Assembly: GCF_002813455.1 (NCBI RefSeq)
Contig: NZ_PHHE01000001.1
Coordinates: forward strand, 1,240,001 to 1,304,000
Length of the DNA: 64,000 nucleotides
Source of the DNA: Pseudomonas baetica
GTDB taxonomy: Bacteria > Pseudomonadota > Gammaproteobacteria > Pseudomonadales > Pseudomonadaceae
Direction: 5' to 3'
The notes under the pieces: generated by a model
The model's input: only the letters and a program-made list of their open reading frames with translations
What the model was told of the DNA's origin: nothing
The model's database searches: none
In this document: in pieces, positions 1-64,000 of the stretch
Numbering within the stretch: the stretch's first letter is position 1
How the letters are laid out: each line of letters starts with the position of its first letter
Position numbers and translations under genes: made by a program

Positions 1-2
1 GT

Positions 3-836
3 GGCGAGGCGCGGGTGTTCTCCACCGCGCAGGTGTTCAACGAGCCACGCACTCCGGTAGTGGGGCGTTTTGCATTGCCGGCGGGCAATCCTTATGCACC
101 GGATAGCGCCGTGCCGATTCGCAGTCTGGCGCTGCGTTTCACCCAGGCCAATGGTCAGCAATGGCGTACCGGCATGAACAGTATGCCGGTGTTCCCGGTG
201 GGGACGCCTGAGGCGTTTTATCAATTGCAGCAGGCGCAATCGCCAGATCCGGCCACGGGTAAACCCGATCCGGGCAAGGTTCCGGCGTTCTTTGCCGCGC
301 ACCCCGAAGCCGTACCGTTCCTGACTTGGGTGAAGACCGCGAAGCCGTCGGCCAGTTACGCTACCGAAACCTACAACAGCGTCAATGCGTTTTATCTGGT
401 GGACGCCAGCGGGGAAAAACAGGCCGTGCGCTGGAGCATGACACCGCTGGCCCAGGATGCTGCAGGTGCCACCGCCCCTGAGGGCAGCGACTTTCTGGAA
501 AAGGATCTGGTGCAGCGCTTGGCTGCCGCGCCACTGCGCTTTGCGTTGAATATCACCTTGGCCAATCCCGATGATCCGGTGAACGACGCCAGCAAAACCT
601 GGCCCGCCGGACGTAAGGTGTTGAACGCCGGCACGTTGGTGCTGGACAAGACCCAGCCGCAACTGAGTGGCGAGTGCCGCGATATCAATTACGACCCATT
701 GGTGCTGCCGTCCGGCATTCAAGGCACCGACGACCCGTTGCTCGCCGCACGTTCGGCCGGTTACGCCGATTCCTATCTGCGGCGCACCAGCGAAGTCAGC
801 CAGTTGCCCGCCGCCAAACAGGAGGCTCGCCCATGA
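3..836 (+). CDS. Catalase-family peroxidase (SrpA-like), 3' part
   Basis: The reading frame is open from the window edge, so the true start and the distal heme histidine lie outside. About 277 residues remain. FNEP near the N-terminal end and RSAGYADSYLRR near the C-terminus fit the catalase fold; the Tyr in RSAGYADS is the likely proximal heme ligand. This is the short, often exported SrpA/catalase-related peroxidase group rather than a full-size catalase. Its stop overlaps the start of the cytochrome b561 gene (ATGA), so the two are translationally coupled. A catalase-like peroxidase paired with a b-type cytochrome suggests a membrane-linked peroxide-consuming module; that pairing is inference. 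Confidence 0.85.
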   Translation, partial: GEARVFSTAQVFNEPRTPVVGRFALPAGNPYAPDSAVPIRSLALRFTQANGQQWRTGMNSMPVFPVGTPEAFYQLQQAQSPDPATGKPDPGKVPAFFAAHPEAVPFLTWVKTAKPSASYATETYNSVNAFYLVDASGEKQAVRWSMTPLAQDAAGATAPEGSDFLEKDLVQRLAAAPLRFALNITLANPDDPVNDASKTWPAGRKVLNAGTLVLDKTQPQLSGECRDINYDPLVLPSGIQGTDDPLLAARSAGYADSYLRRTSEVSQLPAAKQEARP

Positions 837-1378
837 GCACGCAACCGACACATTTCGCCCTGTTGGCGCGACTGCTGCACTGGCTGATGGCGGTAATGAT
901 CATCGCGATGCTGTTCATCGGTGCCGGCATGGTCACTTCGGTTTCACAGCGTCATGAATGGCTGATCCATCTGCACAAGCCGTTGGGCATCGCGATTCTG
1001 GCGCTGGTGATCGTGCGGATTGTGGTGCGCTTGGCGACGCGCCAGCCGCCGCTGCCGGCGGACCTGCCGGACTGGCAGGTGTTCGCGGCCAAGGCATCGC
1101 ACCTGTTGCTCTACGGCTTGATGCTGGTGCTGCCGCTGCTCGGTTGGGCGATGATCAGCGCATCGGGTGAGCCAGTCATGCTCAGCACTTCGCTGCAATT
1201 ACCGTCCATTGTTCCGGCCGATGCGCAGTTGTTTGCGTTGCTGCGCAAAGCGCATGGCTATCTGGCGTATCTGTTGTTCCTGACGGTGCTGCTGCACTTG
1301 GCGGCGGCGCTGTTCCATGGCTGGGTGCGTCGCGACGAAGTGCTCTCCAGCATGTTGCGTGGGCGCGATCGCGATTAA
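833..1378 (+). CDS. Cytochrome b561 family membrane protein
   Basis: This is a 181-residue protein with four hydrophobic helices. Histidines placed to ligate b hemes occur in LHWLMAV (helix 1), HLHKPLG (helix 2), KAHGYLAYLL (helix 3) and LLHLAAALFH (helix 4). The family moves electrons in the inner membrane between the quinone pool and a partner. An ATG start at 833 was chosen because it overlaps the catalase stop and is preceded by AGGAGGC-like sequence; reading further upstream only runs antiparallel through the catalase gene. The probable partner is the upstream catalase-like peroxidase. Confidence 0.88.
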   Translation: MSTQPTHFALLARLLHWLMAVMIIAMLFIGAGMVTSVSQRHEWLIHLHKPLGIAILALVIVRIVVRLATRQPPLPADLPDWQVFAAKASHLLLYGLMLVLPLLGWAMISASGEPVMLSTSLQLPSIVPADAQLFALLRKAHGYLAYLLFLTVLLHLAAALFHGWVRRDEVLSSMLRGRDRD

Positions 1379-1380
1379 CC

Positions 1381-1545
1381 CGTTGGGGCGGCGCATTGTG
1401 TGGATGCGCCACTTTCCCCGGCGCCACGGCGTTGATGCCTGCACCCAGCAGGCACACGCCGTACCAACCGGCCCATGCGGTTGTGCGAAGTACACATTGC
1501 CCACGGCAATACCGCAGGCAACGGCGAACAGCCGCACCACGCTAG
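1381..1545 (-). pseudogene. Remnant of an MFS transporter with internal deletion
   Basis: On the minus strand, near 1540-1480, the translation VVRLFAVACGIAVGNVYFAQ is the usual first-helix sequence of DHA1-type MFS exporters. Within about 10 bases it runs, in another frame, into AGWYGVCLLGAGINAVAPGK, which resembles the last helix of the same family. The roughly 350 residues between are absent. I read this as the fused head and tail of a deleted transporter gene. The short length makes the call tentative. Confidence 0.5.
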
Positions 1546-1569
1546 ATCGCAGACAAGCTGCGATCTTTT
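1544..1569. repeat. Inverted repeat, fragment of the AGATCGCAG element
   Basis: AGATCGCAG and CTGCGATCT form a perfect 9-bp stem with a 5-base loop, followed by TTTT on the plus strand. The same AAGATCGCAG core occurs in the longer inverted repeat at 61806-61888 and near 50075, so this is a relic of a dispersed repeat. It could terminate transcripts arriving on the plus strand. Confidence 0.55.
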
Positions 1570-1589
1570 GGTATTGCGAGGGCAGAGGT

Positions 1590-2741
1590 TCAGCGCAGCG
1601 TACCGACCATGTCGGCAATGGTGGTCAAAACATCTTTACCCAACTGCATTGAGCGTTTGCCCGACCAACCGGTGTGCGCATTCGGTGCGTCGTCGTGATC
1701 CTTGAAGGGCATTTCCAGCGTCAGCGACAGGCAATCGAACTTCTGGCCGACGCTGTTGCATGCCAGCGTCATGTTGGCCTGGCCTGGTTCGTCGCGGGTG
1801 TAGCCATACTTGGTCTGGAAGTCTTTGGTGGTGTGCTTCAAGTGGCTGCGGAAATGCTCTTCGAGTTTTTCCAGCCGTGGTGTGTACCCCGGATTACCTT
1901 CGCAACCGGCGGTGAAAACGTGGGGGATTTCCTCATCGCCGTGTACGTCGAGGAACAGATCGACGCCGTACTTTTCCATCTGCTGCTGTACGAACAAGAC
2001 CTCAGGGCTGACTTCCTGACTGGCACTCTGCCAGGCGCGGTTGAGGTCCTGACCCATGGCGTTGGTGCGCAGGTTACCGTGGAAGGCACCATCGGGGTTC
2101 ATGTTCGGCACCAGGTAGAGGTCGGCACCGGCGAGCAATGTGTTCAGCACCGGGTCATCGTTTCTTTCCAGACGTTCGATCACGCCTTCCATGAACCATT
2201 CGGCCATGTGCTCACCGGGATGCTGCTGGGCGATGATCCAGACCTTGCGCTGACCCTGCGCACCGCTGCCTTTGCGCAGCAGCTGGATGTCGCGCCCCTC
2301 GACGCTTTTGCCGGTGGCCAACAGTTCGGTGCCGGCTTTGGTCAGCGCCTGCTCGATCAGCCAGTCGTGGCGACCACGGCTGTAAGGTTCGAAATAGGCA
2401 AACCAGGCGTGAGTCTGCGTGGCTTCAAGCGAGAAGCGCAGGCAGTCGCCTTCGAATATGGTCGGTACGCGGAACCAGTTGACGTGGTCGTAGGAGGCCA
2501 CGGCTTGATAACCGGTCCAGGCCTTGTTGTACGAAGACTGGCTGGCGTTGTTCAGGCGAAACCAGTGTTCCTGGCCGACATGCAGGCCGCTGGCCTTGAA
2601 GTGGAACCACTGGAAATGCGCGCTGCGCATGTCTGGTCGAATGGCCAGAACCGGGTTGAGCGGATTACTGATGTCGATGACTTGGATATTGCCGCTGTCG
2701 AAGTTGGCGCTGATGTCGAACGAAGATTTGGCCACGGTCAT
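1590..2741 (-). CDS. M14 family zinc carboxypeptidase (cytosolic CP-like)
   Basis: This 383-residue protein has an N-terminal beta-rich domain of about 130 residues, then an M14 catalytic domain. The zinc-binding HxxE sits in HPGEHMAEW, the third zinc ligand in DVHGDEE, the substrate-binding N-R pair in DLNRAW, and the general-base Glu in LTLEMPFK. The layout matches the AGBL/Nna1-like bacterial cytosolic carboxypeptidases, which trim C-terminal residues; no signal peptide is seen. An AGGAACCGATT ribosome site precedes the ATG. It stands alone, with an MFS relic downstream and the PrrF region upstream. Confidence 0.88.
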   Translation of the reverse strand: MTVAKSSFDISANFDSGNIQVIDISNPLNPVLAIRPDMRSAHFQWFHFKASGLHVGQEHWFRLNNASQSSYNKAWTGYQAVASYDHVNWFRVPTIFEGDCLRFSLEATQTHAWFAYFEPYSRGRHDWLIEQALTKAGTELLATGKSVEGRDIQLLRKGSGAQGQRKVWIIAQQHPGEHMAEWFMEGVIERLERNDDPVLNTLLAGADLYLVPNMNPDGAFHGNLRTNAMGQDLNRAWQSASQEVSPEVLFVQQQMEKYGVDLFLDVHGDEEIPHVFTAGCEGNPGYTPRLEKLEEHFRSHLKHTTKDFQTKYGYTRDEPGQANMTLACNSVGQKFDCLSLTLEMPFKDHDDAPNAHTGWSGKRSMQLGKDVLTTIADMVGTLR

Positions 2742-2999
2742 AATCGGTTCCTGAATATGATTTTTATGGCGGCTACTTTAGCAGGCTGGGGTGAAACGGA
2801 GGAGAATCGCGGGGGTGTTGGCGGGGGCGTCCTCCATGACGCGGACGCAGCTTAGTGTCTGTGCGATTGATTCTCAAGTGCTAATTACCATTAGTTTGCC
2901 CCAATGGCGCCGAGCTTCTCTTGCCAAGCGATATTCTTTTGATATTATCCGCGCCATCGAATTTGCAACATCAAAGACTTCATTAGCCTGAAGACATAA
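2742..2999. other. Intergenic stretch with a possible plus-strand promoter
   Basis: No protein gene is convincing here. TTGCCA (2921-2926) and TATTAT (2943-2948) lie 16 bases apart and could be a sigma-70 promoter reading toward the PrrF terminator. An AT-rich tract at 2868-2892 (CTAATTACCATTA) is only a weak Fur-box resemblance. Confidence 0.3.
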
Positions 3000-3014
3000 G
3001 CCCGAAAAACGGGC

Positions 3015-3042
3015 AAAAAAAGACCCGGCAAAAAGCCGGGTC
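3015..3042 (-). terminator. Rho-independent terminator of PrrF
   Basis: A perfect 8-bp stem GACCCGGC (3022-3029) / GCCGGGTC (3035-3042) with an A5 loop is followed on the minus strand by seven T (3021-3015). Confidence 0.9.
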
Positions 3043-3126
3043 AAAAACCGTGATTAGCCTGATGAGGAGATAGTCCAGAAGACCGACCTAAGGTCTCTGG
3101 TCCATCGACTGATCTCGCGACCAGCT
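3015..3126 (-). ncRNA. prrF: PrrF iron-responsive small RNA
   Basis: The minus strand from 3126 begins AGCTGGTCGCGAGATCAG, whose CGCGAGATCAG core is the conserved target-pairing part of Pseudomonas PrrF RNAs. It continues through CTCATCAGGCTAATCACGG and ends in a GACCCGGC/GCCGGGTC hairpin followed by seven U. The length, about 112 nt, fits PrrF1/PrrF2. PrrF is made when iron is scarce and represses mRNAs of iron-rich proteins (sodB, sdh, acn and others) with Hfq. The Fur box directly upstream fits. Which of the two genomic copies this is cannot be told from the window. Confidence 0.93.
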
Positions 3127-3130
3127 GCAT

Positions 3131-3161
3131 GCAATAATAATCATTATCATTTGCAAGTCAA
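3131..3161 (-). promoter_or_regulatory. prrF promoter with overlapping Fur box
   Basis: On the minus strand, -35 TTGACT (3161-3156), a 16-base spacer and -10 TATTAT (3139-3134) place +1 seven bases further on, at 3126. The spacer and -10 are covered by AATGATAATGATTATTATT (3151-3133), a near-consensus Fur box. Fur-Fe(II) bound here would block RNA polymerase. Confidence 0.9.
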
Positions 3162-3216
3162 ATGATTTTATCTGCTCGATTGGAAAATTCTTTCCTGTCC
3201 TCTCGAAATCTCTTCG

Positions 3217-3558
3217 TCACGCTTCTTCTTCGCCATCAAGCGAATGGTCGACCATCGCCCGCGCCATATCCACCATGTGTACTACCGAAAACGCCAGATC
3301 GCGACTTGCGCCTTGCAGGTTTTCGGCTGCCTTGAACGCGGTAGCGGCTGCGCAACGCAACAGATCCGAGGCATGCACCAGGGCTTCTTCACCGCTGAGG
3401 TGACGCCTGACGTCAAAAAAACGCTCATCAACCTCGGGTTCTGACACAGTTGGTTTCAAGTAGTAGTCCAGCGCACGCTGTGCTGCGGCGTTGCCTTGTG
3501 GCGAGGTGAAAGTGGTGTCCATCTGCAGGTCGGGCAAGTCTTTGCAGCTGATATTCAT
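3217..3558 (-). CDS. DUF6124 (formerly DUF3077) family small protein
   Basis: This is a 113-residue acidic protein. The N-terminal AAAQRALDYYLKP and the C-terminal helical stretch LVHASDLLRCAAATAFKAAE, followed by LAFSVVHMVDMARAMVDHSL, match the Pseudomonas-specific DUF6124 family, whose members are numerous and of unknown function. No signal peptide or membrane segment is visible. GTGACC upstream of the ATG is a modest ribosome site. It lies between PrrF and a divergent repressor gene. Confidence 0.75.
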   Translation of the reverse strand: MNISCKDLPDLQMDTTFTSPQGNAAAQRALDYYLKPTVSEPEVDERFFDVRRHLSGEEALVHASDLLRCAAATAFKAAENLQGASRDLAFSVVHMVDMARAMVDHSLDGEEEA

Positions 3559-3687
3559 GGTGAAAGGTCACTCCTTGGTCGATTCAAATCCGTGATCTCA
3601 GAATAGTACGATTCGTAATTGTGACTTGAATTTAAATACTACAATATGTGTTTTGTCGGTCGAAGACGTACGCGTAAGGTGCCGCAC

Positions 3688-4347
3688 ATGGATAAATGGA
3701 TTGAGTTGGTCAAGGCCAAGATGAGTGAACTCAAAATCACTCAAACAGAGCTCGGAGAGCGCGTCGGCATGTCCCAGGGCGGCATCGGCCATTGGCTGAA
3801 CAAGCGGCGGGAACCGGGCATCACGGAAATGAATCGCGTGCTGCAGGCGCTGGGCATGGATTTTCTGGAGGTGGTGCTGGTGATCCGCGAGCCCCTGGAC
3901 ACGCCGGACGACGATATGCCGCTGGCGCAGAAATACAACCCGTACTTTCGCTACCCGGTCAGTGACTGGCGTACCCCCTGCGAGGCACGGGAGAGTGAAC
4001 CGACGTCCTACGCCCCGACGCAAAGCAAACAACGCTTCGAACTGACGGATTACCACGCCCGAGGTGCGGCGTTCTGGCTGACAGTGACGGGTGATTCGAT
4101 GACTGCGCCCACCGGCTCGAGCATTGCCGAAGGCATGCTGATTCTGGTAGATCCGGAGGTGGAAGCGCTGCCCGGAAAGCTGGTCATCGCCCAGTGGCCG
4201 AACAGCGATGAGGCGATTTTTCGCAAGCTTGACGAAGAGGGCGGCCAGCGTTATCTGGTACCGCTCAATCCGACCTGGCCCAAAGCCCTGTTCACCGACG
4301 AGTGTCGAATCATCGGCGTTGTGGTTCAGGCAACGGCGCGTTACTAG
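3688..4347 (+). CDS. LexA/PrtR-like S24 repressor with XRE domain
   Basis: The protein has 220 residues. An N-terminal helix-turn-helix (ITQTELGERVGMSQGGIGHW, about residues 16-35) precedes a C-terminal S24 peptidase domain with the nucleophile Ser in GDSM and the general-base Lys in LPGKLVIA. RecA-stimulated self-cleavage is the family mechanism, as in PrtR of P. aeruginosa, which controls pyocin genes. The ATG at 3688 was chosen because AAGGT lies 7 bases upstream; the frame is open for 14 further codons. A weak TTGTGA (3619) / TACAAT (3640) promoter precedes it. No phage or pyocin genes are next to it, so its targets may be elsewhere. Confidence 0.87.
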   Translation: MDKWIELVKAKMSELKITQTELGERVGMSQGGIGHWLNKRREPGITEMNRVLQALGMDFLEVVLVIREPLDTPDDDMPLAQKYNPYFRYPVSDWRTPCEARESEPTSYAPTQSKQRFELTDYHARGAAFWLTVTGDSMTAPTGSSIAEGMLILVDPEVEALPGKLVIAQWPNSDEAIFRKLDEEGGQRYLVPLNPTWPKALFTDECRIIGVVVQATARY

Positions 4348-4350
4348 TCA

Positions 4351-4380
4351 GATCGATCCTCGCCAAGCGTAGGATCGATC
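4351..4380. terminator. Perfect inverted repeat between convergent genes
   Basis: GATCGATCCT and AGGATCGATC pair over 10 bp around a 10-base loop, between the convergent repressor and liuD genes. There is no T-run, so it may be a factor-dependent or mRNA-stabilising hairpin rather than an intrinsic terminator. Confidence 0.5.
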
Positions 4381-4386
4381 CTTGAT

Positions 4387-6339
4387 TCACACTTCTTCCA
4401 ATTCGACCAAAGCGCTGCCTTCGCCGACCATCTCACCTTCCTGGCAATACAGTGCTTTGATCACGCCTGCGTGTGGCGCGCGGATGCTGTGCTCCATCTT
4501 CATCGCCTCCAGCACCACCAGTTGCGCACCGGCCTCAACCGATTGCCCGGCCTCAACCAGCACTCGCACGATGCTGCCATTCATTGGCGCGGTCAATCCG
4601 CCCTGATGACTGTGGCCGGCTTCGACGGCATTGATCGGATCGTACGACTCAATGCGCCGCAACTCGCCTTCCCATTGCAGATACAGTGAATTGCCCTGAC
4701 GGATAGCGCGCAGGCTACGACGCACGCCGTCGCGCGCGACAACCAGCGCTTCAGCCGAGAGTTTGGCGTCGCCACCGGCTCCCAGCGTCAGCGCCCGATC
4801 CTGGCCCTCGCAACTCAAATGCAGGGCGATTTCTCGCGGCAGGCCAGCACGCAAACCGCAGCCCGTAACCCACGGCGAACCCGGATCATCCGCCCGGGAA
4901 ACCTGCGGCAGACTCTGCGCAAACGCCTGCGCCGCCGCGTTCCAGAACGCATCACTTAACTCGCCCGGAGCCGGCAACAGTTGCTCCTGATAACGCGGGA
5001 TAAACCCGGTATCCAGTTCCGCTGCGGCAAACGCCGGGTGCGCAATGATCCGCCGCAGGAAATTGATATTGGTTTTCAACCCGCCAATTGCAAATTCATC
5101 GAGCATGCTCAACAACCGCAGGCGCGCCTGTTCACGGTCCTCGCCCCAGGCAATCAGCTTGCCGAGCATCGGGTCGTAAAACGGCGAAATCTGATCACCT
5201 TCCTCAACGCCGCTATCGACTCGACGTCCCGGCCCTTCAGCCGATTCACGATACAAATCCAGGCGTCCGGTAGCGGGCAGGAAGTCATTCGCAGGATCCT
5301 CGGCATACAGACGCACTTCAATCGCATGCCCATTCAAAGGCACCTGATCCTGAGTGATCGGCAGCGCTTCGCCACGGGCGACGCGAATCTGCCACGCCAC
5401 TAGATCCAGACCGGTGATAGCCTCGGTAACCGGGTGCTCAACCTGCAGCCGCGTGTTCATCTCCATAAAGAAGAATTCGCCACGCGAATCGAGCAAGAAC
5501 TCCACGGTGCCCGCGCCGACATAACCAATCGCCTGCGCCGAACGCACGGCCGCTTCACCCATCGCCCGGCGCAGTTCCGGGGTCAGGCCCGGTGCCGGGG
5601 CTTCTTCGACAACTTTCTGGTGGCGGCGCTGAATCGAACAATCACGCTCATTGAGATACAGGCAGTTGCCATGCTGATCGGCAAACACCTGGATCTCCAC
5701 ATGGCGTGGCTTGAGCAGGTATTTCTCCACCAGCATCCGCGAGTCGCCGAACGACGACTGCGCTTCTCGTTGAGCGGAGGCGAGGGCTTCGGCCAATTGG
5801 CTGACCTCCTCAACCACTTTCATGCCTTTGCCGCCACCGCCAGCCGTAGCCTTGAGCAGCACAGGATAGCCGATACGTTCGCAGGCATCGCGGAAGGTAT
5901 CGAGGTCCTGCGCTTCGCCGTGATAACCCGGCACCAGCGGCACACCCGCGGTTTCCATCAACGCCTTGGCCGCAGATTTGCTGCCCATCGCGTCAATGGC
6001 CGAGGCCGGCGGGCCGAGGAATATCAGGCCCGCCGCTTCGATAGCGCGAGCGAACCCGGCGTTCTCGGACAGAAAGCCATAACCCGGATGAATCGCCTGA
6101 GCGCCGCTGGCTTTGGCCGCCGCGATCAGTTTGTCGATTTGCAGATAACTGTCGGCCGCTTTGCTGCCGCCCAGGTCCACGCGAATGTCCGCCTCACGGC
6201 TGTGCCGCGCTTCGCGGTCGGTGGCGCTGTGCACGGCAACAGTGGTCAGGCCCAGGGCTTTGGCGGTGCGCATGACCCGGCAAGCGATTTCGCCACGGTT
6301 GGCCACCAGCAGGGTGGTGAGAACAGGTGCGCTCATCAA
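4387..6339 (-). CDS. liuD: Methylcrotonyl-CoA carboxylase, biotin-containing alpha subunit
   Basis: The 650-residue protein carries a biotin carboxylase domain (LVANRGEIACRV near the start, ATP-grasp glycine loop GGGGKGMK near residue 165, MEMNTRLQVEHPVTE near 290) and a C-terminal biotinyl domain with the biotinylated lysine in EAMKMEH at about residue 614. It carboxylates biotin for transfer to 3-methylcrotonyl-CoA by LiuB in leucine and isovalerate breakdown. Its ATG overlaps the liuC stop by 4 bases. It is the last gene of liuABCD. The neighbouring liuABC genes separate it from acetyl-CoA carboxylase, and no geranyl-CoA (atu) genes are present. Confidence 0.93.
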   Translation of the reverse strand: MMSAPVLTTLLVANRGEIACRVMRTAKALGLTTVAVHSATDREARHSREADIRVDLGGSKAADSYLQIDKLIAAAKASGAQAIHPGYGFLSENAGFARAIEAAGLIFLGPPASAIDAMGSKSAAKALMETAGVPLVPGYHGEAQDLDTFRDACERIGYPVLLKATAGGGGKGMKVVEEVSQLAEALASAQREAQSSFGDSRMLVEKYLLKPRHVEIQVFADQHGNCLYLNERDCSIQRRHQKVVEEAPAPGLTPELRRAMGEAAVRSAQAIGYVGAGTVEFLLDSRGEFFFMEMNTRLQVEHPVTEAITGLDLVAWQIRVARGEALPITQDQVPLNGHAIEVRLYAEDPANDFLPATGRLDLYRESAEGPGRRVDSGVEEGDQISPFYDPMLGKLIAWGEDREQARLRLLSMLDEFAIGGLKTNINFLRRIIAHPAFAAAELDTGFIPRYQEQLLPAPGELSDAFWNAAAQAFAQSLPQVSRADDPGSPWVTGCGLRAGLPREIALHLSCEGQDRALTLGAGGDAKLSAEALVVARDGVRRSLRAIRQGNSLYLQWEGELRRIESYDPINAVEAGHSHQGGLTAPMNGSIVRVLVEAGQSVEAGAQLVVLEAMKMEHSIRAPHAGVIKALYCQEGEMVGEGSALVELEEV

Positions 6340-7151
6340 CGCGGCTCCTTGGTGGTGGTTGCGGCCTGCCAGTTCGGCGGACGTTTTTGCAGAAACGCGC
6401 GCAAACCTTCCTGGCCTTCGGGGCTGACGCGGATACGGGCGATGGCGTTTTCGGTGTAGCGGCGCAGGGCCGGGGTCAGGGCGCCGTTGCCGACTTCACG
6501 CAGCAAGTCTTTGCTCGCACGCATCGCGGCTGGGCTGTTGAGCAGCAAATTGTCGATCCACTGTTCGACCTGTTGCTCAAGCTCCGCGACCGGATAGCTG
6601 TCGGACAATAAACCTATTTCCCGCGCCCGCTGACCGCCAAAACGTTCGGCGGTCAAGGCGTAACGACGTGCCGCGCGCTCGCCGATGGCTTGCACCACGA
6701 ACGGGCTGATCACCGCTGGCGCCAGACCGATGCGCACTTCCGACAGGCAGAACTGCGCGTCATCGGCACCAATGGCCATGTCGCAGCAACTGATCAGGCC
6801 CAGCGCGCCGCCGAACGCTGCGCCTTGCACCACGGCCAGGGTCGGGATTTTCAGCTTGGCGAGGTTGTACATCAGCTCTGCCAGTTCGCGGGCGTCGTCG
6901 AGGTTGGTGTGGTAATCGAGTTCGGCCGATTGTTGCATCCACGCCAGATCAGCGCCGGCGCTGAAGTGCTTGCCGCGCCCGCGCACCAGCAGAAAACGCA
7001 GGCTGGCATCGCTGGCGACCTTGTCGAGGGCGAGGATCAGTTCGCGGATCATCTCGGCGTTGAAGGCGTTGTTCTTTTCAGCGCGGTTGAGCCACAGCGT
7101 CGCGAAACCCCGTGGGTCGCTCTGCAGTTCGAGGGTGTTGAAATCGCTCAT
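6336..7151 (-). CDS. liuC: Methylglutaconyl-CoA hydratase
   Basis: This 271-residue member of the crotonase family has the oxyanion-hole segments FSAGADLAWM and GAAFGGALGLISCCDMAIG. It hydrates 3-methylglutaconyl-CoA to HMG-CoA, the step after LiuB/LiuD. The start was put at the second of two nearby ATGs (7151), 10 bases after GGAG; the ATG two codons upstream is too close to that site. Upstream in-frame sequence is only a REPIN. The stop overlaps the liuD start (ATGA). Confidence 0.9.
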   Translation of the reverse strand: MSDFNTLELQSDPRGFATLWLNRAEKNNAFNAEMIRELILALDKVASDASLRFLLVRGRGKHFSAGADLAWMQQSAELDYHTNLDDARELAELMYNLAKLKIPTLAVVQGAAFGGALGLISCCDMAIGADDAQFCLSEVRIGLAPAVISPFVVQAIGERAARRYALTAERFGGQRAREIGLLSDSYPVAELEQQVEQWIDNLLLNSPAAMRASKDLLREVGNGALTPALRRYTENAIARIRVSPEGQEGLRAFLQKRPPNWQAATTTKEPR

Positions 7152-7174
7152 ATTCATCCGTCTCCACGTTTTCT

Positions 7175-7260
7175 GTGGGAGCGAGCCTGCTTGCGAAGAG
7201 CGATTGCGCGGTAAGACAGATGGACCGCGCTGAAGCTTTCGCGAGCAGGCTCGCTCCCAC
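7175..7260. repeat. REPIN inside the liu operon
   Basis: Two inverted REP copies (GTGGGAGCGAGCCTGC at the left, its complement ending at 7260) are separated by about 35 bases. The element fills the liuB-liuC gap, so it is transcribed and could fold into a large hairpin. Confidence 0.9.
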
Positions 7261-7266
7261 AAAAAA

Positions 7267-8874
7267 TCACATCCGGAACACGCCGAAGCGGCTCGGTTCG
7301 ATTGGCGCGTTCAGCGACGCGGACAAGGCCAGGGCCAGCACATCGCGGGTCTGCGCCGGGTCGATGACGCCGTCGTCCCACAGCCGGGCACTGGAATAGT
7401 AGGGGTGACCCTGTTCTTCGTACTGGTCGAGGATCGGTTGCTTGATCTCGGCTTCCTGCTCGGCACTGAACGCCTGGCCGCTGCGCTCGGCCTGTTCGCG
7501 CTTGACCTGCACCAGTACGCCGGCGGCCTGTTCGGCGCCCATTACGCCAATCCTCGCGTTCGGCCACATCCACAAGAAGCGCGGGTCGTAAGCGCGACCG
7601 CACATGCCGTAGTTACCGGCGCCAAAGCTGCCACCGATGATCACAGTAAATTTCGGCACCTTGGCGCACGCCACCGCTGTCACCAGTTTTGCGCCGTGCT
7701 TGGCGATGCCGCCGGCCTCGTATTTCTGGCCGACCATGAAGCCGGTGATGTTCTGCAAAAACAGCAGCGGGATGCCGCGCTGGCAGGCCAGTTCGATGAA
7801 GTGCGCGCCTTTTTGCGCGGCTTCGGCGAAGAGGATGCCGTTGTTGGCCAGAATCGCGATCGGGTAACCGTGCAGATGCGCAAAGCCGCAGACCAGCGTG
7901 GTGCCGAACAGCGCTTTGAATTCATCGAACACCGAACCGTCGACCAGTCGCGCAATCACTTCGCGTACATCAAACGGTTGCTTGGCATCGGCCGATACCA
8001 CGCCGTACAACTCGTCGCTGGCGTACAGCGGAGCGATCGGAGTGCGCTGTTGCACTTCGCCGAGCTTGCGCCAGTTGAGGTTGGCGACACTGCGGCGGGC
8101 GAGGGCGAGGGCGTGTTCGTCGCTCTCGGCGTAATGGTCGGCGACCCCGGAAATCTTGCAATGCACATCGGCACCGCCCAGATCCTCGGCGCTGACCACT
8201 TCGCCGGTCGCGGCTTTCACCAGCGGCGGGCCGGCGAGGAAAATCGTCGCCTGATTGCGCACCATGATCGCTTCGTCAGCCATCGCCGGCACATAAGCAC
8301 CGCCGGCGGTGCACGAGCCCATGACCACGGCGATTTGTGGAATGCCCATCGCGCTCATGTTGGCCTGGTTGAAGAAGATCCGCCCAAAGTGCTCGCGATC
8401 CGGGAACACTTCGTCCTGTCGCGGCAGGTTGGCGCCGCCCGAGTCCACCAGATAAATGCACGGCAGACGATTCTGTTGAGCGATGGTCTGCGCGCGCAGG
8501 TGCTTTTTCACGGTCAGCGGGTAGTACGAACCGCCTTTCACCGTCGCGTCGTTGGCGACGATCATGCACTCGACGCCTTCGACCCGGCCGATCCCGGCAA
8601 TCACCCCGGCGGCCGGTACGTCTTCACCGTAAACGGCGTGGGCGGCCAACTGGCTGATTTCCAGAAACGGCGAGCCCGGATCGAGCAAGCGGTTGATGCG
8701 CTCACGCGGCAGCAGTTTGCCCCGCGAGGTGTGACGTTCCTGAGCTTTTGCGCCGCCACCCTGCGCCACTTGGGCGAGCAGGGTGTGCAGGGCGTCGACC
8801 TGTTTGAGCATCGCCGCGCTGTTGGCGGCGAACTCCGCTGAACGCGGGTTGAGCTGAGTGTGCAGGGTAGCCAT
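7267..8874 (-). CDS. liuB: Methylcrotonyl-CoA carboxylase, carboxyltransferase beta subunit
   Basis: The 535-residue protein has the paired crotonase-like carboxyltransferase folds. Typical segments are [29 protein letters not shown], the oxyanion-forming [13 protein letters not shown], and in the second half NITGFMVG and [20 protein letters not shown]. It transfers the carboxyl group from LiuD-biotin to 3-methylcrotonyl-CoA. It starts 12 bases after liuA ends and is separated from liuC by a REPIN. Full length for the family. Confidence 0.94.
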
Positions 8875-8886
8875 GGCCAGCTCCGT

Positions 8887-10050
8887 TTAGCGGGTTTCGT
8901 TGAACAGTTCGCGACCGATCAGCATGCGACGGATCTCACTGGTGCCTGCGCCGATTTCGTACAGCTTGGCGTCACGCAACAAGCGCCCCGCAGGGAATTC
9001 GTTGATGTAACCGTTGCCGCCGAGAATCTGGATGGCGTCGAGGGCCATTTGTGTGGCGCGCTCGGCGGTGTAGAGGATCACGCCAGCGGCGTCCTTGCGG
9101 GTGGTCTCGCCACGCTCGCAGGCCTGGGCCACGGCGTAGAGATAGGCGCGGCTGGCATTGAGCTGGGTGTACATGTCGGCGACTTTGCCCTGGATCAGCT
9201 GGAATTCGCCGATGCTCTGGCCGAACTGTTTGCGGTCGTGGATGTACGGCACGATCAGGTCCATGCACGACTGCATGATCCCGGTCGGGCCGCCGGACAG
9301 CACGACGCGTTCGTAGTCGAGGCCGCTCATCAGCACTTTCACGCCACCGTTGAGCACGCCGAGGATGTTCTCTTCCGGCACTTCGACGTCATCGAAGAAC
9401 AGCTCGCAGGTGTTGGAGCCGCGCATGCCGAGCTTGTCGAATTTGTTGCTGCGGCTGAAGCCTTTCCAGTCGCGCTCGACGATAAATGCGGTAATGCCGT
9501 GCGGGCCTTTTTCCAGATCGGTCTTGGCGTAGATCACGTAGGTGTTGGCGTCCGGGCCGTTGGTGATCCAGGTCTTGCTGCCGTTGAGGACGTAGCGGTC
9601 GCCGCGTTTGTCGGCACGCAGTTTCATCGAGACCACGTCGGAACCGGCGTTCGGCTCGCTCATGGCCAGTGCGCCGACGTGCTCGCCGCTGATCAGCTTC
9701 GGCAGGTATTTGCTTTTCTGTTCGTGGTTACCGTTGCGGTTGATCTGGTTGACGCAGAGGTTGGAGTGCGCGCCGTAGGACAACGCCACCGAGGCCGAAC
9801 CACGACTGATTTCTTCCATCGCGACCACGTGCGCCAGATAACCCAGGCCAGCGCCGCCGTACTCTTCCGGCACGGTGATGCCGAGCAAGCCCATGTCACC
9901 GAATTTACGCCACATGTCGGCGGGGAACAGGTTGTCACTATCGATCTGCGCCGCGCGCGGGGCGATCTCTTTAGCGACAAAGGACTGAACCTGATCGCGC
10001 AGCATGTCGATGGTTTCACCGAGGGCGAAGTTCAGGGATGGGTAGCTCAT
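8887..10050 (-). CDS. liuA: Isovaleryl-CoA dehydrogenase
   Basis: This 387-residue acyl-CoA dehydrogenase has the FAD-binding [14 protein letters not shown] and the [17 protein letters not shown] segment. The catalytic Glu appears to be in [12 protein letters not shown] (helix G), the position used by isovaleryl-CoA dehydrogenases, while the usual C-terminal site reads [12 protein letters not shown] without the base. It oxidises isovaleryl-CoA to 3-methylcrotonyl-CoA and passes electrons to ETF. It is the first gene of liuABCD; two LiuR-type palindromes lie 55-115 bases upstream. Confidence 0.94.
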
Positions 10051-10105
10051 GGGTCACCTTTTGGCTTTTTTGTAGGGTGGGGAGAAGGCTGTTTCAGTTC
10101 TCACC

Positions 10106-10121
10106 TTTACGTTAACGTAAG
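10106..10121. promoter_or_regulatory. LiuR-type operator 1
   Basis: TTTACGTTAACGTAAG is a nearly perfect palindrome that fits the ACGTnnACGT pattern known for MerR-family LiuR. It lies between the divergent liuA and acyl-CoA synthetase genes. A second copy starts 43 bases (four helical turns) away. Confidence 0.85.
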
Positions 10122-10148
10122 CCTGTGATGATTGGCTGTCAATCAACC

Positions 10149-10164
10149 TTTACGTTAACGTCAA
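10149..10164. promoter_or_regulatory. LiuR-type operator 2
   Basis: TTTACGTTAACGTCAA repeats the core of the box at 10106 on the same face of the helix. It is 65 bases before the synthetase ATG and so is likely to govern that gene, with the first box serving liuA. Confidence 0.85.
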
Positions 10165-10228
10165 CTTGAGCCAGAGTAGGGGCAGTTCAAGATTGCTAAA
10201 CCCACTAATAAAGACAATAGGGGTCGTC

Positions 10229-11926
10229 ATGGATCAACCCGGTGCAAACCCGCAGCGCAGTTACACCCGCGGCTCCCAGGACCAAGCCTTGCTGGCGATG
10301 ACCATCGGGCAGAAGTTCGCTCAGACCGTCGCGCAATACCCGGACGGCGAGGCGCTGGTGGTGCGCCATCAGCAGTTGCGCTACTCGTGGCGGCAACTGG
10401 CCGATGCGGTGGATCTGAATGCCAGAGCCTTGCTTGCACTGGGTCTACAGACGGGGGACCGGCTCGGTATCTGGGCGCCGAATTGCGCGCAGTGGTGCAT
10501 CACGCAATTTGCCACGGCGAAAATCGGCGTGATCCTGGTCAACATCAATCCGGCCTACCGCAGTTCCGAACTCGAATACGTGCTCAAGCAAGCTGGCTGT
10601 CAGTGGCTGGTGTGCGCCGGGGCGTTCAAGTCTTCCAACTATCACGGCATGTTGCAGGGATTGGTGCCCGAACTGGCCGAACAATCCATCGGTGAGTTGC
10701 GCAGTGAGCGCCTGCCGGACTTGCGCGGCGTGATCAGTCTTGACGCCCAGCCGCCATCAGGTTTCCTGCCGTGGTCGCAACTGGCCGATCTGGCCGTTAC
10801 TGTCTCTCCAGAACAGCTGCGTGAACGCAGCGACAGCCTGCACTTCGATCAACCCGTCAACATCCAGTACACCTCCGGCACCACCGGTTTCCCCAAGGGG
10901 GCGACCCTCAGTCACTACAACATTCTCAACAACGGTTACATGGTCGGTGAAAGCATCGGTCTGACGCCGCTTGATCGCCTGGTAATCCCGGTGCCGCTGT
11001 ATCACTGCTTCGGCATGGTCATGGGCAACCTCGGCTGCATCACCCACGGCAGCACGATGATCTACCCCAACGACGCCTTCGATCCGTTGCTGACGCTGCA
11101 AACCGTCGCCGAGGAAAAAGCCACCGGCCTGTACGGCGTGCCGACCATGTTCATCGCCATGCTTGATCAGCCACAACGCACCGAGTTCGATCTGTCGAGC
11201 CTGCGCACCGGGATCATGGCCGGTGCCACGTGCCCGATCGAAGTGATGCGCCGGGTCATCAGCGAGATGCACATGAGCGAAGTGCAGATCGCTTACGGCA
11301 TGACCGAAACCAGCCCGGTGTCACTGCAGACCGGCCCGAACGACGAACTGGAGTTGCGCGTGACCACCGTCGGCCGCACCCAGCCGCAACTGGAAAGCAA
11401 GATCATCGACGAGGCCGGCAACCTGGTCCCGCGCGGCATCATCGGCGAACTCTGCACCCGCGGTTACAGCGTGATGCTCGGCTACTGGAACAACCCGCAG
11501 GCCACCGCCGAGGCCATCGATGAAGCTGGCTGGATGCACACCGGCGACTTGGCCAGCATGAATGACGACGGCTACGTGAACATCGCCGGGCGTAACAAGG
11601 ACATGATCATCCGTGGTGGCGAGAACATTTATCCGCGTGAGCTGGAGGAGTTTTTCTTCACGCATCCGGCGGTGGCGGACGTGCAGGTAGTCGGCATTCC
11701 GTGTTCGCGTTACGGTGAGGAGATTGTTGCCTGGATCAAGTTTCACCCCGGCCACAGTGCTTCGGAGCTGGAGCTGCAAACCTGGTGCAAGGAGCGCATC
11801 GCGCACTTCAAGACGCCACGGCACTTCAAGTTCGTCGACGAGTTTCCGATGACGGTGACGGGCAAGATCCAGAAGTTCAGGATGCGTGAGATCAGTATCG
11901 AAGAACTACGCGAAAAGCTCGCCTGA
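10229..11926 (+). CDS. AMP-binding acyl-CoA synthetase of the liu locus
   Basis: The 565-residue enzyme shows the acyl-adenylate motifs in order: [11 protein letters not shown] (P-loop), [20 protein letters not shown], the hinge [16 protein letters not shown] and the C-terminal catalytic Lys in [11 protein letters not shown]. It activates a carboxylic acid to its CoA thioester with ATP. The ATG at 10229 was chosen over an upstream start that would run into operator 2. Divergent from liuA with shared LiuR boxes, it probably loads isovalerate or a related branched acid; the substrate is inference. A hairpin terminator follows at 12064. Confidence 0.88.
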
Positions 11927-11938
11927 CGAGGATTCAAT

Positions 11939-12025
11939 GTGGGAGCGAGCCTGCTCGCGAATGCAGTGTGTCATTCAGCGCAGATGTGTCTGATACACCG
12001 CTTTCGCGAGCAGGCTCGCTCCCAC
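11939..12025. repeat. REPIN
   Basis: Inverted pair of GTGGGAGCGAGCCTGCTCGC repeats, about 45 bases apart, between the synthetase stop and its terminator. Confidence 0.9.
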
Positions 12026-12063
12026 AAGGGATATTCAGTGAAAACACAAATCGCAGAAAGCAC

Positions 12064-12087
12064 AAAGGGGAGCCGAAGCTCCCCTTT
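12064..12087. terminator. Bidirectional hairpin terminator (synthetase / CrcY)
   Basis: AAAGGGGAGC and GCTCCCCTTT form a perfect 10-bp stem with a CGAA (TTCG on the minus strand) tetraloop. Plus-strand transcripts run on into AATTTTG, minus-strand ones into GTGCTTTC. Confidence 0.8.
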
Positions 12088-12436
12088 AATTTTGTCGTCG
12101 CGTGCTCTTTTTTATTATTGAGGGGCGGTCTGTTGTTGTTTTTGGCAACCGTGGCCCTTTACCGCTGTTTTTGGCGACCCCCATCCGGGGTCAAGAGCAA
12201 ACGTATTTTTTTGAGCGCTGATCTACTTTCTCGCTAAGCGATCCAACCGATTCGGGAGCTACCTGAAGGTAGTTTTATTGTTCTCTGCCCGGTTGCGGGT
12301 CACTCCTGAGAGCACCCTGAAAAGCACACCTTCTCCAAAAAAATCTGTTAGCTGCGTCTCTGCCGTGTTGTTTTTGTTATGTCAGAGTCGGTACGTCTTA
12401 TTTTTATTGGTTTGCTGCTTTTTATTCTTGTTATGC
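12064..12436 (-). ncRNA. crcY: CrcY/CrcZ-type Hfq-sequestering small RNA
   Basis: The minus strand from about 12436 reads GCATAACAAGAATAAAAAGC and holds repeated CA motifs: AACAAGAA (12432-12425), AACAAAAACAA (12378-12368), AACAATAA (12282-12275) and AACAACAA (12140-12133). It ends at the 12064 hairpin, giving about 373 nt, the size of the known family. Such RNAs titrate Hfq/Crc and lift carbon catabolite repression. The promoter is a sigma-54 type, as expected for CbrB control. I name it CrcY because, from memory, P. putida crcY lies next to the HMG-CoA lyase gene mvaB, and here liuE is directly upstream. No protein gene is credible in this interval. Confidence 0.88.
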
Positions 12437-12445
12437 CATAGAGAT

Positions 12446-12461
12446 AGCAGAACGCGTGCCA
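12446..12461 (-). promoter_or_regulatory. Sigma-54 promoter of the CrcY RNA
   Basis: TGGCACGCGTTCTGCT on the minus strand has GG and GC exactly 10 bases apart (-24/-12), with the consensus TGGCACG arm. Transcription would start near 12436. Confidence 0.87.
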
Positions 12462-12544
12462 ACTTTATAAAAGCCTTATAAATCAAGGATTTGTGATTTT
12501 TGTGGGATTTTTCATTCAGGCAAAGCCAGACAATTTGTTTCCGT

Positions 12545-12583
12545 GTTACTCGCTTGTGCCCACATTTCACTCGCGGCGGTAAC
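12545..12583 (-). promoter_or_regulatory. Candidate CbrB activator half-sites
   Basis: On the minus strand GTTAC (12583-12579) and GTAAC (12549-12545) form separated inverted half-sites about 110-145 bases upstream of the CrcY start, a usual distance for a sigma-54 activator. That these are CbrB sites is inference from the family motif. Confidence 0.5.
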
Positions 12584-12586
12584 ACC

Positions 12587-13486
12587 TCACTGTGCGCGGC
12601 GAGCCTTGGCCACGCGCGAACCGCTCGGTCGACCGAGCACGGCGCTGATTTGCTGACCCGCAGCAATCAAGGCGTCCAGATCGATACCGGTCTCGATGCC
12701 CAAGCCATTGAGCAGGTACACCACGTCCTCAGTAGCAACGTTACCGCTCGCACCTTTGGCATACGGGCAGCCGCCGAGGCCGGCAATAGAGCTGTCGAAC
12801 ACACTGATGCCTTCGAGCAGGCTGGCGTAGATGTTGGCCATGGCCTGGCCGTAGGTGTCGTGGAAATGCCCGGCGAGTTTGTCCCGTGGCACTTGGGCCG
12901 ACACCACTTCGAACAGACGACGAGTCGCGCCCGCAGTGCCGGTGCCGATGGTGTCGCCCAGGGACACTTCATAGCAGCCCATCGCGTACAGCTCGCGTGC
13001 AACCATCGCCACTTGTTCCGGCGCGACTGTGCCTTCGTATGGGCAGCCGAGCACGCAGGAAACGTAACCGCGCACGGTAACGCCGTGCTGTTGCGCCGCT
13101 TCCATGATCGGCGCAAACCGCGCCAGGCTTTCGTTGATCGAGCAGTTGATATTGCGCTGCGAGAAGGCTTCGGACGCGGCGGCGAATACCGCAACCTCCT
13201 TGACCCCGGCCGCGACCGCATCTTCGAACCCGCGCAGGTTCGGTGCCAGCGCGCCATAGGTGACGCCGGGTTTACGCTGGATTTGCGCGAACACCTCGGC
13301 GGAACCGGCCATCTGCGGTACCCACTTCGGTGAAACGAAACTGCCGACTTCTATATAGCCAAGACCGGCGGCGCTCAGCGCATCGACCAGTTGCACCTTG
13401 TCGGCGACGCTGATGGGTTGCGCTTCGTTCTGCAGGCCATCGCGCGGGCCGACTTCGATCAGGCGTACTTGGGAGGGGAGGGACAT
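12587..13486 (-). CDS. liuE: Hydroxymethylglutaryl-CoA lyase
   Basis: The 299-residue TIM-barrel enzyme shows VGPRDGLQNEA (catalytic Arg/Asp) near the N-terminus, HFHDTYGQAMANIYASL (metal-binding histidines) and the signature GLGGCPYAKGASGNVATED with the catalytic Cys. It splits HMG-CoA to acetyl-CoA and acetoacetate, the end of the leucine pathway. ATG 13486 was chosen because GGGAGGGGAGGG-like sequence follows the start on the coding strand and the longer frame is only REPIN. liuR lies upstream on the same strand, CrcY downstream. Confidence 0.93.
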   Translation of the reverse strand: MSLPSQVRLIEVGPRDGLQNEAQPISVADKVQLVDALSAAGLGYIEVGSFVSPKWVPQMAGSAEVFAQIQRKPGVTYGALAPNLRGFEDAVAAGVKEVAVFAAASEAFSQRNINCSINESLARFAPIMEAAQQHGVTVRGYVSCVLGCPYEGTVAPEQVAMVARELYAMGCYEVSLGDTIGTGTAGATRRLFEVVSAQVPRDKLAGHFHDTYGQAMANIYASLLEGISVFDSSIAGLGGCPYAKGASGNVATEDVVYLLNGLGIETGIDLDALIAAGQQISAVLGRPSGSRVAKARRAQ

Positions 13487-13525
13487 TGGGCAGACCTGTG
13501 CTTTTGAATTCGAGGTGACCCCCTT

Positions 13526-13612
13526 GTGGGAGCGGGCTTGCTCGCGAATGCGCAGTGTCAGGCGACAAATGGGTATCTGATACACCGCATTCGCGAGCAA
13601 GCCCGCTCCCAC
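13526..13612. repeat. REPIN between liuR and liuE
   Basis: Inverted pair of GTGGGAGCGGGCTTGCTCGC repeats, the second sequence variant found in this window (GGGCTT in place of GAGCCT). Confidence 0.9.
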
Positions 13613-13632
13613 CGGGGAAATGTTGTGTCCAA

Positions 13633-14034
13633 TTACTGCGCTATTTGCTGGCTCTTGAGCGTCTGCTCCAACGCCTGCACACAGCGCTCTTCGGCGGTAT
13701 CGAGTTCCAGCTTCATTTGTTCGATGTCGAGCAACTGTTGCTCCAGCTGTTCGCGGCGCTCGCCGATTTTCGCCAGCATGCTGTTGAGCTGTTTGGTGTT
13801 ACCGCTGGACGGGTCGTAGAGTTCGATCAGCTCGCGACATTCGGCCAGCGAAAAGCCGATGCGCTTGCCGCGCAGGATCAGCTTCAGGCTGACCTTGTCG
13901 CGGGGCGAATAGATGCGTTCCTGGCCACGTCGCTCGGGGCTGAGCAGGCCTTGCTCTTCATAAAAGCGGATCGCCCGGGTGGTGATGTCCAGCTCGCGGG
14001 CGAGGTCGGAAATGCTGTAAGTCTGGCTGCTCAT
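13633..14034 (-). CDS. liuR: LiuR, MerR-family regulator of the liu genes
   Basis: This 133-residue protein opens with a MerR winged helix-turn-helix (YSISDLARELDITTRAIRFY, then EEQGLLSPERRG) followed by a long coiled-coil dimerisation helix rich in Glu, Gln and Leu. It lacks a metal-binding Cys-rich tail, as expected for the LiuR/acyl-CoA-responsive branch. LiuR controls leucine and isovalerate breakdown. A palindrome like those before liuA lies 44 bases upstream, which suggests autoregulation. It may be co-transcribed with liuE across the REPIN. Confidence 0.92.
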   Translation of the reverse strand: MSSQTYSISDLARELDITTRAIRFYEEQGLLSPERRGQERIYSPRDKVSLKLILRGKRIGFSLAECRELIELYDPSSGNTKQLNSMLAKIGERREQLEQQLLDIEQMKLELDTAEERCVQALEQTLKSQQIAQ

Positions 14035-14077
14035 GAAAGCGCTCGGAAAAAGGTCTTGGCGCTAAGCTAATGGCGAG

Positions 14078-14093
14078 TTGACGTTTACGTCAA
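14078..14093 (-). promoter_or_regulatory. LiuR-type operator 3, upstream of liuR
   Basis: TTGACGTTTACGTCAA is a palindrome matching the two boxes at 10106 and 10149 at the ACGTnnACGT core. It lies 44 bases before the liuR start. Confidence 0.82.
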
Positions 14094-14125
14094 GCGGGAT
14101 GATTTGTGTTGTATTTGATGGCCCC

Positions 14126-14210
14126 TTCGCGAGCAAGCCCGCTCCCACAGGTTGATTGCATTCCATCTGGATGAACGCGGTCAACTGTGGGATCGGGCTT
14201 GCTCGCGAAG
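14126..14210. repeat. REPIN, opposite head-tail order
   Basis: Inverted pair starting with the TTCGCGAGCAAGCCCGCTCCCAC end outward, so arranged opposite to the element at 13526. One arm has an altered GTGGGATCGGG. Confidence 0.88.
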
Positions 14211-14232
14211 AACGATGACGCGGTAAAAAGCC

Positions 14233-15162
14233 TTACACCTTATCCAGCTTCTTCTCATGCGCCGTCACCTGCTGGCACAACTCAATCATCTGCTCGCGCA
14301 TCCAGCGGTTCGCCGGGTCTTGATCGGTTCTTTCATGCCAGTACAAGTGCGTCTCCACCGGCGGCACATCATTGACCGGCAGATTGAACGCGTGCAGTTC
14401 ATGCCGCCGGGCAAAACGCTCCGGGACGGTCATGACCATGTCGGTCTGCTGCATCACCTGGGACGCCATCAGGTAATGCTGCGAGCGCAGGGCGATCTTG
14501 CGCTGAATGCCCATTTTGCCCAGTGCCAGGTCGACATAACCCAGGCCACTGCGACGGCTGGAAATATGGATATGGGTCAGCGACAGATAATCATCCAGCG
14601 ACAGTTTTTCCTTGCCCGCCATCGGATGGCCCTTGCGCATCGCGCAGACGTAGCGATCTTCCATCAGCTTGACGTGGCGCACCTGTGGGTCGGTGTTGAG
14701 TGGCGCGTCCACAGCAAAATCCAGACGCCCGGCCGCCAGTTCCTTGGTGGTCTCGCGACGTTTCGACAGGAAACTTTCGATGATCACCGTCGGTGCCAGG
14801 CGGCGCAGGCGTTGGAACAGCGGCGGCAAAATCACCGCCTCGGTGAGGTCGGTCATGCTGATGCGGTAGGTCTTCACTGCCTGTGCCGGGTTGAAAATAC
14901 GGCTTTCCTGAACCGACACCCGCAGCAGCGACAGCGCGTTGCGCACTGGGCCAATGATGTTCTGAGCCATCGGGGTTGGCACCATGCCTTGGGCTGTGCG
15001 CACGAAGAGCGGGTCGTTGAAGGTTTCGCGCAACCGCGCCAATGCGTTGGACACCGCCGGCTGAGTGATACCGACAATCTGCCCGGCGCGCGTCAGGTTG
15101 GCTTCGGTGTAGATCGCGTCAAAGACGATGAAAAGGTTGAGGTCGACCTTGCTCAGATTCAT
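14233..15162 (-). CDS. LysR-family regulator (NodD/NahR-like branch)
   Basis: The 309-residue protein opens with MNLSKVDLNLFIVFDAIY and the helix-turn-helix segment NLTRAGQIVGITQPAVSNAL, followed by a LysR effector domain. The LNLFIVFDAIYTEAN style is that of the NahR/LinR/PcaQ-like group. It is divergent from an acyl-CoA dehydrogenase gene with a T-N11-A palindrome between them, so that dehydrogenase is its likely target; the effector is unknown. Confidence 0.88.
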   Translation of the reverse strand: MNLSKVDLNLFIVFDAIYTEANLTRAGQIVGITQPAVSNALARLRETFNDPLFVRTAQGMVPTPMAQNIIGPVRNALSLLRVSVQESRIFNPAQAVKTYRISMTDLTEAVILPPLFQRLRRLAPTVIIESFLSKRRETTKELAAGRLDFAVDAPLNTDPQVRHVKLMEDRYVCAMRKGHPMAGKEKLSLDDYLSLTHIHISSRRSGLGYVDLALGKMGIQRKIALRSQHYLMASQVMQQTDMVMTVPERFARRHELHAFNLPVNDVPPVETHLYWHERTDQDPANRWMREQMIELCQQVTAHEKKLDKV

Positions 15163-15213
15163 AACGCGGCTTCTCTTGTTATTAACGGCGGTGTTTTAGG
15201 GGCTGGCAATCAG

Positions 15214-15228
15214 CCGATCATATATCGG
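15214..15228. promoter_or_regulatory. LysR-type T-N11-A palindrome
   Basis: CCGATCATATATCGG is a perfect 5-5-5 inverted repeat containing T-N11-A, the LysR recognition form. It lies 52 bases before the LysR start and 119 bases before the dehydrogenase start. Confidence 0.6.
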
Positions 15229-15347
15229 TGATGAATGTTTATACACGCCGAGAATAGGCTAGGTAAATTATCAGCGCTGTTCTAGCATCGATTGCATGAC
15301 TTAAACAACCTCTGCTCAAGAACTGCCTCAACCATCGGGAGCTGCTC

Positions 15348-16577
15348 ATGGATTTCGCTTATTCGCCCAAGGTGCAAGAACTGCGTGAGCGCGTAACCGC
15401 GTTCATGGACACTTACGTTTACCCGGCCGAAGCCGTGTTCGAACGCCAGGTTGCCGAAGGCGACCGCTGGCAGCCGACAGCGATCATGGAAGAGCTCAAA
15501 GCCAAGGCCAGGGCTGAAGGTCTGTGGAACCTGTTTCTGCCAGAGTCGGAACTCGGCGCCGGCCTGACCAACCTCGAATACGCGCCATTGGCAGAAATCA
15601 TGGGCCGCTCGCTGTTAGGCCCGGAGCCGTTCAACTGCTCGGCGCCGGACACCGGCAACATGGAAGTGCTGGTGCGTTATGCCAACGAAGAACAGAAACA
15701 GCGCTGGCTCGAACCGCTGCTGCGCGGCGAGATCCGCTCGGCATTCGCCATGACCGAACCGGATGTCGCTTCTTCCGACGCCACCAACATGGCCGCCCGC
15801 GCCGTGCGCGATGGCGACGAGTGGGTGATCAACGGCAAGAAATGGTGGACCTCCGGCGCCTGCGATCCGCGCTGCAAGATCCTGATCTTCATGGGCCTGA
15901 GCAACCCCGATGCGCCGCGCCACGCCCAGCACTCGATGATCCTCGTGCCGGTCGATACCCCCGGCGTCAAAATCGTCCGGCCGCTGCCCGTGTTCGGGTA
16001 CGACGATGCGCCGCACGGTCACGCCGAAGTGCTGTTCGACAACGTGCGGGTGCCGTACGAAAACGTCCTGCTGGGTGAAGGACGCGGTTTCGAAATTGCT
16101 CAGGGCCGGCTTGGCCCGGGCCGTATTCACCACTGCATGCGTTCGGTCGGCATGGCCGAGCGTGCGCTGGAATTGATGTGCAAACGTTCAGTGAACCGCA
16201 CCGCGTTCGGCAAACCGCTGGCACGACTGGGCGGTAACGTCGACAAGATCGCCGACTCGCGGATGGAAATCGATATGGCGCGTCTGCTGACGCTGAAAGC
16301 CGCCTACATGATGGACACTGTCGGCAACAAAGTGGCGAAAAGCGAGATCGCACAGATCAAGGTGGTCGCACCCAACGTGGCGCTGCGGGTGATTGACCGG
16401 GCGATCCAGATGCATGGCGGGGCAGGTGTGTCGAACGATTTCCCGCTGGCTTATATGTATGCGATGCAACGTACTTTGCGTTTGGCTGATGGCCCGGACG
16501 AAGTACACCGTGCGGCGATTGGCAAGTTTGAGATCGGCAAGTATGTGCCGAAGGAAATGCTGCGTAGCGGTCACTAA
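15348..16577 (+). CDS. Acyl-CoA dehydrogenase (ACAD10/11-like)
   Basis: The 409-residue flavoenzyme has [15 protein letters not shown] (FAD and substrate contact), [15 protein letters not shown], and the C-terminal [16 protein letters not shown] then [14 protein letters not shown]. The usual catalytic Glu position near the C-terminus is Asp in ADGPDEVH, as in the ACAD10/11 subgroup. It begins with [13 protein letters not shown], as that subgroup does. It should oxidise an acyl-CoA of unknown chain to the 2-enoyl-CoA. A divergent LysR gene probably regulates it. Confidence 0.9.
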
Positions 16578-16592
16578 GACCGCGTCGCCCCC

Positions 16593-16676
16593 TTCGCGAG
16601 CAAGCCCGCTCCCACATTCAACCGCATTCCAATTGGAGGAATGCGATCAAATGTGGGAGCGGGCTTGCTCGCGAAA
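16593..16676. repeat. REPIN between convergent genes
   Basis: Inverted REP pair (GGGCTT variant) enclosing a further inverted repeat CGCATTCCAATTGGAGGAATGCG, so the whole unit can form one long hairpin. Confidence 0.9.
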
Positions 16677-16708
16677 GGGCCTGAATATTCAACCCATCAA
16701 CGTCAGGC

Positions 16709-18043
16709 TCAATAAATCCATACCTCCACCCGCCGATTCTTGATCCGCCCCTCATCGGCACTGTTGGTCGCCACCGGCATCTGCGCGCCAAAACCGCGCA
16801 CCTCGCGCAGCACCACACCGTGCTTGACCAACTCGCGCCGCACCGCCATCGCCCGCAACTTCGACAACAAATCTGCCCGCGCCGGATCGTCCTTGGCATC
16901 GCCAAACCCCACCAGCGTCACCGCTCGCTCGGTTTTGTCATGACGCTTTATATAGTCGAGCACCCGCGCCAGATCCTGGCGCGCCTTGTTGTCCAGGCTG
17001 GCGCTACCTTCCTCGAAGCGGAAGTTCACGGTAAGACGCTGGGCGTGACGGCTGAGGGATTGATAACCCTCGGGCATCAGCGCATTCGGTGCGACGGTCA
17101 TTGCCTGCACGGTCTGACTGATAAAACCGTTGGCCGCGACAATCGTCTGGCCCTGACGACTTTGTGCGAACACCACCAACGCCTGCGCCCACTGATTTTT
17201 GCTGTCCGGCGGCAGATAGAAGAACAAACGGCGCGACAGCGGATAGTCTTCGGTGGCGATCAGACTGTTGAGCGGCAGCATCGACTGCGACGCACCATCG
17301 GCAATCGCCAGCGCTTTGGCCTGGCGCACGTAAGGCAAACCGATAAAACCAATGCCTTGGGGATCGGCGCTGACAGCGTCGGACAATTGCTCGCTGGATT
17401 CAAACCTTTTCGCAGCGCTACTCAGATTTTTCCCACGACGACTGAGGACCAACTCCTTAAACGTATCGTAGGTGCCGGACTGATCATCGCGTGCGTATAA
17501 ATGAATCGCGCCGCCACGACCGCCAAGGTCTTCCCAGGTTTTTACCTCGCCACTGAATATCCGCGCCAGTTGTTCGGTGTCCAGTTGCTGCAGCGGATTG
17601 TCGGGGTGAAGGATGATTGCCAGGCCATCGATGGCGATGACTTGCTCGGCGGCGGGGCTTTTCAGATCACCCAGTAATTGCAGGGTCTGTAGCTCACTGT
17701 CCTTGATCTCGCGGGAGGACGCGGCCAGGTCGGCGCTGGCATTTTTCAACGCGGTGAAACCGGTGCTGGAACCGTGGGCGGCGACTTCAACGACCACGCG
17801 TTGACCTTCGCTGGTCTGGCCGGCGATGCGCAGTTCGTTGGCGGTGTCCGGGGTTTCGCGGTGGATTTTTTGCAGGCCTTGCTCGCGTAGCAAACCCTCA
17901 ACCAGCGCCGGACCCAGTTCGGCACCGATGGTGTTCGACCCCTGAATGCGCAGTGCCGGGCCGTTTTCAGGGATGGGTAGGGCAGCGGCAGAGACCGTCA
18001 GCCATCCACTCAAGAGAAAAACGCACAAAACACGCAGGGTCAT
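16709..18043 (-). CDS. PstS-like solute-binding domain fused to an OmpA domain
   Basis: The 444-residue protein has a signal peptide (MTLRVLCVFLLSGWLTVSAA), a PstS-like domain with the anion-binding loops IQGSNTIGAEL, AAHGSSTGFTAL and ARDDQSGTYDTFKELVL (about residues 30-300), and a C-terminal OmpA domain (VNFRFEEGSASLDNKARQDL, NSADEGRIKNRRVEVWIY) with the Asp/Arg pair that binds peptidoglycan diaminopimelate. It is likely a cell-wall-anchored periplasmic phosphate- or oxyanion-binding protein. No Pst transporter genes are nearby, so a sensing or scavenging role is possible. Confidence 0.85.
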   Translation of the reverse strand: MTLRVLCVFLLSGWLTVSAAALPIPENGPALRIQGSNTIGAELGPALVEGLLREQGLQKIHRETPDTANELRIAGQTSEGQRVVVEVAAHGSSTGFTALKNASADLAASSREIKDSELQTLQLLGDLKSPAAEQVIAIDGLAIILHPDNPLQQLDTEQLARIFSGEVKTWEDLGGRGGAIHLYARDDQSGTYDTFKELVLSRRGKNLSSAAKRFESSEQLSDAVSADPQGIGFIGLPYVRQAKALAIADGASQSMLPLNSLIATEDYPLSRRLFFYLPPDSKNQWAQALVVFAQSRQGQTIVAANGFISQTVQAMTVAPNALMPEGYQSLSRHAQRLTVNFRFEEGSASLDNKARQDLARVLDYIKRHDKTERAVTLVGFGDAKDDPARADLLSKLRAMAVRRELVKHGVVLREVRGFGAQMPVATNSADEGRIKNRRVEVWIY

Positions 18044-18122
18044 GCCGGCACCGAATCAAGCCAAGGGGATTGCCGGGGAGATTAAGTCAGAAAAGTTACT
18101 TGAAGATGACAACGATCTAAAT

Positions 18123-18207
18123 GTGGGAGCGAGCCTGCTCGCGAAGCGGTGGGTCAGTTACAAAAATGTATCTGACAGACCGCGTTCGCGAGCAAGCCCG
18201 CTCTCAC
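18123..18207. repeat. REPIN with mixed arms
   Basis: Left arm is the GAGCCT variant and right arm the GGGCTT variant, with GCTCTCAC in place of GCTCCCAC at its end, between two minus-strand genes. Confidence 0.88.
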
Positions 18208-18232
18208 AAGGGGATTTCAGGTGATTCGAAGA

Positions 18233-19045
18233 TCAGCTCAGTTCAAGCCAGATCGGCGCGTGATCGGACGGTTTTTCCATCCCGCGCAATTCGTAGTCGA
18301 CACCGGCTGCCTTCACTCGCGGCAGCAAACCATGGGACGCCAGAATCACATCGATGCGCAGGCCGCGCTTCGGCTCATCCTCAAAGCCACGGCTGCGATA
18401 GTCGAACCAGCTGAACATGTCAGTCACGTCAGGGTTGAGGTAGCGGTAACTGTCGGTCAAGCCCCAGTTTTTCAGGCGGGCCATCCACTCGCGCTCTTCC
18501 GGCAGGAAGCTGCATTTGCCGGTTTTCAGCCAGCGCTTCATGTTGTCCGGGCCGATGCCGATGTCGCAGTCTTCCGGGGAAATGTTCACATCGCCCATCA
18601 CCACCAGCGGCTGTTCGTTGTGGAACTGGCTTTCCAGCAGGGTTTGCAGATCGTTGTAGAAGCGCTGCTTGGCCGGGAATTTGGTCGGGTGGTCGCGGCT
18701 TTCGCCCTGAGGGAAATAGCCGTTCATGATCGTCACCGGCACGCCATTGGCATCGGCGAACGTGCCCCAGATGAAGCGGCGTTGGGCGTCTTCTTCGTCG
18801 GTGGCGAAACCTTTGTGGATGGCAATCGGTTCCTGGCGCGAAAGGATGGCCACACCGTAGTGACCTTTCTGGCCGTGGAAATACACGTGGTAGCCGAGGG
18901 CGCGGACTTCTTCGAGCGGGAACTGGTCGTCGTGGACCTTGGTTTCCTGCAGGCCGATCACGTCTGGCTGGTGTTTTTCGATCAGCGCTGCCAGCTGATG
19001 CGGACGGGCGCGCAGTCCGTTGATGTTGAAGGAAACGATCTTCAT
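18233..19045 (-). CDS. xthA: Exodeoxyribonuclease III
   Basis: This 270-residue EEP-family nuclease shows [12 protein letters not shown] (Asn), IGLQETKV (metal-binding Glu), MNGYFPQGE (Tyr), [13 protein letters not shown] (Asp/Asn) and the terminal [10 protein letters not shown] (Asp-His). It cleaves abasic sites and degrades 3' ends of duplex DNA in base-excision repair. All catalytic residues are present, which separates it from the related but inactive Crc protein. ATG 19045 is chosen because it opens the canonical [10 protein letters not shown]; further upstream in frame is REPIN. Confidence 0.93.
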
Positions 19046-19157
19046 GGTCGGCAGTCCTGGCAAAAGGGCGATGCTAGCTGACATGTGGGATGGGGGCCAG
19101 TGTGGGGTGGGAGAAATCATTTTGGCCTGTGGGATTTGTATTGCCTGGGAGGGCCTC

Positions 19158-19221
19158 TTCGCGAGCAGGCTCGCTCCCACAGGGATGCGCATTCCAAATG
19201 TGGGAGCGAGCCTGCTCGCGA
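19158..19221. repeat. Short REP pair
   Basis: Two inverted GTGGGAGCGAGCCTGCTCGC copies only about 18 bases apart, closer than the other pairs in this window. The rest of the 303-base gap between xthA and the acetyltransferase gene holds nothing else I can name. Confidence 0.88.
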
Positions 19222-19348
19222 CGAGGCCGGCAAAATCGATGAAGATCCCGAGTTGGTCTATACCTGTGGGGGAACTGCGCCGCCATCAAAAGGTTCGTAC
19301 CAACAAGAGCGCAGTCATTTGAGCCGTGCCCCGGGGAGAATCCACGTC

Positions 19349-19999
19349 ATGCCTGAAACCCAGACCGCCATCGCCGACATTCACATGCTCGATCGCGGCT
19401 ACTCCCGCGAAGCCCGATCCCTGCTGTATCAGGCCTACCGCCACGAGCCGACTTTCGGTTACCTGTTCGAAGCCGAGCGCCCCGGCTACGAGCAGCGAGT
19501 GCGGGCAACGGTGCGTGAATTGGTCAAGCAACACTTCCTGCAGGATCTGCCCGCTATCGGCCTGCTGGTCAACGACCGCCTGATCGGCATCGCCCTGATC
19601 GCGCCTCCGCAGCGTCGTCTGGGGATTACCGAAAGTTGGGCATGGCGCCTGCGCATGGTGCTCAGCACCGGCTTTCGCTGCACCCGTCGCTACCTGGAAT
19701 ATCACGATGCCGTCTCTGCCTGCGTGCCGAGCGACTCGGTGCACATGCTGCCGCTGCTGGGGGTTCATCCGCAGTTCCAGGGCAAACACTTCGGTGAGCA
19801 GTTGCTGACGGCGGTACACAATTGGTGTGCGGTCGACGAAACCTCGCAAGGCGTGGTGCTCGACACGGGCAACCCGCGCTACCTGGAATTCTATAAACGT
19901 CAGGGTTATCAGGAGATTGGCGAAGTTGCCGTCGGCCCCGTGCGCGAACACGTGTTTTTCCACGCCAATCCGCAGGTGTTACAAACTGCAACAGCATAA
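19349..19999 (+). CDS. GNAT-family N-acetyltransferase
   Basis: The 216-residue protein carries the acetyl-CoA loop in LLGVHPQFQGKHFGEQLL (QGKHFG in place of the usual Q/RxxGxG/A) and a C-terminal FYKRQGYQEIGE segment typical of the GNAT fold. The substrate is unknown. ATG 19349 is preceded by GGGGAGAA at a good distance, while the longer open frame upstream is REP sequence. tamA follows 65 bases downstream on the same strand. Confidence 0.85.
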   Translation: MPETQTAIADIHMLDRGYSREARSLLYQAYRHEPTFGYLFEAERPGYEQRVRATVRELVKQHFLQDLPAIGLLVNDRLIGIALIAPPQRRLGITESWAWRLRMVLSTGFRCTRRYLEYHDAVSACVPSDSVHMLPLLGVHPQFQGKHFGEQLLTAVHNWCAVDETSQGVVLDTGNPRYLEFYKRQGYQEIGEVAVGPVREHVFFHANPQVLQTATA

Positions 20000-20064
20000 C
20001 AATCGAACTTCTTGGGAAATTTCCGCTTCTATTACGCTCCCAAGCCCGTGATAGCATTCGCGCC

Positions 20065-21792
20065 ATGAAGTTTCCAGGAAGATTTACCAGTGGCGTGCTC
20101 ATGCTGTTATCCAGCTGCACGGCGCTGGCGCAAAGTGAATTGGACGTGCGGATCAAACCGTCCAACGATGAACTTAAAGCCAATATAGAAGGCTATATTG
20201 GCAGCCTCGGCGACCGTGACGAAGAAGCCTTGCTGCGCTTCAGTCGCGGTGCCGAAGAGCAGGCGCGCAAAGCGGCTCAGGCGTTGGGTTACTACCAGCC
20301 GCAGATCGACAGTGACGTGAAGGGCGGCGACAAACCGCGCCTGGTGCTGAACATCGATCCCGGCGAGCCGATTCGCCTGCGCAACGTCACCATTCGCGTC
20401 GACGGCCCGGCTGCCTCCTTTAAATCCTTTCGCGTGCCGAAAGCCGACGTGCTCAAGCCCGGCGCGGTGCTCAACCATGGTCGCTACGAAGACGCCAAGC
20501 GACTGATCCAGAATCAGGCCTCGCGCTTCGGCTATTTCAGCGGCCATTTCACTAGCCAAAAGCTCTTGGTCGACCCGCGTGCCGGCGTTGCCGACGTTGA
20601 GTTGATCTACGAAAGCGGCCCGCGTTATGCGCTGGGCAACGTCAGTTTCGAGGGCGACACGCCGTTCGACGAAGACCTGCTGCAACGCATGGTGCCGTTC
20701 AAGGCCGGCGACCCGTATGACTCCGAACTGATCGCCGAACTCAACCGCGATCTGCAATCGAGTGGCTATTTCGAAGGCGTGCGGGTCGACGCCGCACCGA
20801 CTGCTGCAAAAAATGACGTGATCCCGGTCGACGTCAAACTCGATACGCGCAAGCCACGCACCATGGGCCTGGGCCTCGGTTACTCGACCGACGTCGGGCC
20901 ACGGGTCAAAGCCAACTGGACGCGCCACTGGGTCAATCCGCAGGGTGACAGCTACGGCTGGGAGGCCGAATTGTCGGCGCCACGGCAAAACGTCGGGCTG
21001 TTCTATGACATACCGCTCGACCCGCCACTGACCGACAAATTGCGTTGGGCCGGTGGTTATCAATTCGAAGACATCGAGGGTTCCGATACCCTGAGCAAAC
21101 TGCTGACCTTCGGCCCGGAATGGCACAGCAAGTTGCCCAGCGGCTGGCAACGGGTGATCTCGCTGAAATGGCAGCGTGAGGAATACGAGCTCGGTGATGA
21201 CTCGGGTTTGAGTACCTTGCTGATGCCCGGCATCAGTTATTCGTACCTGAAAAGTGACAACCGCATCGACCCGCACAACGGCTATCGCCTGACCTTTGAA
21301 AGCAAAGTGGCGAAAGAGGGCATCGGTTCGGACAACAACCTTTTATATGGCACGGCATTGGTCAAAGGCCTGACCACGGTGTTCGACAAACACCGTTTCC
21401 TCGGTCGCGTGCAGGTCGGTGGCAGTGCCACCAACGGTTATAACTCGGTGCCGCCGTCGCTGCGGTTCTTCGCCGGTGGCGATCAGAGCGTGCGCGGTTA
21501 CGATTACCAGAGCCTGTCGCCGGAAAACGCCAAGGGCGACCGCATCGGTGGTCGCTACATGGTCGCCGGCAGCGTCGAATATCAATACTCGGTCGCCGAA
21601 AAGTGGCGGGTCGCGACCTTCGTCGATCAGGGCAACTCCTTCAACAAACTCGAACTGCCGAACCTTAAGACCGGGGTCGGTATTGGTGTGCGCTGGGTCT
21701 CGCCGGTAGGGCCGATCCGCCTCGACCTGGCCCACGCGCTGGACGACGATGGCGGCATCCGGCTGCACTTTTCCATGGGGCCTGAGCTGTGA
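20065..21792 (+). CDS. tamA: TamA, Omp85-family translocation and assembly protein
   Basis: The 575-residue protein has a signal peptide ending near TALAQS, three POTRA-like repeats (about residues 25-265) and a 16-strand Omp85 barrel that contains the conserved VRGYDY motif (GGDQSVRGYDYQSL). With TamB it forms an envelope-spanning machine that inserts certain outer-membrane proteins such as autotransporters and ushers, or moves lipids. The stop overlaps the tamB start. Confidence 0.93.
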   Translation: MKFPGRFTSGVLMLLSSCTALAQSELDVRIKPSNDELKANIEGYIGSLGDRDEEALLRFSRGAEEQARKAAQALGYYQPQIDSDVKGGDKPRLVLNIDPGEPIRLRNVTIRVDGPAASFKSFRVPKADVLKPGAVLNHGRYEDAKRLIQNQASRFGYFSGHFTSQKLLVDPRAGVADVELIYESGPRYALGNVSFEGDTPFDEDLLQRMVPFKAGDPYDSELIAELNRDLQSSGYFEGVRVDAAPTAAKNDVIPVDVKLDTRKPRTMGLGLGYSTDVGPRVKANWTRHWVNPQGDSYGWEAELSAPRQNVGLFYDIPLDPPLTDKLRWAGGYQFEDIEGSDTLSKLLTFGPEWHSKLPSGWQRVISLKWQREEYELGDDSGLSTLLMPGISYSYLKSDNRIDPHNGYRLTFESKVAKEGIGSDNNLLYGTALVKGLTTVFDKHRFLGRVQVGGSATNGYNSVPPSLRFFAGGDQSVRGYDYQSLSPENAKGDRIGGRYMVAGSVEYQYSVAEKWRVATFVDQGNSFNKLELPNLKTGVGIGVRWVSPVGPIRLDLAHALDDDGGIRLHFSMGPEL

Positions 21793-24700
21793 AGCGTGGT
21801 TTGAAAATAACGGCACTGACGCTGCTGGCGCTGGTGTTGTTGATTGTCTTGAGCATCGTTGCGGTGCTGGGTACACAGGCTGGCAGCCGTTGGGTGCTGG
21901 GTCTGGTGCCGGGCTTGAGCGTGGAAAATTTCCAGGGCCGCCTCGGCGGGCAGTGGAGCGCCGATCACTTGCTGTGGCAGCAGGACAGCAGCCGCGTCGA
22001 GTTGCAGAAGCCGATTTTCGCCTGGTCGCCGCTGTGCCTGACGCGCATGACCCTGTGCATCGAGCAGCTCAAGGCTGATCAGGTCACCCTGCAATTTCCG
22101 CCGAGTGAAGAGACCACCGAAAGCGGCCCGATCAAACTGCCGGATCTGCAATTGCCGGTAGCCATCGAGCTGGGCGACGTACAGGTCGGCAGCCTGTTGT
22201 TCAACGGCAGCGAACAGCTCAAAGGCCTGCAACTGGCGGCGCACTGGACTGCTCAAGGTCTGCAGATCGACAGCGTGAAATTGCAGCGCGACGACCTCAG
22301 CCTGAATCTGTCCGGGCTGCTCCAGCCTACTGGCAACTGGCCGCTGAACATTGCAGGCGACCTGACCTTGCCGTCGCCGGGCACCGGCCCATGGACGCTG
22401 GCGTTGAAAGTCGACGGCGATCTGTTGAAAACCCTCAACCTGCACGCCGACAGCCGTGGCTACCTCGACGGCCAGTTGAGCGGTGAACTGCAACCGCTGG
22501 TGGAAAACCTGCCGGCCAAGGTGCGGATTACTTCCGAGGCGTTCAAGCCGAGCGCCGACCTGCCAGACACCCTGCAACTCAATCAACTGGTGTTGACCGG
22601 CGAAGGCGACCTGAAAAACGGTTACCAGCTCAACGGCAACGCCACACTGCCCGCTGATAAAGGCCCGGTCGCGCTGTTGCTCAAGGGCAAAGTCGACGCC
22701 AGCGGCGCACAGATTGCCGGTCTCGACCTGACGGCCAACGACAAGCAAAGTCTGAAACTCACCGGCAGCGTCGATTGGAGCAAAGGCATCACCGCGCAGG
22801 CCAATATCAACTGGCAGGATTTCCCGTGGCATCGGCTCTATAACGAAATCGACGAGCCACAAGTGGTTTTGCGTACTTTCACTGGCGAAGTCTCCTACAC
22901 CGACGGCCAATACCTCGGCAACTTCGCCGCTGCACTGGATGGCCCGGCGGGCGCGTTTGCTCTGAGTAGTCCGTTCAGTGGCAGCCTGAAACAGATCGCC
23001 TTGCCGCAATTGAAAATGCAAGCCGGACAGGGCAAGGCCGAAGGTCATGTGAACGTACAGTTTGCTGACGGTATTGCCTGGGACACGGCGCTGGATCTGT
23101 CGGCACTCAACCCGGCGTACTGGGTCGCGGAGCTGCCGGGCACCTTGGCCGGACCGTTGAAAAGCAAAGGCGAAATGAAGAACGAGCGCCTGAGCCTGAC
23201 CGCCGACCTCGATCTGAAAGGTAAACTGCGCGGCCAACCGGCGATTCTGCAAGCCAAGGCTGACGGCGCCGGCGAGCAGTGGAACCTCAACGCCCTGCAA
23301 ATCCGCCTCGGCGACAACAGCATCACCGGCAAGGGCAGCCTGCAACAGAAACTCACCGGGCAGATCGACATCAAGCTGGCGCGCCTGGCTCAGCTCTGGC
23401 CAGAGCTGCGTGGGCAGATCAATGGCCGCGTCGACGTCGCTGGTACGTTGAAAGCACCGCAAGGCAAACTCGGTCTGCAAGGTTCGCAACTGGCGTTCCA
23501 GGACAATCGCCTGCAAAGCCTCAACCTCGACGCCACGCTCGACAGTGCGCAACGGGCGAAAATTGATCTGAAAGGCTCAGGGATTCAGGCCGGCGACACC
23601 AATCTGGGCACGCTGACCGCCAGCGCCCAGGGCGACATCAAGAACCAGAAACTCAACCTCGACCTGATCGGACCGAAGCTGAAACTTGCCCTCGGTCTGG
23701 ACGGCAATCTGGACAAGGGCAACTGGCGTGGTCGCCTGGCCAGCGGTGACATTCAGGCCGGTGGCCAAGACTGGAAACTGCAAAACCCGGCCAAACTCGA
23801 GCGCCTGGCCGACGGCAAAATCAACTTCGGCGCGCATTGCTGGATGTCCGGCAGCGCCAGCCTGTGCGGTGAAGATCAACGGCTGATGCCCGATCCGAAG
23901 CTGCGTTATCACCTCAAGCAGTTCCCTATCGAAAGTCTGGCGCAATGGCTGCCCAAGGATTTCGCTTGGCAGGGCAAACTCAATGCCGACCTGCAACTGG
24001 ATCTGCCGGCCAGCGGCCCGAACGGTGTAGTCAGCATCGACGCCAGCGGCGGCACCTTGCGCATGAAGGAAAAGGATCAGTGGCTGGACTTCCCGTACCA
24101 GACCCTGAAACTCACCAGCAAACTCACACCGAAGCGCGTCGACACTGAACTCAACTTCGTCGGCGGTAAACTCGGCGAGTTGATGGTGCAGGCGCAGCTC
24201 AATCCGCTGCCGAAAAACAAACCGCTAAGCGGCTCGTTCCGCCTCAGCGGGCTGGACCTGTCGGTGGCGCGGCCGTTTGTGCCGATGGTTGAAAAACTCA
24301 CCGGGCGTCTGAACGGCAGCGGCACGCTTTCCGGTGGCCTGCTCGCGCCATTGGTCAACGGCACGGTGCAACTCAGCGACGGCGAAGTGTCGGGTGCCGA
24401 GTTGCCGATGGAGCTGCAGAATCTGCAACTTACCGCTGTGATTGCCGGCGAATCGGTACGCCTCGACGGCGGCTGGAAAAGCGGCAAGACCGGGCAGGGC
24501 AGCCTCACTGGCAATGTCGCCTGGGGCCAGGCATTGATCGTCGATCTGGCGCTCAAGGGCACGCAATTACCGGTCACGGTCGAACCGTACGCCAAGCTCG
24601 AAGTGGCGCCGGACCTGAAAATTTCCATGGCCGGCGACGAGCTGAAAATCGCCGGCAAAGTGCAGGTGCCCAGAGGCGAAATCACCGTGCGCGAATTGCC

Positions 24701-25463
24701 GCCATCCACGGTGAAAGTCTCCGACGACACGATTATCGTCGGTGCGCAGACCGAAGAAGGCAAACCGCCGATGGCGATGAAAATGGACATCGACGTGGTG
24801 GTCGGCGAAGACAAACTGGCCTTCGCCGGATTTGGTCTGACCGCCAACGTGCAAGGTCATGTGCACATCGGCGACAACATGGACACCCGTGGCGAGCTGT
24901 GGCTCAACGACGGCCGCTACAGTGCCTACGGCCAGCGCTTGTCGGTGCGCCGTGCGCGTCTGTTGTTCGCCGGCCCCCTCGATCAGCCGTATCTGGACAT
25001 CGAAGCGATCCGTCAGACCGACGACGTGATTGCCGGTATTCGCCTGAGCGGCAGCGCCGAGCAACCGACCACGCAGATCTTCTCGGAACCGGCGATGAGC
25101 CAGGAGCAGGCATTGTCTTACCTCATACTCGGCCGTCCGCTGAGTACCAACGGCGAAGACAACAACATGCTCGCGCAAGCGGCGCTGGGCCTGGGCTTGA
25201 TGGGCAGCGCCGGGGTCACCAGCAGCCTGGCCAAGGATCTGGGGATTCAGGACTTCCAGCTCGACACGGCGGGCAGCGGCGATGCCACCAGCGTGGTGGC
25301 CAGCGGCAATATTACCGAGAAGCTCAGTTTGCGTTATGGCGTGGGCGTGTTTGAGCCGGCCAGCACCATTGCCCTGCGTTACAAGCTGAGCAAGAAGGTC
25401 TATGTCGAAGCGGCGAGTGGCGTGGCCAGTTCGCTGGATATCTTTTACAAGCGCGATTTCTAG
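21789..25463 (+). CDS. tamB: TamB, AsmA-like translocation and assembly protein
   Basis: This 1224-residue protein has one N-terminal inner-membrane anchor (ALTLLALVLLIVLSIVAVLG), a long repetitive beta-rich body (beta-helix groove of the bridge-like lipid-transfer type), and a C-terminal DUF490 domain ending SGVASSLDIFYKRDF, which docks to TamA. The start is GTG, overlapping the tamA stop (GTGA), so the pair is translationally coupled. Length is normal for the family. An usher gene, a reported type of TamAB client, is convergent just downstream. Confidence 0.93.
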   Translation: MKRGLKITALTLLALVLLIVLSIVAVLGTQAGSRWVLGLVPGLSVENFQGRLGGQWSADHLLWQQDSSRVELQKPIFAWSPLCLTRMTLCIEQLKADQVTLQFPPSEETTESGPIKLPDLQLPVAIELGDVQVGSLLFNGSEQLKGLQLAAHWTAQGLQIDSVKLQRDDLSLNLSGLLQPTGNWPLNIAGDLTLPSPGTGPWTLALKVDGDLLKTLNLHADSRGYLDGQLSGELQPLVENLPAKVRITSEAFKPSADLPDTLQLNQLVLTGEGDLKNGYQLNGNATLPADKGPVALLLKGKVDASGAQIAGLDLTANDKQSLKLTGSVDWSKGITAQANINWQDFPWHRLYNEIDEPQVVLRTFTGEVSYTDGQYLGNFAAALDGPAGAFALSSPFSGSLKQIALPQLKMQAGQGKAEGHVNVQFADGIAWDTALDLSALNPAYWVAELPGTLAGPLKSKGEMKNERLSLTADLDLKGKLRGQPAILQAKADGAGEQWNLNALQIRLGDNSITGKGSLQQKLTGQIDIKLARLAQLWPELRGQINGRVDVAGTLKAPQGKLGLQGSQLAFQDNRLQSLNLDATLDSAQRAKIDLKGSGIQAGDTNLGTLTASAQGDIKNQKLNLDLIGPKLKLALGLDGNLDKGNWRGRLASGDIQAGGQDWKLQNPAKLERLADGKINFGAHCWMSGSASLCGEDQRLMPDPKLRYHLKQFPIESLAQWLPKDFAWQGKLNADLQLDLPASGPNGVVSIDASGGTLRMKEKDQWLDFPYQTLKLTSKLTPKRVDTELNFVGGKLGELMVQAQLNPLPKNKPLSGSFRLSGLDLSVARPFVPMVEKLTGRLNGSGTLSGGLLAPLVNGTVQLSDGEVSGAELPMELQNLQLTAVIAGESVRLDGGWKSGKTGQGSLTGNVAWGQALIVDLALKGTQLPVTVEPYAKLEVAPDLKISMAGDELKIAGKVQVPRGEITVRELPPSTVKVSDDTIIVGAQTEEGKPPMAMKMDIDVVVGEDKLAFAGFGLTANVQGHVHIGDNMDTRGELWLNDGRYSAYGQRLSVRRARLLFAGPLDQPYLDIEAIRQTDDVIAGIRLSGSAEQPTTQIFSEPAMSQEQALSYLILGRPLSTNGEDNNMLAQAALGLGLMGSAGVTSSLAKDLGIQDFQLDTAGSGDATSVVASGNITEKLSLRYGVGVFEPASTIALRYKLSKKVYVEAASGVASSLDIFYKRDF

Positions 25464-25496
25464 ACCGTAACAGGTTATTTGAATCGAGGCGCAGCC

Positions 25497-25651
25497 TTCG
25501 CGAGCAGGCTCGCTCCCACATTCGATCTGTGCCAGGCATGGATTTGTGTTCGCTCGAAATCCCCCTGTGGGAGCGAGCCTGCTCGCGAAAGCGTCTTCTC
25601 ATTCATCGATGATGCTGAGGTTGCCGACCTCTTCGCGAGCAGGCTCGCTCC
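25497..25651. repeat. Cluster of three REP copies
   Basis: An inverted REP pair (25497-25589) is followed by a third, 3'-truncated copy (25632-25651). The third copy lies within the reading frame of the usher gene and codes part of its C-terminus. Confidence 0.9.
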
Positions 25652-28142
25652 TGATTTGATCTTTGGAATGGCACACCAGCGAGGCCCGCTCGTAGTTCAG
25701 CGCCTTGTTGCGTTCCGGCAAGGCATAAGGCGCCTCACACCGCTGGCCCTGCCAGTTGATGGTCAGGGTACCGGCGTCGGCTTCTACCAGCGCCAGTGCC
25801 TTGCCGCCCGGGTCGGAGATCGCCAGTTGCTTGCCGGCGCTGTCCTCCAGCGAGGCGCCAAACGGGATCGGCTGGTGTTGCGCGTCGAACAAGGCGAACT
25901 GCACGCGGCGTCCGGTCTTGCTGGTGTAACGCGCCAGCACCACCGCACCACGGCGTGGCACCACTTGCCGGGTCGCATTGTCGATCTCGATATCGCCGCC
26001 CAGATCGCGGGTGTCGAGGTTGATCCAGTTCACGCGATAGGGCTGCGCATTGGGCACCACGGCGAAGCCGTTACTGCCGGTCTTGGCCCCGGTGAAACTG
26101 CCGATTTTCACCCCTTCCACGCCTTCGACCTGCGCCAGCGCGAATGTCTCGCCTACGGTTTGTCCAAGGTTGATCCCGCCGCCGTGGCCGACGATCGAAC
26201 CTGCCAGATTCAGGTTCTGCGAGTTATAGCCGCGTCCCTGGCTGTAACCGGCACTGATGTCCATCACCGAGGTGCGGGTGCTGAGGTTGACCGAGCCAGA
26301 GCTGCCGCCGGTGCTGCTGCTACCACCTTGCACCGAATAGTAAGTATCGCTGTCTTCCGTCAGGTAACCATTGATGCCCACTTGGGTGCTGTCGGTGGCT
26401 TTCTGTGTGCTCGCGGAAACAAAGGCACGGGGTGCACGAGGTTTCGAACCCAGCGGGAACGACAGCGACAGGTTGACCAGTGTGTCGTTGTTCGCCGGCC
26501 CATAGTTGCCGATATCCTTGGAGTAGGTGGCGCCGAGGTTGTAACTGACTTCGCCCCAATAGTTGCTGTAACCCGCCGACAGGCTTTGCGAGCCGCCGCG
26601 CCCCCAATAGCGCTGGTCACTGGCGTTGAGGTAGATGCTGCCATATTGCTGATCACGTCCCAGGCTCTGGTTGACGGTCAGGTCGGTGCGGGTTTTCGAG
26701 TTGCCCGTGCGTTTTTCGCCCTCGTGGCTCAGTTCCTCGACGTGGTCGCTGAGGGTGCGATAGCCCTCGGTCGAATAGCGATAGGCGGCGAGGGTGAAGC
26801 TGGTGTCGGTACCGGTGAACGTCTTGGCGTACAGCGCGCGCAAACTGTTGCCCTTGACCACTTGGCCAAAGGTACGACTGGCGGAATGGGTGACGTCGAG
26901 CGACACGGCACCAATCGGCGTATTGCGCCCCGCGCCCACGGACAACGCCTGGAAATCCTCGGTCGCCTGCACGCCGACGATGCCGGACAAGTTGCTGCTG
27001 ATGCCATAGGCCAGCGTGCTGCTGACAAACTGCGGCGACTGTTGATCATCGCTGTTGCTGTTGTATCGGCCGGCCGAGACGCTGTATTTCAACTGACCCT
27101 GGCGCACCATGATCGGCAGGCTGGAAAACGCCTGCACCGTCACCCGGCGCTGACCATCGGCCTCGATGATCGTTATTTCCAGATCCCCGTTGGAACCGCT
27201 CGGATAGATATCGCTGATCTCGAATGGGCCCGGTGGCACGTTGGCGCTGTAGAGCATGTAGTTGTTCTGCCGAATTTCTACGGTGGCGCTGGACTGCGCA
27301 ATCCCGCGAATCACTGGCGCATAGCCGCGCTCACTGTCGGCGCGCATGCCATCGTCAGAGGCCAGTTTCAGGCCGCGATAGCGCACGCTGTCGAACAGGT
27401 CGGCGTCGGAGAAAATATCGCCGGCACTGAACTGGCCTTTCAACGCGGTCAGGTCATGTTGCAGATAGCTGCGGTTGCTCTTGAAGGTGCTTGGCTGGCC
27501 CGTACTGCTGTTGAAGTTGGACTCGTTGCGCAGGCGCCAGCCACCGAAGTTGATGCCGTTGCGCAGGCCGATGTTATTGGAGATCGTATTGGCCGTTTGC
27601 GTGCTGTTACGGTTGCTGCTCAGCTGATAGTTGATAAACGCCGCAGGCACGCCGTCGTCCCACAGCGCCGGGTCGACATAACCCCGTCGGCCGCGCTCCA
27701 TGGCGCTTTGCGGCACGCTGACCATCAGGCGCAGGCGCGGCACGTCGTAACGCACGCTGGCATGCTCGATCAGCGCGGGCAGGTCGAGGCAGGCCTGCGG
27801 ATCGTCAGCATCCAGTTTGCCGCTGGCCTGCAACTTGGCTATGTCGACGCCCAACTGCTGGACCATTTCCAGGGTCAGGCAGGCCTGGATCTTGCCGTTG
27901 CCGGGGTGGCGACGGAAGTCGATGTCGCGACGACCGACCAGCGCGTCGTTGCTGTAGAGGTCAACCCGGTAGTTGCCGGGCAGGACGCTGTTGCTGGCGA
28001 GCAGCGATTGCACATCAACGGTCGACGCGGCGCCTTGCAGAAACGACGTGTTGAACTGTTCATCGCCGTCAGCCTGGCACGCCGTGCTGATGGCCGAGGC
28101 GATCAACAACGATGCCAGGCCGTCGCGTTTGAGTAAAAACAT
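25599..28142 (-). CDS. Fimbrial outer-membrane usher
   Basis: The 847-residue protein has a signal peptide (LLIASAISTACQA), an N-terminal chaperone-binding domain, a 24-strand barrel with plug, and a C-terminal PapC-like domain (GKQLAISDPGGKALAL, then LTINWQGQRCEAPYALP). It secretes and polymerises the subunits delivered by the chaperone encoded upstream. A strong GGAGGTGAT ribosome site lies upstream. The last 18 or so residues (IRSEPAREEVGNLSIIDE) come from a REP copy and adjoining DNA, so the natural stop was probably lost. It is the last gene of the fimbrial operon. Confidence 0.93.
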   Translation of the reverse strand: MFLLKRDGLASLLIASAISTACQADGDEQFNTSFLQGAASTVDVQSLLASNSVLPGNYRVDLYSNDALVGRRDIDFRRHPGNGKIQACLTLEMVQQLGVDIAKLQASGKLDADDPQACLDLPALIEHASVRYDVPRLRLMVSVPQSAMERGRRGYVDPALWDDGVPAAFINYQLSSNRNSTQTANTISNNIGLRNGINFGGWRLRNESNFNSSTGQPSTFKSNRSYLQHDLTALKGQFSAGDIFSDADLFDSVRYRGLKLASDDGMRADSERGYAPVIRGIAQSSATVEIRQNNYMLYSANVPPGPFEISDIYPSGSNGDLEITIIEADGQRRVTVQAFSSLPIMVRQGQLKYSVSAGRYNSNSDDQQSPQFVSSTLAYGISSNLSGIVGVQATEDFQALSVGAGRNTPIGAVSLDVTHSASRTFGQVVKGNSLRALYAKTFTGTDTSFTLAAYRYSTEGYRTLSDHVEELSHEGEKRTGNSKTRTDLTVNQSLGRDQQYGSIYLNASDQRYWGRGGSQSLSAGYSNYWGEVSYNLGATYSKDIGNYGPANNDTLVNLSLSFPLGSKPRAPRAFVSASTQKATDSTQVGINGYLTEDSDTYYSVQGGSSSTGGSSGSVNLSTRTSVMDISAGYSQGRGYNSQNLNLAGSIVGHGGGINLGQTVGETFALAQVEGVEGVKIGSFTGAKTGSNGFAVVPNAQPYRVNWINLDTRDLGGDIEIDNATRQVVPRRGAVVLARYTSKTGRRVQFALFDAQHQPIPFGASLEDSAGKQLAISDPGGKALALVEADAGTLTINWQGQRCEAPYALPERNKALNYERASLVCHSKDQIRSEPAREEVGNLSIIDE

Positions 28143-28226
28143 GCATGAACCCTATATCACCTCCGATACGAACTAACGGAGCGAAGAGAAATACAGTGAA
28201 AGTGTGCGATCAGAGCGATTCGCGAG

Positions 28227-28976
28227 TTATGGCGTTTCTTTCTTTGGACTGGCGCTGGTGTCAGCGCTATTGGAAAGTTGCGCGGTATAACGATCTTGGG
28301 CACCATAGTCGTTAATGCTGCTGAACAACAAATTTGCCGCATTAGTTGAATGAAGTTGTTTGAGGTCGAACTCTTTGCGTTCGCCGGGGGCGATCATCAT
28401 CGAATCAAACGGGTGCTCGCTGAGTGCGCCGGATTGCAGGGTGATATCGGCAATCGACACGTGATAAAGACCGGGGTTGTTCACCACCAGCACGCTTTTG
28501 CCGGCGCGCTCGGCCAGGCGCCAGGTCAATTCACCCGGTGCCAGATAGGCGTTTTTTTTCAGACCGGCCGGACGGAAGAACACCTTGATGCGCTGGCGTA
28601 CAGCAAGTTGCAGGGTGTTCTGGGTCTTCGCGTTCTGGGGGATTTCCTGCACGTTGAGCCAGACCACCGATTCGCGGTCGGTCGGCATGCCGGTGCCTTC
28701 GTAGATGACCCGCAGTATTTGCTGTTCGTCGCCGCTGACGCGCACCAACGGCGGTGTGACTGCAAACGGCACGGAAGCGGATTCGCTGGCATCGGTGTCG
28801 ATCCACGACTGGACCAGAACATCTGCACCGCTGTTACGCACGGTGATGCCGGCTTCCTTGTGCTGGCCGTCGAAGATCAGGCGGGTGCTGCTCAGGGAAA
28901 TGCCGGCCGTGGCCTGATTGACCACGAACAGGCCCAGCAGGCCTGCGCAAAAGGACAATGAGTGACGATAAAACAT
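28227..28976 (-). CDS. Periplasmic fimbrial chaperone (PapD family)
   Basis: The 249-residue protein has a signal peptide (LLGLFVVNQATAG) then the chaperone start ISLSSTRLIFDGQHKEAGITV, an alternating hydrophobic G1 strand (NTLQLAVRQRIKVFFRPAGL) and a two-Ig-domain layout. It stabilises fimbrial subunits by donor-strand complementation and delivers them to the usher. It sits 84 bases before the usher gene and 72 bases after the major subunit gene, from which it is divided by a strong hairpin. Confidence 0.92.
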   Translation of the reverse strand: MFYRHSLSFCAGLLGLFVVNQATAGISLSSTRLIFDGQHKEAGITVRNSGADVLVQSWIDTDASESASVPFAVTPPLVRVSGDEQQILRVIYEGTGMPTDRESVVWLNVQEIPQNAKTQNTLQLAVRQRIKVFFRPAGLKKNAYLAPGELTWRLAERAGKSVLVVNNPGLYHVSIADITLQSGALSEHPFDSMMIAPGERKEFDLKQLHSTNAANLLFSSINDYGAQDRYTAQLSNSADTSASPKKETP

Positions 28977-29004
28977 GATGGTTACCGCGCAAGTGATTGA
29001 AAGC

Positions 29005-29024
29005 GCGGGGCCGGGCGGCCCCGC
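29005..29024 (-). terminator. GC-rich hairpin between major subunit and chaperone genes
   Basis: GCGGGGCC and GGCCCCGC form a perfect 8-bp stem with a GGGC loop, with no T-run after it. It may protect the subunit mRNA or attenuate transcription so that the subunit is made in excess over chaperone and usher. Confidence 0.6.
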
Positions 29025-29048
29025 ACTGGGCTCGAGTATTCGCGCGGG

Positions 29049-29642
29049 TTATTCGTATTGCAGGGTGAACGGCAGGGTGGCATCGCCGCGACCGGCAACA
29101 GCCAGTTTCGGGTCAACCGTGGTGACGTAGGCGGCCGAAAATTTCAGCGTGGTATTGCTGTCCTGCAGGGTGTTTTCGATCTTCGCGGTGGCTGGCGAGC
29201 TCAAGTCGATCACGGCACCATTGGCGTCGAGCAAGGCGATACCGATGCCTTTTGCAGCCCCCAGGCCGCTGATCAGTCGCAGCACTTTAGTGCCAGGTTC
29301 GATGCCCGAACCGGCGCCTTTGGTCGGTTCGAAGAGCATCGCAACCTTGGTCCCGGCATTGCAGTTGATCTTCATGTCGAAGTTCTCGACGCTCAACGTG
29401 CCGTTGCCTTTAGGTGCGGTGGCGGTGCCCATGTCCTTGATCGACACTTCACCCATGGCGACCGAAATGGTCTTGTCCTTGCCAGCGCTTTCAACCGAAC
29501 AGGCGTCGTTGTTGATGGTGCCGGTGAAGTTGATGGTGCCGCTGCCGGCCTTGGTCGGGGTCACTGGCGGGTCGGCTGCCAGGACATTGCCGGCGGCAGC
29601 GAAGATCGAAAGTGCGAGAAGCGTTCGGGACAACTTTTTCAT
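29049..29642 (-). CDS. Major fimbrial subunit
   Basis: This 197-residue pilin has a signal peptide (MKKLSRTLLALSIFAAAGNVLA), an early beta strand TINFTGTINNDACSVE, a paired Cys (DAC...NCNAG) for the pilin disulfide, and the C-terminal donor/acceptor strand DATLPFTLQYE with the penultimate Tyr recognised by the chaperone. The internal ATG at 29642 is chosen because it opens the signal peptide; the longer frame reads through upstream DNA. An RcsB-like box lies 60 bases upstream. Confidence 0.92.
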   Translation of the reverse strand: MKKLSRTLLALSIFAAAGNVLAADPPVTPTKAGSGTINFTGTINNDACSVESAGKDKTISVAMGEVSIKDMGTATAPKGNGTLSVENFDMKINCNAGTKVAMLFEPTKGAGSGIEPGTKVLRLISGLGAAKGIGIALLDANGAVIDLSSPATAKIENTLQDSNTTLKFSAAYVTTVDPKLAVAGRGDATLPFTLQYE

Positions 29643-29702
29643 GTTGCTTTTTCCATTGGTGGGGTTAAAGCAACACAATAAAACTCGTTTTACCGATGGA
29701 AC

Positions 29703-29719
29703 ATCAGACGATTCCTAGA
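29703..29719 (-). promoter_or_regulatory. RcsB-box-like motif A, upstream of major subunit gene
   Basis: Minus strand TCTAGGAATCGTCTGAT. The same 17-base motif with one to three changes occurs at 37684 and 38739. TAGGAATnnTCTGA resembles the enterobacterial RcsB/RcsAB box (TAAGAATATTCCTA), and an RcsB-like regulator is encoded next door. Confidence 0.75.
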
Positions 29720-29752
29720 TGCGCGGAAGTTGTAGCGGAGTGTCCTGTTTTA

Positions 29753-30400
29753 TCAGCTGAACAAGTTGCGTTCTATGCAATAAGTCAACAGTTCCTGGTC
29801 GCTGCTGACTTCCAGTTTGCGCATCGCCGAGATTTTCTGCGTGCTGATGGTTTTTGCACTTCTACTTAAGTTACGGGCAATGTCGTTGACGCCCTGGCCC
29901 TGAACGAACAAACGCAGGATTTCATGTTCCTTGGGCGACAGCCTTGAGAAACGTTCATCCAGATCAGCACCGTCGTTCACCACCGATGTCGGCGCGGGTA
30001 CCTGCCAGCGCACCGGGCTGCCCTTGGCAATCGCTTTGAGGGCGGTCTCGATTTCGTCGTGCAACTGGTTTTTCTGAATGACTGCCAGCACACCCAGCTC
30101 CTGCAGGCGCGTCAGGATCAACGGATTGGAAATCATGGTCAGCACCAAAACCCGAACCTTGGGAAAGTGCCTTATCAGGTACTCCACCAGTTTCAGGCCG
30201 TCACCGTAGGTCGAATCGGCAGGCATGTTGAAGTCGGTGATCAACAGATCTACAGGCTTGGTCTCCAGCAGCTTGATCAGTTCATCGGAGCCGACGGCTT
30301 CGCCCACCACGCGAAAGCGTTGGTCACGCTCGACCAGTTCCCGCACCCCCAGCAGCACGATGGGATGATCATCGGCAATGACAACGTTGAAGGTTTCCAT
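29753..30400 (-). CDS. rcsB: RcsB-like NarL/LuxR-type response regulator
   Basis: The 215-residue protein has a receiver domain (VIADDHPIVLLGVREL; phospho-acceptor Asp in LLITDFNMP; YGDGLKLVEYLIRHFP) and a LuxR helix-turn-helix (LSPKEHEILRLFVQGQGVND, then LSRSAKTISTQKISAMRKLE). Both halves follow RcsB closely, more than most NarL-family members; RocA1 of P. aeruginosa is the nearest alternative. It probably receives phosphate from the HPt domain of the kinase encoded 22 bases upstream and activates the fimbrial genes. The repeated motif at 29703, 37684 and 38739 is its likely binding site. Confidence 0.88.
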   Translation of the reverse strand: METFNVVIADDHPIVLLGVRELVERDQRFRVVGEAVGSDELIKLLETKPVDLLITDFNMPADSTYGDGLKLVEYLIRHFPKVRVLVLTMISNPLILTRLQELGVLAVIQKNQLHDEIETALKAIAKGSPVRWQVPAPTSVVNDGADLDERFSRLSPKEHEILRLFVQGQGVNDIARNLSRSAKTISTQKISAMRKLEVSSDQELLTYCIERNLFS

Positions 30401-30422
30401 GAGTGATTTATCCAGAGTGAAG

Positions 30423-33400
30423 TTATTCGAGGGAGTCGAGCAGATCTTGCAGCCGCGTCAGATTTTGTCGCACCGCCACGGCCAGAGCGGGCGTCACGGC
30501 CATGCCGGTCAAGCGACATTCCAGCTCGACAAACGCGCTGGCCAAGGCATTGATCTGCACGGCCCCTAGCGCCCCCGCCATGCTGTGCAGTTGCTGCGCC
30601 ACGCTGTTGGCGTCGGCCGCATCCAGTGCCGCCAGGGTGGTCTGAATATCCTGGCGCAGGGTGGTGACAAACAACTCGCGCATTTTTGCAGATAGCGACG
30701 GCGGGGCATCGATAACGGGTGCCACAGCGATTTTGCAATGCTGCTCAAGTTGCGTGCGCAGGGTAGCGAGGTTCAGCGGCTTGACCATCCACGCGTTCAT
30801 GCCGACGGCGGCGCAGCGTTCGCCTTCTTCGCGCAGGGCGTTGGCGGTGACGCCGATGATCGGCAGCGTCGAGTCCTGCTGGCGTACAGCCTCGGCGAGT
30901 CGGTAACCGTTCATAACCGGCATGTTGACGTCGGTCAGCAGCAGATCGAAACGACGGGGCGCCCACTGTGCCAGAGCCTGTTCGCCATTCGCAGCGACGA
31001 TCACCGTGCAGCCGAGGGCTTCCAGTTGCTCCCTGATGATCGCCGCGTTGATCACGTTGTCTTCAGCCACCAGCACCTGCAGATTCAGTGGGCGGGTCTT
31101 TGCCTGCAACGCGGCGGGGCGCTGCGCATTGGCGCCGTGTTGTGCCAGATAAATCGCCCAGGCAATTGCGCGCACATCGTCGGCGTCGACTGCCCAGTCT
31201 GCACCGCTTGGCTGCGCCGGATTGGGGCCGCCCGCAATGGCGACGATCCGCGGCCCGCTCCAGTGCGGAGCGTTGTCGAGAGGCGTGAGGTCCACCAGCA
31301 GCGCCGAGGATGGTGGCCTCTCGGTCGTCACCGAGCGGCAATCCAGACCAAAACGGTTGAGCCAGGCCATCAGGTGCAGCGCCAGTTCGCTGATCGGTGC
31401 ACGTACATAAACGGCGGGGCTGCCGGCCTCGAACGCGGGACAGTCGGCCAATGCGCCCGGCACGTTCTCCAGCGCGAGTTGCAGGGTAAAACTGCTGCCC
31501 AGCCCCGGTTCGCTGACCACGCTCAACTGGCCGTGCATCAACTCGCACAGCCATTTGCAAATGGCCAGGCCCAGACCCGCACCGGCCTGGCTGTCGGCAT
31601 CGTTGACCTGATAGAACGGGTCGAACAATTGCTGTTGCTGCGCGGGGGAAATCCCCACCCCCGAATCGCTGACCTGCCACTGAACTTGGGCGTTGCCGGC
31701 GGCGTTTTGCAGCACGCGTACGCGCAGGACCACGCGGCCGTTGTCGGTGAACTTGATCGCGTTGCTCAGCAGGTTGTTGAGGATCTGGCGGATGCGCAAC
31801 GGATCACCGCGCAGTCGATCCGGCAAGGTCGAATCGATGCAGGCATACAGTTGCAGGCCTTTGGCGCGGGCGAATGCGCTGTAAGTACGCACAACCTCTT
31901 CAGTCAGCTCCAGCGCGCAGAAGTCCTGAAGCTCAAGGGTCATTTGCCCGGCCTCGATCTTCGACACATCCAGCACATCGCTGATCAGCTTGAACAGGCT
32001 GGCGGAGGAACGCTGGATGGTGTCCAGATAATCCTGCTGGCGCGGGGCGAGCGGTGTCAGACCGAGCAATTCGAGGGTGCCCAGCACGCCGTAGAGCGGG
32101 GTACGAATTTCATGGCTCATGGTGGCCAGGAAGCGGCTCTTGGCCTGGTTGGCCGAGTCGGCGGCCTGACGGGCTTCTTCCAGGGCGGCGGCGTCTTCGA
32201 TATGCCGGGTCACGTCATGCAACGCACACAACCAGGCATCCTGGCCTTGATAGCGCGTCGAGACGAAAGCCAGATGCAGATGCCGCCCGTCGATCTCCAG
32301 ATCGGCATGGCCGGACTCGCTGTGTGACTTGAGCAGGCTCATCAAACGGCTGCTGTCGTGCCATTGCTGGGCGCGCTGGTTTTCCAGGAGCACGTGGTGA
32401 TCGCTGCGGCGAATCACACAGAGGCCGGTCGGTGCGGTGTCGATCACCGCACGGCTGAAGGCCTCGCTTTCGGCGATGCTCGCGTGCGCACTTTGCGCGG
32501 GGATGATCACGCGTGCGGTGTACCAGCGGTTGATGGCCCGACCGCAACCAAGCAACGCCAGCACCACCGCCACGAGGCACAGCAATGGCCACAGCGCATA
32601 GCTGAGAAAACTGCGCAGGCTGATGACGTAGATCGCTGTCCAGTGTTGCGCGCCGGGGCTGCTCAGTTTGAACACCAGGCCGTCGCGGTCGACATTTATT
32701 CCATCATCCAGTACCTGGGTGGACCTCGGTGCGCCGGTCAAAACCACGCCGGCCGGGGTGATCAAGGTGAAGTCATCGTAAATCGACCACTCCATCAAGC
32801 GCTCGATGTTGTTCACCTGAGACAGTTTCAGCAACGTGCCGAGCACCACCCAGGAATCGGCGCCCTCGATGGCCTGTATAGGCTGGAGCAGATTGATCCT
32901 GACGTAGGCCAGCAGCGTCGGCGTTGCCTCGTTGTCCTGAGTAGACGGGTAGGGCACCCAATGCACTTGATGATCAGCGACTGATGACTGCTCGCGTGCA
33001 TGCTGGTTCACCTGGCTCATGACTTGGGCAAACGCGCCGATCTGCATCGGGCCGGCACCGCGCAAGCGCCCGGCGGAGGGCACAGCTACATCGAAATTGT
33101 CGGGACCATTGAGCAGGATCACTTGCGGCGACTGATAGTGCGATGCCGCCCAGAACGCGCTGTAGTAGGCGGCCAGATAACTGCCCAGTGCGAAAACCTT
33201 GGGGTATTGGTCGGCGGCGATTCTGTTCGGATCGATCTTTACACTGAACGGCAGTGAAAACGGCAAGCCGCGACCTTCATAGATATTCGGGCCTTCATCG
33301 GGCAGCAGCTTTTGCGAATAGGTGGGCAACACCACCAAAGGGAAATATTGACCCTTGGCACTGGCCTGGGAGATATCGCGCAGGAACACTTCCTGCTCAT

Positions 33401-33587
33401 GGATATTTTCCATCAACCGGGCGAAGTGAAACTGCAGAGTGTCGCGCTGCTCTTCGAGCATGCGCAGCACCCCCAGATAGCTGATGCCCAACAGCAGCAA
33501 CACCAGCGCGCCGAGCAACAACAGACTTTTGTTCAAGCGCAGCGAACTGCTGGCCAGTTTGTCCAGAAATGCATTGGTATGCGGCAT
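30423..33587 (-). CDS. rcsC: Hybrid sensor kinase with receiver and HPt (RcsC/RocS-like)
   Basis: The protein of about 1054 residues has a membrane helix (SLLLLGALVLLLLGISYLGVL), a periplasmic sensor of about 280 residues, a second helix (YALWPLLCLVAVVLALLGC), a PAS-like segment, HisKA (FLATMSHEIRTPLYGVLG), an ATPase domain (NLLSNAIKFTDNG, GAGLGLAIC), a degenerate receiver-like segment, a receiver (VLVAEDNVINAAI, LLLTDVNMPVMNG) and a C-terminal HPt (QLHSMAGALGAVQ). It can therefore run a full His-Asp-His relay to the adjacent RcsB-like regulator. ATG 33587 is preferred to an upstream TTG. Confidence 0.88.
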   Translation of the reverse strand: MPHTNAFLDKLASSSLRLNKSLLLLGALVLLLLGISYLGVLRMLEEQRDTLQFHFARLMENIHEQEVFLRDISQASAKGQYFPLVVLPTYSQKLLPDEGPNIYEGRGLPFSLPFSVKIDPNRIAADQYPKVFALGSYLAAYYSAFWAASHYQSPQVILLNGPDNFDVAVPSAGRLRGAGPMQIGAFAQVMSQVNQHAREQSSVADHQVHWVPYPSTQDNEATPTLLAYVRINLLQPIQAIEGADSWVVLGTLLKLSQVNNIERLMEWSIYDDFTLITPAGVVLTGAPRSTQVLDDGINVDRDGLVFKLSSPGAQHWTAIYVISLRSFLSYALWPLLCLVAVVLALLGCGRAINRWYTARVIIPAQSAHASIAESEAFSRAVIDTAPTGLCVIRRSDHHVLLENQRAQQWHDSSRLMSLLKSHSESGHADLEIDGRHLHLAFVSTRYQGQDAWLCALHDVTRHIEDAAALEEARQAADSANQAKSRFLATMSHEIRTPLYGVLGTLELLGLTPLAPRQQDYLDTIQRSSASLFKLISDVLDVSKIEAGQMTLELQDFCALELTEEVVRTYSAFARAKGLQLYACIDSTLPDRLRGDPLRIRQILNNLLSNAIKFTDNGRVVLRVRVLQNAAGNAQVQWQVSDSGVGISPAQQQQLFDPFYQVNDADSQAGAGLGLAICKWLCELMHGQLSVVSEPGLGSSFTLQLALENVPGALADCPAFEAGSPAVYVRAPISELALHLMAWLNRFGLDCRSVTTERPPSSALLVDLTPLDNAPHWSGPRIVAIAGGPNPAQPSGADWAVDADDVRAIAWAIYLAQHGANAQRPAALQAKTRPLNLQVLVAEDNVINAAIIREQLEALGCTVIVAANGEQALAQWAPRRFDLLLTDVNMPVMNGYRLAEAVRQQDSTLPIIGVTANALREEGERCAAVGMNAWMVKPLNLATLRTQLEQHCKIAVAPVIDAPPSLSAKMRELFVTTLRQDIQTTLAALDAADANSVAQQLHSMAGALGAVQINALASAFVELECRLTGMAVTPALAVAVRQNLTRLQDLLDSLE

Positions 33588-33673
33588 TACAGCGCCTGAC
33601 CAGCGGTGATGGGGCAGCCTTTGGACACGGTGACCTCGGTAGCGAGCGACGTTCAACAATAGCCACGTGCCGC

Positions 33674-34861
33674 TCAGTAGGCAGTCGCTGGCCCGTCGTG
33701 GGTCAGCAAGTGCTGGAACTGGTCGGCTGAAACGGCGTGGGAGATCAGGAAACCCTGAACCTGAGTGCAGTCGATTTTACGCAACAGAGCAAGTTCTTGT
33801 GCGGTTTCTACGCCTTCGGCCACCACCGTCAGGCCCAATTGGCGACCGAGGCTGACAATGCTGGTCAGCGCCTGCGCGAGTTCGGCGTTGGCGTTGCAGC
33901 CTTGCACCAGCGCGCGGTCGATTTTCAGTTCGGTGAACGGCGCCGACACCAGGTTCATGTACGAGCTGTAGCCCTTGCCGAAGTCGTCCTGCGACAGACC
34001 GAAACCCTTGATCCGCAAGCGGCACGCGCCGGCGTAGAAGTTGCTGATGTCGTCGGGCACCGAGCACTCCATCAACTCGAAACAGATCCGCGCGGGCAAG
34101 CCTTGATGGGCAAGCACGAAAGCGAGGATGCGGTCGGGCAGGTCGTGGCTGTTGAGCAGGTGCGTGGGCAGGTTGACCGAAACCGGAATGTCATAGCCCT
34201 GTTCGCGCCAGGTCGCTTGGGCGGCGATCGCCTGTTTCAGTACGCACCAGAGCAACGGCTCTTCGAGACCGAACGCAATCAACGCCGGCAAAAATACCCC
34301 GGGCAGCAGCGTGCCATGTTCAGGATGATTCCAGCGTACCAGCGCTTCGGCGGCGACGATCCGGCCATTGTTCAAAGCCTTCTTCGGTTGAAACCAGGCT
34401 TGCAGTTCACCGTTGTCCAGGGCGTTGCAAATACTCTGGCGATCGATGCCGGGATGGATCGCCGCCGGGACGTTTTGGCGCAACGCCTGCAATTGATCGA
34501 TCAGGCAACGCAGGGCGGCTGCGTTCACTGGTTTGGAAATCAGCCCGATGACTTTCACTTGCAGGTTGCTCGCCACCAGGCTCGCGCCCATCAGCATGCG
34601 TCGTGAGGCGGCGCTCATGATCGCCAGTGCCGGGCGCGAACGTTGGGCGGCGAGGCCCTGAATAAATTGCACACCGTCCATGCCCGGCATCAGCAGGTCG
34701 GTGAGCACCAGATCGAAGTCGCGGTGTTTCAGGCAGTCCAGTGCTTCTTCGCCGTCCTTGGCGCACGCCAGATCGAAGTCACCCAACTCGCTGAACAGGT
34801 TCTGCAAGTACAGGTGCTGGAAGGGGTGGTCTTCGACAATCAGAATGCTACAGGGCTTCAT
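33674..34861 (-). CDS. pvrR: Receiver-EAL cyclic-di-GMP phosphodiesterase (PvrR/RocR-like)
   Basis: The 395-residue protein joins an N-terminal receiver (ILIVEDHPFQHLYL, phospho-Asp in LVLTDLLMPGMDG) to an EAL domain. The catalytic set looks complete: AAEALVRWNHP, SVNLPTHLL (Asn), CFELMECSV (Glu), SQDDFGKGYSS (Asp-Asp), ELKIDRALV (Lys), VAEGVET (Glu) and CTQVQGFLIS (Gln). It should hydrolyse c-di-GMP under phosphorelay control, opposing fimbrial biofilm growth. It overlaps the upstream kinase gene by 14 bases. The order kinase-EAL regulator-kinase-RcsB matches the pvrS-pvrR-rcsC-rcsB set next to cupD in P. aeruginosa PA14. Confidence 0.9.
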   Translation of the reverse strand: MKPCSILIVEDHPFQHLYLQNLFSELGDFDLACAKDGEEALDCLKHRDFDLVLTDLLMPGMDGVQFIQGLAAQRSRPALAIMSAASRRMLMGASLVASNLQVKVIGLISKPVNAAALRCLIDQLQALRQNVPAAIHPGIDRQSICNALDNGELQAWFQPKKALNNGRIVAAEALVRWNHPEHGTLLPGVFLPALIAFGLEEPLLWCVLKQAIAAQATWREQGYDIPVSVNLPTHLLNSHDLPDRILAFVLAHQGLPARICFELMECSVPDDISNFYAGACRLRIKGFGLSQDDFGKGYSSYMNLVSAPFTELKIDRALVQGCNANAELAQALTSIVSLGRQLGLTVVAEGVETAQELALLRKIDCTQVQGFLISHAVSADQFQHLLTHDGPATAY

Positions 34862-37649
34862 GGGCGACTCGTTCGTAGGGAGCCAGGACAGCGAACAAGG
34901 CTCGTAGCGTAAAAGGTTTGACCAGGCAGTGATTCATGCCGGCAGCCAGGCACAGCGCGTCCTCACCGCGCAGGGCGTTGGCGGTCGCGCCGATGATCGG
35001 AATGCTGCAACCGAGGCGCCGCAGGGCTTTGGCCAGTTCGTAGCCGTTGAGGCGGGGCATGTTGACGTCAGTCAGGACGATGTCGAACGCAGCGTCGGGC
35101 CAGAGCGCCAAGGCCTCTTCGCCATCGCTGGCCAGCGCCACCGTGCAGCCCAATTCTTCGAGCTGATCGCGCAGGATCAACTGATTGATGACGTTGTCTT
35201 CGGCCACCAGAATGTGTAGGCGCAACGGACGCATCGCGTGGGTTTCACTGTCTTGCGGGCGGTGAACGATCTGGCCGCTCTGGGCCTGGCGAACGGCCCG
35301 TTGAATCGCCAGCAGATCATTCAGATTGACCTGCCAGCCGTCGCCGCTGAACTGCGGCTCATGGGCGCCGTCACCGCTGGCCAGTACGCGCGGCCCACGC
35401 CATGCCAGGTTCGGGCGCTGTCCGAAGGCTGCGGGATACAGCTCCAGCAGCAGCGCCGTCGAATCCGGCTCGATGCTATCCGGTGCGCCGATATGCGCGC
35501 GGGCGCCCCAGCGGCGCAACCAGCCACTGATGCTGTCGGCCAGTTCGCGCACGGGCGAAACGACATAGACGAGGTCCGCGGCCAAGGGCGGCAAAGCAGT
35601 AGAGGGAGCGTTGCCGCAGCGTTGCTCCAGCGGCACGCTGAGGGAAAAACTGCTGCCCAGGCCCGGCTCGCTGACCATGCGCAGGGTGCCATTCATCAAG
35701 TGCGTCAGGCGCAGGCAAATGGGCAGGCCGAGGCCGGTGCCGGCGACCACGTTGGTGTTGCCGGCGGTCTGGTAGAACGGCTCGAAAATAAACGCCTGAT
35801 CGTCATGGGCGATGCCTTTGCCGGTGTCGGAAACCTGCCATTGCAGGCACACGCGTTCGCCTTCGCGAGCGAGCAGTCTGACCCGCAATACCACGCGCCC
35901 GGAATCGGTGAACTTGACCGCGTTGCTCAGCAGATTATTGAGGATCTGCCGTACGCGGCTGACATCGCCCAGCAGGCAATCGGGCAGTTGCGGATCGAGG
36001 CAGGCATAGAGTTGCAGGCCTTTGCTTTGCGCGGCGGCGGCATAGCCTTGCACCACTTCGTGCACCAGTTCCGGGACGGAAAACTCGCTCAGCTCCAGCG
36101 CCAGTTGCCCGGCCTCGATCTTCGATACATCGAGCACGTCGCAAATCAACTGCAGCAACGTCGCCGATGATCCCTCGATCGCACGCAGGTAACTTTTCTG
36201 CTGAGTGTCCAGATGCGTGCGCGCGAGCAATTCCAGGGTGCCCAGCACACCGTAGAGCGGGGTGCGTATTTCGTGGCTCATGGTTGCCAGAAACAAGGTC
36301 TTGGCTTCGTTGGCGGCATCGGCCGATTGGCGCGCCTGTTCCAGCGCTGCTTCGATCTGTCGCCGAGCGCTGATGTCACTGAACGCACAGAGCAAGACGT
36401 CTTCACCTTTGTAGCGGGTCGGCGCACAGCTCAGGTACAGGTGACGACCGTCGGCAGTCTCGAAGTAATCGGTCAGGCACGGCGAGTGTTGGTCGAACGC
36501 ATCACGGATCCAGCCAGCGCCCAGTTGCTCGCTGCACTGGCCCAGCCATTGCCGGGCGAGGGTGTTATCCAGCACCACTTGGCCGTCACTGCGGCGCAAC
36601 ACGCATAGCGCCACGGGGGCGGTCTGAATCACGTCGCGGCTGAACAGTTCGCTTTCCACCAGCGCCTGAATGCGCTGGATCGCCGGGGTGATGAAACGAT
36701 GTTCCAAGCGTCGGACCAACAGGCACACCAGGCTGATACTCAACACGCAGAACAGCAGCGCGCCGAGCATTTGTGGCCACAGGGCGCGCAGTACCGCCAG
36801 CAAGTCGATGGAGTAAGTCAGCTGCCAGTCCGAGGATTTCAGCTGCTTGCGCAGCACCAATTGCTCGGGCAGCCAGCCATCGCCGACGAAGCCGAAAAAA
36901 TCCTGTTGTCGCAGCAACGGCAGGTGCTGTTCGGGCGGTGGTTTGTGGCTGTTGCTGAACAGCGGTTTGCCTTGTGAGTTGAACATGGTGAACTCGCCGG
37001 CACTGTGGTCGCTCAGGGCGCTGGAGACTTCGCGGTCGTCCATTTCCAGGCCGAGCCAGCCGGAGTTGATATCGCGCGCGTCTAGACGAATGAAGATGTA
37101 TAGCTGCGAGTGGCCGTCGGCGGCATGGGTCAGCCACAGTTCCGACAATGTCGCCGTGAGCTTGAGCGCTTCCAACTGATCCAGCGTGGCCTGTGGCAAA
37201 CCGACGACCAGCGGCGTCGCGTTGTATAGCCGCAATACATGACCGCCATTGCTGACATACAGCAGATTGAGCTGCTTGGCTTTCAGGTAATCGCGCATGC
37301 GCTGGGTCAGCCAGATGCTCCATTGCTTGCCCGGCGTTTGCCCCAGCAGCAGACGGATTTCTTCTTCGGAAACCGGCACGTTTATTTTCGCCTTACGTGT
37401 GGCCGACAGGCTCAGGCTTTCCAGCAGCGCTTCACGGGTGGTGAAAAACGTATGCGCCTCAGCGATGGCGCTGCTCATGTAGCTGCGCCGCTGGGAAATC
37501 TCATTGTTGAAGGTAAACAGCAGGAAACTGTAGACGCCGCCGAGAATGCCCACCAGCAGCACCAGGGCAAAAATGCGCAGCAGACGCCGCGCCGCATGGG
37601 GCGAGGACAGGAGCGGGCTGATCTGATGGAGGTAGTTCTTCAATCTCAT
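34848..37649 (-). CDS. pvrS: Hybrid sensor kinase without HPt (PvrS-like)
   Basis: The 933-residue protein has a membrane helix (LRIFALVLLVGILGGVYSFL), a periplasmic sensor, a second helix (MLGALLFCVLSISLVCLLV), a PAS-like region, HisKA (FLATMSHEIRTPLYGVLG), ATPase (NLLSNAVKFTDSG, GTGLGLPIC) and a C-terminal receiver (ILVAEDNVINQLI, IVLTDVNMPRLNG). It ends soon after the receiver, so there is no HPt; its phosphate must pass through the HPt of the second kinase or a free HPt protein. An RcsB-like box lies 35 bases upstream, suggesting feedback. Confidence 0.9.
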   Translation of the reverse strand: MRLKNYLHQISPLLSSPHAARRLLRIFALVLLVGILGGVYSFLLFTFNNEISQRRSYMSSAIAEAHTFFTTREALLESLSLSATRKAKINVPVSEEEIRLLLGQTPGKQWSIWLTQRMRDYLKAKQLNLLYVSNGGHVLRLYNATPLVVGLPQATLDQLEALKLTATLSELWLTHAADGHSQLYIFIRLDARDINSGWLGLEMDDREVSSALSDHSAGEFTMFNSQGKPLFSNSHKPPPEQHLPLLRQQDFFGFVGDGWLPEQLVLRKQLKSSDWQLTYSIDLLAVLRALWPQMLGALLFCVLSISLVCLLVRRLEHRFITPAIQRIQALVESELFSRDVIQTAPVALCVLRRSDGQVVLDNTLARQWLGQCSEQLGAGWIRDAFDQHSPCLTDYFETADGRHLYLSCAPTRYKGEDVLLCAFSDISARRQIEAALEQARQSADAANEAKTLFLATMSHEIRTPLYGVLGTLELLARTHLDTQQKSYLRAIEGSSATLLQLICDVLDVSKIEAGQLALELSEFSVPELVHEVVQGYAAAAQSKGLQLYACLDPQLPDCLLGDVSRVRQILNNLLSNAVKFTDSGRVVLRVRLLAREGERVCLQWQVSDTGKGIAHDDQAFIFEPFYQTAGNTNVVAGTGLGLPICLRLTHLMNGTLRMVSEPGLGSSFSLSVPLEQRCGNAPSTALPPLAADLVYVVSPVRELADSISGWLRRWGARAHIGAPDSIEPDSTALLLELYPAAFGQRPNLAWRGPRVLASGDGAHEPQFSGDGWQVNLNDLLAIQRAVRQAQSGQIVHRPQDSETHAMRPLRLHILVAEDNVINQLILRDQLEELGCTVALASDGEEALALWPDAAFDIVLTDVNMPRLNGYELAKALRRLGCSIPIIGATANALRGEDALCLAAGMNHCLVKPFTLRALFAVLAPYERVAHEAL

Positions 37650-37683
37650 CCCGGCACTCTAGGGAGGGCCGGGAGCGGGGAAA

Positions 37684-37700
37684 ATCAGACGATCCTTAGA
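37684..37700 (-). promoter_or_regulatory. RcsB-box-like motif B, upstream of first kinase gene
   Basis: Minus strand TCTAAGGATCGTCTGAT, in the 54-base gap between the adhesin stop and the kinase start. Confidence 0.7.
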
Positions 37701-37703
37701 ATG

Positions 37704-38675
37704 CTAAAGGTAGTTGACGATGAAGGTGACTTCGGTGTTCGCGCTGCCGGCCTTGAGTTCGCCCGTGGGCAGACGGTAGTACGCAGCGGTTAACGGGATC
37801 TTGAAGTCGGTGCCAGTGGTGGTGAAGGCGTTGAACGGGTAGGTGGTATCGAAGGCGATCGGCTGCCCGACATCGTTCATCAATTGCAGGCCGATGCCGC
37901 TGGCGGTGGAGGTGCTATTGAGCGCAACGATGCCCTTGGTCGCGTCGATGACGGGCGTGGTGGCCTTGAGCGAATAGGTGACTTTCTTGATGCCGGTCTG
38001 GCACTGATTCAGGGCAATGTCGAAGCGCACGGTGCGGGGTTTGGCGCCCGCGTCGCTAAAGTCCTGGAGTTGATAGTCATCTCCCATCGCGACAGGGACG
38101 GACGGGGTCTGGCAGGAGGCCGCATTCAACACCAACGCGTTGGCCAAATTGAAGTTATTCAGAATCAGTTCGCCGGCTTTCAGACTGCCGAGGTTGCCGG
38201 CCGGTATCGTGATCTGCGCCGCCAACGGGCCTGACTTGACGATTTCCAGGCGGATCGAGCCTGACATCACGCCGTAGCCTTTTGGGGCGACCGAAAAGAG
38301 CGAGGGCTCATAGCGATCCAGCATACCCATCCAGATACGGAACGACAGCCCGGTCTTGCCCAGCGGGAAGGTCGTGACGCTACTGGTCGGGGAGCCAAAC
38401 GCGGGATTGACCGCTATTCCGTAGAAAGAGCTCGCATTGCACGACCAACTGTGCGAGCTCGATTGCTGCGCGGTTTCCTGATAAACCACCGTGCCATCCG
38501 GTGTGTCGGCGGGGATGGTCAGGCCGCCATTGGCCAGGCTGCCGCCATAACTGAGCGTTTGCGTGGAAGGGGAACTGTTGAAGCTACAATTCGCCGCCAT
38601 TGCGTCCGTTGCACATGCCAGCAACGTCGCCACGGCAAGAGTGAGCAGGGGGCGCTGCAGAGTTATTCGCTTCAT
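37704..38675 (-). CDS. Two-domain fimbrial tip adhesin
   Basis: The 323-residue protein has a signal peptide (LLTLAVATLLACATDAMAA), a putative receptor-binding N-terminal domain of about 160 residues, and a C-terminal pilin domain with paired Cys (AASCQTP...LNQCQTG) ending in the chaperone-recognised strand NTEVTFIVNYL. The two-domain form, larger than the major pilin, marks a FimH-like tip adhesin. It is transcribed first in the locus but lies 8 kb from the other structural genes, with the phosphorelay genes between. Motif C lies 64 bases upstream. Confidence 0.86.
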   Translation of the reverse strand: MKRITLQRPLLTLAVATLLACATDAMAANCSFNSSPSTQTLSYGGSLANGGLTIPADTPDGTVVYQETAQQSSSHSWSCNASSFYGIAVNPAFGSPTSSVTTFPLGKTGLSFRIWMGMLDRYEPSLFSVAPKGYGVMSGSIRLEIVKSGPLAAQITIPAGNLGSLKAGELILNNFNLANALVLNAASCQTPSVPVAMGDDYQLQDFSDAGAKPRTVRFDIALNQCQTGIKKVTYSLKATTPVIDATKGIVALNSTSTASGIGLQLMNDVGQPIAFDTTYPFNAFTTTGTDFKIPLTAAYYRLPTGELKAGSANTEVTFIVNYL

Positions 38676-38738
38676 GAAAAGGGCTATACGTGTCGGCCAA
38701 AGAGCGGCGTACGTTAAACACGCCGTTTGCCGATGGAC

Positions 38739-38755
38739 ATCAGGCGATTCTTAGA
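38739..38755 (-). promoter_or_regulatory. RcsB-box-like motif C, upstream of adhesin gene
   Basis: Minus strand TCTAAGAATCGCCTGAT. Flanking CCATCGG is shared with motif A, so the likeness extends beyond the core. Confidence 0.75.
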
Positions 38756-38852
38756 ACACGCTCCCGCGTCTGCGCAATCGCGGCGATGTATTAGACTCAC
38801 CAAAGCCTGAAACCGTGCAGGTTGTGCGGCCCCGGCGCAGCAGGGAGGTCAT

Positions 38853-40172
38853 ATGGTCCGCTTGAGTATGGTCTTGCTCGGTCACGACTTTGTCCGCAAG
38901 CGTTGGTCCGCGCTGGCGCTGACGGGCATTGTCTGGGGCGCGGCCGGTGTGGGCATCTTCATTGATGCGTTGGACGGCGTTCTGTATTTCCCGCTGCATC
39001 TCTTCGGCTATCTGTTGTTGCTCGAAGCGCTGATCCTGCTGCTGGTGCCGGCACCGCAAGCCGGGACCGCTGCGGCCCTGCGCAGAGGGCGAGGACTGGC
39101 TTTTCTCTTGCTGGGACTGCTGATCGTCGACCGGCAACATGTCGCTGGACTGATTCTGGCGGTGCTGTTTGGCGGGGCTTTTCTGCTCGATGGCGGTTTT
39201 CGGCTGGCGGCGGCGCTGGTGGTGCGCTTTGTCGGTTGGCAAGTGTCGCTGCTGGCGGGGTTGTTCGAAATCGGCTTTGGCGTGTTTATCCTTGAGCCGT
39301 ATCCGACGCTGTACAAGGGCACGGTGCCTTTTTGCATCGGCATGAGCCTCTTTCTCACCGGTTGCGCCTTGTTGCGGCAAGCCGTGCGCTTCAAAAACCA
39401 GCTGCCGCTGACCCGTACTGCTGCAGTGAGTGCGCCGACCAGCAGCGCCGCGTTAGTGATTCACGTCTGGACCCCCAGCGGCACCGTCGACGACACCTTG
39501 GTGCGCAATCGTCTGCTCAACCGCTACATCGCGGCGGTCGACATCAACGGCGTGATCTCCGCCGGCCATGCGGCACTGGAATGCGGCCCGGACATTTACA
39601 TCAGCCATTACCCGCAGGATGACATTGATCGTTCGGCGGGGGATTTCGTGCGCTTGCTGCGGGCGACGCCGAACAACGATGTTGCCGGCAGGTTTTTGCC
39701 GGATTATGCCGGCGAGGTGGCGGACTGGTGTCCGTCTTCGGTGCAGGTCAGTTTTGCCCATTACGACGCCCGGCGACTCCATGCGTTCTGGGCGGACTAT
39801 CGGCAAAACAGCACTTACAATCTGACCAGTCGCAATTGTTCCAGTGCTGTCGCTCATAGCCTCGAAGCGGCGCTGGAAGGGGCGATGAACCGGGGGCATT
39901 CGAGCATGCTGGATTTTGCCCGCGTCATCTTCAGCCCTGAGTTCTGGATCGCCGCGCAAGTGCGCAAACGCGCCGAGGCGATGGCCTGGACGCCCGGACT
40001 GGTGCTCGACTATGCGCGAGCGTTGCATGCTGCGATCGAACCGGCACCGCCGGGCTGGCACAGTATTTATGCGGTGGTCAAACGGGGCTGTGGCTATGCG
40101 GCCACTGCCTTGCGCGGGCGTGAGGTGCATCCCGTTCAGCCGCCATCTGCGCATCCTTCCGACGAATCCTGA
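38853..40172 (+). CDS. HdeD-like membrane domain fused to putative permuted papain-like hydrolase
   Basis: This is a 439-residue protein. The first 180 or so residues contain about six hydrophobic helices in the HdeD/DUF308 style (WSALALTGIVWGAAGVGIF, LAFLLLGLLIVD, VAGLILAVLFGGAFLLDGG). The soluble remainder has GVISAGHAALECGPDIYISH followed about 100 residues later by LTSRNCSSAVAHSLEAAL. A His first and a Cys heading a helix later is the order of permuted papain-like (LRAT/YiiX-type) thiol hydrolases. GGGAGG precedes the ATG. It is divergent from the fimbrial locus and could share motif C. Function unknown; the enzyme call is inference. Confidence 0.6.
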   Translation: MVRLSMVLLGHDFVRKRWSALALTGIVWGAAGVGIFIDALDGVLYFPLHLFGYLLLLEALILLLVPAPQAGTAAALRRGRGLAFLLLGLLIVDRQHVAGLILAVLFGGAFLLDGGFRLAAALVVRFVGWQVSLLAGLFEIGFGVFILEPYPTLYKGTVPFCIGMSLFLTGCALLRQAVRFKNQLPLTRTAAVSAPTSSAALVIHVWTPSGTVDDTLVRNRLLNRYIAAVDINGVISAGHAALECGPDIYISHYPQDDIDRSAGDFVRLLRATPNNDVAGRFLPDYAGEVADWCPSSVQVSFAHYDARRLHAFWADYRQNSTYNLTSRNCSSAVAHSLEAALEGAMNRGHSSMLDFARVIFSPEFWIAAQVRKRAEAMAWTPGLVLDYARALHAAIEPAPPGWHSIYAVVKRGCGYAATALRGREVHPVQPPSAHPSDES

Positions 40173-40196
40173 CCGACGTTACACCGAGTCGCTGCC

Positions 40197-40289
40197 TTCG
40201 CGAGCAGGCTCGCTCCCACATTGGATCTCTGAGCAACGCGGAATTTGTGTTCACTGGAGATCTCCGGTGGGAGCGAGCCTGCTCGCGAA
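40197..40289. repeat. REPIN
   Basis: Inverted pair of the GAGCCT variant; the internal GATCTCTGAG / CTGGAGATCTC portion is partly self-complementary. Confidence 0.88.
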
Positions 40290-40359
40290 GGCGTCAGCGC
40301 GGGCGCCGCAAAAACCCAGCCCATTGGTCAACTAATTGCAAAGCCACCTAACTATTACG

Positions 40360-40414
40360 TTGACATTCGCTGCCTAGGCAGTAACATCTCGACATACATT
40401 CACTGCCTAGGCAG
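40360..40414 (+). promoter_or_regulatory. Promoter and tandem MarR operators of the efflux operon
   Basis: TTGACA (40360-40365) and TAACAT (40382-40387), 16 bases apart, form a sigma-70 promoter. Two identical perfect palindromes CTGCCTAGGCAG lie at 40370-40381, between -35 and -10, and at 40403-40414, just downstream of the start point. Their 33-base spacing puts them on the same helix face. They are the expected targets of the MarR protein encoded next. Confidence 0.85.
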
Positions 40415-40429
40415 TTATTAGGTGAGCAA

Positions 40430-40912
40430 ATGAAGCATTTCACCCCGGACGAATTCAAACACTGCCATCTCGGCCTGTTGCTGGGCCGTGCTGCGCTGCT
40501 CAAGGACCGGATCATCGACACCCACATGGAACCCCACGGCATCACCGCCGCGCAGTTCAAGGTGTTGATCATCATGGCCCAGTTCGGCGTCGACACTCCG
40601 GCCGAACTGTGCCGGCACCTGTCGCTGGACAGCGGTTCGATGACGCGCATGCTCGATCGTCTGGAGCAGAAGGGCTTTCTGGCTCGCCACCGCAGCGAAG
40701 GCGATCGCCGTCAGGTGCAACTGAAACTGACCGAACAGGGCCAGCAACTGGCCGATCGCCTGCCGCACATCGGCGCCGATGCGATGAATGAACTGGCCGG
40801 CGCCGTCACTCCGGACGAGTTGAAGACCCTGGAATACATCCTCAAGAAAATTCTGCTGGCAGCCGGTGACCCAATCACCATCCAGCGCTTAGGTGAACAC
40901 AATGAGCGGTAA
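40430..40912 (+). CDS. MarR-family repressor of the EmrAB-NodT operon
   Basis: This 160-residue winged-helix protein has FGVDTPAELCRHLSLDSGSM (recognition helix region) and the wing FLARHRSEGDRRQVQLKLTE, the usual MarR DRR motif. It is the first gene of an efflux operon and overlaps the next gene by 11 bases. It probably represses its own operon at the two CTGCCTAGGCAG palindromes and is released by a small phenolic or drug-like ligand; the ligand is not known. Confidence 0.9.
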   Translation: MKHFTPDEFKHCHLGLLLGRAALLKDRIIDTHMEPHGITAAQFKVLIIMAQFGVDTPAELCRHLSLDSGSMTRMLDRLEQKGFLARHRSEGDRRQVQLKLTEQGQQLADRLPHIGADAMNELAGAVTPDELKTLEYILKKILLAAGDPITIQRLGEHNER

Positions 40913-42370
40913 AACCTTGCGCAGCAGCCTGACCCTGGTGCTGTCGGCAATGATCCTTGCCGGTTGCGCCAACTACAGCGGCCTCGACACCCAAGGCCAG
41001 AACCTTGATGCGCAAAGCCTGAAAGTCGGCCAGTCGCTGAACGGCGTGACCCTGTCGTCGGCCGCGTGGCCGAAAAGCGACTGGTGGACCAGCCTCGGCG
41101 ATCCGCAACTCGACGGCTTGATCCGCGAAGCCCTGCACGACAACCCGGACATGCAGATCGCCGCAGCCCGCGCCCATCAGGCCAGCGCCGCCGCGTATGC
41201 CGCCGATGCCGCGCGTTATCCGACCCTAGACGCCAGCGCCGGTATCAGCCGTTCGCGCCTGGCCAAGGATCAGGATCCGCGAGGGCAGGGCGATGCCTAC
41301 GCCACCGTGCGTAATGTCAGTGCCGGCTTCAATTACAACTTCGATCTGTGGGGCGGCCAGCGTGATGCCTGGGAAGCCGCACTCGGTCAGGCCCGTGCGG
41401 CCGAAGTCGATCGTCAGGCTGCACAGCTGACCCTCGCCGCCGACGTCGCTCGCGCTTACAGCGATCTTGGTCAGGCGCACATCGTTTATGACCTCGCGAA
41501 CGAAGACCTCAAGCGCACCAGGCAAATGCTCGATTTGAGCCAGCGTCGCTTGAGCTCGGGGATCGACAGCCAGTATCAGTTCCAGCAAACCCAGAGCCTG
41601 GAAGCCAGCTCCGAAGCCAGCCTGATCGATGCGGAAAAACGCTTGAACAGCGCGAAAATCGCCTTGGCCGTGTTGCTCGGCAAAGGCCCGGATCGCGGCA
41701 ATGAAATCGCCCGGCCGAAAGTGCTGCAGGCCAGCGCCGTGGCCGTACCGTCGGTGCTGCCGGCAGAACTGCTCGGTCGTCGCCCTGATCTGGTCGCCGC
41801 GCGCTGGCGTGTAGAAGCGGCGAGCAAAGACATCGACTCGGCGAAAACCCGGTTCTATCCGAACCTGAACCTCACGGCCTCGGCCGGTGCCGAGTCCCTG
41901 TTGGGTGATGCGATGTTCGGTTCGGCCAGTCGCTTCTTCAACATTGCCCGACCATTTCGGTGCCGATCTTCGATGGCGGTCGCTTGCGCGCCAACCTCGA
42001 TGCGCGCGACGCCGATTACGATCTGGCGGTGGCGCAGTACAACAAAAGTCTGGTGAAAGCACTGGGCGATGTCAGCGACACGATCAACCAGTTGCGTGAC
42101 ATCGGCCGGCAGATCGGCGCGCAGCAACACGCCACCGACATTGCTCAGGATTCTTACAACACCGTCGTCCAGCGTTACGGTTCCGGCATCGGCAACTACC
42201 TGGACGTGCTCAGCATCGAGCAGCAATTGCTCCAGGCCCAGCGCCAACTGGCCACCCTCAATGCCGAGCAGATCGACCTGTCGATTCAACTGATGCAAGC
42301 GCTGGGCGGCGGCTTTCAGGGGCAGACCCTGACCGCAGCCAACGCCACCCCAGCCACGTCGCACAACTAA
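40902..42370 (+). pseudogene. NodT-family outer-membrane efflux lipoprotein, frameshifted
   Basis: The product would be about 489 residues: lipobox LAGC after a short signal sequence, then two OEP repeats of the TolC fold. Frame 1 runs to SRFFNIA near 41946, then breaks; the family sequence resumes one frame over as PTISVPIFDGGRLRANLDAR and continues to 42370. A single missing C in the CCC run at 41947-41949 explains it. Without repair the protein ends at 42056 with a wrong tail, losing the last quarter of the barrel. It may be a true mutation or an assembly error. The ATG at 40902 follows AGGTGAAC. Confidence 0.85.
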
Positions 42371-42385
42371 TTCAAGGTATTTGTC

Positions 42386-43588
42386 ATGGCCACTGCCGAA
42401 AACACTCAAGCTCAAGACAACACCCCCGACACCGGCAATCCGCGCAAACGCAAAGTGATGCTGCTGGCGCTGACCGTTATCGTCCTCCTCGCGTGTGCGG
42501 GCGTCTGGGCTTATCACGAATTCATCGGGCGCTTTAACGAAAGCACCGACGACGCCTACGTCAACGGCAACGTCGTCGAAATCACCCCGTTGGTCACCGG
42601 CACCGTGGTCAGCATCGGTGCCGACGATGGTGATCTGGTTCACGAAGGTCAGGTGTTGATTAACTTCGACCCGAACGACGCTGAAGTCGGCCTGCAAAGT
42701 GCCAAAGCGAAACTGGCGCGCACCGTGCGTCAAGTGCGTGGCTTGTACAGCAACGTTGATGGCATGAAAGCCCAGGTCAACGCGCAACAGGCCGAAGTGC
42801 AGAAGGCGCAGGACAATTACAACCGCCGGAAAAACCTGGCGCAGGGCGGGGCGATTTCCCAAGAAGAACTGTCCCACGCTCGCGATGACCTGACCTCGGC
42901 GCAAAACGCCCTGGCCAATGCCAAACAACAGCTGAAAACCACCAGCGCACTGGTCGACGACACCGTGGTGTCGTCGCACCCGGACGTGATGTCGGCTGCT
43001 GCGGATCTGCGTCAGGCCTACCTGACCAATGCGCGCAGCACCTTGATCGCGCCGGTCACCGGCTATGTGGCCAAACGCACCGTGCAGCTCGGTCAGCGTG
43101 TGCAACCGGGTACTGCGCTGATGGCGGTGATTCCACTGGATCAACTGTGGATCGACGCCAACTTCAAGGAAACCCAACTGCGTGACATGCGCATCGGTCA
43201 GCCGGTCGATATCGAATCCGACATCTACGGCAGCGACTTGAAATACAGCGGCACCGTCGACAGCCTCGGCGCCGGCACCGGCAGTGCGTTTGCCCTGCTG
43301 CCTGCGCAGAACGCCACCGGTAACTGGATCAAGATTGTTCAGCGTGTGCCGGTGCGCATTCACATCAACGCCGAAGAACTGGCCAAGCATCCGTTGCGCG
43401 TCGGTCTGTCGACCAACGTCGAGGTCAATCTGCATGACCAGAGCGGCCCTGTGTTGGCTCAGCAGCCGCCGCAAAAAGCGTCGTTCAGCACCAACGTCTA
43501 TGACCGTCAACTGGCCGAAGCCGACGCGATGATCGCCCAGCTGATCCACGACAACAGCGCTGCGGCCAGCAAAACCGCGCAACGCTGA
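42386..43588 (+). CDS. emrA: EmrA-like membrane fusion protein
   Basis: The 400-residue protein has one N-terminal membrane helix (KVMLLALTVIVLLACAGVWAY), split lipoyl halves around a long coiled-coil hairpin (about residues 100-190), and a beta-barrel domain (TLIAPVTGYVAKRTVQLGQRV, DQLWIDANFKETQLRDMRIG). It bridges the DHA2 pump and the NodT channel. It begins 15 bases after the outer-membrane gene; AAGG precedes the ATG. Confidence 0.92.
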   Translation: MATAENTQAQDNTPDTGNPRKRKVMLLALTVIVLLACAGVWAYHEFIGRFNESTDDAYVNGNVVEITPLVTGTVVSIGADDGDLVHEGQVLINFDPNDAEVGLQSAKAKLARTVRQVRGLYSNVDGMKAQVNAQQAEVQKAQDNYNRRKNLAQGGAISQEELSHARDDLTSAQNALANAKQQLKTTSALVDDTVVSSHPDVMSAAADLRQAYLTNARSTLIAPVTGYVAKRTVQLGQRVQPGTALMAVIPLDQLWIDANFKETQLRDMRIGQPVDIESDIYGSDLKYSGTVDSLGAGTGSAFALLPAQNATGNWIKIVQRVPVRIHINAEELAKHPLRVGLSTNVEVNLHDQSGPVLAQQPPQKASFSTNVYDRQLAEADAMIAQLIHDNSAAASKTAQR

Positions 43589-43598
43589 ATCTTTCCCT

Positions 43599-43685
43599 GT
43601 GGGAGCGAGCCTGCTCGCGAATGCTGCCTGACATTCAACATAGAAGTGGTCTGACACACCGCTTTCGCGAGCAGGCTCGCTCCCA
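43599..43685. repeat. REPIN between emrA-like and emrB-like genes
   Basis: Inverted pair of the GAGCCT variant inside an otherwise tight operon. Confidence 0.9.
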
Positions 43686-43743
43686 CAAAGGGCAGTTGCA
43701 TCTGTAACAGATGCGGCGCTAATCAGGTTCCATAGGATTCACA

Positions 43744-45273
43744 ATGAGCAATAACGCCTCTTTCACGCCGCCCAGCCTGTTGCTCAGCACTATCGGCCTG
43801 TCGCTGGCGACGTTCATGCAAGTGCTCGACACCACCATCGCCAACGTGGCGTTGCCGACGATTTCCGGCAACCTTGGGGTGAGTTCGGAGCAGGGCACCT
43901 GGGTGATCACCTCGTTTGCCGTGAGCAACGCGATTGCGCTGCCGTTGACTGGTTGGTTGAGCCGGCGCTTCGGTGAGGTGAAGCTGTTTCTCTGGGCCAC
44001 GATTTTGTTTGTGCTGGCCTCGTTTCTCTGCGGTATCTCGACCTCGATGCCCGAGCTGATCGGCTTTCGCGTGCTGCAAGGCCTGGTGGCCGGGCCGCTG
44101 TACCCGATGACGCAAACCCTGTTGATCGCCGTGTATCCCCCCGCGAAACGGGGGATGGCTTTGGCGTTGCTGGCCATGGTCACGGTGGTTGCGCCGATTG
44201 CAGGCCCCATTCTCGGAGGCTGGATCACTGACAGTTACAGTTGGCCGTGGATCTTCTTCATCAACGTGCCGATTGGCATCTTTGCGGTGATGGTGTTGCG
44301 TTCACAACTGGCCAAACGTCCGGTGGAAACCAGCCGTCAGCCGATGGACTACGTCGGTCTGATCACGCTGATCATTGGCGTCGGCGCGTTGCAGGTGATC
44401 CTCGACAAGGGCAATGATCTGGACTGGTTCGAATCGAACTTCATCATCATTGGCGCAGCGATTTCGGGGATCGCGCTGGCGGTGTTCGTGATCTGGGAAA
44501 TGACCGATCAGCACCCGGTGGTAAATCTGCGTTTGTTCGCCCACCGCAATTTCCGTATCGGCACACTGGTGCTGGTGTTGGGTTATGCCGGGTTCTTCGG
44601 CATCAACCTGATCCTGCCGCAGTGGCTGCAAACGCAAATGGGCTACACCGCAACCTGGGCGGGTCTGGCCGTGGCGCCAATCGGCATTCTGCCGGTGCTG
44701 CTGTCACCGTTTGTCGGCAAGTACGCGAACAAGTTCGATCTACGTTTGTTGGCGGGGCTGGCATTTCTGGCGATTGGCCTGAGCTGCTTCATGCGCGCCG
44801 GGTTCACCAACGAAGTGGACTTCCAGCACATCGCCCTGGTGCAGCTGTTCATGGGCATTGGCGTGGCGCTGTTCTTCATGCCGACCTTGAGCATTCTGAT
44901 GTCGGACTTGCCGCCGAGCCAGATTGCCGACGGCGCGGGCCTGGCGACTTTCCTGCGGACATTGGGCGGCAGCTTCGCGGCGTCGCTGACCACGTGGATC
45001 TGGATCCGCCGGGCAGACCAGCATCATGCGTACATGAGCGAGAGCATCAGCACCTATGAGCCGGCCACCCGTGAGACGTTGAATCAACTGGGCGGGGCGA
45101 GTCACTCGGCTTATGCGCAGATGGATCAGATCCTGACGAGTCAGGCGTACATGCTCTCCACCGTGGATTACTTCACGTTGCTGGGGTGGGGGTTTATGGG
45201 GTTGATTCTGATTGTGTGGCTGGCGAAGCCGCCGTTTGCTGCCAAGGCCGGGCCGGCGGCCAGCGGTCACTGA
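43744..45273 (+). CDS. emrB: EmrB-like DHA2 major-facilitator drug exporter
   Basis: The 509-residue protein has 14 predicted helices. Motifs include FMQVLDTTIANVALPTISG (DHA2 motif D1), TGWLSRRFGEVK (motif A) and GPILGGWITDSYSWPWIFFI (motif C). It exports hydrophobic drugs or phenolics by proton antiport with the EmrA-like and NodT partners. The MarR gene heading the operon fits inducible efflux. Confidence 0.92.
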   Translation: MSNNASFTPPSLLLSTIGLSLATFMQVLDTTIANVALPTISGNLGVSSEQGTWVITSFAVSNAIALPLTGWLSRRFGEVKLFLWATILFVLASFLCGISTSMPELIGFRVLQGLVAGPLYPMTQTLLIAVYPPAKRGMALALLAMVTVVAPIAGPILGGWITDSYSWPWIFFINVPIGIFAVMVLRSQLAKRPVETSRQPMDYVGLITLIIGVGALQVILDKGNDLDWFESNFIIIGAAISGIALAVFVIWEMTDQHPVVNLRLFAHRNFRIGTLVLVLGYAGFFGINLILPQWLQTQMGYTATWAGLAVAPIGILPVLLSPFVGKYANKFDLRLLAGLAFLAIGLSCFMRAGFTNEVDFQHIALVQLFMGIGVALFFMPTLSILMSDLPPSQIADGAGLATFLRTLGGSFAASLTTWIWIRRADQHHAYMSESISTYEPATRETLNQLGGASHSAYAQMDQILTSQAYMLSTVDYFTLLGWGFMGLILIVWLAKPPFAAKAGPAASGH

Positions 45274-45292
45274 GTAAAACGCGGTCAAAAAA

Positions 45293-45380
45293 GTGGGAGC
45301 GGGCTTGCTCGCGAAAGCGGTGTGTCATTCAGTAGAGATGTCGACTGAACCACCGCATTCGCGAGCAAGCCCGCTCCCAC
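45293..45380. repeat. REPIN between convergent genes
   Basis: Inverted pair of the GGGCTT variant between the emrB-like and lpxH stops. Confidence 0.9.
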
Positions 45381-45400
45381 ATTGGTTTTGTGTTTGAGCT

Positions 45401-46153
45401 TTAGGGAGCGGGGGCGGGCAGGGCTGGCGGCGGGGCGAAGTCGAACGGCGCTAACGCATAGCCGTTCTCATCCACCTGCAACGCCCAACCCTGCCGATCC
45501 CAATCCCCCAGCACAATCCGCTTCGCCGCTTGCTCACCAAGCTGCAACTTGTGAATCGCCGGGCGATGGGTGTGCCCGTGAATCAGGGTTTTCACGCCAA
45601 ACGCCTGCATGATCCGCGGAATCTCCTCCGGCGTGACATCGACAATGTCATTGGCCTTCATCCGCGTCTGCGCCTTGCTCTCGCTGCGCAGTTTGCGCGC
45701 CAGTTTATGGCGGCTGCTGAGCGGCAGATTGCGCAGGATAAACAGCGTGATCGGATTACGCAGATAACGCCGCAGCTTCATATAGCCGACGTCGCGGGTG
45801 CACAGGCTGTCGCCGTGCATCAACAGCACCGGCTCGCCGTAAAACTGCACGACACTCGGGTCCTTCAACAACGTGCAGCCGGCCTGTTTGCAGAAGGCCT
45901 TGCCGAGCAGGAAGTCGCGATTGCCGTGCATCAGAAAAATGGCCGTGCCGCTGTCGCTCAATTCGCGCAGGGCCTGGCAGATGGAACGCTGGAAGGGCGT
46001 CATGGCATCGTCGCCAATCCACGCCTCGAAGAAGTCGCCCAGAATGTACAACGCACTCGCCGAGCGGGCGCGTCCGGCGAGCAAATCCAGAAACGCCCGG
46101 GTAATGTCCGGGCGCTCCTCTTCCAGATGCAAGTCTGAAATCAGCAATATCAC
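45401..46153 (-). CDS. lpxH: UDP-2,3-diacylglucosamine diphosphatase
   Basis: This 250-residue calcineurin-type phosphoesterase has the metal motifs [44 protein letters not shown] and [12 protein letters not shown]. It makes lipid X from UDP-diacylglucosamine in lipid A synthesis. The start overlaps the ppiB stop (ATGA). The C-terminal [11 protein letters not shown] extension is low complexity. Confidence 0.94.
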
Positions 46154-46656
46154 GCTTCGATGATCTCGGCTTTCTCGATGATCACGTCGTCTGCTGGTAC
46201 GTCCTGATGGCCGGCCTTGGAAGTGGTCGAAACACCTTTGATCTTGTCGACAACGTCGGTGCCGGCAGTCACTTTACCGAACACGGCGTAGCCCCAGCCC
46301 TGAACGTTCTTGCCGCTGTGGTTGAGGAAGGTGTTGTCGGCAACGTTGATGAAGAACTGCGCAGAAGCCGAATGCGGCTCCATGGTGCGCGCCATGGCAA
46401 CGGTGTATTTGTCGTTGGAAAGACCGTTGTCAGCTTCGTTCTGGATGCTTGGACGCTTGTCTTTCTTTTCTTTCATGCCTGGCTCGAAACCGCCGCCCTG
46501 GATCATGAAGTTACCGATGACGCGGTGGAAAACGGTGTTGGTGTAGTGACCGGCGTTAACGTACTCGATGAAGTTGGCGACGGTGATCGGCGCCTTGTCA
46601 GCGTTCAGTTCGATGACGATGTCGCCATGATTGGTGGTCAATTTAACTTGAGTCAT
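46150..46656 (-). CDS. ppiB: Cyclophilin-type peptidyl-prolyl isomerase
   Basis: The 168-residue protein lacks a signal peptide and so is cytoplasmic. It has the cyclophilin active-site residues in [16 protein letters not shown] (Arg, Phe, Met, Gln) and [11 protein letters not shown]. It catalyses proline cis-trans isomerisation. It is followed by lpxH with a 4-base overlap and is divergent from glnS. Confidence 0.93.
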
Positions 46657-46907
46657 GATCGCTACTCTTTATAAGGAATTCGTGGTTATCGGACATTGAG
46701 CCCCAAAACCGGTTCAGCCTGCTTTGGCCAAGGTGCGCAGTTTAGCGTGACAGGCGCGAATTTCGAGGCTGTTTTTCAATTCCTGGTGATTAAATGCGCT
46801 CCTTTATAGGGCCTGCTCTGTCAGCCCCTTGACAGCATCGGCTATGATAGCGGCTTTGTTTTGTCTGGCCCCTCTCTGCGGCCGCGCACATGTAAGTCAA
46901 GGATCCT

Positions 46908-48608
<1,701 letters not shown>

Positions 48609-48629
48609 TTCAGCGTCAAGGAAATTAAC

Positions 48630-50012
48630 GTGCTGACGATCTACAACACGCTCACCAAGAGCAAAGAAGTCTTCAAACCGCTGGATGGCAACAAGGTGCG
48701 TATGTACGTGTGCGGGATGACCGTGTACGACTACTGCCACCTCGGCCACGGCCGCAGCATGGTCGCGTTCGACCTGGTGACCCGCTGGTTGCGGTTCAGC
48801 GGTTACGACCTGACCTACGTGCGCAACATCACCGACATCGACGACAAGATCATCAACCGGGCCAACGAGAACGGCGAGTCGTTCGAAGCGTTGACCGAGC
48901 GCATGATCGCCGCGATGCACGAAGACGAAGCGCGCCTGAACATCAAGAAGCCGGACATGGAGCCGCGCGCCACGGATCACATTCCGGGCATGCACGCGAT
49001 GATCCAGACCCTGATCGACAAGGGCTACGCCTACGCCCCGGGCAATGGCGACGTGTACTACCGCGTCGGCAAGTTCATGGGCTACGGCAAGCTGTCGCGC
49101 AAGAAGATCGAAGACCTGCGCATTGGTGCGCGGATCGAGGTCGACGAAGCGAAGGAAGATCCGCTGGACTTCGTGCTGTGGAAAGGCGTCAAGCCAGGCG
49201 AGCCGAGCTGGGAATCGCCGTGGGGCGCCGGGCGTCCGGGCTGGCACATCGAGTGCTCGGTGATGTCGACCTGCTGCCTGGGTGAGACGTTCGACATTCA
49301 TGGCGGCGGCAGCGATCTGGAATTCCCGCACCACGAAAACGAAATCGCCCAGAGCGAAGCGGCCACCGGCAAGACCTACGCCAACGCGTGGATGCATTGC
49401 GGCATGATCCGCATCAATGGCGAGAAGATGTCCAAGTCCTTGAACAACTTCTTCACCATTCGCGACGTGCTCGACAAGTACCACCCGGAAGTCGTGCGTT
49501 ACCTGCTGGTGTCGAGCCACTACCGCAGTGCGATCAACTACTCGGAAGACAACCTCAAGGACGCCAAAGGCGCACTCGAGCGTTTCTACCACGCGTTGAA
49601 AGGCCTGCCGAACGTGGCGCCGGCCGGCGGCGAAGCCTTCGTCGAGCGTTTCACCACGGTGATGAACGACGACTTCGGTACGCCGGAAGCCTGTGCGGTG
49701 CTGTTCGAGATGGTTCGCGAGATCAACCGTCTGCGTGAGAGCGATCTCAATGCAGCGGCCGGTCTGGCTGCACGTCTGAAAGAGCTGGCCAGCGTGCTGG
49801 GTGTGTTGCAATTGGAAGCCGATGACTTCTTGCAGGCGGGCGCTGAAGGGCGTGTCGATGCGGCTGAAGTGGATGCGCTGATTGCGGCGCGTCTGGCGGC
49901 ACGGGCCGGTAAGGACTGGGCTGAGTCCGACCGTATTCGTGACCAGCTCACCGCGATGGGTGTTGTGTTGGAAGATGGCAAGGGCGGCACGACCTGGCGT
50001 CTGGCTGACTGA
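48630..50012 (+). CDS. cysS: Cysteinyl-tRNA synthetase
   Basis: The 460-residue class I synthetase has [16 protein letters not shown] (zinc Cys and HIGH-type motif), [10 protein letters not shown] (zinc ligand), [11 protein letters not shown] and KMSKSLNNF. The start is GTG at 48630, after AAGGAA. It is co-transcribed with glnS and ends at a strong terminator. Confidence 0.96.
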
Positions 50013-50032
50013 TCGCCTTACCGGTTACAGAC

Positions 50033-50062
50033 AAAACCCGCCTTGTGCGGGTTTTTGTTTTT
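50033..50062 (+). terminator. Rho-independent terminator after cysS
   Basis: AACCCGC / GCGGGTT stem with a CTTGT loop, followed by TTTGTTTTTT. Confidence 0.9.
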
Positions 50063-50105
50063 TAGAATCAAAAGATCGCAGCCTTCGACCTGTCACGAAG
50101 AAGAG

Positions 50106-50284
50106 CCCCTCACCCTAACCCTCTCCCGGAGGGAGAGGGGACTGATTGGGGGATGTTTAAAAGATGCGCCGACTTGAACGTGCTGCTTTGAATCCATAAT
50201 CGACTGGTTTTTTCAGGTCGATGGATGACTCGAGACACCTCGGTCGGCTCCCTCTCCCTTCGGGAGAGGGCTGGGGTGAGGGGG
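50106..50284. repeat. Long inverted repeat pair, MITE-like
   Basis: Two near-identical arms of about 36 bases, each with an internal palindrome CCCTCTCCC..GGGAGAGGG, stand in inverted order about 100 bases apart (left from 50106, right ending 50284). This is a different family from the REPINs and fills most of the 373-base gap before the MFS gene. Nothing else is seen there. Confidence 0.7.
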
Positions 50285-50385
50285 TTGCTTTTGCGCTACG
50301 CGTAGGTCTTGATGTCTGACTCCGCCAACATGGGCGGCAGCGCGTTCAGCAGGATGCAGCTCAGCGACGAATAAATGGAGGAACC

Positions 50386-51129
50386 ATGGCCAATCACTAT
50401 CGCGAACTGTTCACGACACCCGGTGCCACCGGGCTAGTGCTCGCGAGCTCCATTGCCCGATTGCCACAGGCAATGATCGGCATTGGCATCATCACCATGC
50501 TGGTCCAGCAAACAGGCGTGTACTGGCTGGCCGGCGCCGTCGCCGGCACGTTTACCCTGGCCAATGCGCTGCTCGGCCCGCGCATCTCGAAACGGGTTGA
50601 TCAGCATGGCCAGAGTCGCGTGCTGCCCATCGTCACCGCCTTCAGCATCGTCATGCTGCTGGCGCTGATCTTCGCTGTTTACATGAGGGCTCCTGCCGCA
50701 TTGTTCTTCGTGCTTGCCGCGCTGGCGGGAACGATGCCGAGCATGCCGTCGATGATCAGGGCTCGCTGGTCGCAGCTGTTTCGTGGCAAACCGCAGCTGC
50801 ACACAGCGTTCTCTCTGGATACGGTGCTGACCGAACTGGCTTACATCATCGGTCCGCCGCTGGCGATCGGTTTGAGTGTGAGCTTTTTCGCCGAAGCCGG
50901 GCCGCTTGTCGCGGTGGCGCTGTTGGCCATCGGGGTGACGGCGTTTCTCCTGCAGCGCCAGACCGAACCGAAAGTAGTCTTGGGCCACAAGAGCCACACC
51001 GGTTCCACTTTACTGATTCCCGGCGTTCGCACCATCGTGCTGGCGTTGTTGGCGATGGGGGTCATTGGCGGAGCAATCGATGTCGCCGTTGTGGCGTTCG
51101 CCAATGCCCAAGGCTGGCCAGCGTCGGGG
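50386..51129 (+). pseudogene. MFS transporter truncated by an IS256-family insertion
   Basis: About 248 residues remain of a usual 400 or so, containing eight hydrophobic helices and IRARWSQLFRGKPQLHTAFS in the central loop. The frame runs on into the IS as VSEILCSGIT and stops at 51162. The rest of the gene is not found beyond the IS. GGAGGAAC is a good ribosome site. The transported compound cannot be judged. Confidence 0.88.
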
Positions 51130-52481
51130 GTGTCAGAAATTTTGTGTTCGGGCATAACATGAGTAAGAGGTGCATGTATGCCAACCAAAAAGAAACCCCT
51201 GCGTGACCTACCAAAAATCCCCAAGGAGCTGCTCGAAGAGTTCGGTGAGGGGCTGATTACCGCAGAGGCTATTGAAGACGCTTCTGCGGCCTTCAAGAAG
51301 GCCTTGATTGAGCGAGCATTGAGTGCCGAGCTCGGTCACCACCTGGGGTATCCGCCGGGCGCGCAGCGCCCAGAGGATGAAACCAACCAGCGCAATGGCA
51401 AAACGGGCAAGACGATTTTGACGGGGGATGGCCCGCTGCGGCTGGAGATTCCCCGTGATCGGGATGGCAGTTTTGCCCCCATTCTGATCCCCAAGCATGA
51501 GCGGCGTTACACCGGTTTTGATGACAAGATCATCGCCATGTATGCCCGAGGCATGACCGTTCGAGAAATCCGCGCTTTCCTCTCTGAGCAATACGGGACG
51601 GACGTTTCCCATGACTTCATCAGCTCAGTCACGCACGAGGTGATGGAGGAAATTGGTGCGTGGCAACAGCGACCGCTTGAGCCGATGTACCCAGTCATTT
51701 TCTTCGATGCGCTGCGGGTCAAGATCCGAGAAGAAGGCCTTGTCCGCAACAAGGCGATTTACTTGGCGCTGGGTGTTTTACCCGATGGAACGCGCGATAT
51801 TCTTGGTATCTGGATCGAAAACACCGAGGGTGCGAAGTTCTGGATGAAGGTCTTCAACGACCTCAAGACCCGCGGCGTAGAGGACGTGCTGATCGCCGTG
51901 ACTGACGGTCTCAAAGGCATGCCAGAGGCGCTAAGCGCAGTATTTCCGGCAACAACGCTGCAAACATGCATCGTCCACTTGATCCGCAACAGCCTCGATT
52001 ACGCGGCGTGGGACAAGCGCCGTGAGCTGGCCAAGGCGCTAAAACCGATCTATCAAGCCATCAACGCAGAAGCGGCTGAGGAAGCACTGGATGCCTTTGA
52101 AAATGGCCCTTGGGGTAAGCAATACCCAACGGTGGTGGCGGCCTGGAGACGAGCCTGGGATCGAGTGATTCCATTTTTTGTCTTCCCGCCTGCCATTCGA
52201 AAAGTGATCTATACGACCAACGCTATCGAAAGCATCAACGCTCAGCTACGCAAGATCATCAAGACCCGGGGCCACTTCCCGACGGATGACGCAGCGACCA
52301 AGCTGATCTGGCTTGGGCTGCGTAACATCACGGCAAACTGGGGCTCGGCGGCTCATGACTGGAAGAGTGCGATGAACCAATTTGCGATTCTGTACGGAGA
52401 TCGATTTATCAGGCCGACCTGGTAAAACCCGGCCTGCCTGACGGCAGGCCATTACCGGCCCGCACACAAAAAATCTGACAC
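51130..52481 (+). mobile_element. IS256-family insertion sequence
   Basis: The element is 1352 bp. The left end (51130-51153) begins GTGTCAGA and the right end (52458-52481) is its inverse; 21 of 24 bases match. It holds one transposase gene. The adjoining bases, CGTCGGGG on the left and TCTCCGAT on the right, do not match, so no 8-9 bp target duplication is visible. Confidence 0.92.
51178..52425 (+). CDS. IS256-family (mutator type) transposase
   Basis: The 415-residue DDE enzyme has catalytic Asp in VIFFDALRVKIREEG and VTDGLKGMPEAL and Glu in TTNAIESINAQLRK, plus the family signature TLQTCIVHLIRNSLDYA. It appears full length and intact, so the element may still be mobile. AGAGGTG precedes the ATG. 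Confidence 0.95.
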   Translation: MPTKKKPLRDLPKIPKELLEEFGEGLITAEAIEDASAAFKKALIERALSAELGHHLGYPPGAQRPEDETNQRNGKTGKTILTGDGPLRLEIPRDRDGSFAPILIPKHERRYTGFDDKIIAMYARGMTVREIRAFLSEQYGTDVSHDFISSVTHEVMEEIGAWQQRPLEPMYPVIFFDALRVKIREEGLVRNKAIYLALGVLPDGTRDILGIWIENTEGAKFWMKVFNDLKTRGVEDVLIAVTDGLKGMPEALSAVFPATTLQTCIVHLIRNSLDYAAWDKRRELAKALKPIYQAINAEAAEEALDAFENGPWGKQYPTVVAAWRRAWDRVIPFFVFPPAIRKVIYTTNAIESINAQLRKIIKTRGHFPTDDAATKLIWLGLRNITANWGSAAHDWKSAMNQFAILYGDRFIRPTW

Positions 52482-52505
52482 TCTCCGATCTTTTGATCTT
52501 CGCTG

Positions 52506-54344
52506 TTAACCGCCCATCTGCCGCAACCGCTTATAAAGCGTATTGCGACTAACCCCCAACCGCCGCGCCAAGTGCGAAATATTCCCCCCGGCCGCCTTCA
52601 ACTCCCGGTTCAAGGCTTCAACATCATTCAGATCCAGCCCCAGCGGCTGCACGCTCTCCACCGGCTCCATCTCCAGATCGACAAAAAAATCATCCGGCAA
52701 ATGCTCCGGCCGCACCGGTTGCTCCTCAGCCATCGCCAGCGCCACCTGCATCACGCTGCTGACCTGACGCAAATTCCCCGGCCATGGATGCTTATCGAAC
52801 AGTTCCAACACTTCGCGACTCAACCCCGCCCACTGCGTCGGTTCACGATGCTGCTCCCACAGCCGTTTGAACAGCGCCTCTTTGTCACTGCGCTCTCTCA
52901 AGGGCGGCAACTCCAGGGTCAAGCCACCGATGCGGTAATACAAATCCTCGCGAAACCGCCCCAATTGCACCTGCTCCCGTAGCGAGCGGTTGGTCGCCGA
53001 GATGATCCGCAGATCCACCGGGAACAGCTCACTGCTGCCCACCGGCTGCACACAACGCTCCTGCAAAACCCGCAACAGCCGCGCTTGGGTCGGCAGCGGC
53101 ATGTCACCGATTTCATCGAGCAACAGCGTGCCTTTGTCGGCTTTGCGAATCAGGCCGATGCTGCCTTTCTGGTTAGCACCGGTAAACGCGCCTTTCTCGT
53201 AGCCGAACAGCTCGGATTCCACCAATTCGGCGGGGATCGCCGCACAGTTGACGGCAATGAACGCTTGTTTGCTGCGCGAACTGGCCTGATGCAGGGCTTT
53301 GACGAAGACTTCCTTGCCGACCCCGGTTTCACCATGGATCAGCAGCGGAATGTCTTTTTCCAACAGGCGCTCAGCCTGGCGCACCGCTTTTTCCACACGG
53401 CTGTCGCCAAAGTGCAGGGTGTTCAGACTGATCCCTGTTGAAACGGCGGGTTTAGGCTCAGCAGTAAACACTCGCGCCTGAATCGACGCCTGTTTCGGCC
53501 GCTTCAGCAAACACTGAAAACGGTTACGCCCGGAGGTCTGCAAGGCGAACGGCAAACCTTCAGGCTGATTGATCAACTCCAGCAACGACACCTTGAACAG
53601 GCTCTCAACGCTGACCCGCGACAAGCGCACGCCCAACAGATTGTCTGCGCGGCGATTGGCCGACAGCACCTGGCCACTCTCATCGAAAATCAGCAACCCG
53701 GCCCATTGGCTGTCGAGGTTGTTCAACCCGGTGTTGAAGGTCAGTTGAAAGTGCTGGCCATGAAACAGGTTGAGGATCAGCCGGTTCTCCACGGTCTGGC
53801 TCATCATCTTGACCATGCCCAAGGTGTGCGAGGGCGGTAGATAGCTGTCGCTGGACACGTCGAGCACGGCGATGACCTTGCGCTCGGCATCGAAAATCGG
53901 CGCGGCGGAACCGGTCATGAAGCGGTTGGCCTTGAGGAAATGCTCATCGTGTTCAATGTGTACCGCCTGCTCACAGGCCAGCGCGGTGCCGATGGCATTG
54001 GTGCCACTGCAGCGTTCCATCCAGCTTGCACCCGCCTGAAACCCCCGGGCCAGACTGGGTTCGATAAAACGCTGCGTGCCCCACGACGTCAGCACCTGGC
54101 CCTGATGGTCGGCGAGCATGATCAGGCAGTTGGAATTACTGAGGATGTTCTCGTAATACGGCAGCACTTCCTGGTGGGTGGTCTGCACCAGCGAGTGCTG
54201 ACTGTCGAGCAATTGCGCAATGCCGGCGGCGGGCAGTTGATCGAAGGCCGGGGCGCTTTGATGGTCGAGACCAAACGCGCGGCAGCGTTGCCAGGAACTC
54301 TGGATGATCGCGTCGTGGGACAGCGGCGGGGCAGGTGCGGCCAT
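52506..54344 (-). CDS. AcoR-like sigma-54-dependent activator
   Basis: The 612-residue protein has a GAF-type sensor region (about residues 60-210; SWMERCSGTNAIGTAL), a PAS-like stretch, an AAA+ domain with Walker A HGETGVGKE, the sigma-54 contact loop FGYEKGAFTGA, Walker B LLLDEIGDMPL, and a C-terminal Fis-type helix-turn-helix (NISHLARRLGVSRNTLYKRL). AcoR-type proteins respond to alcohols, acetoin or glycols. It is divergent from the ABC importer, and the sigma-54 promoter and TGTTCA repeats between them make that operon its target. Confidence 0.9.
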   Translation of the reverse strand: MAAPAPPLSHDAIIQSSWQRCRAFGLDHQSAPAFDQLPAAGIAQLLDSQHSLVQTTHQEVLPYYENILSNSNCLIMLADHQGQVLTSWGTQRFIEPSLARGFQAGASWMERCSGTNAIGTALACEQAVHIEHDEHFLKANRFMTGSAAPIFDAERKVIAVLDVSSDSYLPPSHTLGMVKMMSQTVENRLILNLFHGQHFQLTFNTGLNNLDSQWAGLLIFDESGQVLSANRRADNLLGVRLSRVSVESLFKVSLLELINQPEGLPFALQTSGRNRFQCLLKRPKQASIQARVFTAEPKPAVSTGISLNTLHFGDSRVEKAVRQAERLLEKDIPLLIHGETGVGKEVFVKALHQASSRSKQAFIAVNCAAIPAELVESELFGYEKGAFTGANQKGSIGLIRKADKGTLLLDEIGDMPLPTQARLLRVLQERCVQPVGSSELFPVDLRIISATNRSLREQVQLGRFREDLYYRIGGLTLELPPLRERSDKEALFKRLWEQHREPTQWAGLSREVLELFDKHPWPGNLRQVSSVMQVALAMAEEQPVRPEHLPDDFFVDLEMEPVESVQPLGLDLNDVEALNRELKAAGGNISHLARRLGVSRNTLYKRLRQMGG

Positions 54345-54418
54345 GGCGGTCAGCCTCTGATGCGGCGATTTTTATTGTTGTTATGAACCCATCTCTTGAA
54401 CACAACACAGATCCCCAT

Positions 54419-54505
54419 GTGGGAGCGAGCCTGCTCGCGAAAGCGGTCTATCAGACACAATTGCATCGACTGACACACCGCTTTCGCGAGCAGGCTCGCT
54501 CCCAC
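54419..54505. repeat. REPIN
   Basis: Inverted pair of the GAGCCT variant, upstream of the activator gene and the TGTTCA repeats. Confidence 0.9.
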
Positions 54506-54554
54506 AGGGATCTGTATCGTCTTCAGGATCGGGCAAAAAGCGTTCATAGAGTGT

Positions 54555-54602
54555 TGTTCACTATTGTTCATTGTCAATCGCCCAACTGTTCAAATGTGTT
54601 CA
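54555..54602 (+). promoter_or_regulatory. Phased TGTTCA repeats, candidate activator sites
   Basis: TGTTCA occurs four times, at 54555, 54565, 54587 and 54597: two pairs with a 10-base period, 32 bases apart. The last copy also heads an inverted repeat GTTCAGCTCTGAAC. They lie about 65-110 bases upstream of the -24 element, a standard place for a sigma-54 activator. Confidence 0.7.
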
Positions 54603-54666
54603 GCTCTGAACGCCGTTTCCCTACTGTTTCAACGATTTTCACGACAAATCAACCACTTGCCATTTC

Positions 54667-54682
54667 TGGCACGAATGTCGCT
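54667..54682 (+). promoter_or_regulatory. Sigma-54 promoter of the ABC importer operon
   Basis: TGGCACGAATGTCGCT has GG and GC exactly 10 bases apart, with the consensus TGGCACG arm and one mismatch in TTGC. It is 44 bases before the first gene of the operon. Confidence 0.85.
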
Positions 54683-54726
54683 CCCGTGCACAGGTCGCTT
54701 GACTCCAATAATAAAAAGGCCGAGCC

Positions 54727-55821
54727 ATGTCACTCACCCTGGAGCACGTCTGCCGTACCGTCGAAGGCCAGACCTGGATCGACGATGCGTGCCTGAAATT
54801 CGAACCCGGTTCCTTCAACGTTTTGCTCGGGCGCACCTTGTCCGGCAAGACCAGCCTGATGCGCCTGATGGCAGGTTTAGACAAGCCCGACAGCGGCCGC
54901 ATCCTGATGAACGGCGTCGACGTCACCCAACGTCCGGTGCGGTTGCGCAACGTGTCGATGGTCTATCAGCAGTTCATCAACTACCCGACGATGACCGTGT
55001 TCGAGAACATCGCCTCGCCCCTGCGTCAGGCCGGTGTGTCGAAAGAGATCATCCACAGCAAAGTGCAGGAAACCGCGAAGATGCTGCGCATCGAGAAGTT
55101 TCTGCAGCGCTACCCGCTGGAACTTTCCGGGGGACAGCAGCAACGCACGGCCATGGCCCGGGCGCTGGTCAAGGATGCCGAACTGATCCTGTTCGACGAG
55201 CCGCTGGTCAACCTCGACTACAAACTGCGCGAAGAACTGCGTCAGGAAATGCGCGAGCTGTTCAAGCTGCGCCACACCATTGCGATTTACGCCACCACCG
55301 AGCCCAACGAAGCGTTGGCGCTGGGCGGCACCACGACCATTCTTCACGAAGGCCGGGTGATCCAGAGCGGCCCGTCGACCTCGGTTTACCACCAGCCGCA
55401 AACCGTGCTGGCCGCCGAGTTGTTTTCCGAACCGCCAATCAATCTGATGCCGGGGCGAATTGCCGGCAATGAAGTCAGTTTTGCCAACTTCGTCCACTTC
55501 CCGTTGAACGTTGACCTGCGCCCGGTGGGCGAGGGCGAGTTCCGCTTCGGCGTGCGCCCCAGCCATATCTCGCTGGTGCCGAGCAACGATGACGATCTGG
55601 AATTGGCGGTCACCGTCGAAGTCGCCGAGATCAGCGGTTCGGAAACCTTCCTGCACGTGCGCAACGAGCATTTTCTGCTGGTGCTGCACCTGCCTGGCGT
55701 TCACGAATACGACGTCGATGCGCCGATCCGCATCTATATCCCGACCCATAAACTGTTCGTTTTCGATGCGCAGGGCCGTCTGGTGCAAGCACCGGGCCGG
55801 CGCGTCGCGAGGGTTGCCTGA
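54727..55821 (+). CDS. glpS: ABC importer ATPase, GlpS-like
   Basis: The 364-residue subunit has Walker A LLGRTLSGKTSL, an intact signature LSGGQQQRTAMARAL, Walker B LILFDEPLVNLD and a C-terminal TOBE-type regulatory domain. Its switch region reads IYATTEPNEALAL, so the H-loop His is missing. The partner GlpT-like subunit has the opposite defect. The set of genes matches the glycerol importer GlpSTPQV of rhizobia; glycerol or a similar polyol is the likely cargo, by inference. Its stop overlaps the next start by one base. Confidence 0.86.
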   Translation: MSLTLEHVCRTVEGQTWIDDACLKFEPGSFNVLLGRTLSGKTSLMRLMAGLDKPDSGRILMNGVDVTQRPVRLRNVSMVYQQFINYPTMTVFENIASPLRQAGVSKEIIHSKVQETAKMLRIEKFLQRYPLELSGGQQQRTAMARALVKDAELILFDEPLVNLDYKLREELRQEMRELFKLRHTIAIYATTEPNEALALGGTTTILHEGRVIQSGPSTSVYHQPQTVLAAELFSEPPINLMPGRIAGNEVSFANFVHFPLNVDLRPVGEGEFRFGVRPSHISLVPSNDDDLELAVTVEVAEISGSETFLHVRNEHFLLVLHLPGVHEYDVDAPIRIYIPTHKLFVFDAQGRLVQAPGRRVARVA

Positions 55822-56930
55822 TGGCCGAAATCCGTTTGCAACACCTCGCCCACAGCTACAGCAAAACCCCCGGCGGCGCGGAGGATTATGCGATCCGCGA
55901 AATGGATCACGTCTGGGAACAGGGCGGCGCCTATGCCTTGCTTGGACCTTCGGGTTGCGGCAAGTCGACCTTGCTCAACATCATTTCCGGCCTGCTCAGC
56001 CCCTCGCAGGGTCATGTGTTGTTCGACGGCAAAGCGGTCAACGACCTCTCGCCGGAGAAGCGCAACATCGCTCAGGTTTTCCAGTTTCCGGTGGTGTACG
56101 ACACCATGACCGTGTTCGATAACCTCGCGTTTCCCCTGCGCAATCAGGGCATGGCCGAGGCGAAAGTACACAGCAAGGTGCAGGAAATTGCCGAGGTCCT
56201 CGACCTGCAAAACCTGCTGAGCAAAAAGGCCCGCAACCTCACCGCCGACGAGAAACAGAAAGTCTCCATGGGTCGTGGTCTGGTGCGTGACGATGTCTCG
56301 GCAATCCTTTTCGATGAACCGCTGACGGTGATCGATCCGCACCTGAAGTGGAAACTGCGGCGCAAGCTCAAGCAGATCCACGAGCAGTTCAACATCACCA
56401 TGGTCTACGTCACCCACGATCAGCTGGAGGCCTCGACCTTCGCCGACAAGATCGCGGTGATGTACGGCGGCCAGATCGTTCAGTTCGGCACCCCACGGGA
56501 ATTGTTTGAGCGGCCGAGCCACACCTTTGTCGGCTACTTCATCGGCAGCCCCGGCATGAACCTGATCGAAGTGCAGCCGCAGCCCGGCGGCGTCGGTTTC
56601 GCCTCGACCCACCTGCCGTTGTCCGACGCCATGCAGCGGTATATCGAACACGGCCAGTGGAAAAATCTGAAGGTCGGTATCCGCCCCGAGTTTATTCACG
56701 TGTGGGACGAGCCGTTTGACGACGCGATGCAGGCCAGGGTCGTACACGTCGAAGACCTCGGCACCTACAAGATCATGACCCTCGACCTCGATGGCGCGCC
56801 GCTGAAAGTGCGTCTGGCGGAAGACAAACCGGTGCCGCAGGGCACCGCTTACATCAGTTTTCCGGCGCAGTGGCTGATGGTCTATGCCGATGAGTTTCTG
56901 CTCGAAGCCGACGAAGAGGTGCAGCCATGA
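55821..56930 (+). CDS. glpT: ABC importer ATPase, GlpT-like
   Basis: The 369-residue subunit has Walker A LLGPSGCGKSTL, Walker B AILFDEPLTVIDP and an intact H-loop YVTHDQLEAST. Its signature is degenerate, LTADEKQKVSMGR in place of LSGGQQQR. Paired with the GlpS-like subunit this leaves one complete and one impaired ATP site. A TOBE-like C-terminal domain follows. It overlaps the permease gene by 4 bases. It is unrelated to the glycerol-3-phosphate antiporter of the same name in E. coli. Confidence 0.86.
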   Translation: MAEIRLQHLAHSYSKTPGGAEDYAIREMDHVWEQGGAYALLGPSGCGKSTLLNIISGLLSPSQGHVLFDGKAVNDLSPEKRNIAQVFQFPVVYDTMTVFDNLAFPLRNQGMAEAKVHSKVQEIAEVLDLQNLLSKKARNLTADEKQKVSMGRGLVRDDVSAILFDEPLTVIDPHLKWKLRRKLKQIHEQFNITMVYVTHDQLEASTFADKIAVMYGGQIVQFGTPRELFERPSHTFVGYFIGSPGMNLIEVQPQPGGVGFASTHLPLSDAMQRYIEHGQWKNLKVGIRPEFIHVWDEPFDDAMQARVVHVEDLGTYKIMTLDLDGAPLKVRLAEDKPVPQGTAYISFPAQWLMVYADEFLLEADEEVQP

Positions 56931-57793
56931 ACAAGGTGCAGAACAACAAGGCCTGGTGGCTGGTGTTGCCGGTGTTCCTGCTGGTGGCGTTCAGTGCGGT
57001 GATCCCGATGATGACCGTGGTCAACTATTCGGTGCAGGACATCTTCGACCAGTCCAGCCGTTATTTCGTCGGTGCCGACTGGTACAAGCAAGTGCTGCTC
57101 GATCCGCGTTTGCACGACTCGCTACTACGGCAGTTCATCTACTCGGCCTGCGTCTTGTTGATCGAAATCCCGCTGGGCATCGCCGTCGCCCTGACCATGC
57201 CGACCAAGGGCCGCTGGTCGTCACTGGTACTGATCATTCTGGCGATTCCGCTGCTGATTCCGTGGAACGTGGTTGGCACCATTTGGCAGATCTTTGGCCG
57301 CGCTGACATCGGCCTGCTCGGTTCCAGTCTTAATGCCATGGGCATCAGCTACAACTATGCGGCCAACACCATGGACGCCTGGGTCACGGTGCTGGTGATG
57401 GACGTCTGGCACTGGACTTCATTGGTGGCGCTGCTGTGCTTCTCCGGGCTACGGGCGATTCCCGACGTGTATTACCAGGCCGCGCGAATTGATCGGGCTT
57501 CGGCCTGGGCGGTGTTCCGCCACATTCAGTTGCCCAAGTTGAAGAGCGTGCTGCTGATCGCGGTGATGCTGCGCTTCATGGACAGTTTCATGATCTACAC
57601 CGAGCCGTTCGTGCTCACCGGCGGCGGGCCGGGTAACGCCACGACCTTCTTGAGTCAGACGTTGACGCAAATGGCCGTAGGCCAATTCGATCTCGGTCCG
57701 GCAGCGGCTTTCTCGCTGGTGTACTTCCTGATCATCCTGTTGGTGTCCTGGCTGTTCTACACCGCCATGACGCACTCCGACGCCAACCGCTGA
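56927..57793 (+). CDS. glpP: ABC importer permease, GlpP-like
   Basis: The 288-residue MalF-type permease has six or so helices and the EAA-loop equivalent YYQAARIDRASAWAVFRHIQLP, which docks to the ATPases. It pairs with the next permease. Confidence 0.88.
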   Translation: MNKVQNNKAWWLVLPVFLLVAFSAVIPMMTVVNYSVQDIFDQSSRYFVGADWYKQVLLDPRLHDSLLRQFIYSACVLLIEIPLGIAVALTMPTKGRWSSLVLIILAIPLLIPWNVVGTIWQIFGRADIGLLGSSLNAMGISYNYAANTMDAWVTVLVMDVWHWTSLVALLCFSGLRAIPDVYYQAARIDRASAWAVFRHIQLPKLKSVLLIAVMLRFMDSFMIYTEPFVLTGGGPGNATTFLSQTLTQMAVGQFDLGPAAAFSLVYFLIILLVSWLFYTAMTHSDANR

Positions 57794-57802
57794 GGCCCGG
57801 CC

Positions 57803-58603
57803 ATGAGCAAAAGAAAGCTGATTCCGTTGCTGGTCTACATCTTGTTCCTGCTGGTGCCGATCTACTGGCTGCTGAACATGTCCTTCAAGAGCAACACCGA
57901 AATCCTCGGAGGCCTGACGCTTTTCCCACAGGATTTCACGCTGGCGAACTACAAGGTGATCTTCACCGATCCCAGTTGGTACACCGGTTATCTGAACTCG
58001 CTGTATTACGTCAGCCTGAACACGGTGATTTCCCTGAGTGTGGCGTTGCCGGCAGCCTATGCGTTTTCCCGCTATCGTTTTCTCGGCGACAAGCACTTGT
58101 TCTTCTGGCTGCTAACCAATCGCATGGCGCCGCCGGCGGTGTTTTTGCTGCCGTTTTTCCAGCTGTATTCGTCGATTGGCCTGTTCGACACGCACATCGC
58201 CGTGGCACTGGCGCACTGCCTGTTCAACGTGCCGTTGGCGGTGTGGATTCTGGAAGGCTTCATGTCGGGTGTGCCGAAGGAAATCGACGAAACCGCCTAC
58301 ATTGATGGCTACAGTTTTCCCAAGTTCTTCGTGAAGATTTTCATCCCGTTGATCCGCTCCGGGATCGGCGTCACGGCGTTTTTCTGCTTCATGTTTTCCT
58401 GGGTCGAGCTGCTGCTGGCGCGCACGCTGACCTCGGTCAACGCCAAGCCGATCGCGGCGGTGATGACGCGCACGGTCTCGGCTTCGGGTATCGACTGGGG
58501 CGTGCTGGCGGCGGCGGGGGTGTTGACCATTCTGCCGGGCATGCTGGTGATCTGGTTTGTTCGCAATCACGTGGCCAAGGGCTTTGCCCTCGGTCGGGTC
58601 TGA
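57803..58603 (+). CDS. glpQ: ABC importer permease, GlpQ-like
   Basis: The 266-residue MalG-type permease has six helices and the EAA loop EIDETAYIDGYSFPKFFVKIFIP. The start follows GAGGCCCGGCC at 57803. It ends 10 bases before the DUF2160 gene. Confidence 0.88.
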   Translation: MSKRKLIPLLVYILFLLVPIYWLLNMSFKSNTEILGGLTLFPQDFTLANYKVIFTDPSWYTGYLNSLYYVSLNTVISLSVALPAAYAFSRYRFLGDKHLFFWLLTNRMAPPAVFLLPFFQLYSSIGLFDTHIAVALAHCLFNVPLAVWILEGFMSGVPKEIDETAYIDGYSFPKFFVKIFIPLIRSGIGVTAFFCFMFSWVELLLARTLTSVNAKPIAAVMTRTVSASGIDWGVLAAAGVLTILPGMLVIWFVRNHVAKGFALGRV

Positions 58604-58613
58604 GGAGCTGATG

Positions 58614-58886
58614 ATGGAATGGATGAGTTGGACGACACCTACAGCCGCATTCTTTATCGTCATCGGCCTGATTCTGGCGGGTATGACCACGTGGGAATTG
58701 CGCTCGCCGAGCATTCTGCGGCGAGGTTTTCTGCCGATTGCCACCACCCGTGGCGATCGCTTGTTTATCGGTCTTCTCGGCAGCGCCTACCTGCATTTGC
58801 TGGTCATCGGCGCCACCGACTGGAGCATCTGGGTCGCGTCCGCGTTGTCCCTGGTGTGGCTGTTGGCTGTGATGCGTTGGGGCTAG
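58614..58886 (+). CDS. DUF2160 small membrane protein of the importer operon
   Basis: This 90-residue protein has two or three helices (AAFFIVIGLILAGMTTWEL, LFIGLLGSAYLHLLVIGA, IWVASALSLVWLLAVMRWG) and a conserved LRRGFLPIATTRGDRLFIGL segment. DUF2160 proteins occur inside this importer type (the glpU position) and probably assist the permeases; their exact role is unknown. The second of two adjacent ATGs is chosen because GGAG lies 6 bases before it. Confidence 0.85.
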   Translation: MEWMSWTTPTAAFFIVIGLILAGMTTWELRSPSILRRGFLPIATTRGDRLFIGLLGSAYLHLLVIGATDWSIWVASALSLVWLLAVMRWG

Positions 58887-58934
58887 TCGAGTCGCTCGAC
58901 AATCGTGCCCCGAAATCCTAAACAGGAGGTCTCT

Positions 58935-60677
58935 ATGTTCGACAAAAACAATAAGCTGCGACATAGCATTTCATTGGCAGCCATGCTGGCACTCAGTGGT
59001 TTGAGCGCATCTGCCTGGGCCGATGCCTACGAAGACGCCGCGAAAAAGTGGATCGGCAGCGAATTCAAACCGTCGACCCTGACGGCCGAACAGCAGCTGG
59101 AAGAATTGAAGTGGTTCATCAAGGCGGCCGAGCCGTTTCGCGGCATGAACATCAAGGTGGTTTCGGAAACCCTGACCACCCATGAATATGAGTCCAAGGT
59201 GCTGGCCAAGGCCTTCACTGAAATCACCGGGATCAAGCTCACCCACGACCTGCTGCAAGAAGGCGACGTGGTGGAAAAAATGCAGACGGTGATGCAGTCC
59301 GACAAGAATATCTACGACGGCTGGGTCAACGACTCGGACCTGATCGGCACGCACTTTCGCTATGGCAAGACCGAATCGATCACCGACCTGATGGCTAACG
59401 AAGGCAAGAACTTCACCTCGCCGACCCTCGATCTCAAGGACTTCATCGGCATCTCGTTTACCACGGCGCCGGACGGCAAAATCTACCAACTGCCCGACCA
59501 GCAATTCGCCAACCTTTACTGGTTCCGTGCCGACTGGTTCGAACGGGCGGATCTGAAAGCCAAGTTCAAGGAAAAGTACGGCTATGAATTGGGCGTACCG
59601 GTGAACTGGTCAGCCTATGAAGACATCGCCAAATTCTTCAGCGAAGACGTCAAGGAAATCGACGGCAAACGTGTTTACGGGCACATGGACTACGGCAAGA
59701 AAGACCCGTCGCTGGGCTGGCGCTTCACCGATGCCTGGTTCTCCATGGCCGGTGGCGGCGACAAAGGCCTGCCCAACGGTCTGCCGGTGGACGAGTGGGG
59801 GATTCGCGTCGAGGACTGCCATCCGGTCGGTTCCAGCGTGACCCGCGGCGGCGACACCAACGGTCCGGCGGCAGTGTTTGCCACCACCAAATACGTCGAT
59901 TGGCTCAAGGCCTACGCGCCACCGGAAGCGGCGGGCATGACCTTCTCCGAGTCGGGGCCGGTGCCATCCCAAGGCAACATCGCCCAACAGATTTTCTGGT
60001 ACACCGCGTTCACCGCCGACATGACCAAACCCGGCCTGCCGGTGGTCAACGCCGACGGCACGCCGAAATGGCGCATGGCGCCGTCGCCTAAAGGGCCGTA
60101 TTGGGAAGAGGGCATGAAGCTCGGTTATCAGGATGTGGGGTCGTGGACGTTCATGAAATCCACGCCTGAGAAACAGAAACTCGCGGCGTGGCTGTACGCG
60201 CAGTTTGTGACCTCGAAAACTGTTTCGCTGAAAAAAACCATTGTCGGTCTGACACCGATTCGCGAGTCGGACATCAACTCGCAGGCCATGACCGATCTGG
60301 CGCCGAAACTCGGTGGTCTGGTCGAGTTCTACCGCAGCCCGGCCCGCGTGCAATGGTCACCTACCGGCACCAACGTGCCGGACTACCCGCGTCTGGCGCA
60401 ATTGTGGTGGAGCCATATCGCGGAAGCAGCGAGCGGCGAGAAAACTCCACAGCAGGCGCTGGATGGCTTGGCGAAAGATCAGGACGCGATCATGACGCGT
60501 CTGGAACGCTCCAAGGCCCAAGCCACTTGCGCACCAAAAATGAACCCGGAGCGGGATGCTCAGTACTGGTTTGATCAACCGGGCGCACCGAAACCGAAAC
60601 TGGCGAATGAGAAGCCGAAGGGTGAGACGGTGAGCTACAACGAACTGCTGAAATCGTGGGCGGATGCGCGTAAGTAA
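58935..60677 (+). CDS. glpV: ABC importer periplasmic binding protein, GlpV-like
   Basis: The 580-residue protein has a signal peptide (HSISLAAMLALSGLSASAWA) and a large extracellular solute-binding family 1 fold. At 580 residues it is longer than typical sugar-binding proteins but normal for the glycerol-type set. AGGAGGTCTCT is a strong ribosome site, in keeping with high expression of binding proteins. It closes the operon and is followed by a terminator. Confidence 0.88.
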   Translation: MFDKNNKLRHSISLAAMLALSGLSASAWADAYEDAAKKWIGSEFKPSTLTAEQQLEELKWFIKAAEPFRGMNIKVVSETLTTHEYESKVLAKAFTEITGIKLTHDLLQEGDVVEKMQTVMQSDKNIYDGWVNDSDLIGTHFRYGKTESITDLMANEGKNFTSPTLDLKDFIGISFTTAPDGKIYQLPDQQFANLYWFRADWFERADLKAKFKEKYGYELGVPVNWSAYEDIAKFFSEDVKEIDGKRVYGHMDYGKKDPSLGWRFTDAWFSMAGGGDKGLPNGLPVDEWGIRVEDCHPVGSSVTRGGDTNGPAAVFATTKYVDWLKAYAPPEAAGMTFSESGPVPSQGNIAQQIFWYTAFTADMTKPGLPVVNADGTPKWRMAPSPKGPYWEEGMKLGYQDVGSWTFMKSTPEKQKLAAWLYAQFVTSKTVSLKKTIVGLTPIRESDINSQAMTDLAPKLGGLVEFYRSPARVQWSPTGTNVPDYPRLAQLWWSHIAEAASGEKTPQQALDGLAKDQDAIMTRLERSKAQATCAPKMNPERDAQYWFDQPGAPKPKLANEKPKGETVSYNELLKSWADARK

Positions 60678-60696
60678 ACGCTGAAATGTGAAAGGC

Positions 60697-60725
60697 AAAC
60701 GGCACCGCGAGGTGCCGTTTTTTTT
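60697..60725 (+). terminator. Rho-independent terminator of the importer operon
   Basis: AAACGGCACC / GGTGCCGTTT stem of 10 bp with a GCGA loop, followed by TTTTT. Confidence 0.92.
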
Positions 60726-60744
60726 GGCGCCTGATCTACCGCTT

Positions 60745-60901
60745 TCGCTTGCAGGCAAGCTCCCACAGGTTTCTGAGTCACTCACAAATTCCGAGTGCAC
60801 CCGAAACCACTGTGGGAGCTTGCCTGCAAGCGATTCGGTCTGACATTCAACATTGTTATCGACTGACCCGCCGCCATCGTCAACAGGCTGGCTCCCACAG
60901 G
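60745..60901. repeat. REPIN of a third sequence type plus degenerate copy
   Basis: The inverted pair has core GTGGGAGCTTGCCTGCAAGCGA, unlike the GCGAGC(C/T)TGCTCGCGAA cores elsewhere in the window. A degenerate third arm (CAACAGGCTGGCTCCCACAG) ends at 60901. Confidence 0.85.
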
Positions 60902-60915
60902 TTCAGGGGCGGTGG

Positions 60916-61293
60916 TTAGACTAAAACAGCCAGATCGGTGTACCGAGCAACCAAAGGATCAGCTGTGAGCAACTTCATCGGTTCGGTCATTGCTGTGGCC
61001 ACGATAATGCGGTCAAACGGATCACGGTGATGGTGCTCAAGATCCTTAACGGCGATGGCGTGCTCTGCAGTCACTGGCAGTTCGATAAAGCCACTGTCGA
61101 GACAATATTGGCGGACTTCTTCCAGATCAACATTCAGCTTGCCGAGCCCGACCTTGATCGCCATTTCCCAGAAGGTGGCGGCGCTGATGTAGATTTCGGC
61201 GGCGTTCTCAATCAATTTTCTGGCTTTGCCGGACAGTCTGGCGTCATCACTGAGCGTCCAGAGCAAAATGTGCGTGTCGAGCAGAAGCCTCAT
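60916..61293 (-). CDS. PIN-domain toxin (VapC-like)
   Basis: The 125-residue protein has the PIN acidic residues in LLLDTHILLWTL (Asp), ATFWEMAIKVGLGKL (Glu) and HHHRDPFDRIIVATAM (Asp pair), as in Mg-dependent RNases such as VapC. It is encoded after the antitoxin with a 4-base ATGA overlap. The LDTHILLW style is that of PIN toxins paired with Phd-type antitoxins. Confidence 0.9.
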   Translation of the reverse strand: MRLLLDTHILLWTLSDDARLSGKARKLIENAAEIYISAATFWEMAIKVGLGKLNVDLEEVRQYCLDSGFIELPVTAEHAIAVKDLEHHHRDPFDRIIVATAMTEPMKLLTADPLVARYTDLAVLV

Positions 61294-61529
61294 ACTTGAG
61301 TGCCCTCAAATGCATCAAGCATGTCATCGGGCAATGGTGAGTCGAAATCGTCGGGCAACACCAGTTTGCCTTTCATTGCGCCAATACGCTGAGCGCTGGG
61401 TTTTCCTACGGGAACGAGGCGGGCCATCGCCCGCCCATGCTTGGCAATCGTGATGACTTGGCCAGCAGCGGCATCATCGACGAGTTTGGATAAATTGTTT
61501 TTGGCTTCAGCCAGCGGAACGATGATCAT
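61290..61529 (-). CDS. Phd/YefM-type antitoxin
   Basis: The 79-residue protein opens with MIIVPLAEAKNNLSKLVDDA and GQVITIAKHGRAMARLVPVG, the Phd DNA-binding fold, and ends with an acidic toxin-wrapping tail (LPDDFDSPLPDDMLDAFEG). ATG 61529 follows GGGGTGAG. The frame is open for 58 more codons upstream but these lack Phd likeness and would cover the operator at 61543. Confidence 0.9.
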   Translation of the reverse strand: MIIVPLAEAKNNLSKLVDDAAAGQVITIAKHGRAMARLVPVGKPSAQRIGAMKGKLVLPDDFDSPLPDDMLDAFEGTQV

Positions 61530-61542
61530 CAGCTCACCCCTG

Positions 61543-61568
61543 TATTCTGGACAAATATAGCCAGAATA
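61543..61568 (-). promoter_or_regulatory. Inverted-repeat operator of the toxin-antitoxin operon
   Basis: TATTCTGG and CCAGAATA are perfect 8-base inverted arms with a 10-base spacer, 14 bases upstream of the antitoxin ATG. This fits autorepression by the Phd-PIN complex. Confidence 0.75.
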
Positions 61569-61805
61569 TTTCAACGCTGCCAAACCATAGACTTCTTCAG
61601 CCCATTCGCAAACGATATCCCTGTTCATTTTTAGCCTCTCGTCGGTTTTCCATCTGCCATGCCTCCACCATAGAGCTATGTACTCAAACTGGCTGTAGGA
61701 CAAAACGGAGGTTGCGGCGAGAGCTTTCGGCGTTTGTGTGGGGACGGGAGCAAATCGGTAAAAAATCGTACGAAAATATCGGCCGACACGATGTCCGAAA
61801 ATCTA
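61569..61805. other. Gene-free stretch upstream of the toxin-antitoxin pair
   Basis: No convincing gene, promoter or RNA is seen. The first 135 bases are in frame with the antitoxin but show no recognisable domain. Confidence 0.4.
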
Positions 61806-61888
61806 TGTAGGAGCTGTTGCAGGCTGCGATCTTTTGATCTTGATTTAAAAACAAGAGCAAAAGATCGCAGCCTGCGGCAGCTCCTACA
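61806..61888. repeat. Long inverted repeat with GCTGCGATCTTTT core
   Basis: TGTAGGAGCTG... and ...CAGCTCCTACA form arms of about 30 bases around a short AT-rich loop. Related fragments occur at 1544-1569, about 50072-50085 and 52486-52500. The left arm on the minus strand provides the TAG stop of the sensor kinase gene. Confidence 0.8.
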
Positions 61889-63290
61889 CGGATGATTCGG
61901 TGGTGGGGAAGCCCAGGCGGAACACAGTCATTACCCCCGGCAAACTCTTAACTTCCGCCACGCCCTGATGCAGGCTCATGATCGAGCGCACGATCGCCAA
62001 CCCCAATCCGGTGCTGCCCTGCGATCTTGAGCGACTGCTATCAACGCGGTAGAAGCGGTCAAACAGATACGGCAAGTGCGCCGCTTCGATCCCGGCGCCG
62101 GGATTGCTCACTAGCAACGACGTGTGCGTCGCCCCTTGTTCTATCAACAACGTGACGGTTTTCCCGTTGGGGCAGTGCCGCAAAGCATTCGACAACAAAT
62201 TGGAAATCGCCCGCTGAATCATCAGCCGATCACCCAGCACCGTCGCGCTCCCGACCACGTTCAAATGAATGCCCTTATCCTGCGCCGACAACGAAAACAT
62301 CTCCGCCACTTTCGTCACTTCAACCTTCAGCGCCACCGATTCAAACGGCGCCAGCGCCGACGGATGACTCACCTGCGCCAGAAACAACATGTCCGACACT
62401 ATCCGCGCTACACGTTCCAGTTCTTCGGTGCATGACACCAGCACATCCTTGTATTCCTCCACCGAGCGCTCGCGGGACAAGGTCACCTGCGCCTTGCCCA
62501 TCAGGTTATTGATCGGCGTGCGTAACTCATGGGCCAGATCATCAGAAAACTGCGACAACTGCTGCACCCCGGCATCCAGCCGATGCAGCATGAAGTTGAT
62601 GCCGTGCGCCAGTTCGCTCAGCTCCTGCGGCATGTTCACCACTGACAGTCGATGATCCAGATCTTGGGTCGAGACCATCGCCGCGACTTTGCGAAATTCG
62701 CGCATCGGCGCCAATCCGCGTTGCACCGCGCCCCACGCCGTGAGGCCGATGAACACCAGCAACAGCGGCAAGGCAATCAGCGTCGAGCGCAAGTAGGCGC
62801 TGAGCAACGCCTCATCGTGGGCGTTATCCACCGACAACAGCACTGGCACGCTGTTGCCGTCCTTGAGGCGAATCAGTTTGGAGGCGGTGAGGAATTTCTT
62901 CCCGTCAGTGTCGGTGCTGTCGCTGTAGGCCAACTGATCTGTGGTCGCGCGAACCGCCTTCAATTCAACCCGTGGATCGGCCAGGCCAGAGCCGGATTTG
63001 AGCAGCGGCGAGCGTTGATTGAGGCGGTCGTAAATGGTCAGCGTGAGGTTGTCGTGGCCCATTACCTGATCGAGCAAAATATGTGGTTTACCGCTGATTT
63101 CGTTGGCGTCGACGTACAGCGACAGGCTGTGTTCGACCTGTTGCATTTTCTTTTCAAGGCTGTCTCTGGAAAGCGCATTCAGTTCATGGGTCAGGGCGAA
63201 ATAAGCGAGGATCGCCAGAAACACCACCAGCAGCGCACCGAGAATACTCACCGTCAAACCCAGGCGCATCGACAGGCTGGCGGGCTTCAT
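61884..63290 (-). CDS. Heavy-metal-type sensor histidine kinase (CusS/IrlS-like)
   Basis: The 468-residue protein has two membrane helices (LTVSILGALLVVFLAILAYF; LIALPLLLVFIGLTAWGAV), a periplasmic sensor of about 130 residues, HAMP, HisKA with the phospho-His in DDLAHELRTPINNL, and an ATPase domain (NLLSNALRHCPNG, GSTGLGLAIV). This layout is that of the CusS/CopS/IrlS metal-sensing group. It overlaps the regulator gene by 4 bases. The stop codon lies within a dispersed repeat. No metal efflux genes are visible in the window; they may lie upstream beyond its end. Confidence 0.9.
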   Translation of the reverse strand: MKPASLSMRLGLTVSILGALLVVFLAILAYFALTHELNALSRDSLEKKMQQVEHSLSLYVDANEISGKPHILLDQVMGHDNLTLTIYDRLNQRSPLLKSGSGLADPRVELKAVRATTDQLAYSDSTDTDGKKFLTASKLIRLKDGNSVPVLLSVDNAHDEALLSAYLRSTLIALPLLLVFIGLTAWGAVQRGLAPMREFRKVAAMVSTQDLDHRLSVVNMPQELSELAHGINFMLHRLDAGVQQLSQFSDDLAHELRTPINNLMGKAQVTLSRERSVEEYKDVLVSCTEELERVARIVSDMLFLAQVSHPSALAPFESVALKVEVTKVAEMFSLSAQDKGIHLNVVGSATVLGDRLMIQRAISNLLSNALRHCPNGKTVTLLIEQGATHTSLLVSNPGAGIEAAHLPYLFDRFYRVDSSRSRSQGSTGLGLAIVRSIMSLHQGVAEVKSLPGVMTVFRLGFPTTESSV

Positions 63291-63961
63291 TCGCGCGCCT
63301 CCAGCACGTAGCCGACACCGCGCAGGGTGTGAATCAACTTATTGTCGAACGGCTCATCGATCTTCGCCCGTAACCGGCGGATCGACACCTCGACCACGTT
63401 GGTGTCGCAGTCGAAATTCATGTCCCATACCAGCGAAATGATCTGCGTGCGGGTCAGCACTTCGCCGGACTGGCGCATCAGCAGATGCAGCAGGGCGAAT
63501 TCCTTGGTGGTCAGGTCGATGCGCTGCGCGCCGCGAAACGCGCGATGACGGCCCGGGTCGAGTTCCAGATCGGCGACTTTCAGCACTTGCGGTACCGGGA
63601 TGTTTTCGCTGCGGCGCATCAATGTGCGCACCCGCGCCAGCAGTTCGGGGAACTCGAACGGTTTGACCAGATAGTCATCGGCGCCCAGATCGAGGCCGCG
63701 AATCTTGTCGGCCAGACGTCCGCGCGCGGTGAGCATCATCACTCGCGTGGAGTGAGTGCGGCGCAGTTGCTCCAGCACGCCCCAGCCGTCGAGTTCCGGC
63801 AGATTGACGTCGAGAATGATCAGGTCATAAACCTGTTGTTGCGCCAGATGCAGGCCGTCGGCGCCAGTGGCGGCGCGGTCGACGATATAACCACTTTCGG
63901 TCAAACCCTGATGCAAGTATTCGGCAGCTTTAAGCTCGTCCTCGATCACAAGGATTCGCAT
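63287..63961 (-). CDS. OmpR-type response regulator (CusR/IrlR-like)
   Basis: The 224-residue protein has a receiver domain (ILVIEDELKAAEYLHQGL, phospho-Asp in LIILDVNLPELDG, Lys in YLVKPFEFPEL) and a winged-helix effector domain (NFDCDTNVVEVSIRRLRAKI, HTLRGVGYVL). The EDELKAAEYLHQGLTESGY start is typical of the heavy-metal regulators CusR, CopR and IrlR. It is first in its operon; its promoter and targets lie near or beyond the window end. Confidence 0.92.
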   Translation of the reverse strand: MRILVIEDELKAAEYLHQGLTESGYIVDRAATGADGLHLAQQQVYDLIILDVNLPELDGWGVLEQLRRTHSTRVMMLTARGRLADKIRGLDLGADDYLVKPFEFPELLARVRTLMRRSENIPVPQVLKVADLELDPGRHRAFRGAQRIDLTTKEFALLHLLMRQSGEVLTRTQIISLVWDMNFDCDTNVVEVSIRRLRAKIDEPFDNKLIHTLRGVGYVLEARE

Positions 63962-64000
63962 GATCTATCACCACTTTTATTTAATGGATATTTAATTAAG

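Follow-up and report, generated by a model that had tools for sequence, protein, structure and literature searches.

In Pseudomonas aeruginosa PA14, the cupD chaperone–usher genes lie on PAPI-1 together with rcsC–rcsB and pvrR–pvrS, and the sections of the two reports available here state that cupD expression depends on RcsB (PMC2696094, PMC3842833). Within the RcsB site of cupD1, the GAA at −78 to −76 is required for promoter function, and RcsB overproduction is said to modulate the rcs/pvr cluster too (PMC3842833). In the same species, cupB and cupC are served by RocS1/RocA1/RocR, an unorthodox kinase, an HTH activator and an EAL regulator (PMC2696094). We analysed a stretch of 64,000 nt of the Pseudomonas baetica genome (the window). 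It holds a CupD-type chaperone–usher cluster with PvrS-, PvrR-, RcsC- and RcsB-like proteins, a kind of system already known from PA14. Very probably, one regulator here switches on its own control genes as well as the surface-fibre genes through three RcsB-type boxes.

Gene content of the CupD-type locus

All genes of the cluster are collinear on the minus strand. The first encodes an adhesin-like fimbrial protein of 323 aa (37704–38675) with a Pfam Fimbrial domain in its C-terminal part, which would serve as tip adhesin. It is followed by a PvrS-like hybrid sensor kinase (34848–37649; HisKA, HATPase and receiver domains, no Hpt match), a PvrR-like response regulator with an EAL domain (33674–34861), an RcsC-like unorthodox sensor kinase (30423–33587; HisKA, HATPase, receiver and Hpt) and an RcsB-like response regulator with a receiver and a LuxR-type HTH (29753–30400), the presumed box binder. 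The RcsC-like start codon was set at ATG 33587, and domain analysis used a version two codons longer. Next come the major fimbrial subunit (29049–29642) and, from domain searches, a PapD-type periplasmic chaperone (28227–28976) and an outer-membrane usher (25599–28142), after which lies a convergent gene. For the subunit, ATG 29642 is the preferred start, and TTG 29678 is disfavoured because it falls inside the predicted −10.

The locus counts as CupD-type through its RcsB-like receiver–HTH regulator, RcsC-like kinase with Hpt, PvrS-like kinase without Hpt, PvrR-like receiver–EAL protein and linked subunit, chaperone and usher genes. According to the PA14 sections consulted, PAPI-1 encodes these four regulators too, with identical domain make-up, beside chaperone–usher genes; as here, pvrS precedes pvrR and rcsC precedes rcsB (PMC2696094, PMC3842833). 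The layout differs: in PA14, cupD1–5 form one run opposite the regulators, whereas in the window cup genes and regulators all point the same way, the adhesin gene, which has a box to itself, is set apart ahead of pvrS, and neither an adhesin nor a second chaperone follows the usher (PMC2696094, PMC3842833). We take the PA14 gene order as a trait of PA14 and not as a defining feature of a CupD-type locus. The cluster also resembles the Roc system in combining an unorthodox kinase, an HTH activator and an EAL regulator with cup genes, and RocR (3sy8) is the nearest solved structure to the window PvrR; unlike Roc, the window has two kinases and an RcsB-like activator (PMC2696094).

RcsB-type boxes and their candidate regulator

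The first-pass annotation had placed a 17-base motif 64, 35 and 60 bases upstream of the adhesin, first kinase and major subunit genes. Motif scanning located all three copies on the minus strand: box A (TCTAAGAATCGCCTGAT; 38739–38755, 14-mer core 38753–38740) in the adhesin promoter, box K (TCTAAGGATCGTCTGAT; 37684–37700) before pvrS–pvrR–rcsC–rcsB, beginning 3 nt past the adhesin stop codon, and box S (TCTAGGAATCGTCTGAT; 29703–29719, core 29717–29704) in the major-subunit promoter. Between box and start codon lie 63 bases (adhesin ATG 38675), 34 (kinase ATG 37649) and 60 (subunit ATG 29642); the earlier figures of 64 and 35 differ by one through the way of counting. With up to three mismatches allowed, the window contained these same three sites and no more, compared with a mean of 0.35 matches and a maximum of 2 in 100 shuffles. 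Across the whole genome (6,902,809 bases), exact copies were confined to the fimbrial cluster, three of three, a count that is partly circular because the 17-mer pattern was built from these copies; relatives provide independent support. A wider regulon in this genome was rejected, as none of the 20 sites inspected among 31 with two mismatches had a −10 at the right distance. Four of the inspected sites (L071, L083, L084 and L088) belong to a single repeated element present in several copies. The proposal of a fimbrial regulon holds in that fimbrial genes carry boxes, but the middle box is predicted to drive the regulator operon, so that the regulon would include its own control genes.

An RcsB-like regulator had been reported between the boxes, and the gene at 30400–29753 indeed encodes a protein that is RcsB-like over its whole length, with chains named RcsB as best solved relatives (E about 1e-43). 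Of the base-contacting residues K180 and S184 of E. coli RcsB, the first is kept as K183 in the window regulator, whereas the second is T187 there and A in some relatives (comparison with PMC5829831). The boxes are 14-bp inverted repeats with a TaAG...TC core, imperfect in the window (G at position 3 of the subunit box, C at position 10 of the adhesin box) and symmetric, TAAGA....TCTTA, in many relatives. Each window box fits the printed enterobacterial RcsAB consensus (TaAGaatatTCcta) at 9/14 positions, sharing the 14-bp length and the left half TARGRAT; in the window and its relatives the centre is ATCG and the right half YCTGA or TCTTA, whereas the enterobacterial box has ATAT and TCCTA (PMC4325325, as excerpted). 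In relatives the boxes are kept at the same genes. These comparisons support the earlier reading of RcsB-type boxes, which RcsB would be expected to bind in P. baetica.

A site also precedes the major subunit gene in PA14. Plasmid records for PA14's own locus gave only matches below 60%, and L127, a genome of the same family, was used as a stand-in. There the oppositely oriented cup operon carries TAAGAATCGTCTTA at its subunit gene, and the GAA of this site begins 77 nt ahead of the ATG, similar to the 78 nt described for PA14 (PMC3842833).

Across 298 genomes, the box was present in 48 of the 76 that were rcsB-positive (E <= 1e-60) and in 6 of 222 others; the exact 17-mer was absent from 28 of the 76. 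Most exact matches (94/110) had an rcsB no more than 10.5 kb away, and a reversed control pattern matched once, which speaks against a widespread motif without ties to fimbrial genes. The box shows less regularity in its right half (CTGA in the window) than in its left half, E. coli RcsB works with partners (PMC5651002, in the part consulted), and boxes also stand beside paralogous regulator genes at L092, L097, L098 and L106, there outside the −10 spacing described below; at these loci an RcsB paralogue may use a similar box. Binding in the cluster by another NarL/LuxR-type regulator such as a Roc-type RcsB paralogue, or by RcsB with an auxiliary partner in place of a homodimer, is nevertheless unlikely: the boxes track the high-scoring rcsB across the 298 genomes, the symmetric repeat of many relatives is homodimer-like, and a single RcsB homologue at E <= 1e-30 was found in the P. 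baetica genome (10 of 42 first-look candidates scored).

Spacing between box and −10 element

Predicted −10 elements lie 23 nt past each 14-mer core, on the same strand: TAACGT for the adhesin (38711–38716), TAGAGT for pvrS (37656–37661) and TATTGT for the subunit (29675–29680). We compared the window with the loci of 40 relatives, taken from the 47 best-ranked genomes; seven (G263, G017, G197, G176, G158, G061 and G077) were passed over in favour of full clusters, and L041 ends at a contig end. TANNNT occurred exactly 23 nt downstream of 86 of the 93 exact boxes (TARGRATYGYCTKA), against a background expectation of 0.26, with 3 at 24 nt and no more than 2 at each remaining offset between 0 and 69 (exact matches only; sites <60 nt from a locus start or <110 nt from its end were skipped). 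The spacing was kept after redundancy was cut by clustering spacers at 80, 70 and 60% identity (65/72, 53/60 and 36/42 representatives). Spacer columns carry 0.01–0.63 bits, and the box has therefore been retained amid diverged flanks. The subunit site of L127 has CATCAT at the 23-nt position.

Because TANNNT is fixed 23 nt downstream, the box centre would lie near −42.5 with the predicted −10 as reference, like an activator site beside the −35 region. RcsB homodimer sites are usually upstream of this region (PMC5651002, as excerpted), and the window boxes likewise adjoin it from upstream, relative to the predicted −10. A search of 28900–38900 of the window for sigma-70 consensus promoters gave none, versus 2.4 in shuffles, as expected if the promoters are activator-dependent.

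The strictly fixed spacing would also suit a 14-mer that, together with the −10, is recognised by an alternative sigma factor in place of an activator. We regard this as very improbable, since the 14-mer has the form of an inverted repeat and stops at about −36, a position too distant to serve as a −35 element, the −10 retains a sigma-70-like TANNNT, and cupD expression in PA14 is RcsB-dependent (PMC2696094, PMC3842833). Least credible is a likeness of three motifs without a role, through chance or recent duplication of one upstream sequence, which conservation rules out: boxes A and S share bases directly after the 17-mer in the window (GTCCATCGG / GTTCCATCGG), but three matches were reached in 0/100 shuffles, the reversed control gave 1 match versus 110, and box and −10 persist in relatives whose flanking sequences diverge.

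Predicted autoregulation and occurrence in relatives

The pvrS ATG lies 35 nt past the box core in 34 of the 39 box-bearing loci, a total that counts the window. The pvrS mRNA is predicted to be leaderless, and conserved as such in the genus, because the −10 is positioned 6 nt before the ATG. The mean longest Shine–Dalgarno match was 2.23 for pvrS versus 2.98–3.15 for five other genes with at least 17 loci, a low-powered count in which rcsC is represented by one locus. Box K further leads us to predict positive autoregulation of the PvrSR/RcsCB system, a loop for which the PA14 data give indirect support. The PA14 sections consulted contain no mention of such a box on pvrS (PMC2696094, PMC3842833), and in the literature searched we found no description of a box on the kinase–regulator operon, of a pvrS start 6 nt past a −10, or of a separate box travelling with the adhesin gene.

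In our model, each of the three promoters has an RcsB-type inverted repeat, ideally TAAGA-ATCG-TCTTA, which would be centred at about −42.5 and adjoin a poor −35 region from the upstream side. PvrS would feed RcsB phosphorylation through the RcsC Hpt, as in PA14, and phosphorylated RcsB dimers, bound at each of the three boxes, would bring in RNA polymerase. Through box S they would activate the genes for the subunit, the chaperone and the usher, through box A the separately transcribed adhesin, and through box K pvrS–pvrR–rcsC–rcsB, closing a positive loop that RcsC phosphatase activity and PvrR would balance. The kinase mRNA would start at or beside its AUG. We hold this explanation as a whole, a CupD-type locus with three activator-dependent promoters, RcsB boxes, a positive loop and a leaderless kinase mRNA, to be highly likely.

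Among the 40 relatives, L070 had no box with up to one mismatch ahead of pvrS, no subunit match was found behind rcsB in L049, L063, L065, L067, L068 and L070, and L064 and L069 have the subunit without an exact box. In more diverged Pseudomonas loci (L158–L168) 5/11 were without a site, and outside Pseudomonas (L171–L173, L175–L179) 0/8 had one; these tallies are biased, as one- or two-mismatch sites were counted only with TANNNT at 23 nt, and they cover 22 (L158–L179) of 80 named loci. Sixteen pvrS sites of the sister genus have a variant box (TTAGAWTYGTCTKA), with CANNNT (13) or GANNNT (3) at 23 nt and TANNNT in 0/16.

In two genomes, the box and its −10 spacing stand before an adhesin gene unlinked to the cluster, in a survey whose tallies are biased because one-mismatch sites were kept only with TANNNT at 23 nt. 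Box and fixed −10 may tentatively be seen as a promoter cassette, portable and dependent on RcsB, that remains with fimbrial genes as these are exchanged, at unlinked places too, while the kinase feeding RcsB would come from a conserved leaderless mRNA under autoregulation, a generalisation to which we give somewhat less than an even chance. If it is true, the loop could render fimbriation switch-like, and leaderless translation would couple synthesis of the kinase to the state of the ribosomes. The analysis gives a precise promoter rule with which to look for RcsB targets in the genus (RcsB-type box, 23 nt, TANNNT), shows how fimbrial parts can be swapped yet remain under one regulator, and carries a system worked out in a single P. 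aeruginosa island strain over to many environmental species.

Elsewhere, the boxes at L093, L096, L099, L104 and L105 were set aside as probable chance matches, lying within coding sequence or with no fimbrial gene close downstream. At L100, a box outside the −10 spacing lies 365 nt upstream of a fimbrial-like gene.

RcsB-type boxes in the fimbrial cluster

The first-pass annotation had placed three RcsB-type motifs of 17 bases at a fimbrial cluster, and this finding is sound: all three are exact in the window, and a scan of the 6.9 Mb P. baetica genome returned these three exact copies and none elsewhere. The cluster lies on the minus strand and runs from an adhesin-like fimbrial protein through a PvrS-like hybrid kinase, a PvrR-like EAL regulator, an RcsC-like kinase with Hpt, an RcsB-like regulator, a fimbrial subunit and a PapD-type chaperone to an usher. 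Beyond the usher stands a long gene on the opposite strand, presumably tamB. The Pvr/Rcs naming is taken from P. aeruginosa PA14 (PMC2696094).

Solved chains named RcsB align with the window protein over residues 1–208. The usual receiver residues D10, D11, D56, T88 and K110 are invariant across the 11 sequences compared. K180 of E. coli RcsB, described as base-contacting (PMC5829831), corresponds to K183 in the window protein, and S184 to T187.

Promoter architecture and the kinase start

We compared clusters from 40 of the 47 best-ranked relatives, in which the box recurs before pvrS, the subunit and the adhesin, and also before a chaperone gene that occupies the adhesin's place in some of them. 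Among 101 sites in these relatives, the downstream gene was pvrS in 41, the subunit in 33, the adhesin in 13, the chaperone in 10 and none of these in 4, a tally biased because one-mismatch sites were admitted only with a predicted -10. The four others comprise a subunit truncated at a contig end, a protein that is pilin-like by eye and two related small opposite-strand proteins, receiver-like by eye, of which the one tested (L055) had no Pfam match. An extra one-mismatch box with -10 spacing faces such a small receiver-like protein in some relatives (L055, about 3957, minus strand; L059, about 2769, minus strand); receiver-type genes are also described as induced by RcsB in PA14 (PMC3842833). 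At another locus, L047, the pvrS, rcsC, subunit and chaperone matches are broken across frames, through either decay or sequencing error.

A TANNNT hexamer lies exactly 23 nt downstream in 86 of 93 exact 14-mer cores (window included); the other seven have TANNNT at 24 (three), CANNNT at 23 (two) or neither (two). Base counts among the 93 hexamers are T in 87, A in 88, G at position five in 69 and T at position six in 89. The window hexamers are TAACGT (adhesin), TAGAGT (pvrS) and TATTGT (subunit). Assigning positions -12 to -7 to this predicted -10 places the box at -49 to -36, with its centre at -42.5. The six bases past the box, the expected -35 place, are unlike TTGACA except for the first T, and a scan of the cluster region found no sigma-70 consensus promoter. 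RcsB homodimer sites are described as usually lying upstream of the -35 region (PMC5651002).

Before pvrS, a box within one mismatch is present in 39 of 41 loci (window included), the exceptions being L041, which is truncated, and L070, which lacks one. The pvrS start follows the box core by 35 nt in 34 of the 39; four loci have 36 nt and one has 34. TANNNT stands at 23 in 36 of the 39. Only 6 nt separate the -10 from the pvrS ATG in the window; therefore, transcription would start at or beside the AUG, leaving no room for a ribosome-binding site, and we predict from this spacing that the pvrS mRNA is leaderless. Read-through from the adhesin promoter may also yield a longer mRNA. The distance is kept at 16 pvrS sites of a sister genus (36 nt in 14, 35 in 2), where the -10 reading is weaker because the hexamer is never TANNNT (CANNNT in 13, GANNNT in 3). 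By eye, PapD-type chaperone genes at L043 (2846) and L091 (5039) have their ATG 6 nt past a CANNNT hexamer after the box, and may likewise have a leaderless start.

Specificity across the genus

A search for RcsB across 298 genomes of the genus gave a match at E <= 1e-30 in 146 and at E <= 1e-60 in 76. The pattern THTARGRATYGYCTKAT gave 110 exact matches, spread over 54 of the 298 genomes, versus 1 for a reversed control. It was present in 48 of 76 rcsB-positive genomes and in 6 of the remaining 222, a difference with a Fisher p of 7e-29 before any correction for relatedness; one of these six, G206, does carry the cluster, divided over contigs.

Distance to rcsB was within 10.5 kb for 94 of the 110 matches, leaving 16. 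G206 holds two of the 16. At L094 and L095 the box precedes an adhesin gene with a Fimbrial domain, -10 spacing kept, and these genomes' own clusters (L039, L042) have no adhesin match before pvrS. Others precede a fimbrial gene (L103, where the genome's best RcsB is weaker, E 4e-46), a papD-like gene (L091) or, by 365 nt, a fimbrial-like gene (L100). Four adjoin paralogous regulator genes: about 150 nt from an RcsB paralogue at L092, L097 and L098 and beside a receiver-type regulator at L106, all lacking the -10 spacing, possibly reflecting cross-talk between related systems. Five of the 16 look like chance.

In the P. baetica genome, a repeated element starting TYTARGGATGGTCTGAA and continuing identically occurs at L071, L083, L084 and L088, at each 581 nt before a 200-codon frame. 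It is probably an insertion-sequence end, and a misleading look-alike of the box. TCAAAAGATCGTCCGAT, frequent among three-mismatch matches in this genome, is probably a short interspersed repeat.

Comparison with PA14 and a proposed circuit

From PA14 both the box and its regulator were already known, as was the control of fimbriae. The passages of the literature consulted here make no mention of a separate adhesin box, a regulator-operon box, the fixed 23-nt rule or a leaderless kinase start, and the searches returned no paper on them. At L127, the PA14 stand-in, the cup genes and the regulators point in opposite directions, the arrangement also seen in PA14. Upstream of its subunit gene lies TAAGAATCGTCTTA, whose GAA starts 77 nt before the ATG, with CATCAT, not TANNNT, at 23; G-78, A-77 and A-76 are reported as needed in PA14 (PMC3842833).

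By PA14 precedent, phosphate would pass from PvrS through RcsC to RcsB, RcsC would double as a phosphatase and PvrR would reduce cupD expression (PMC3842833, PMC10418997). We infer, as a proposal new here, that RcsB would upregulate its own operon through the box before pvrS (box K). PA14 data agree with this in so far as overproducing RcsB is said to modulate the rcs/pvr cluster there (PMC3842833), although the gene overproduced was rcsB itself.
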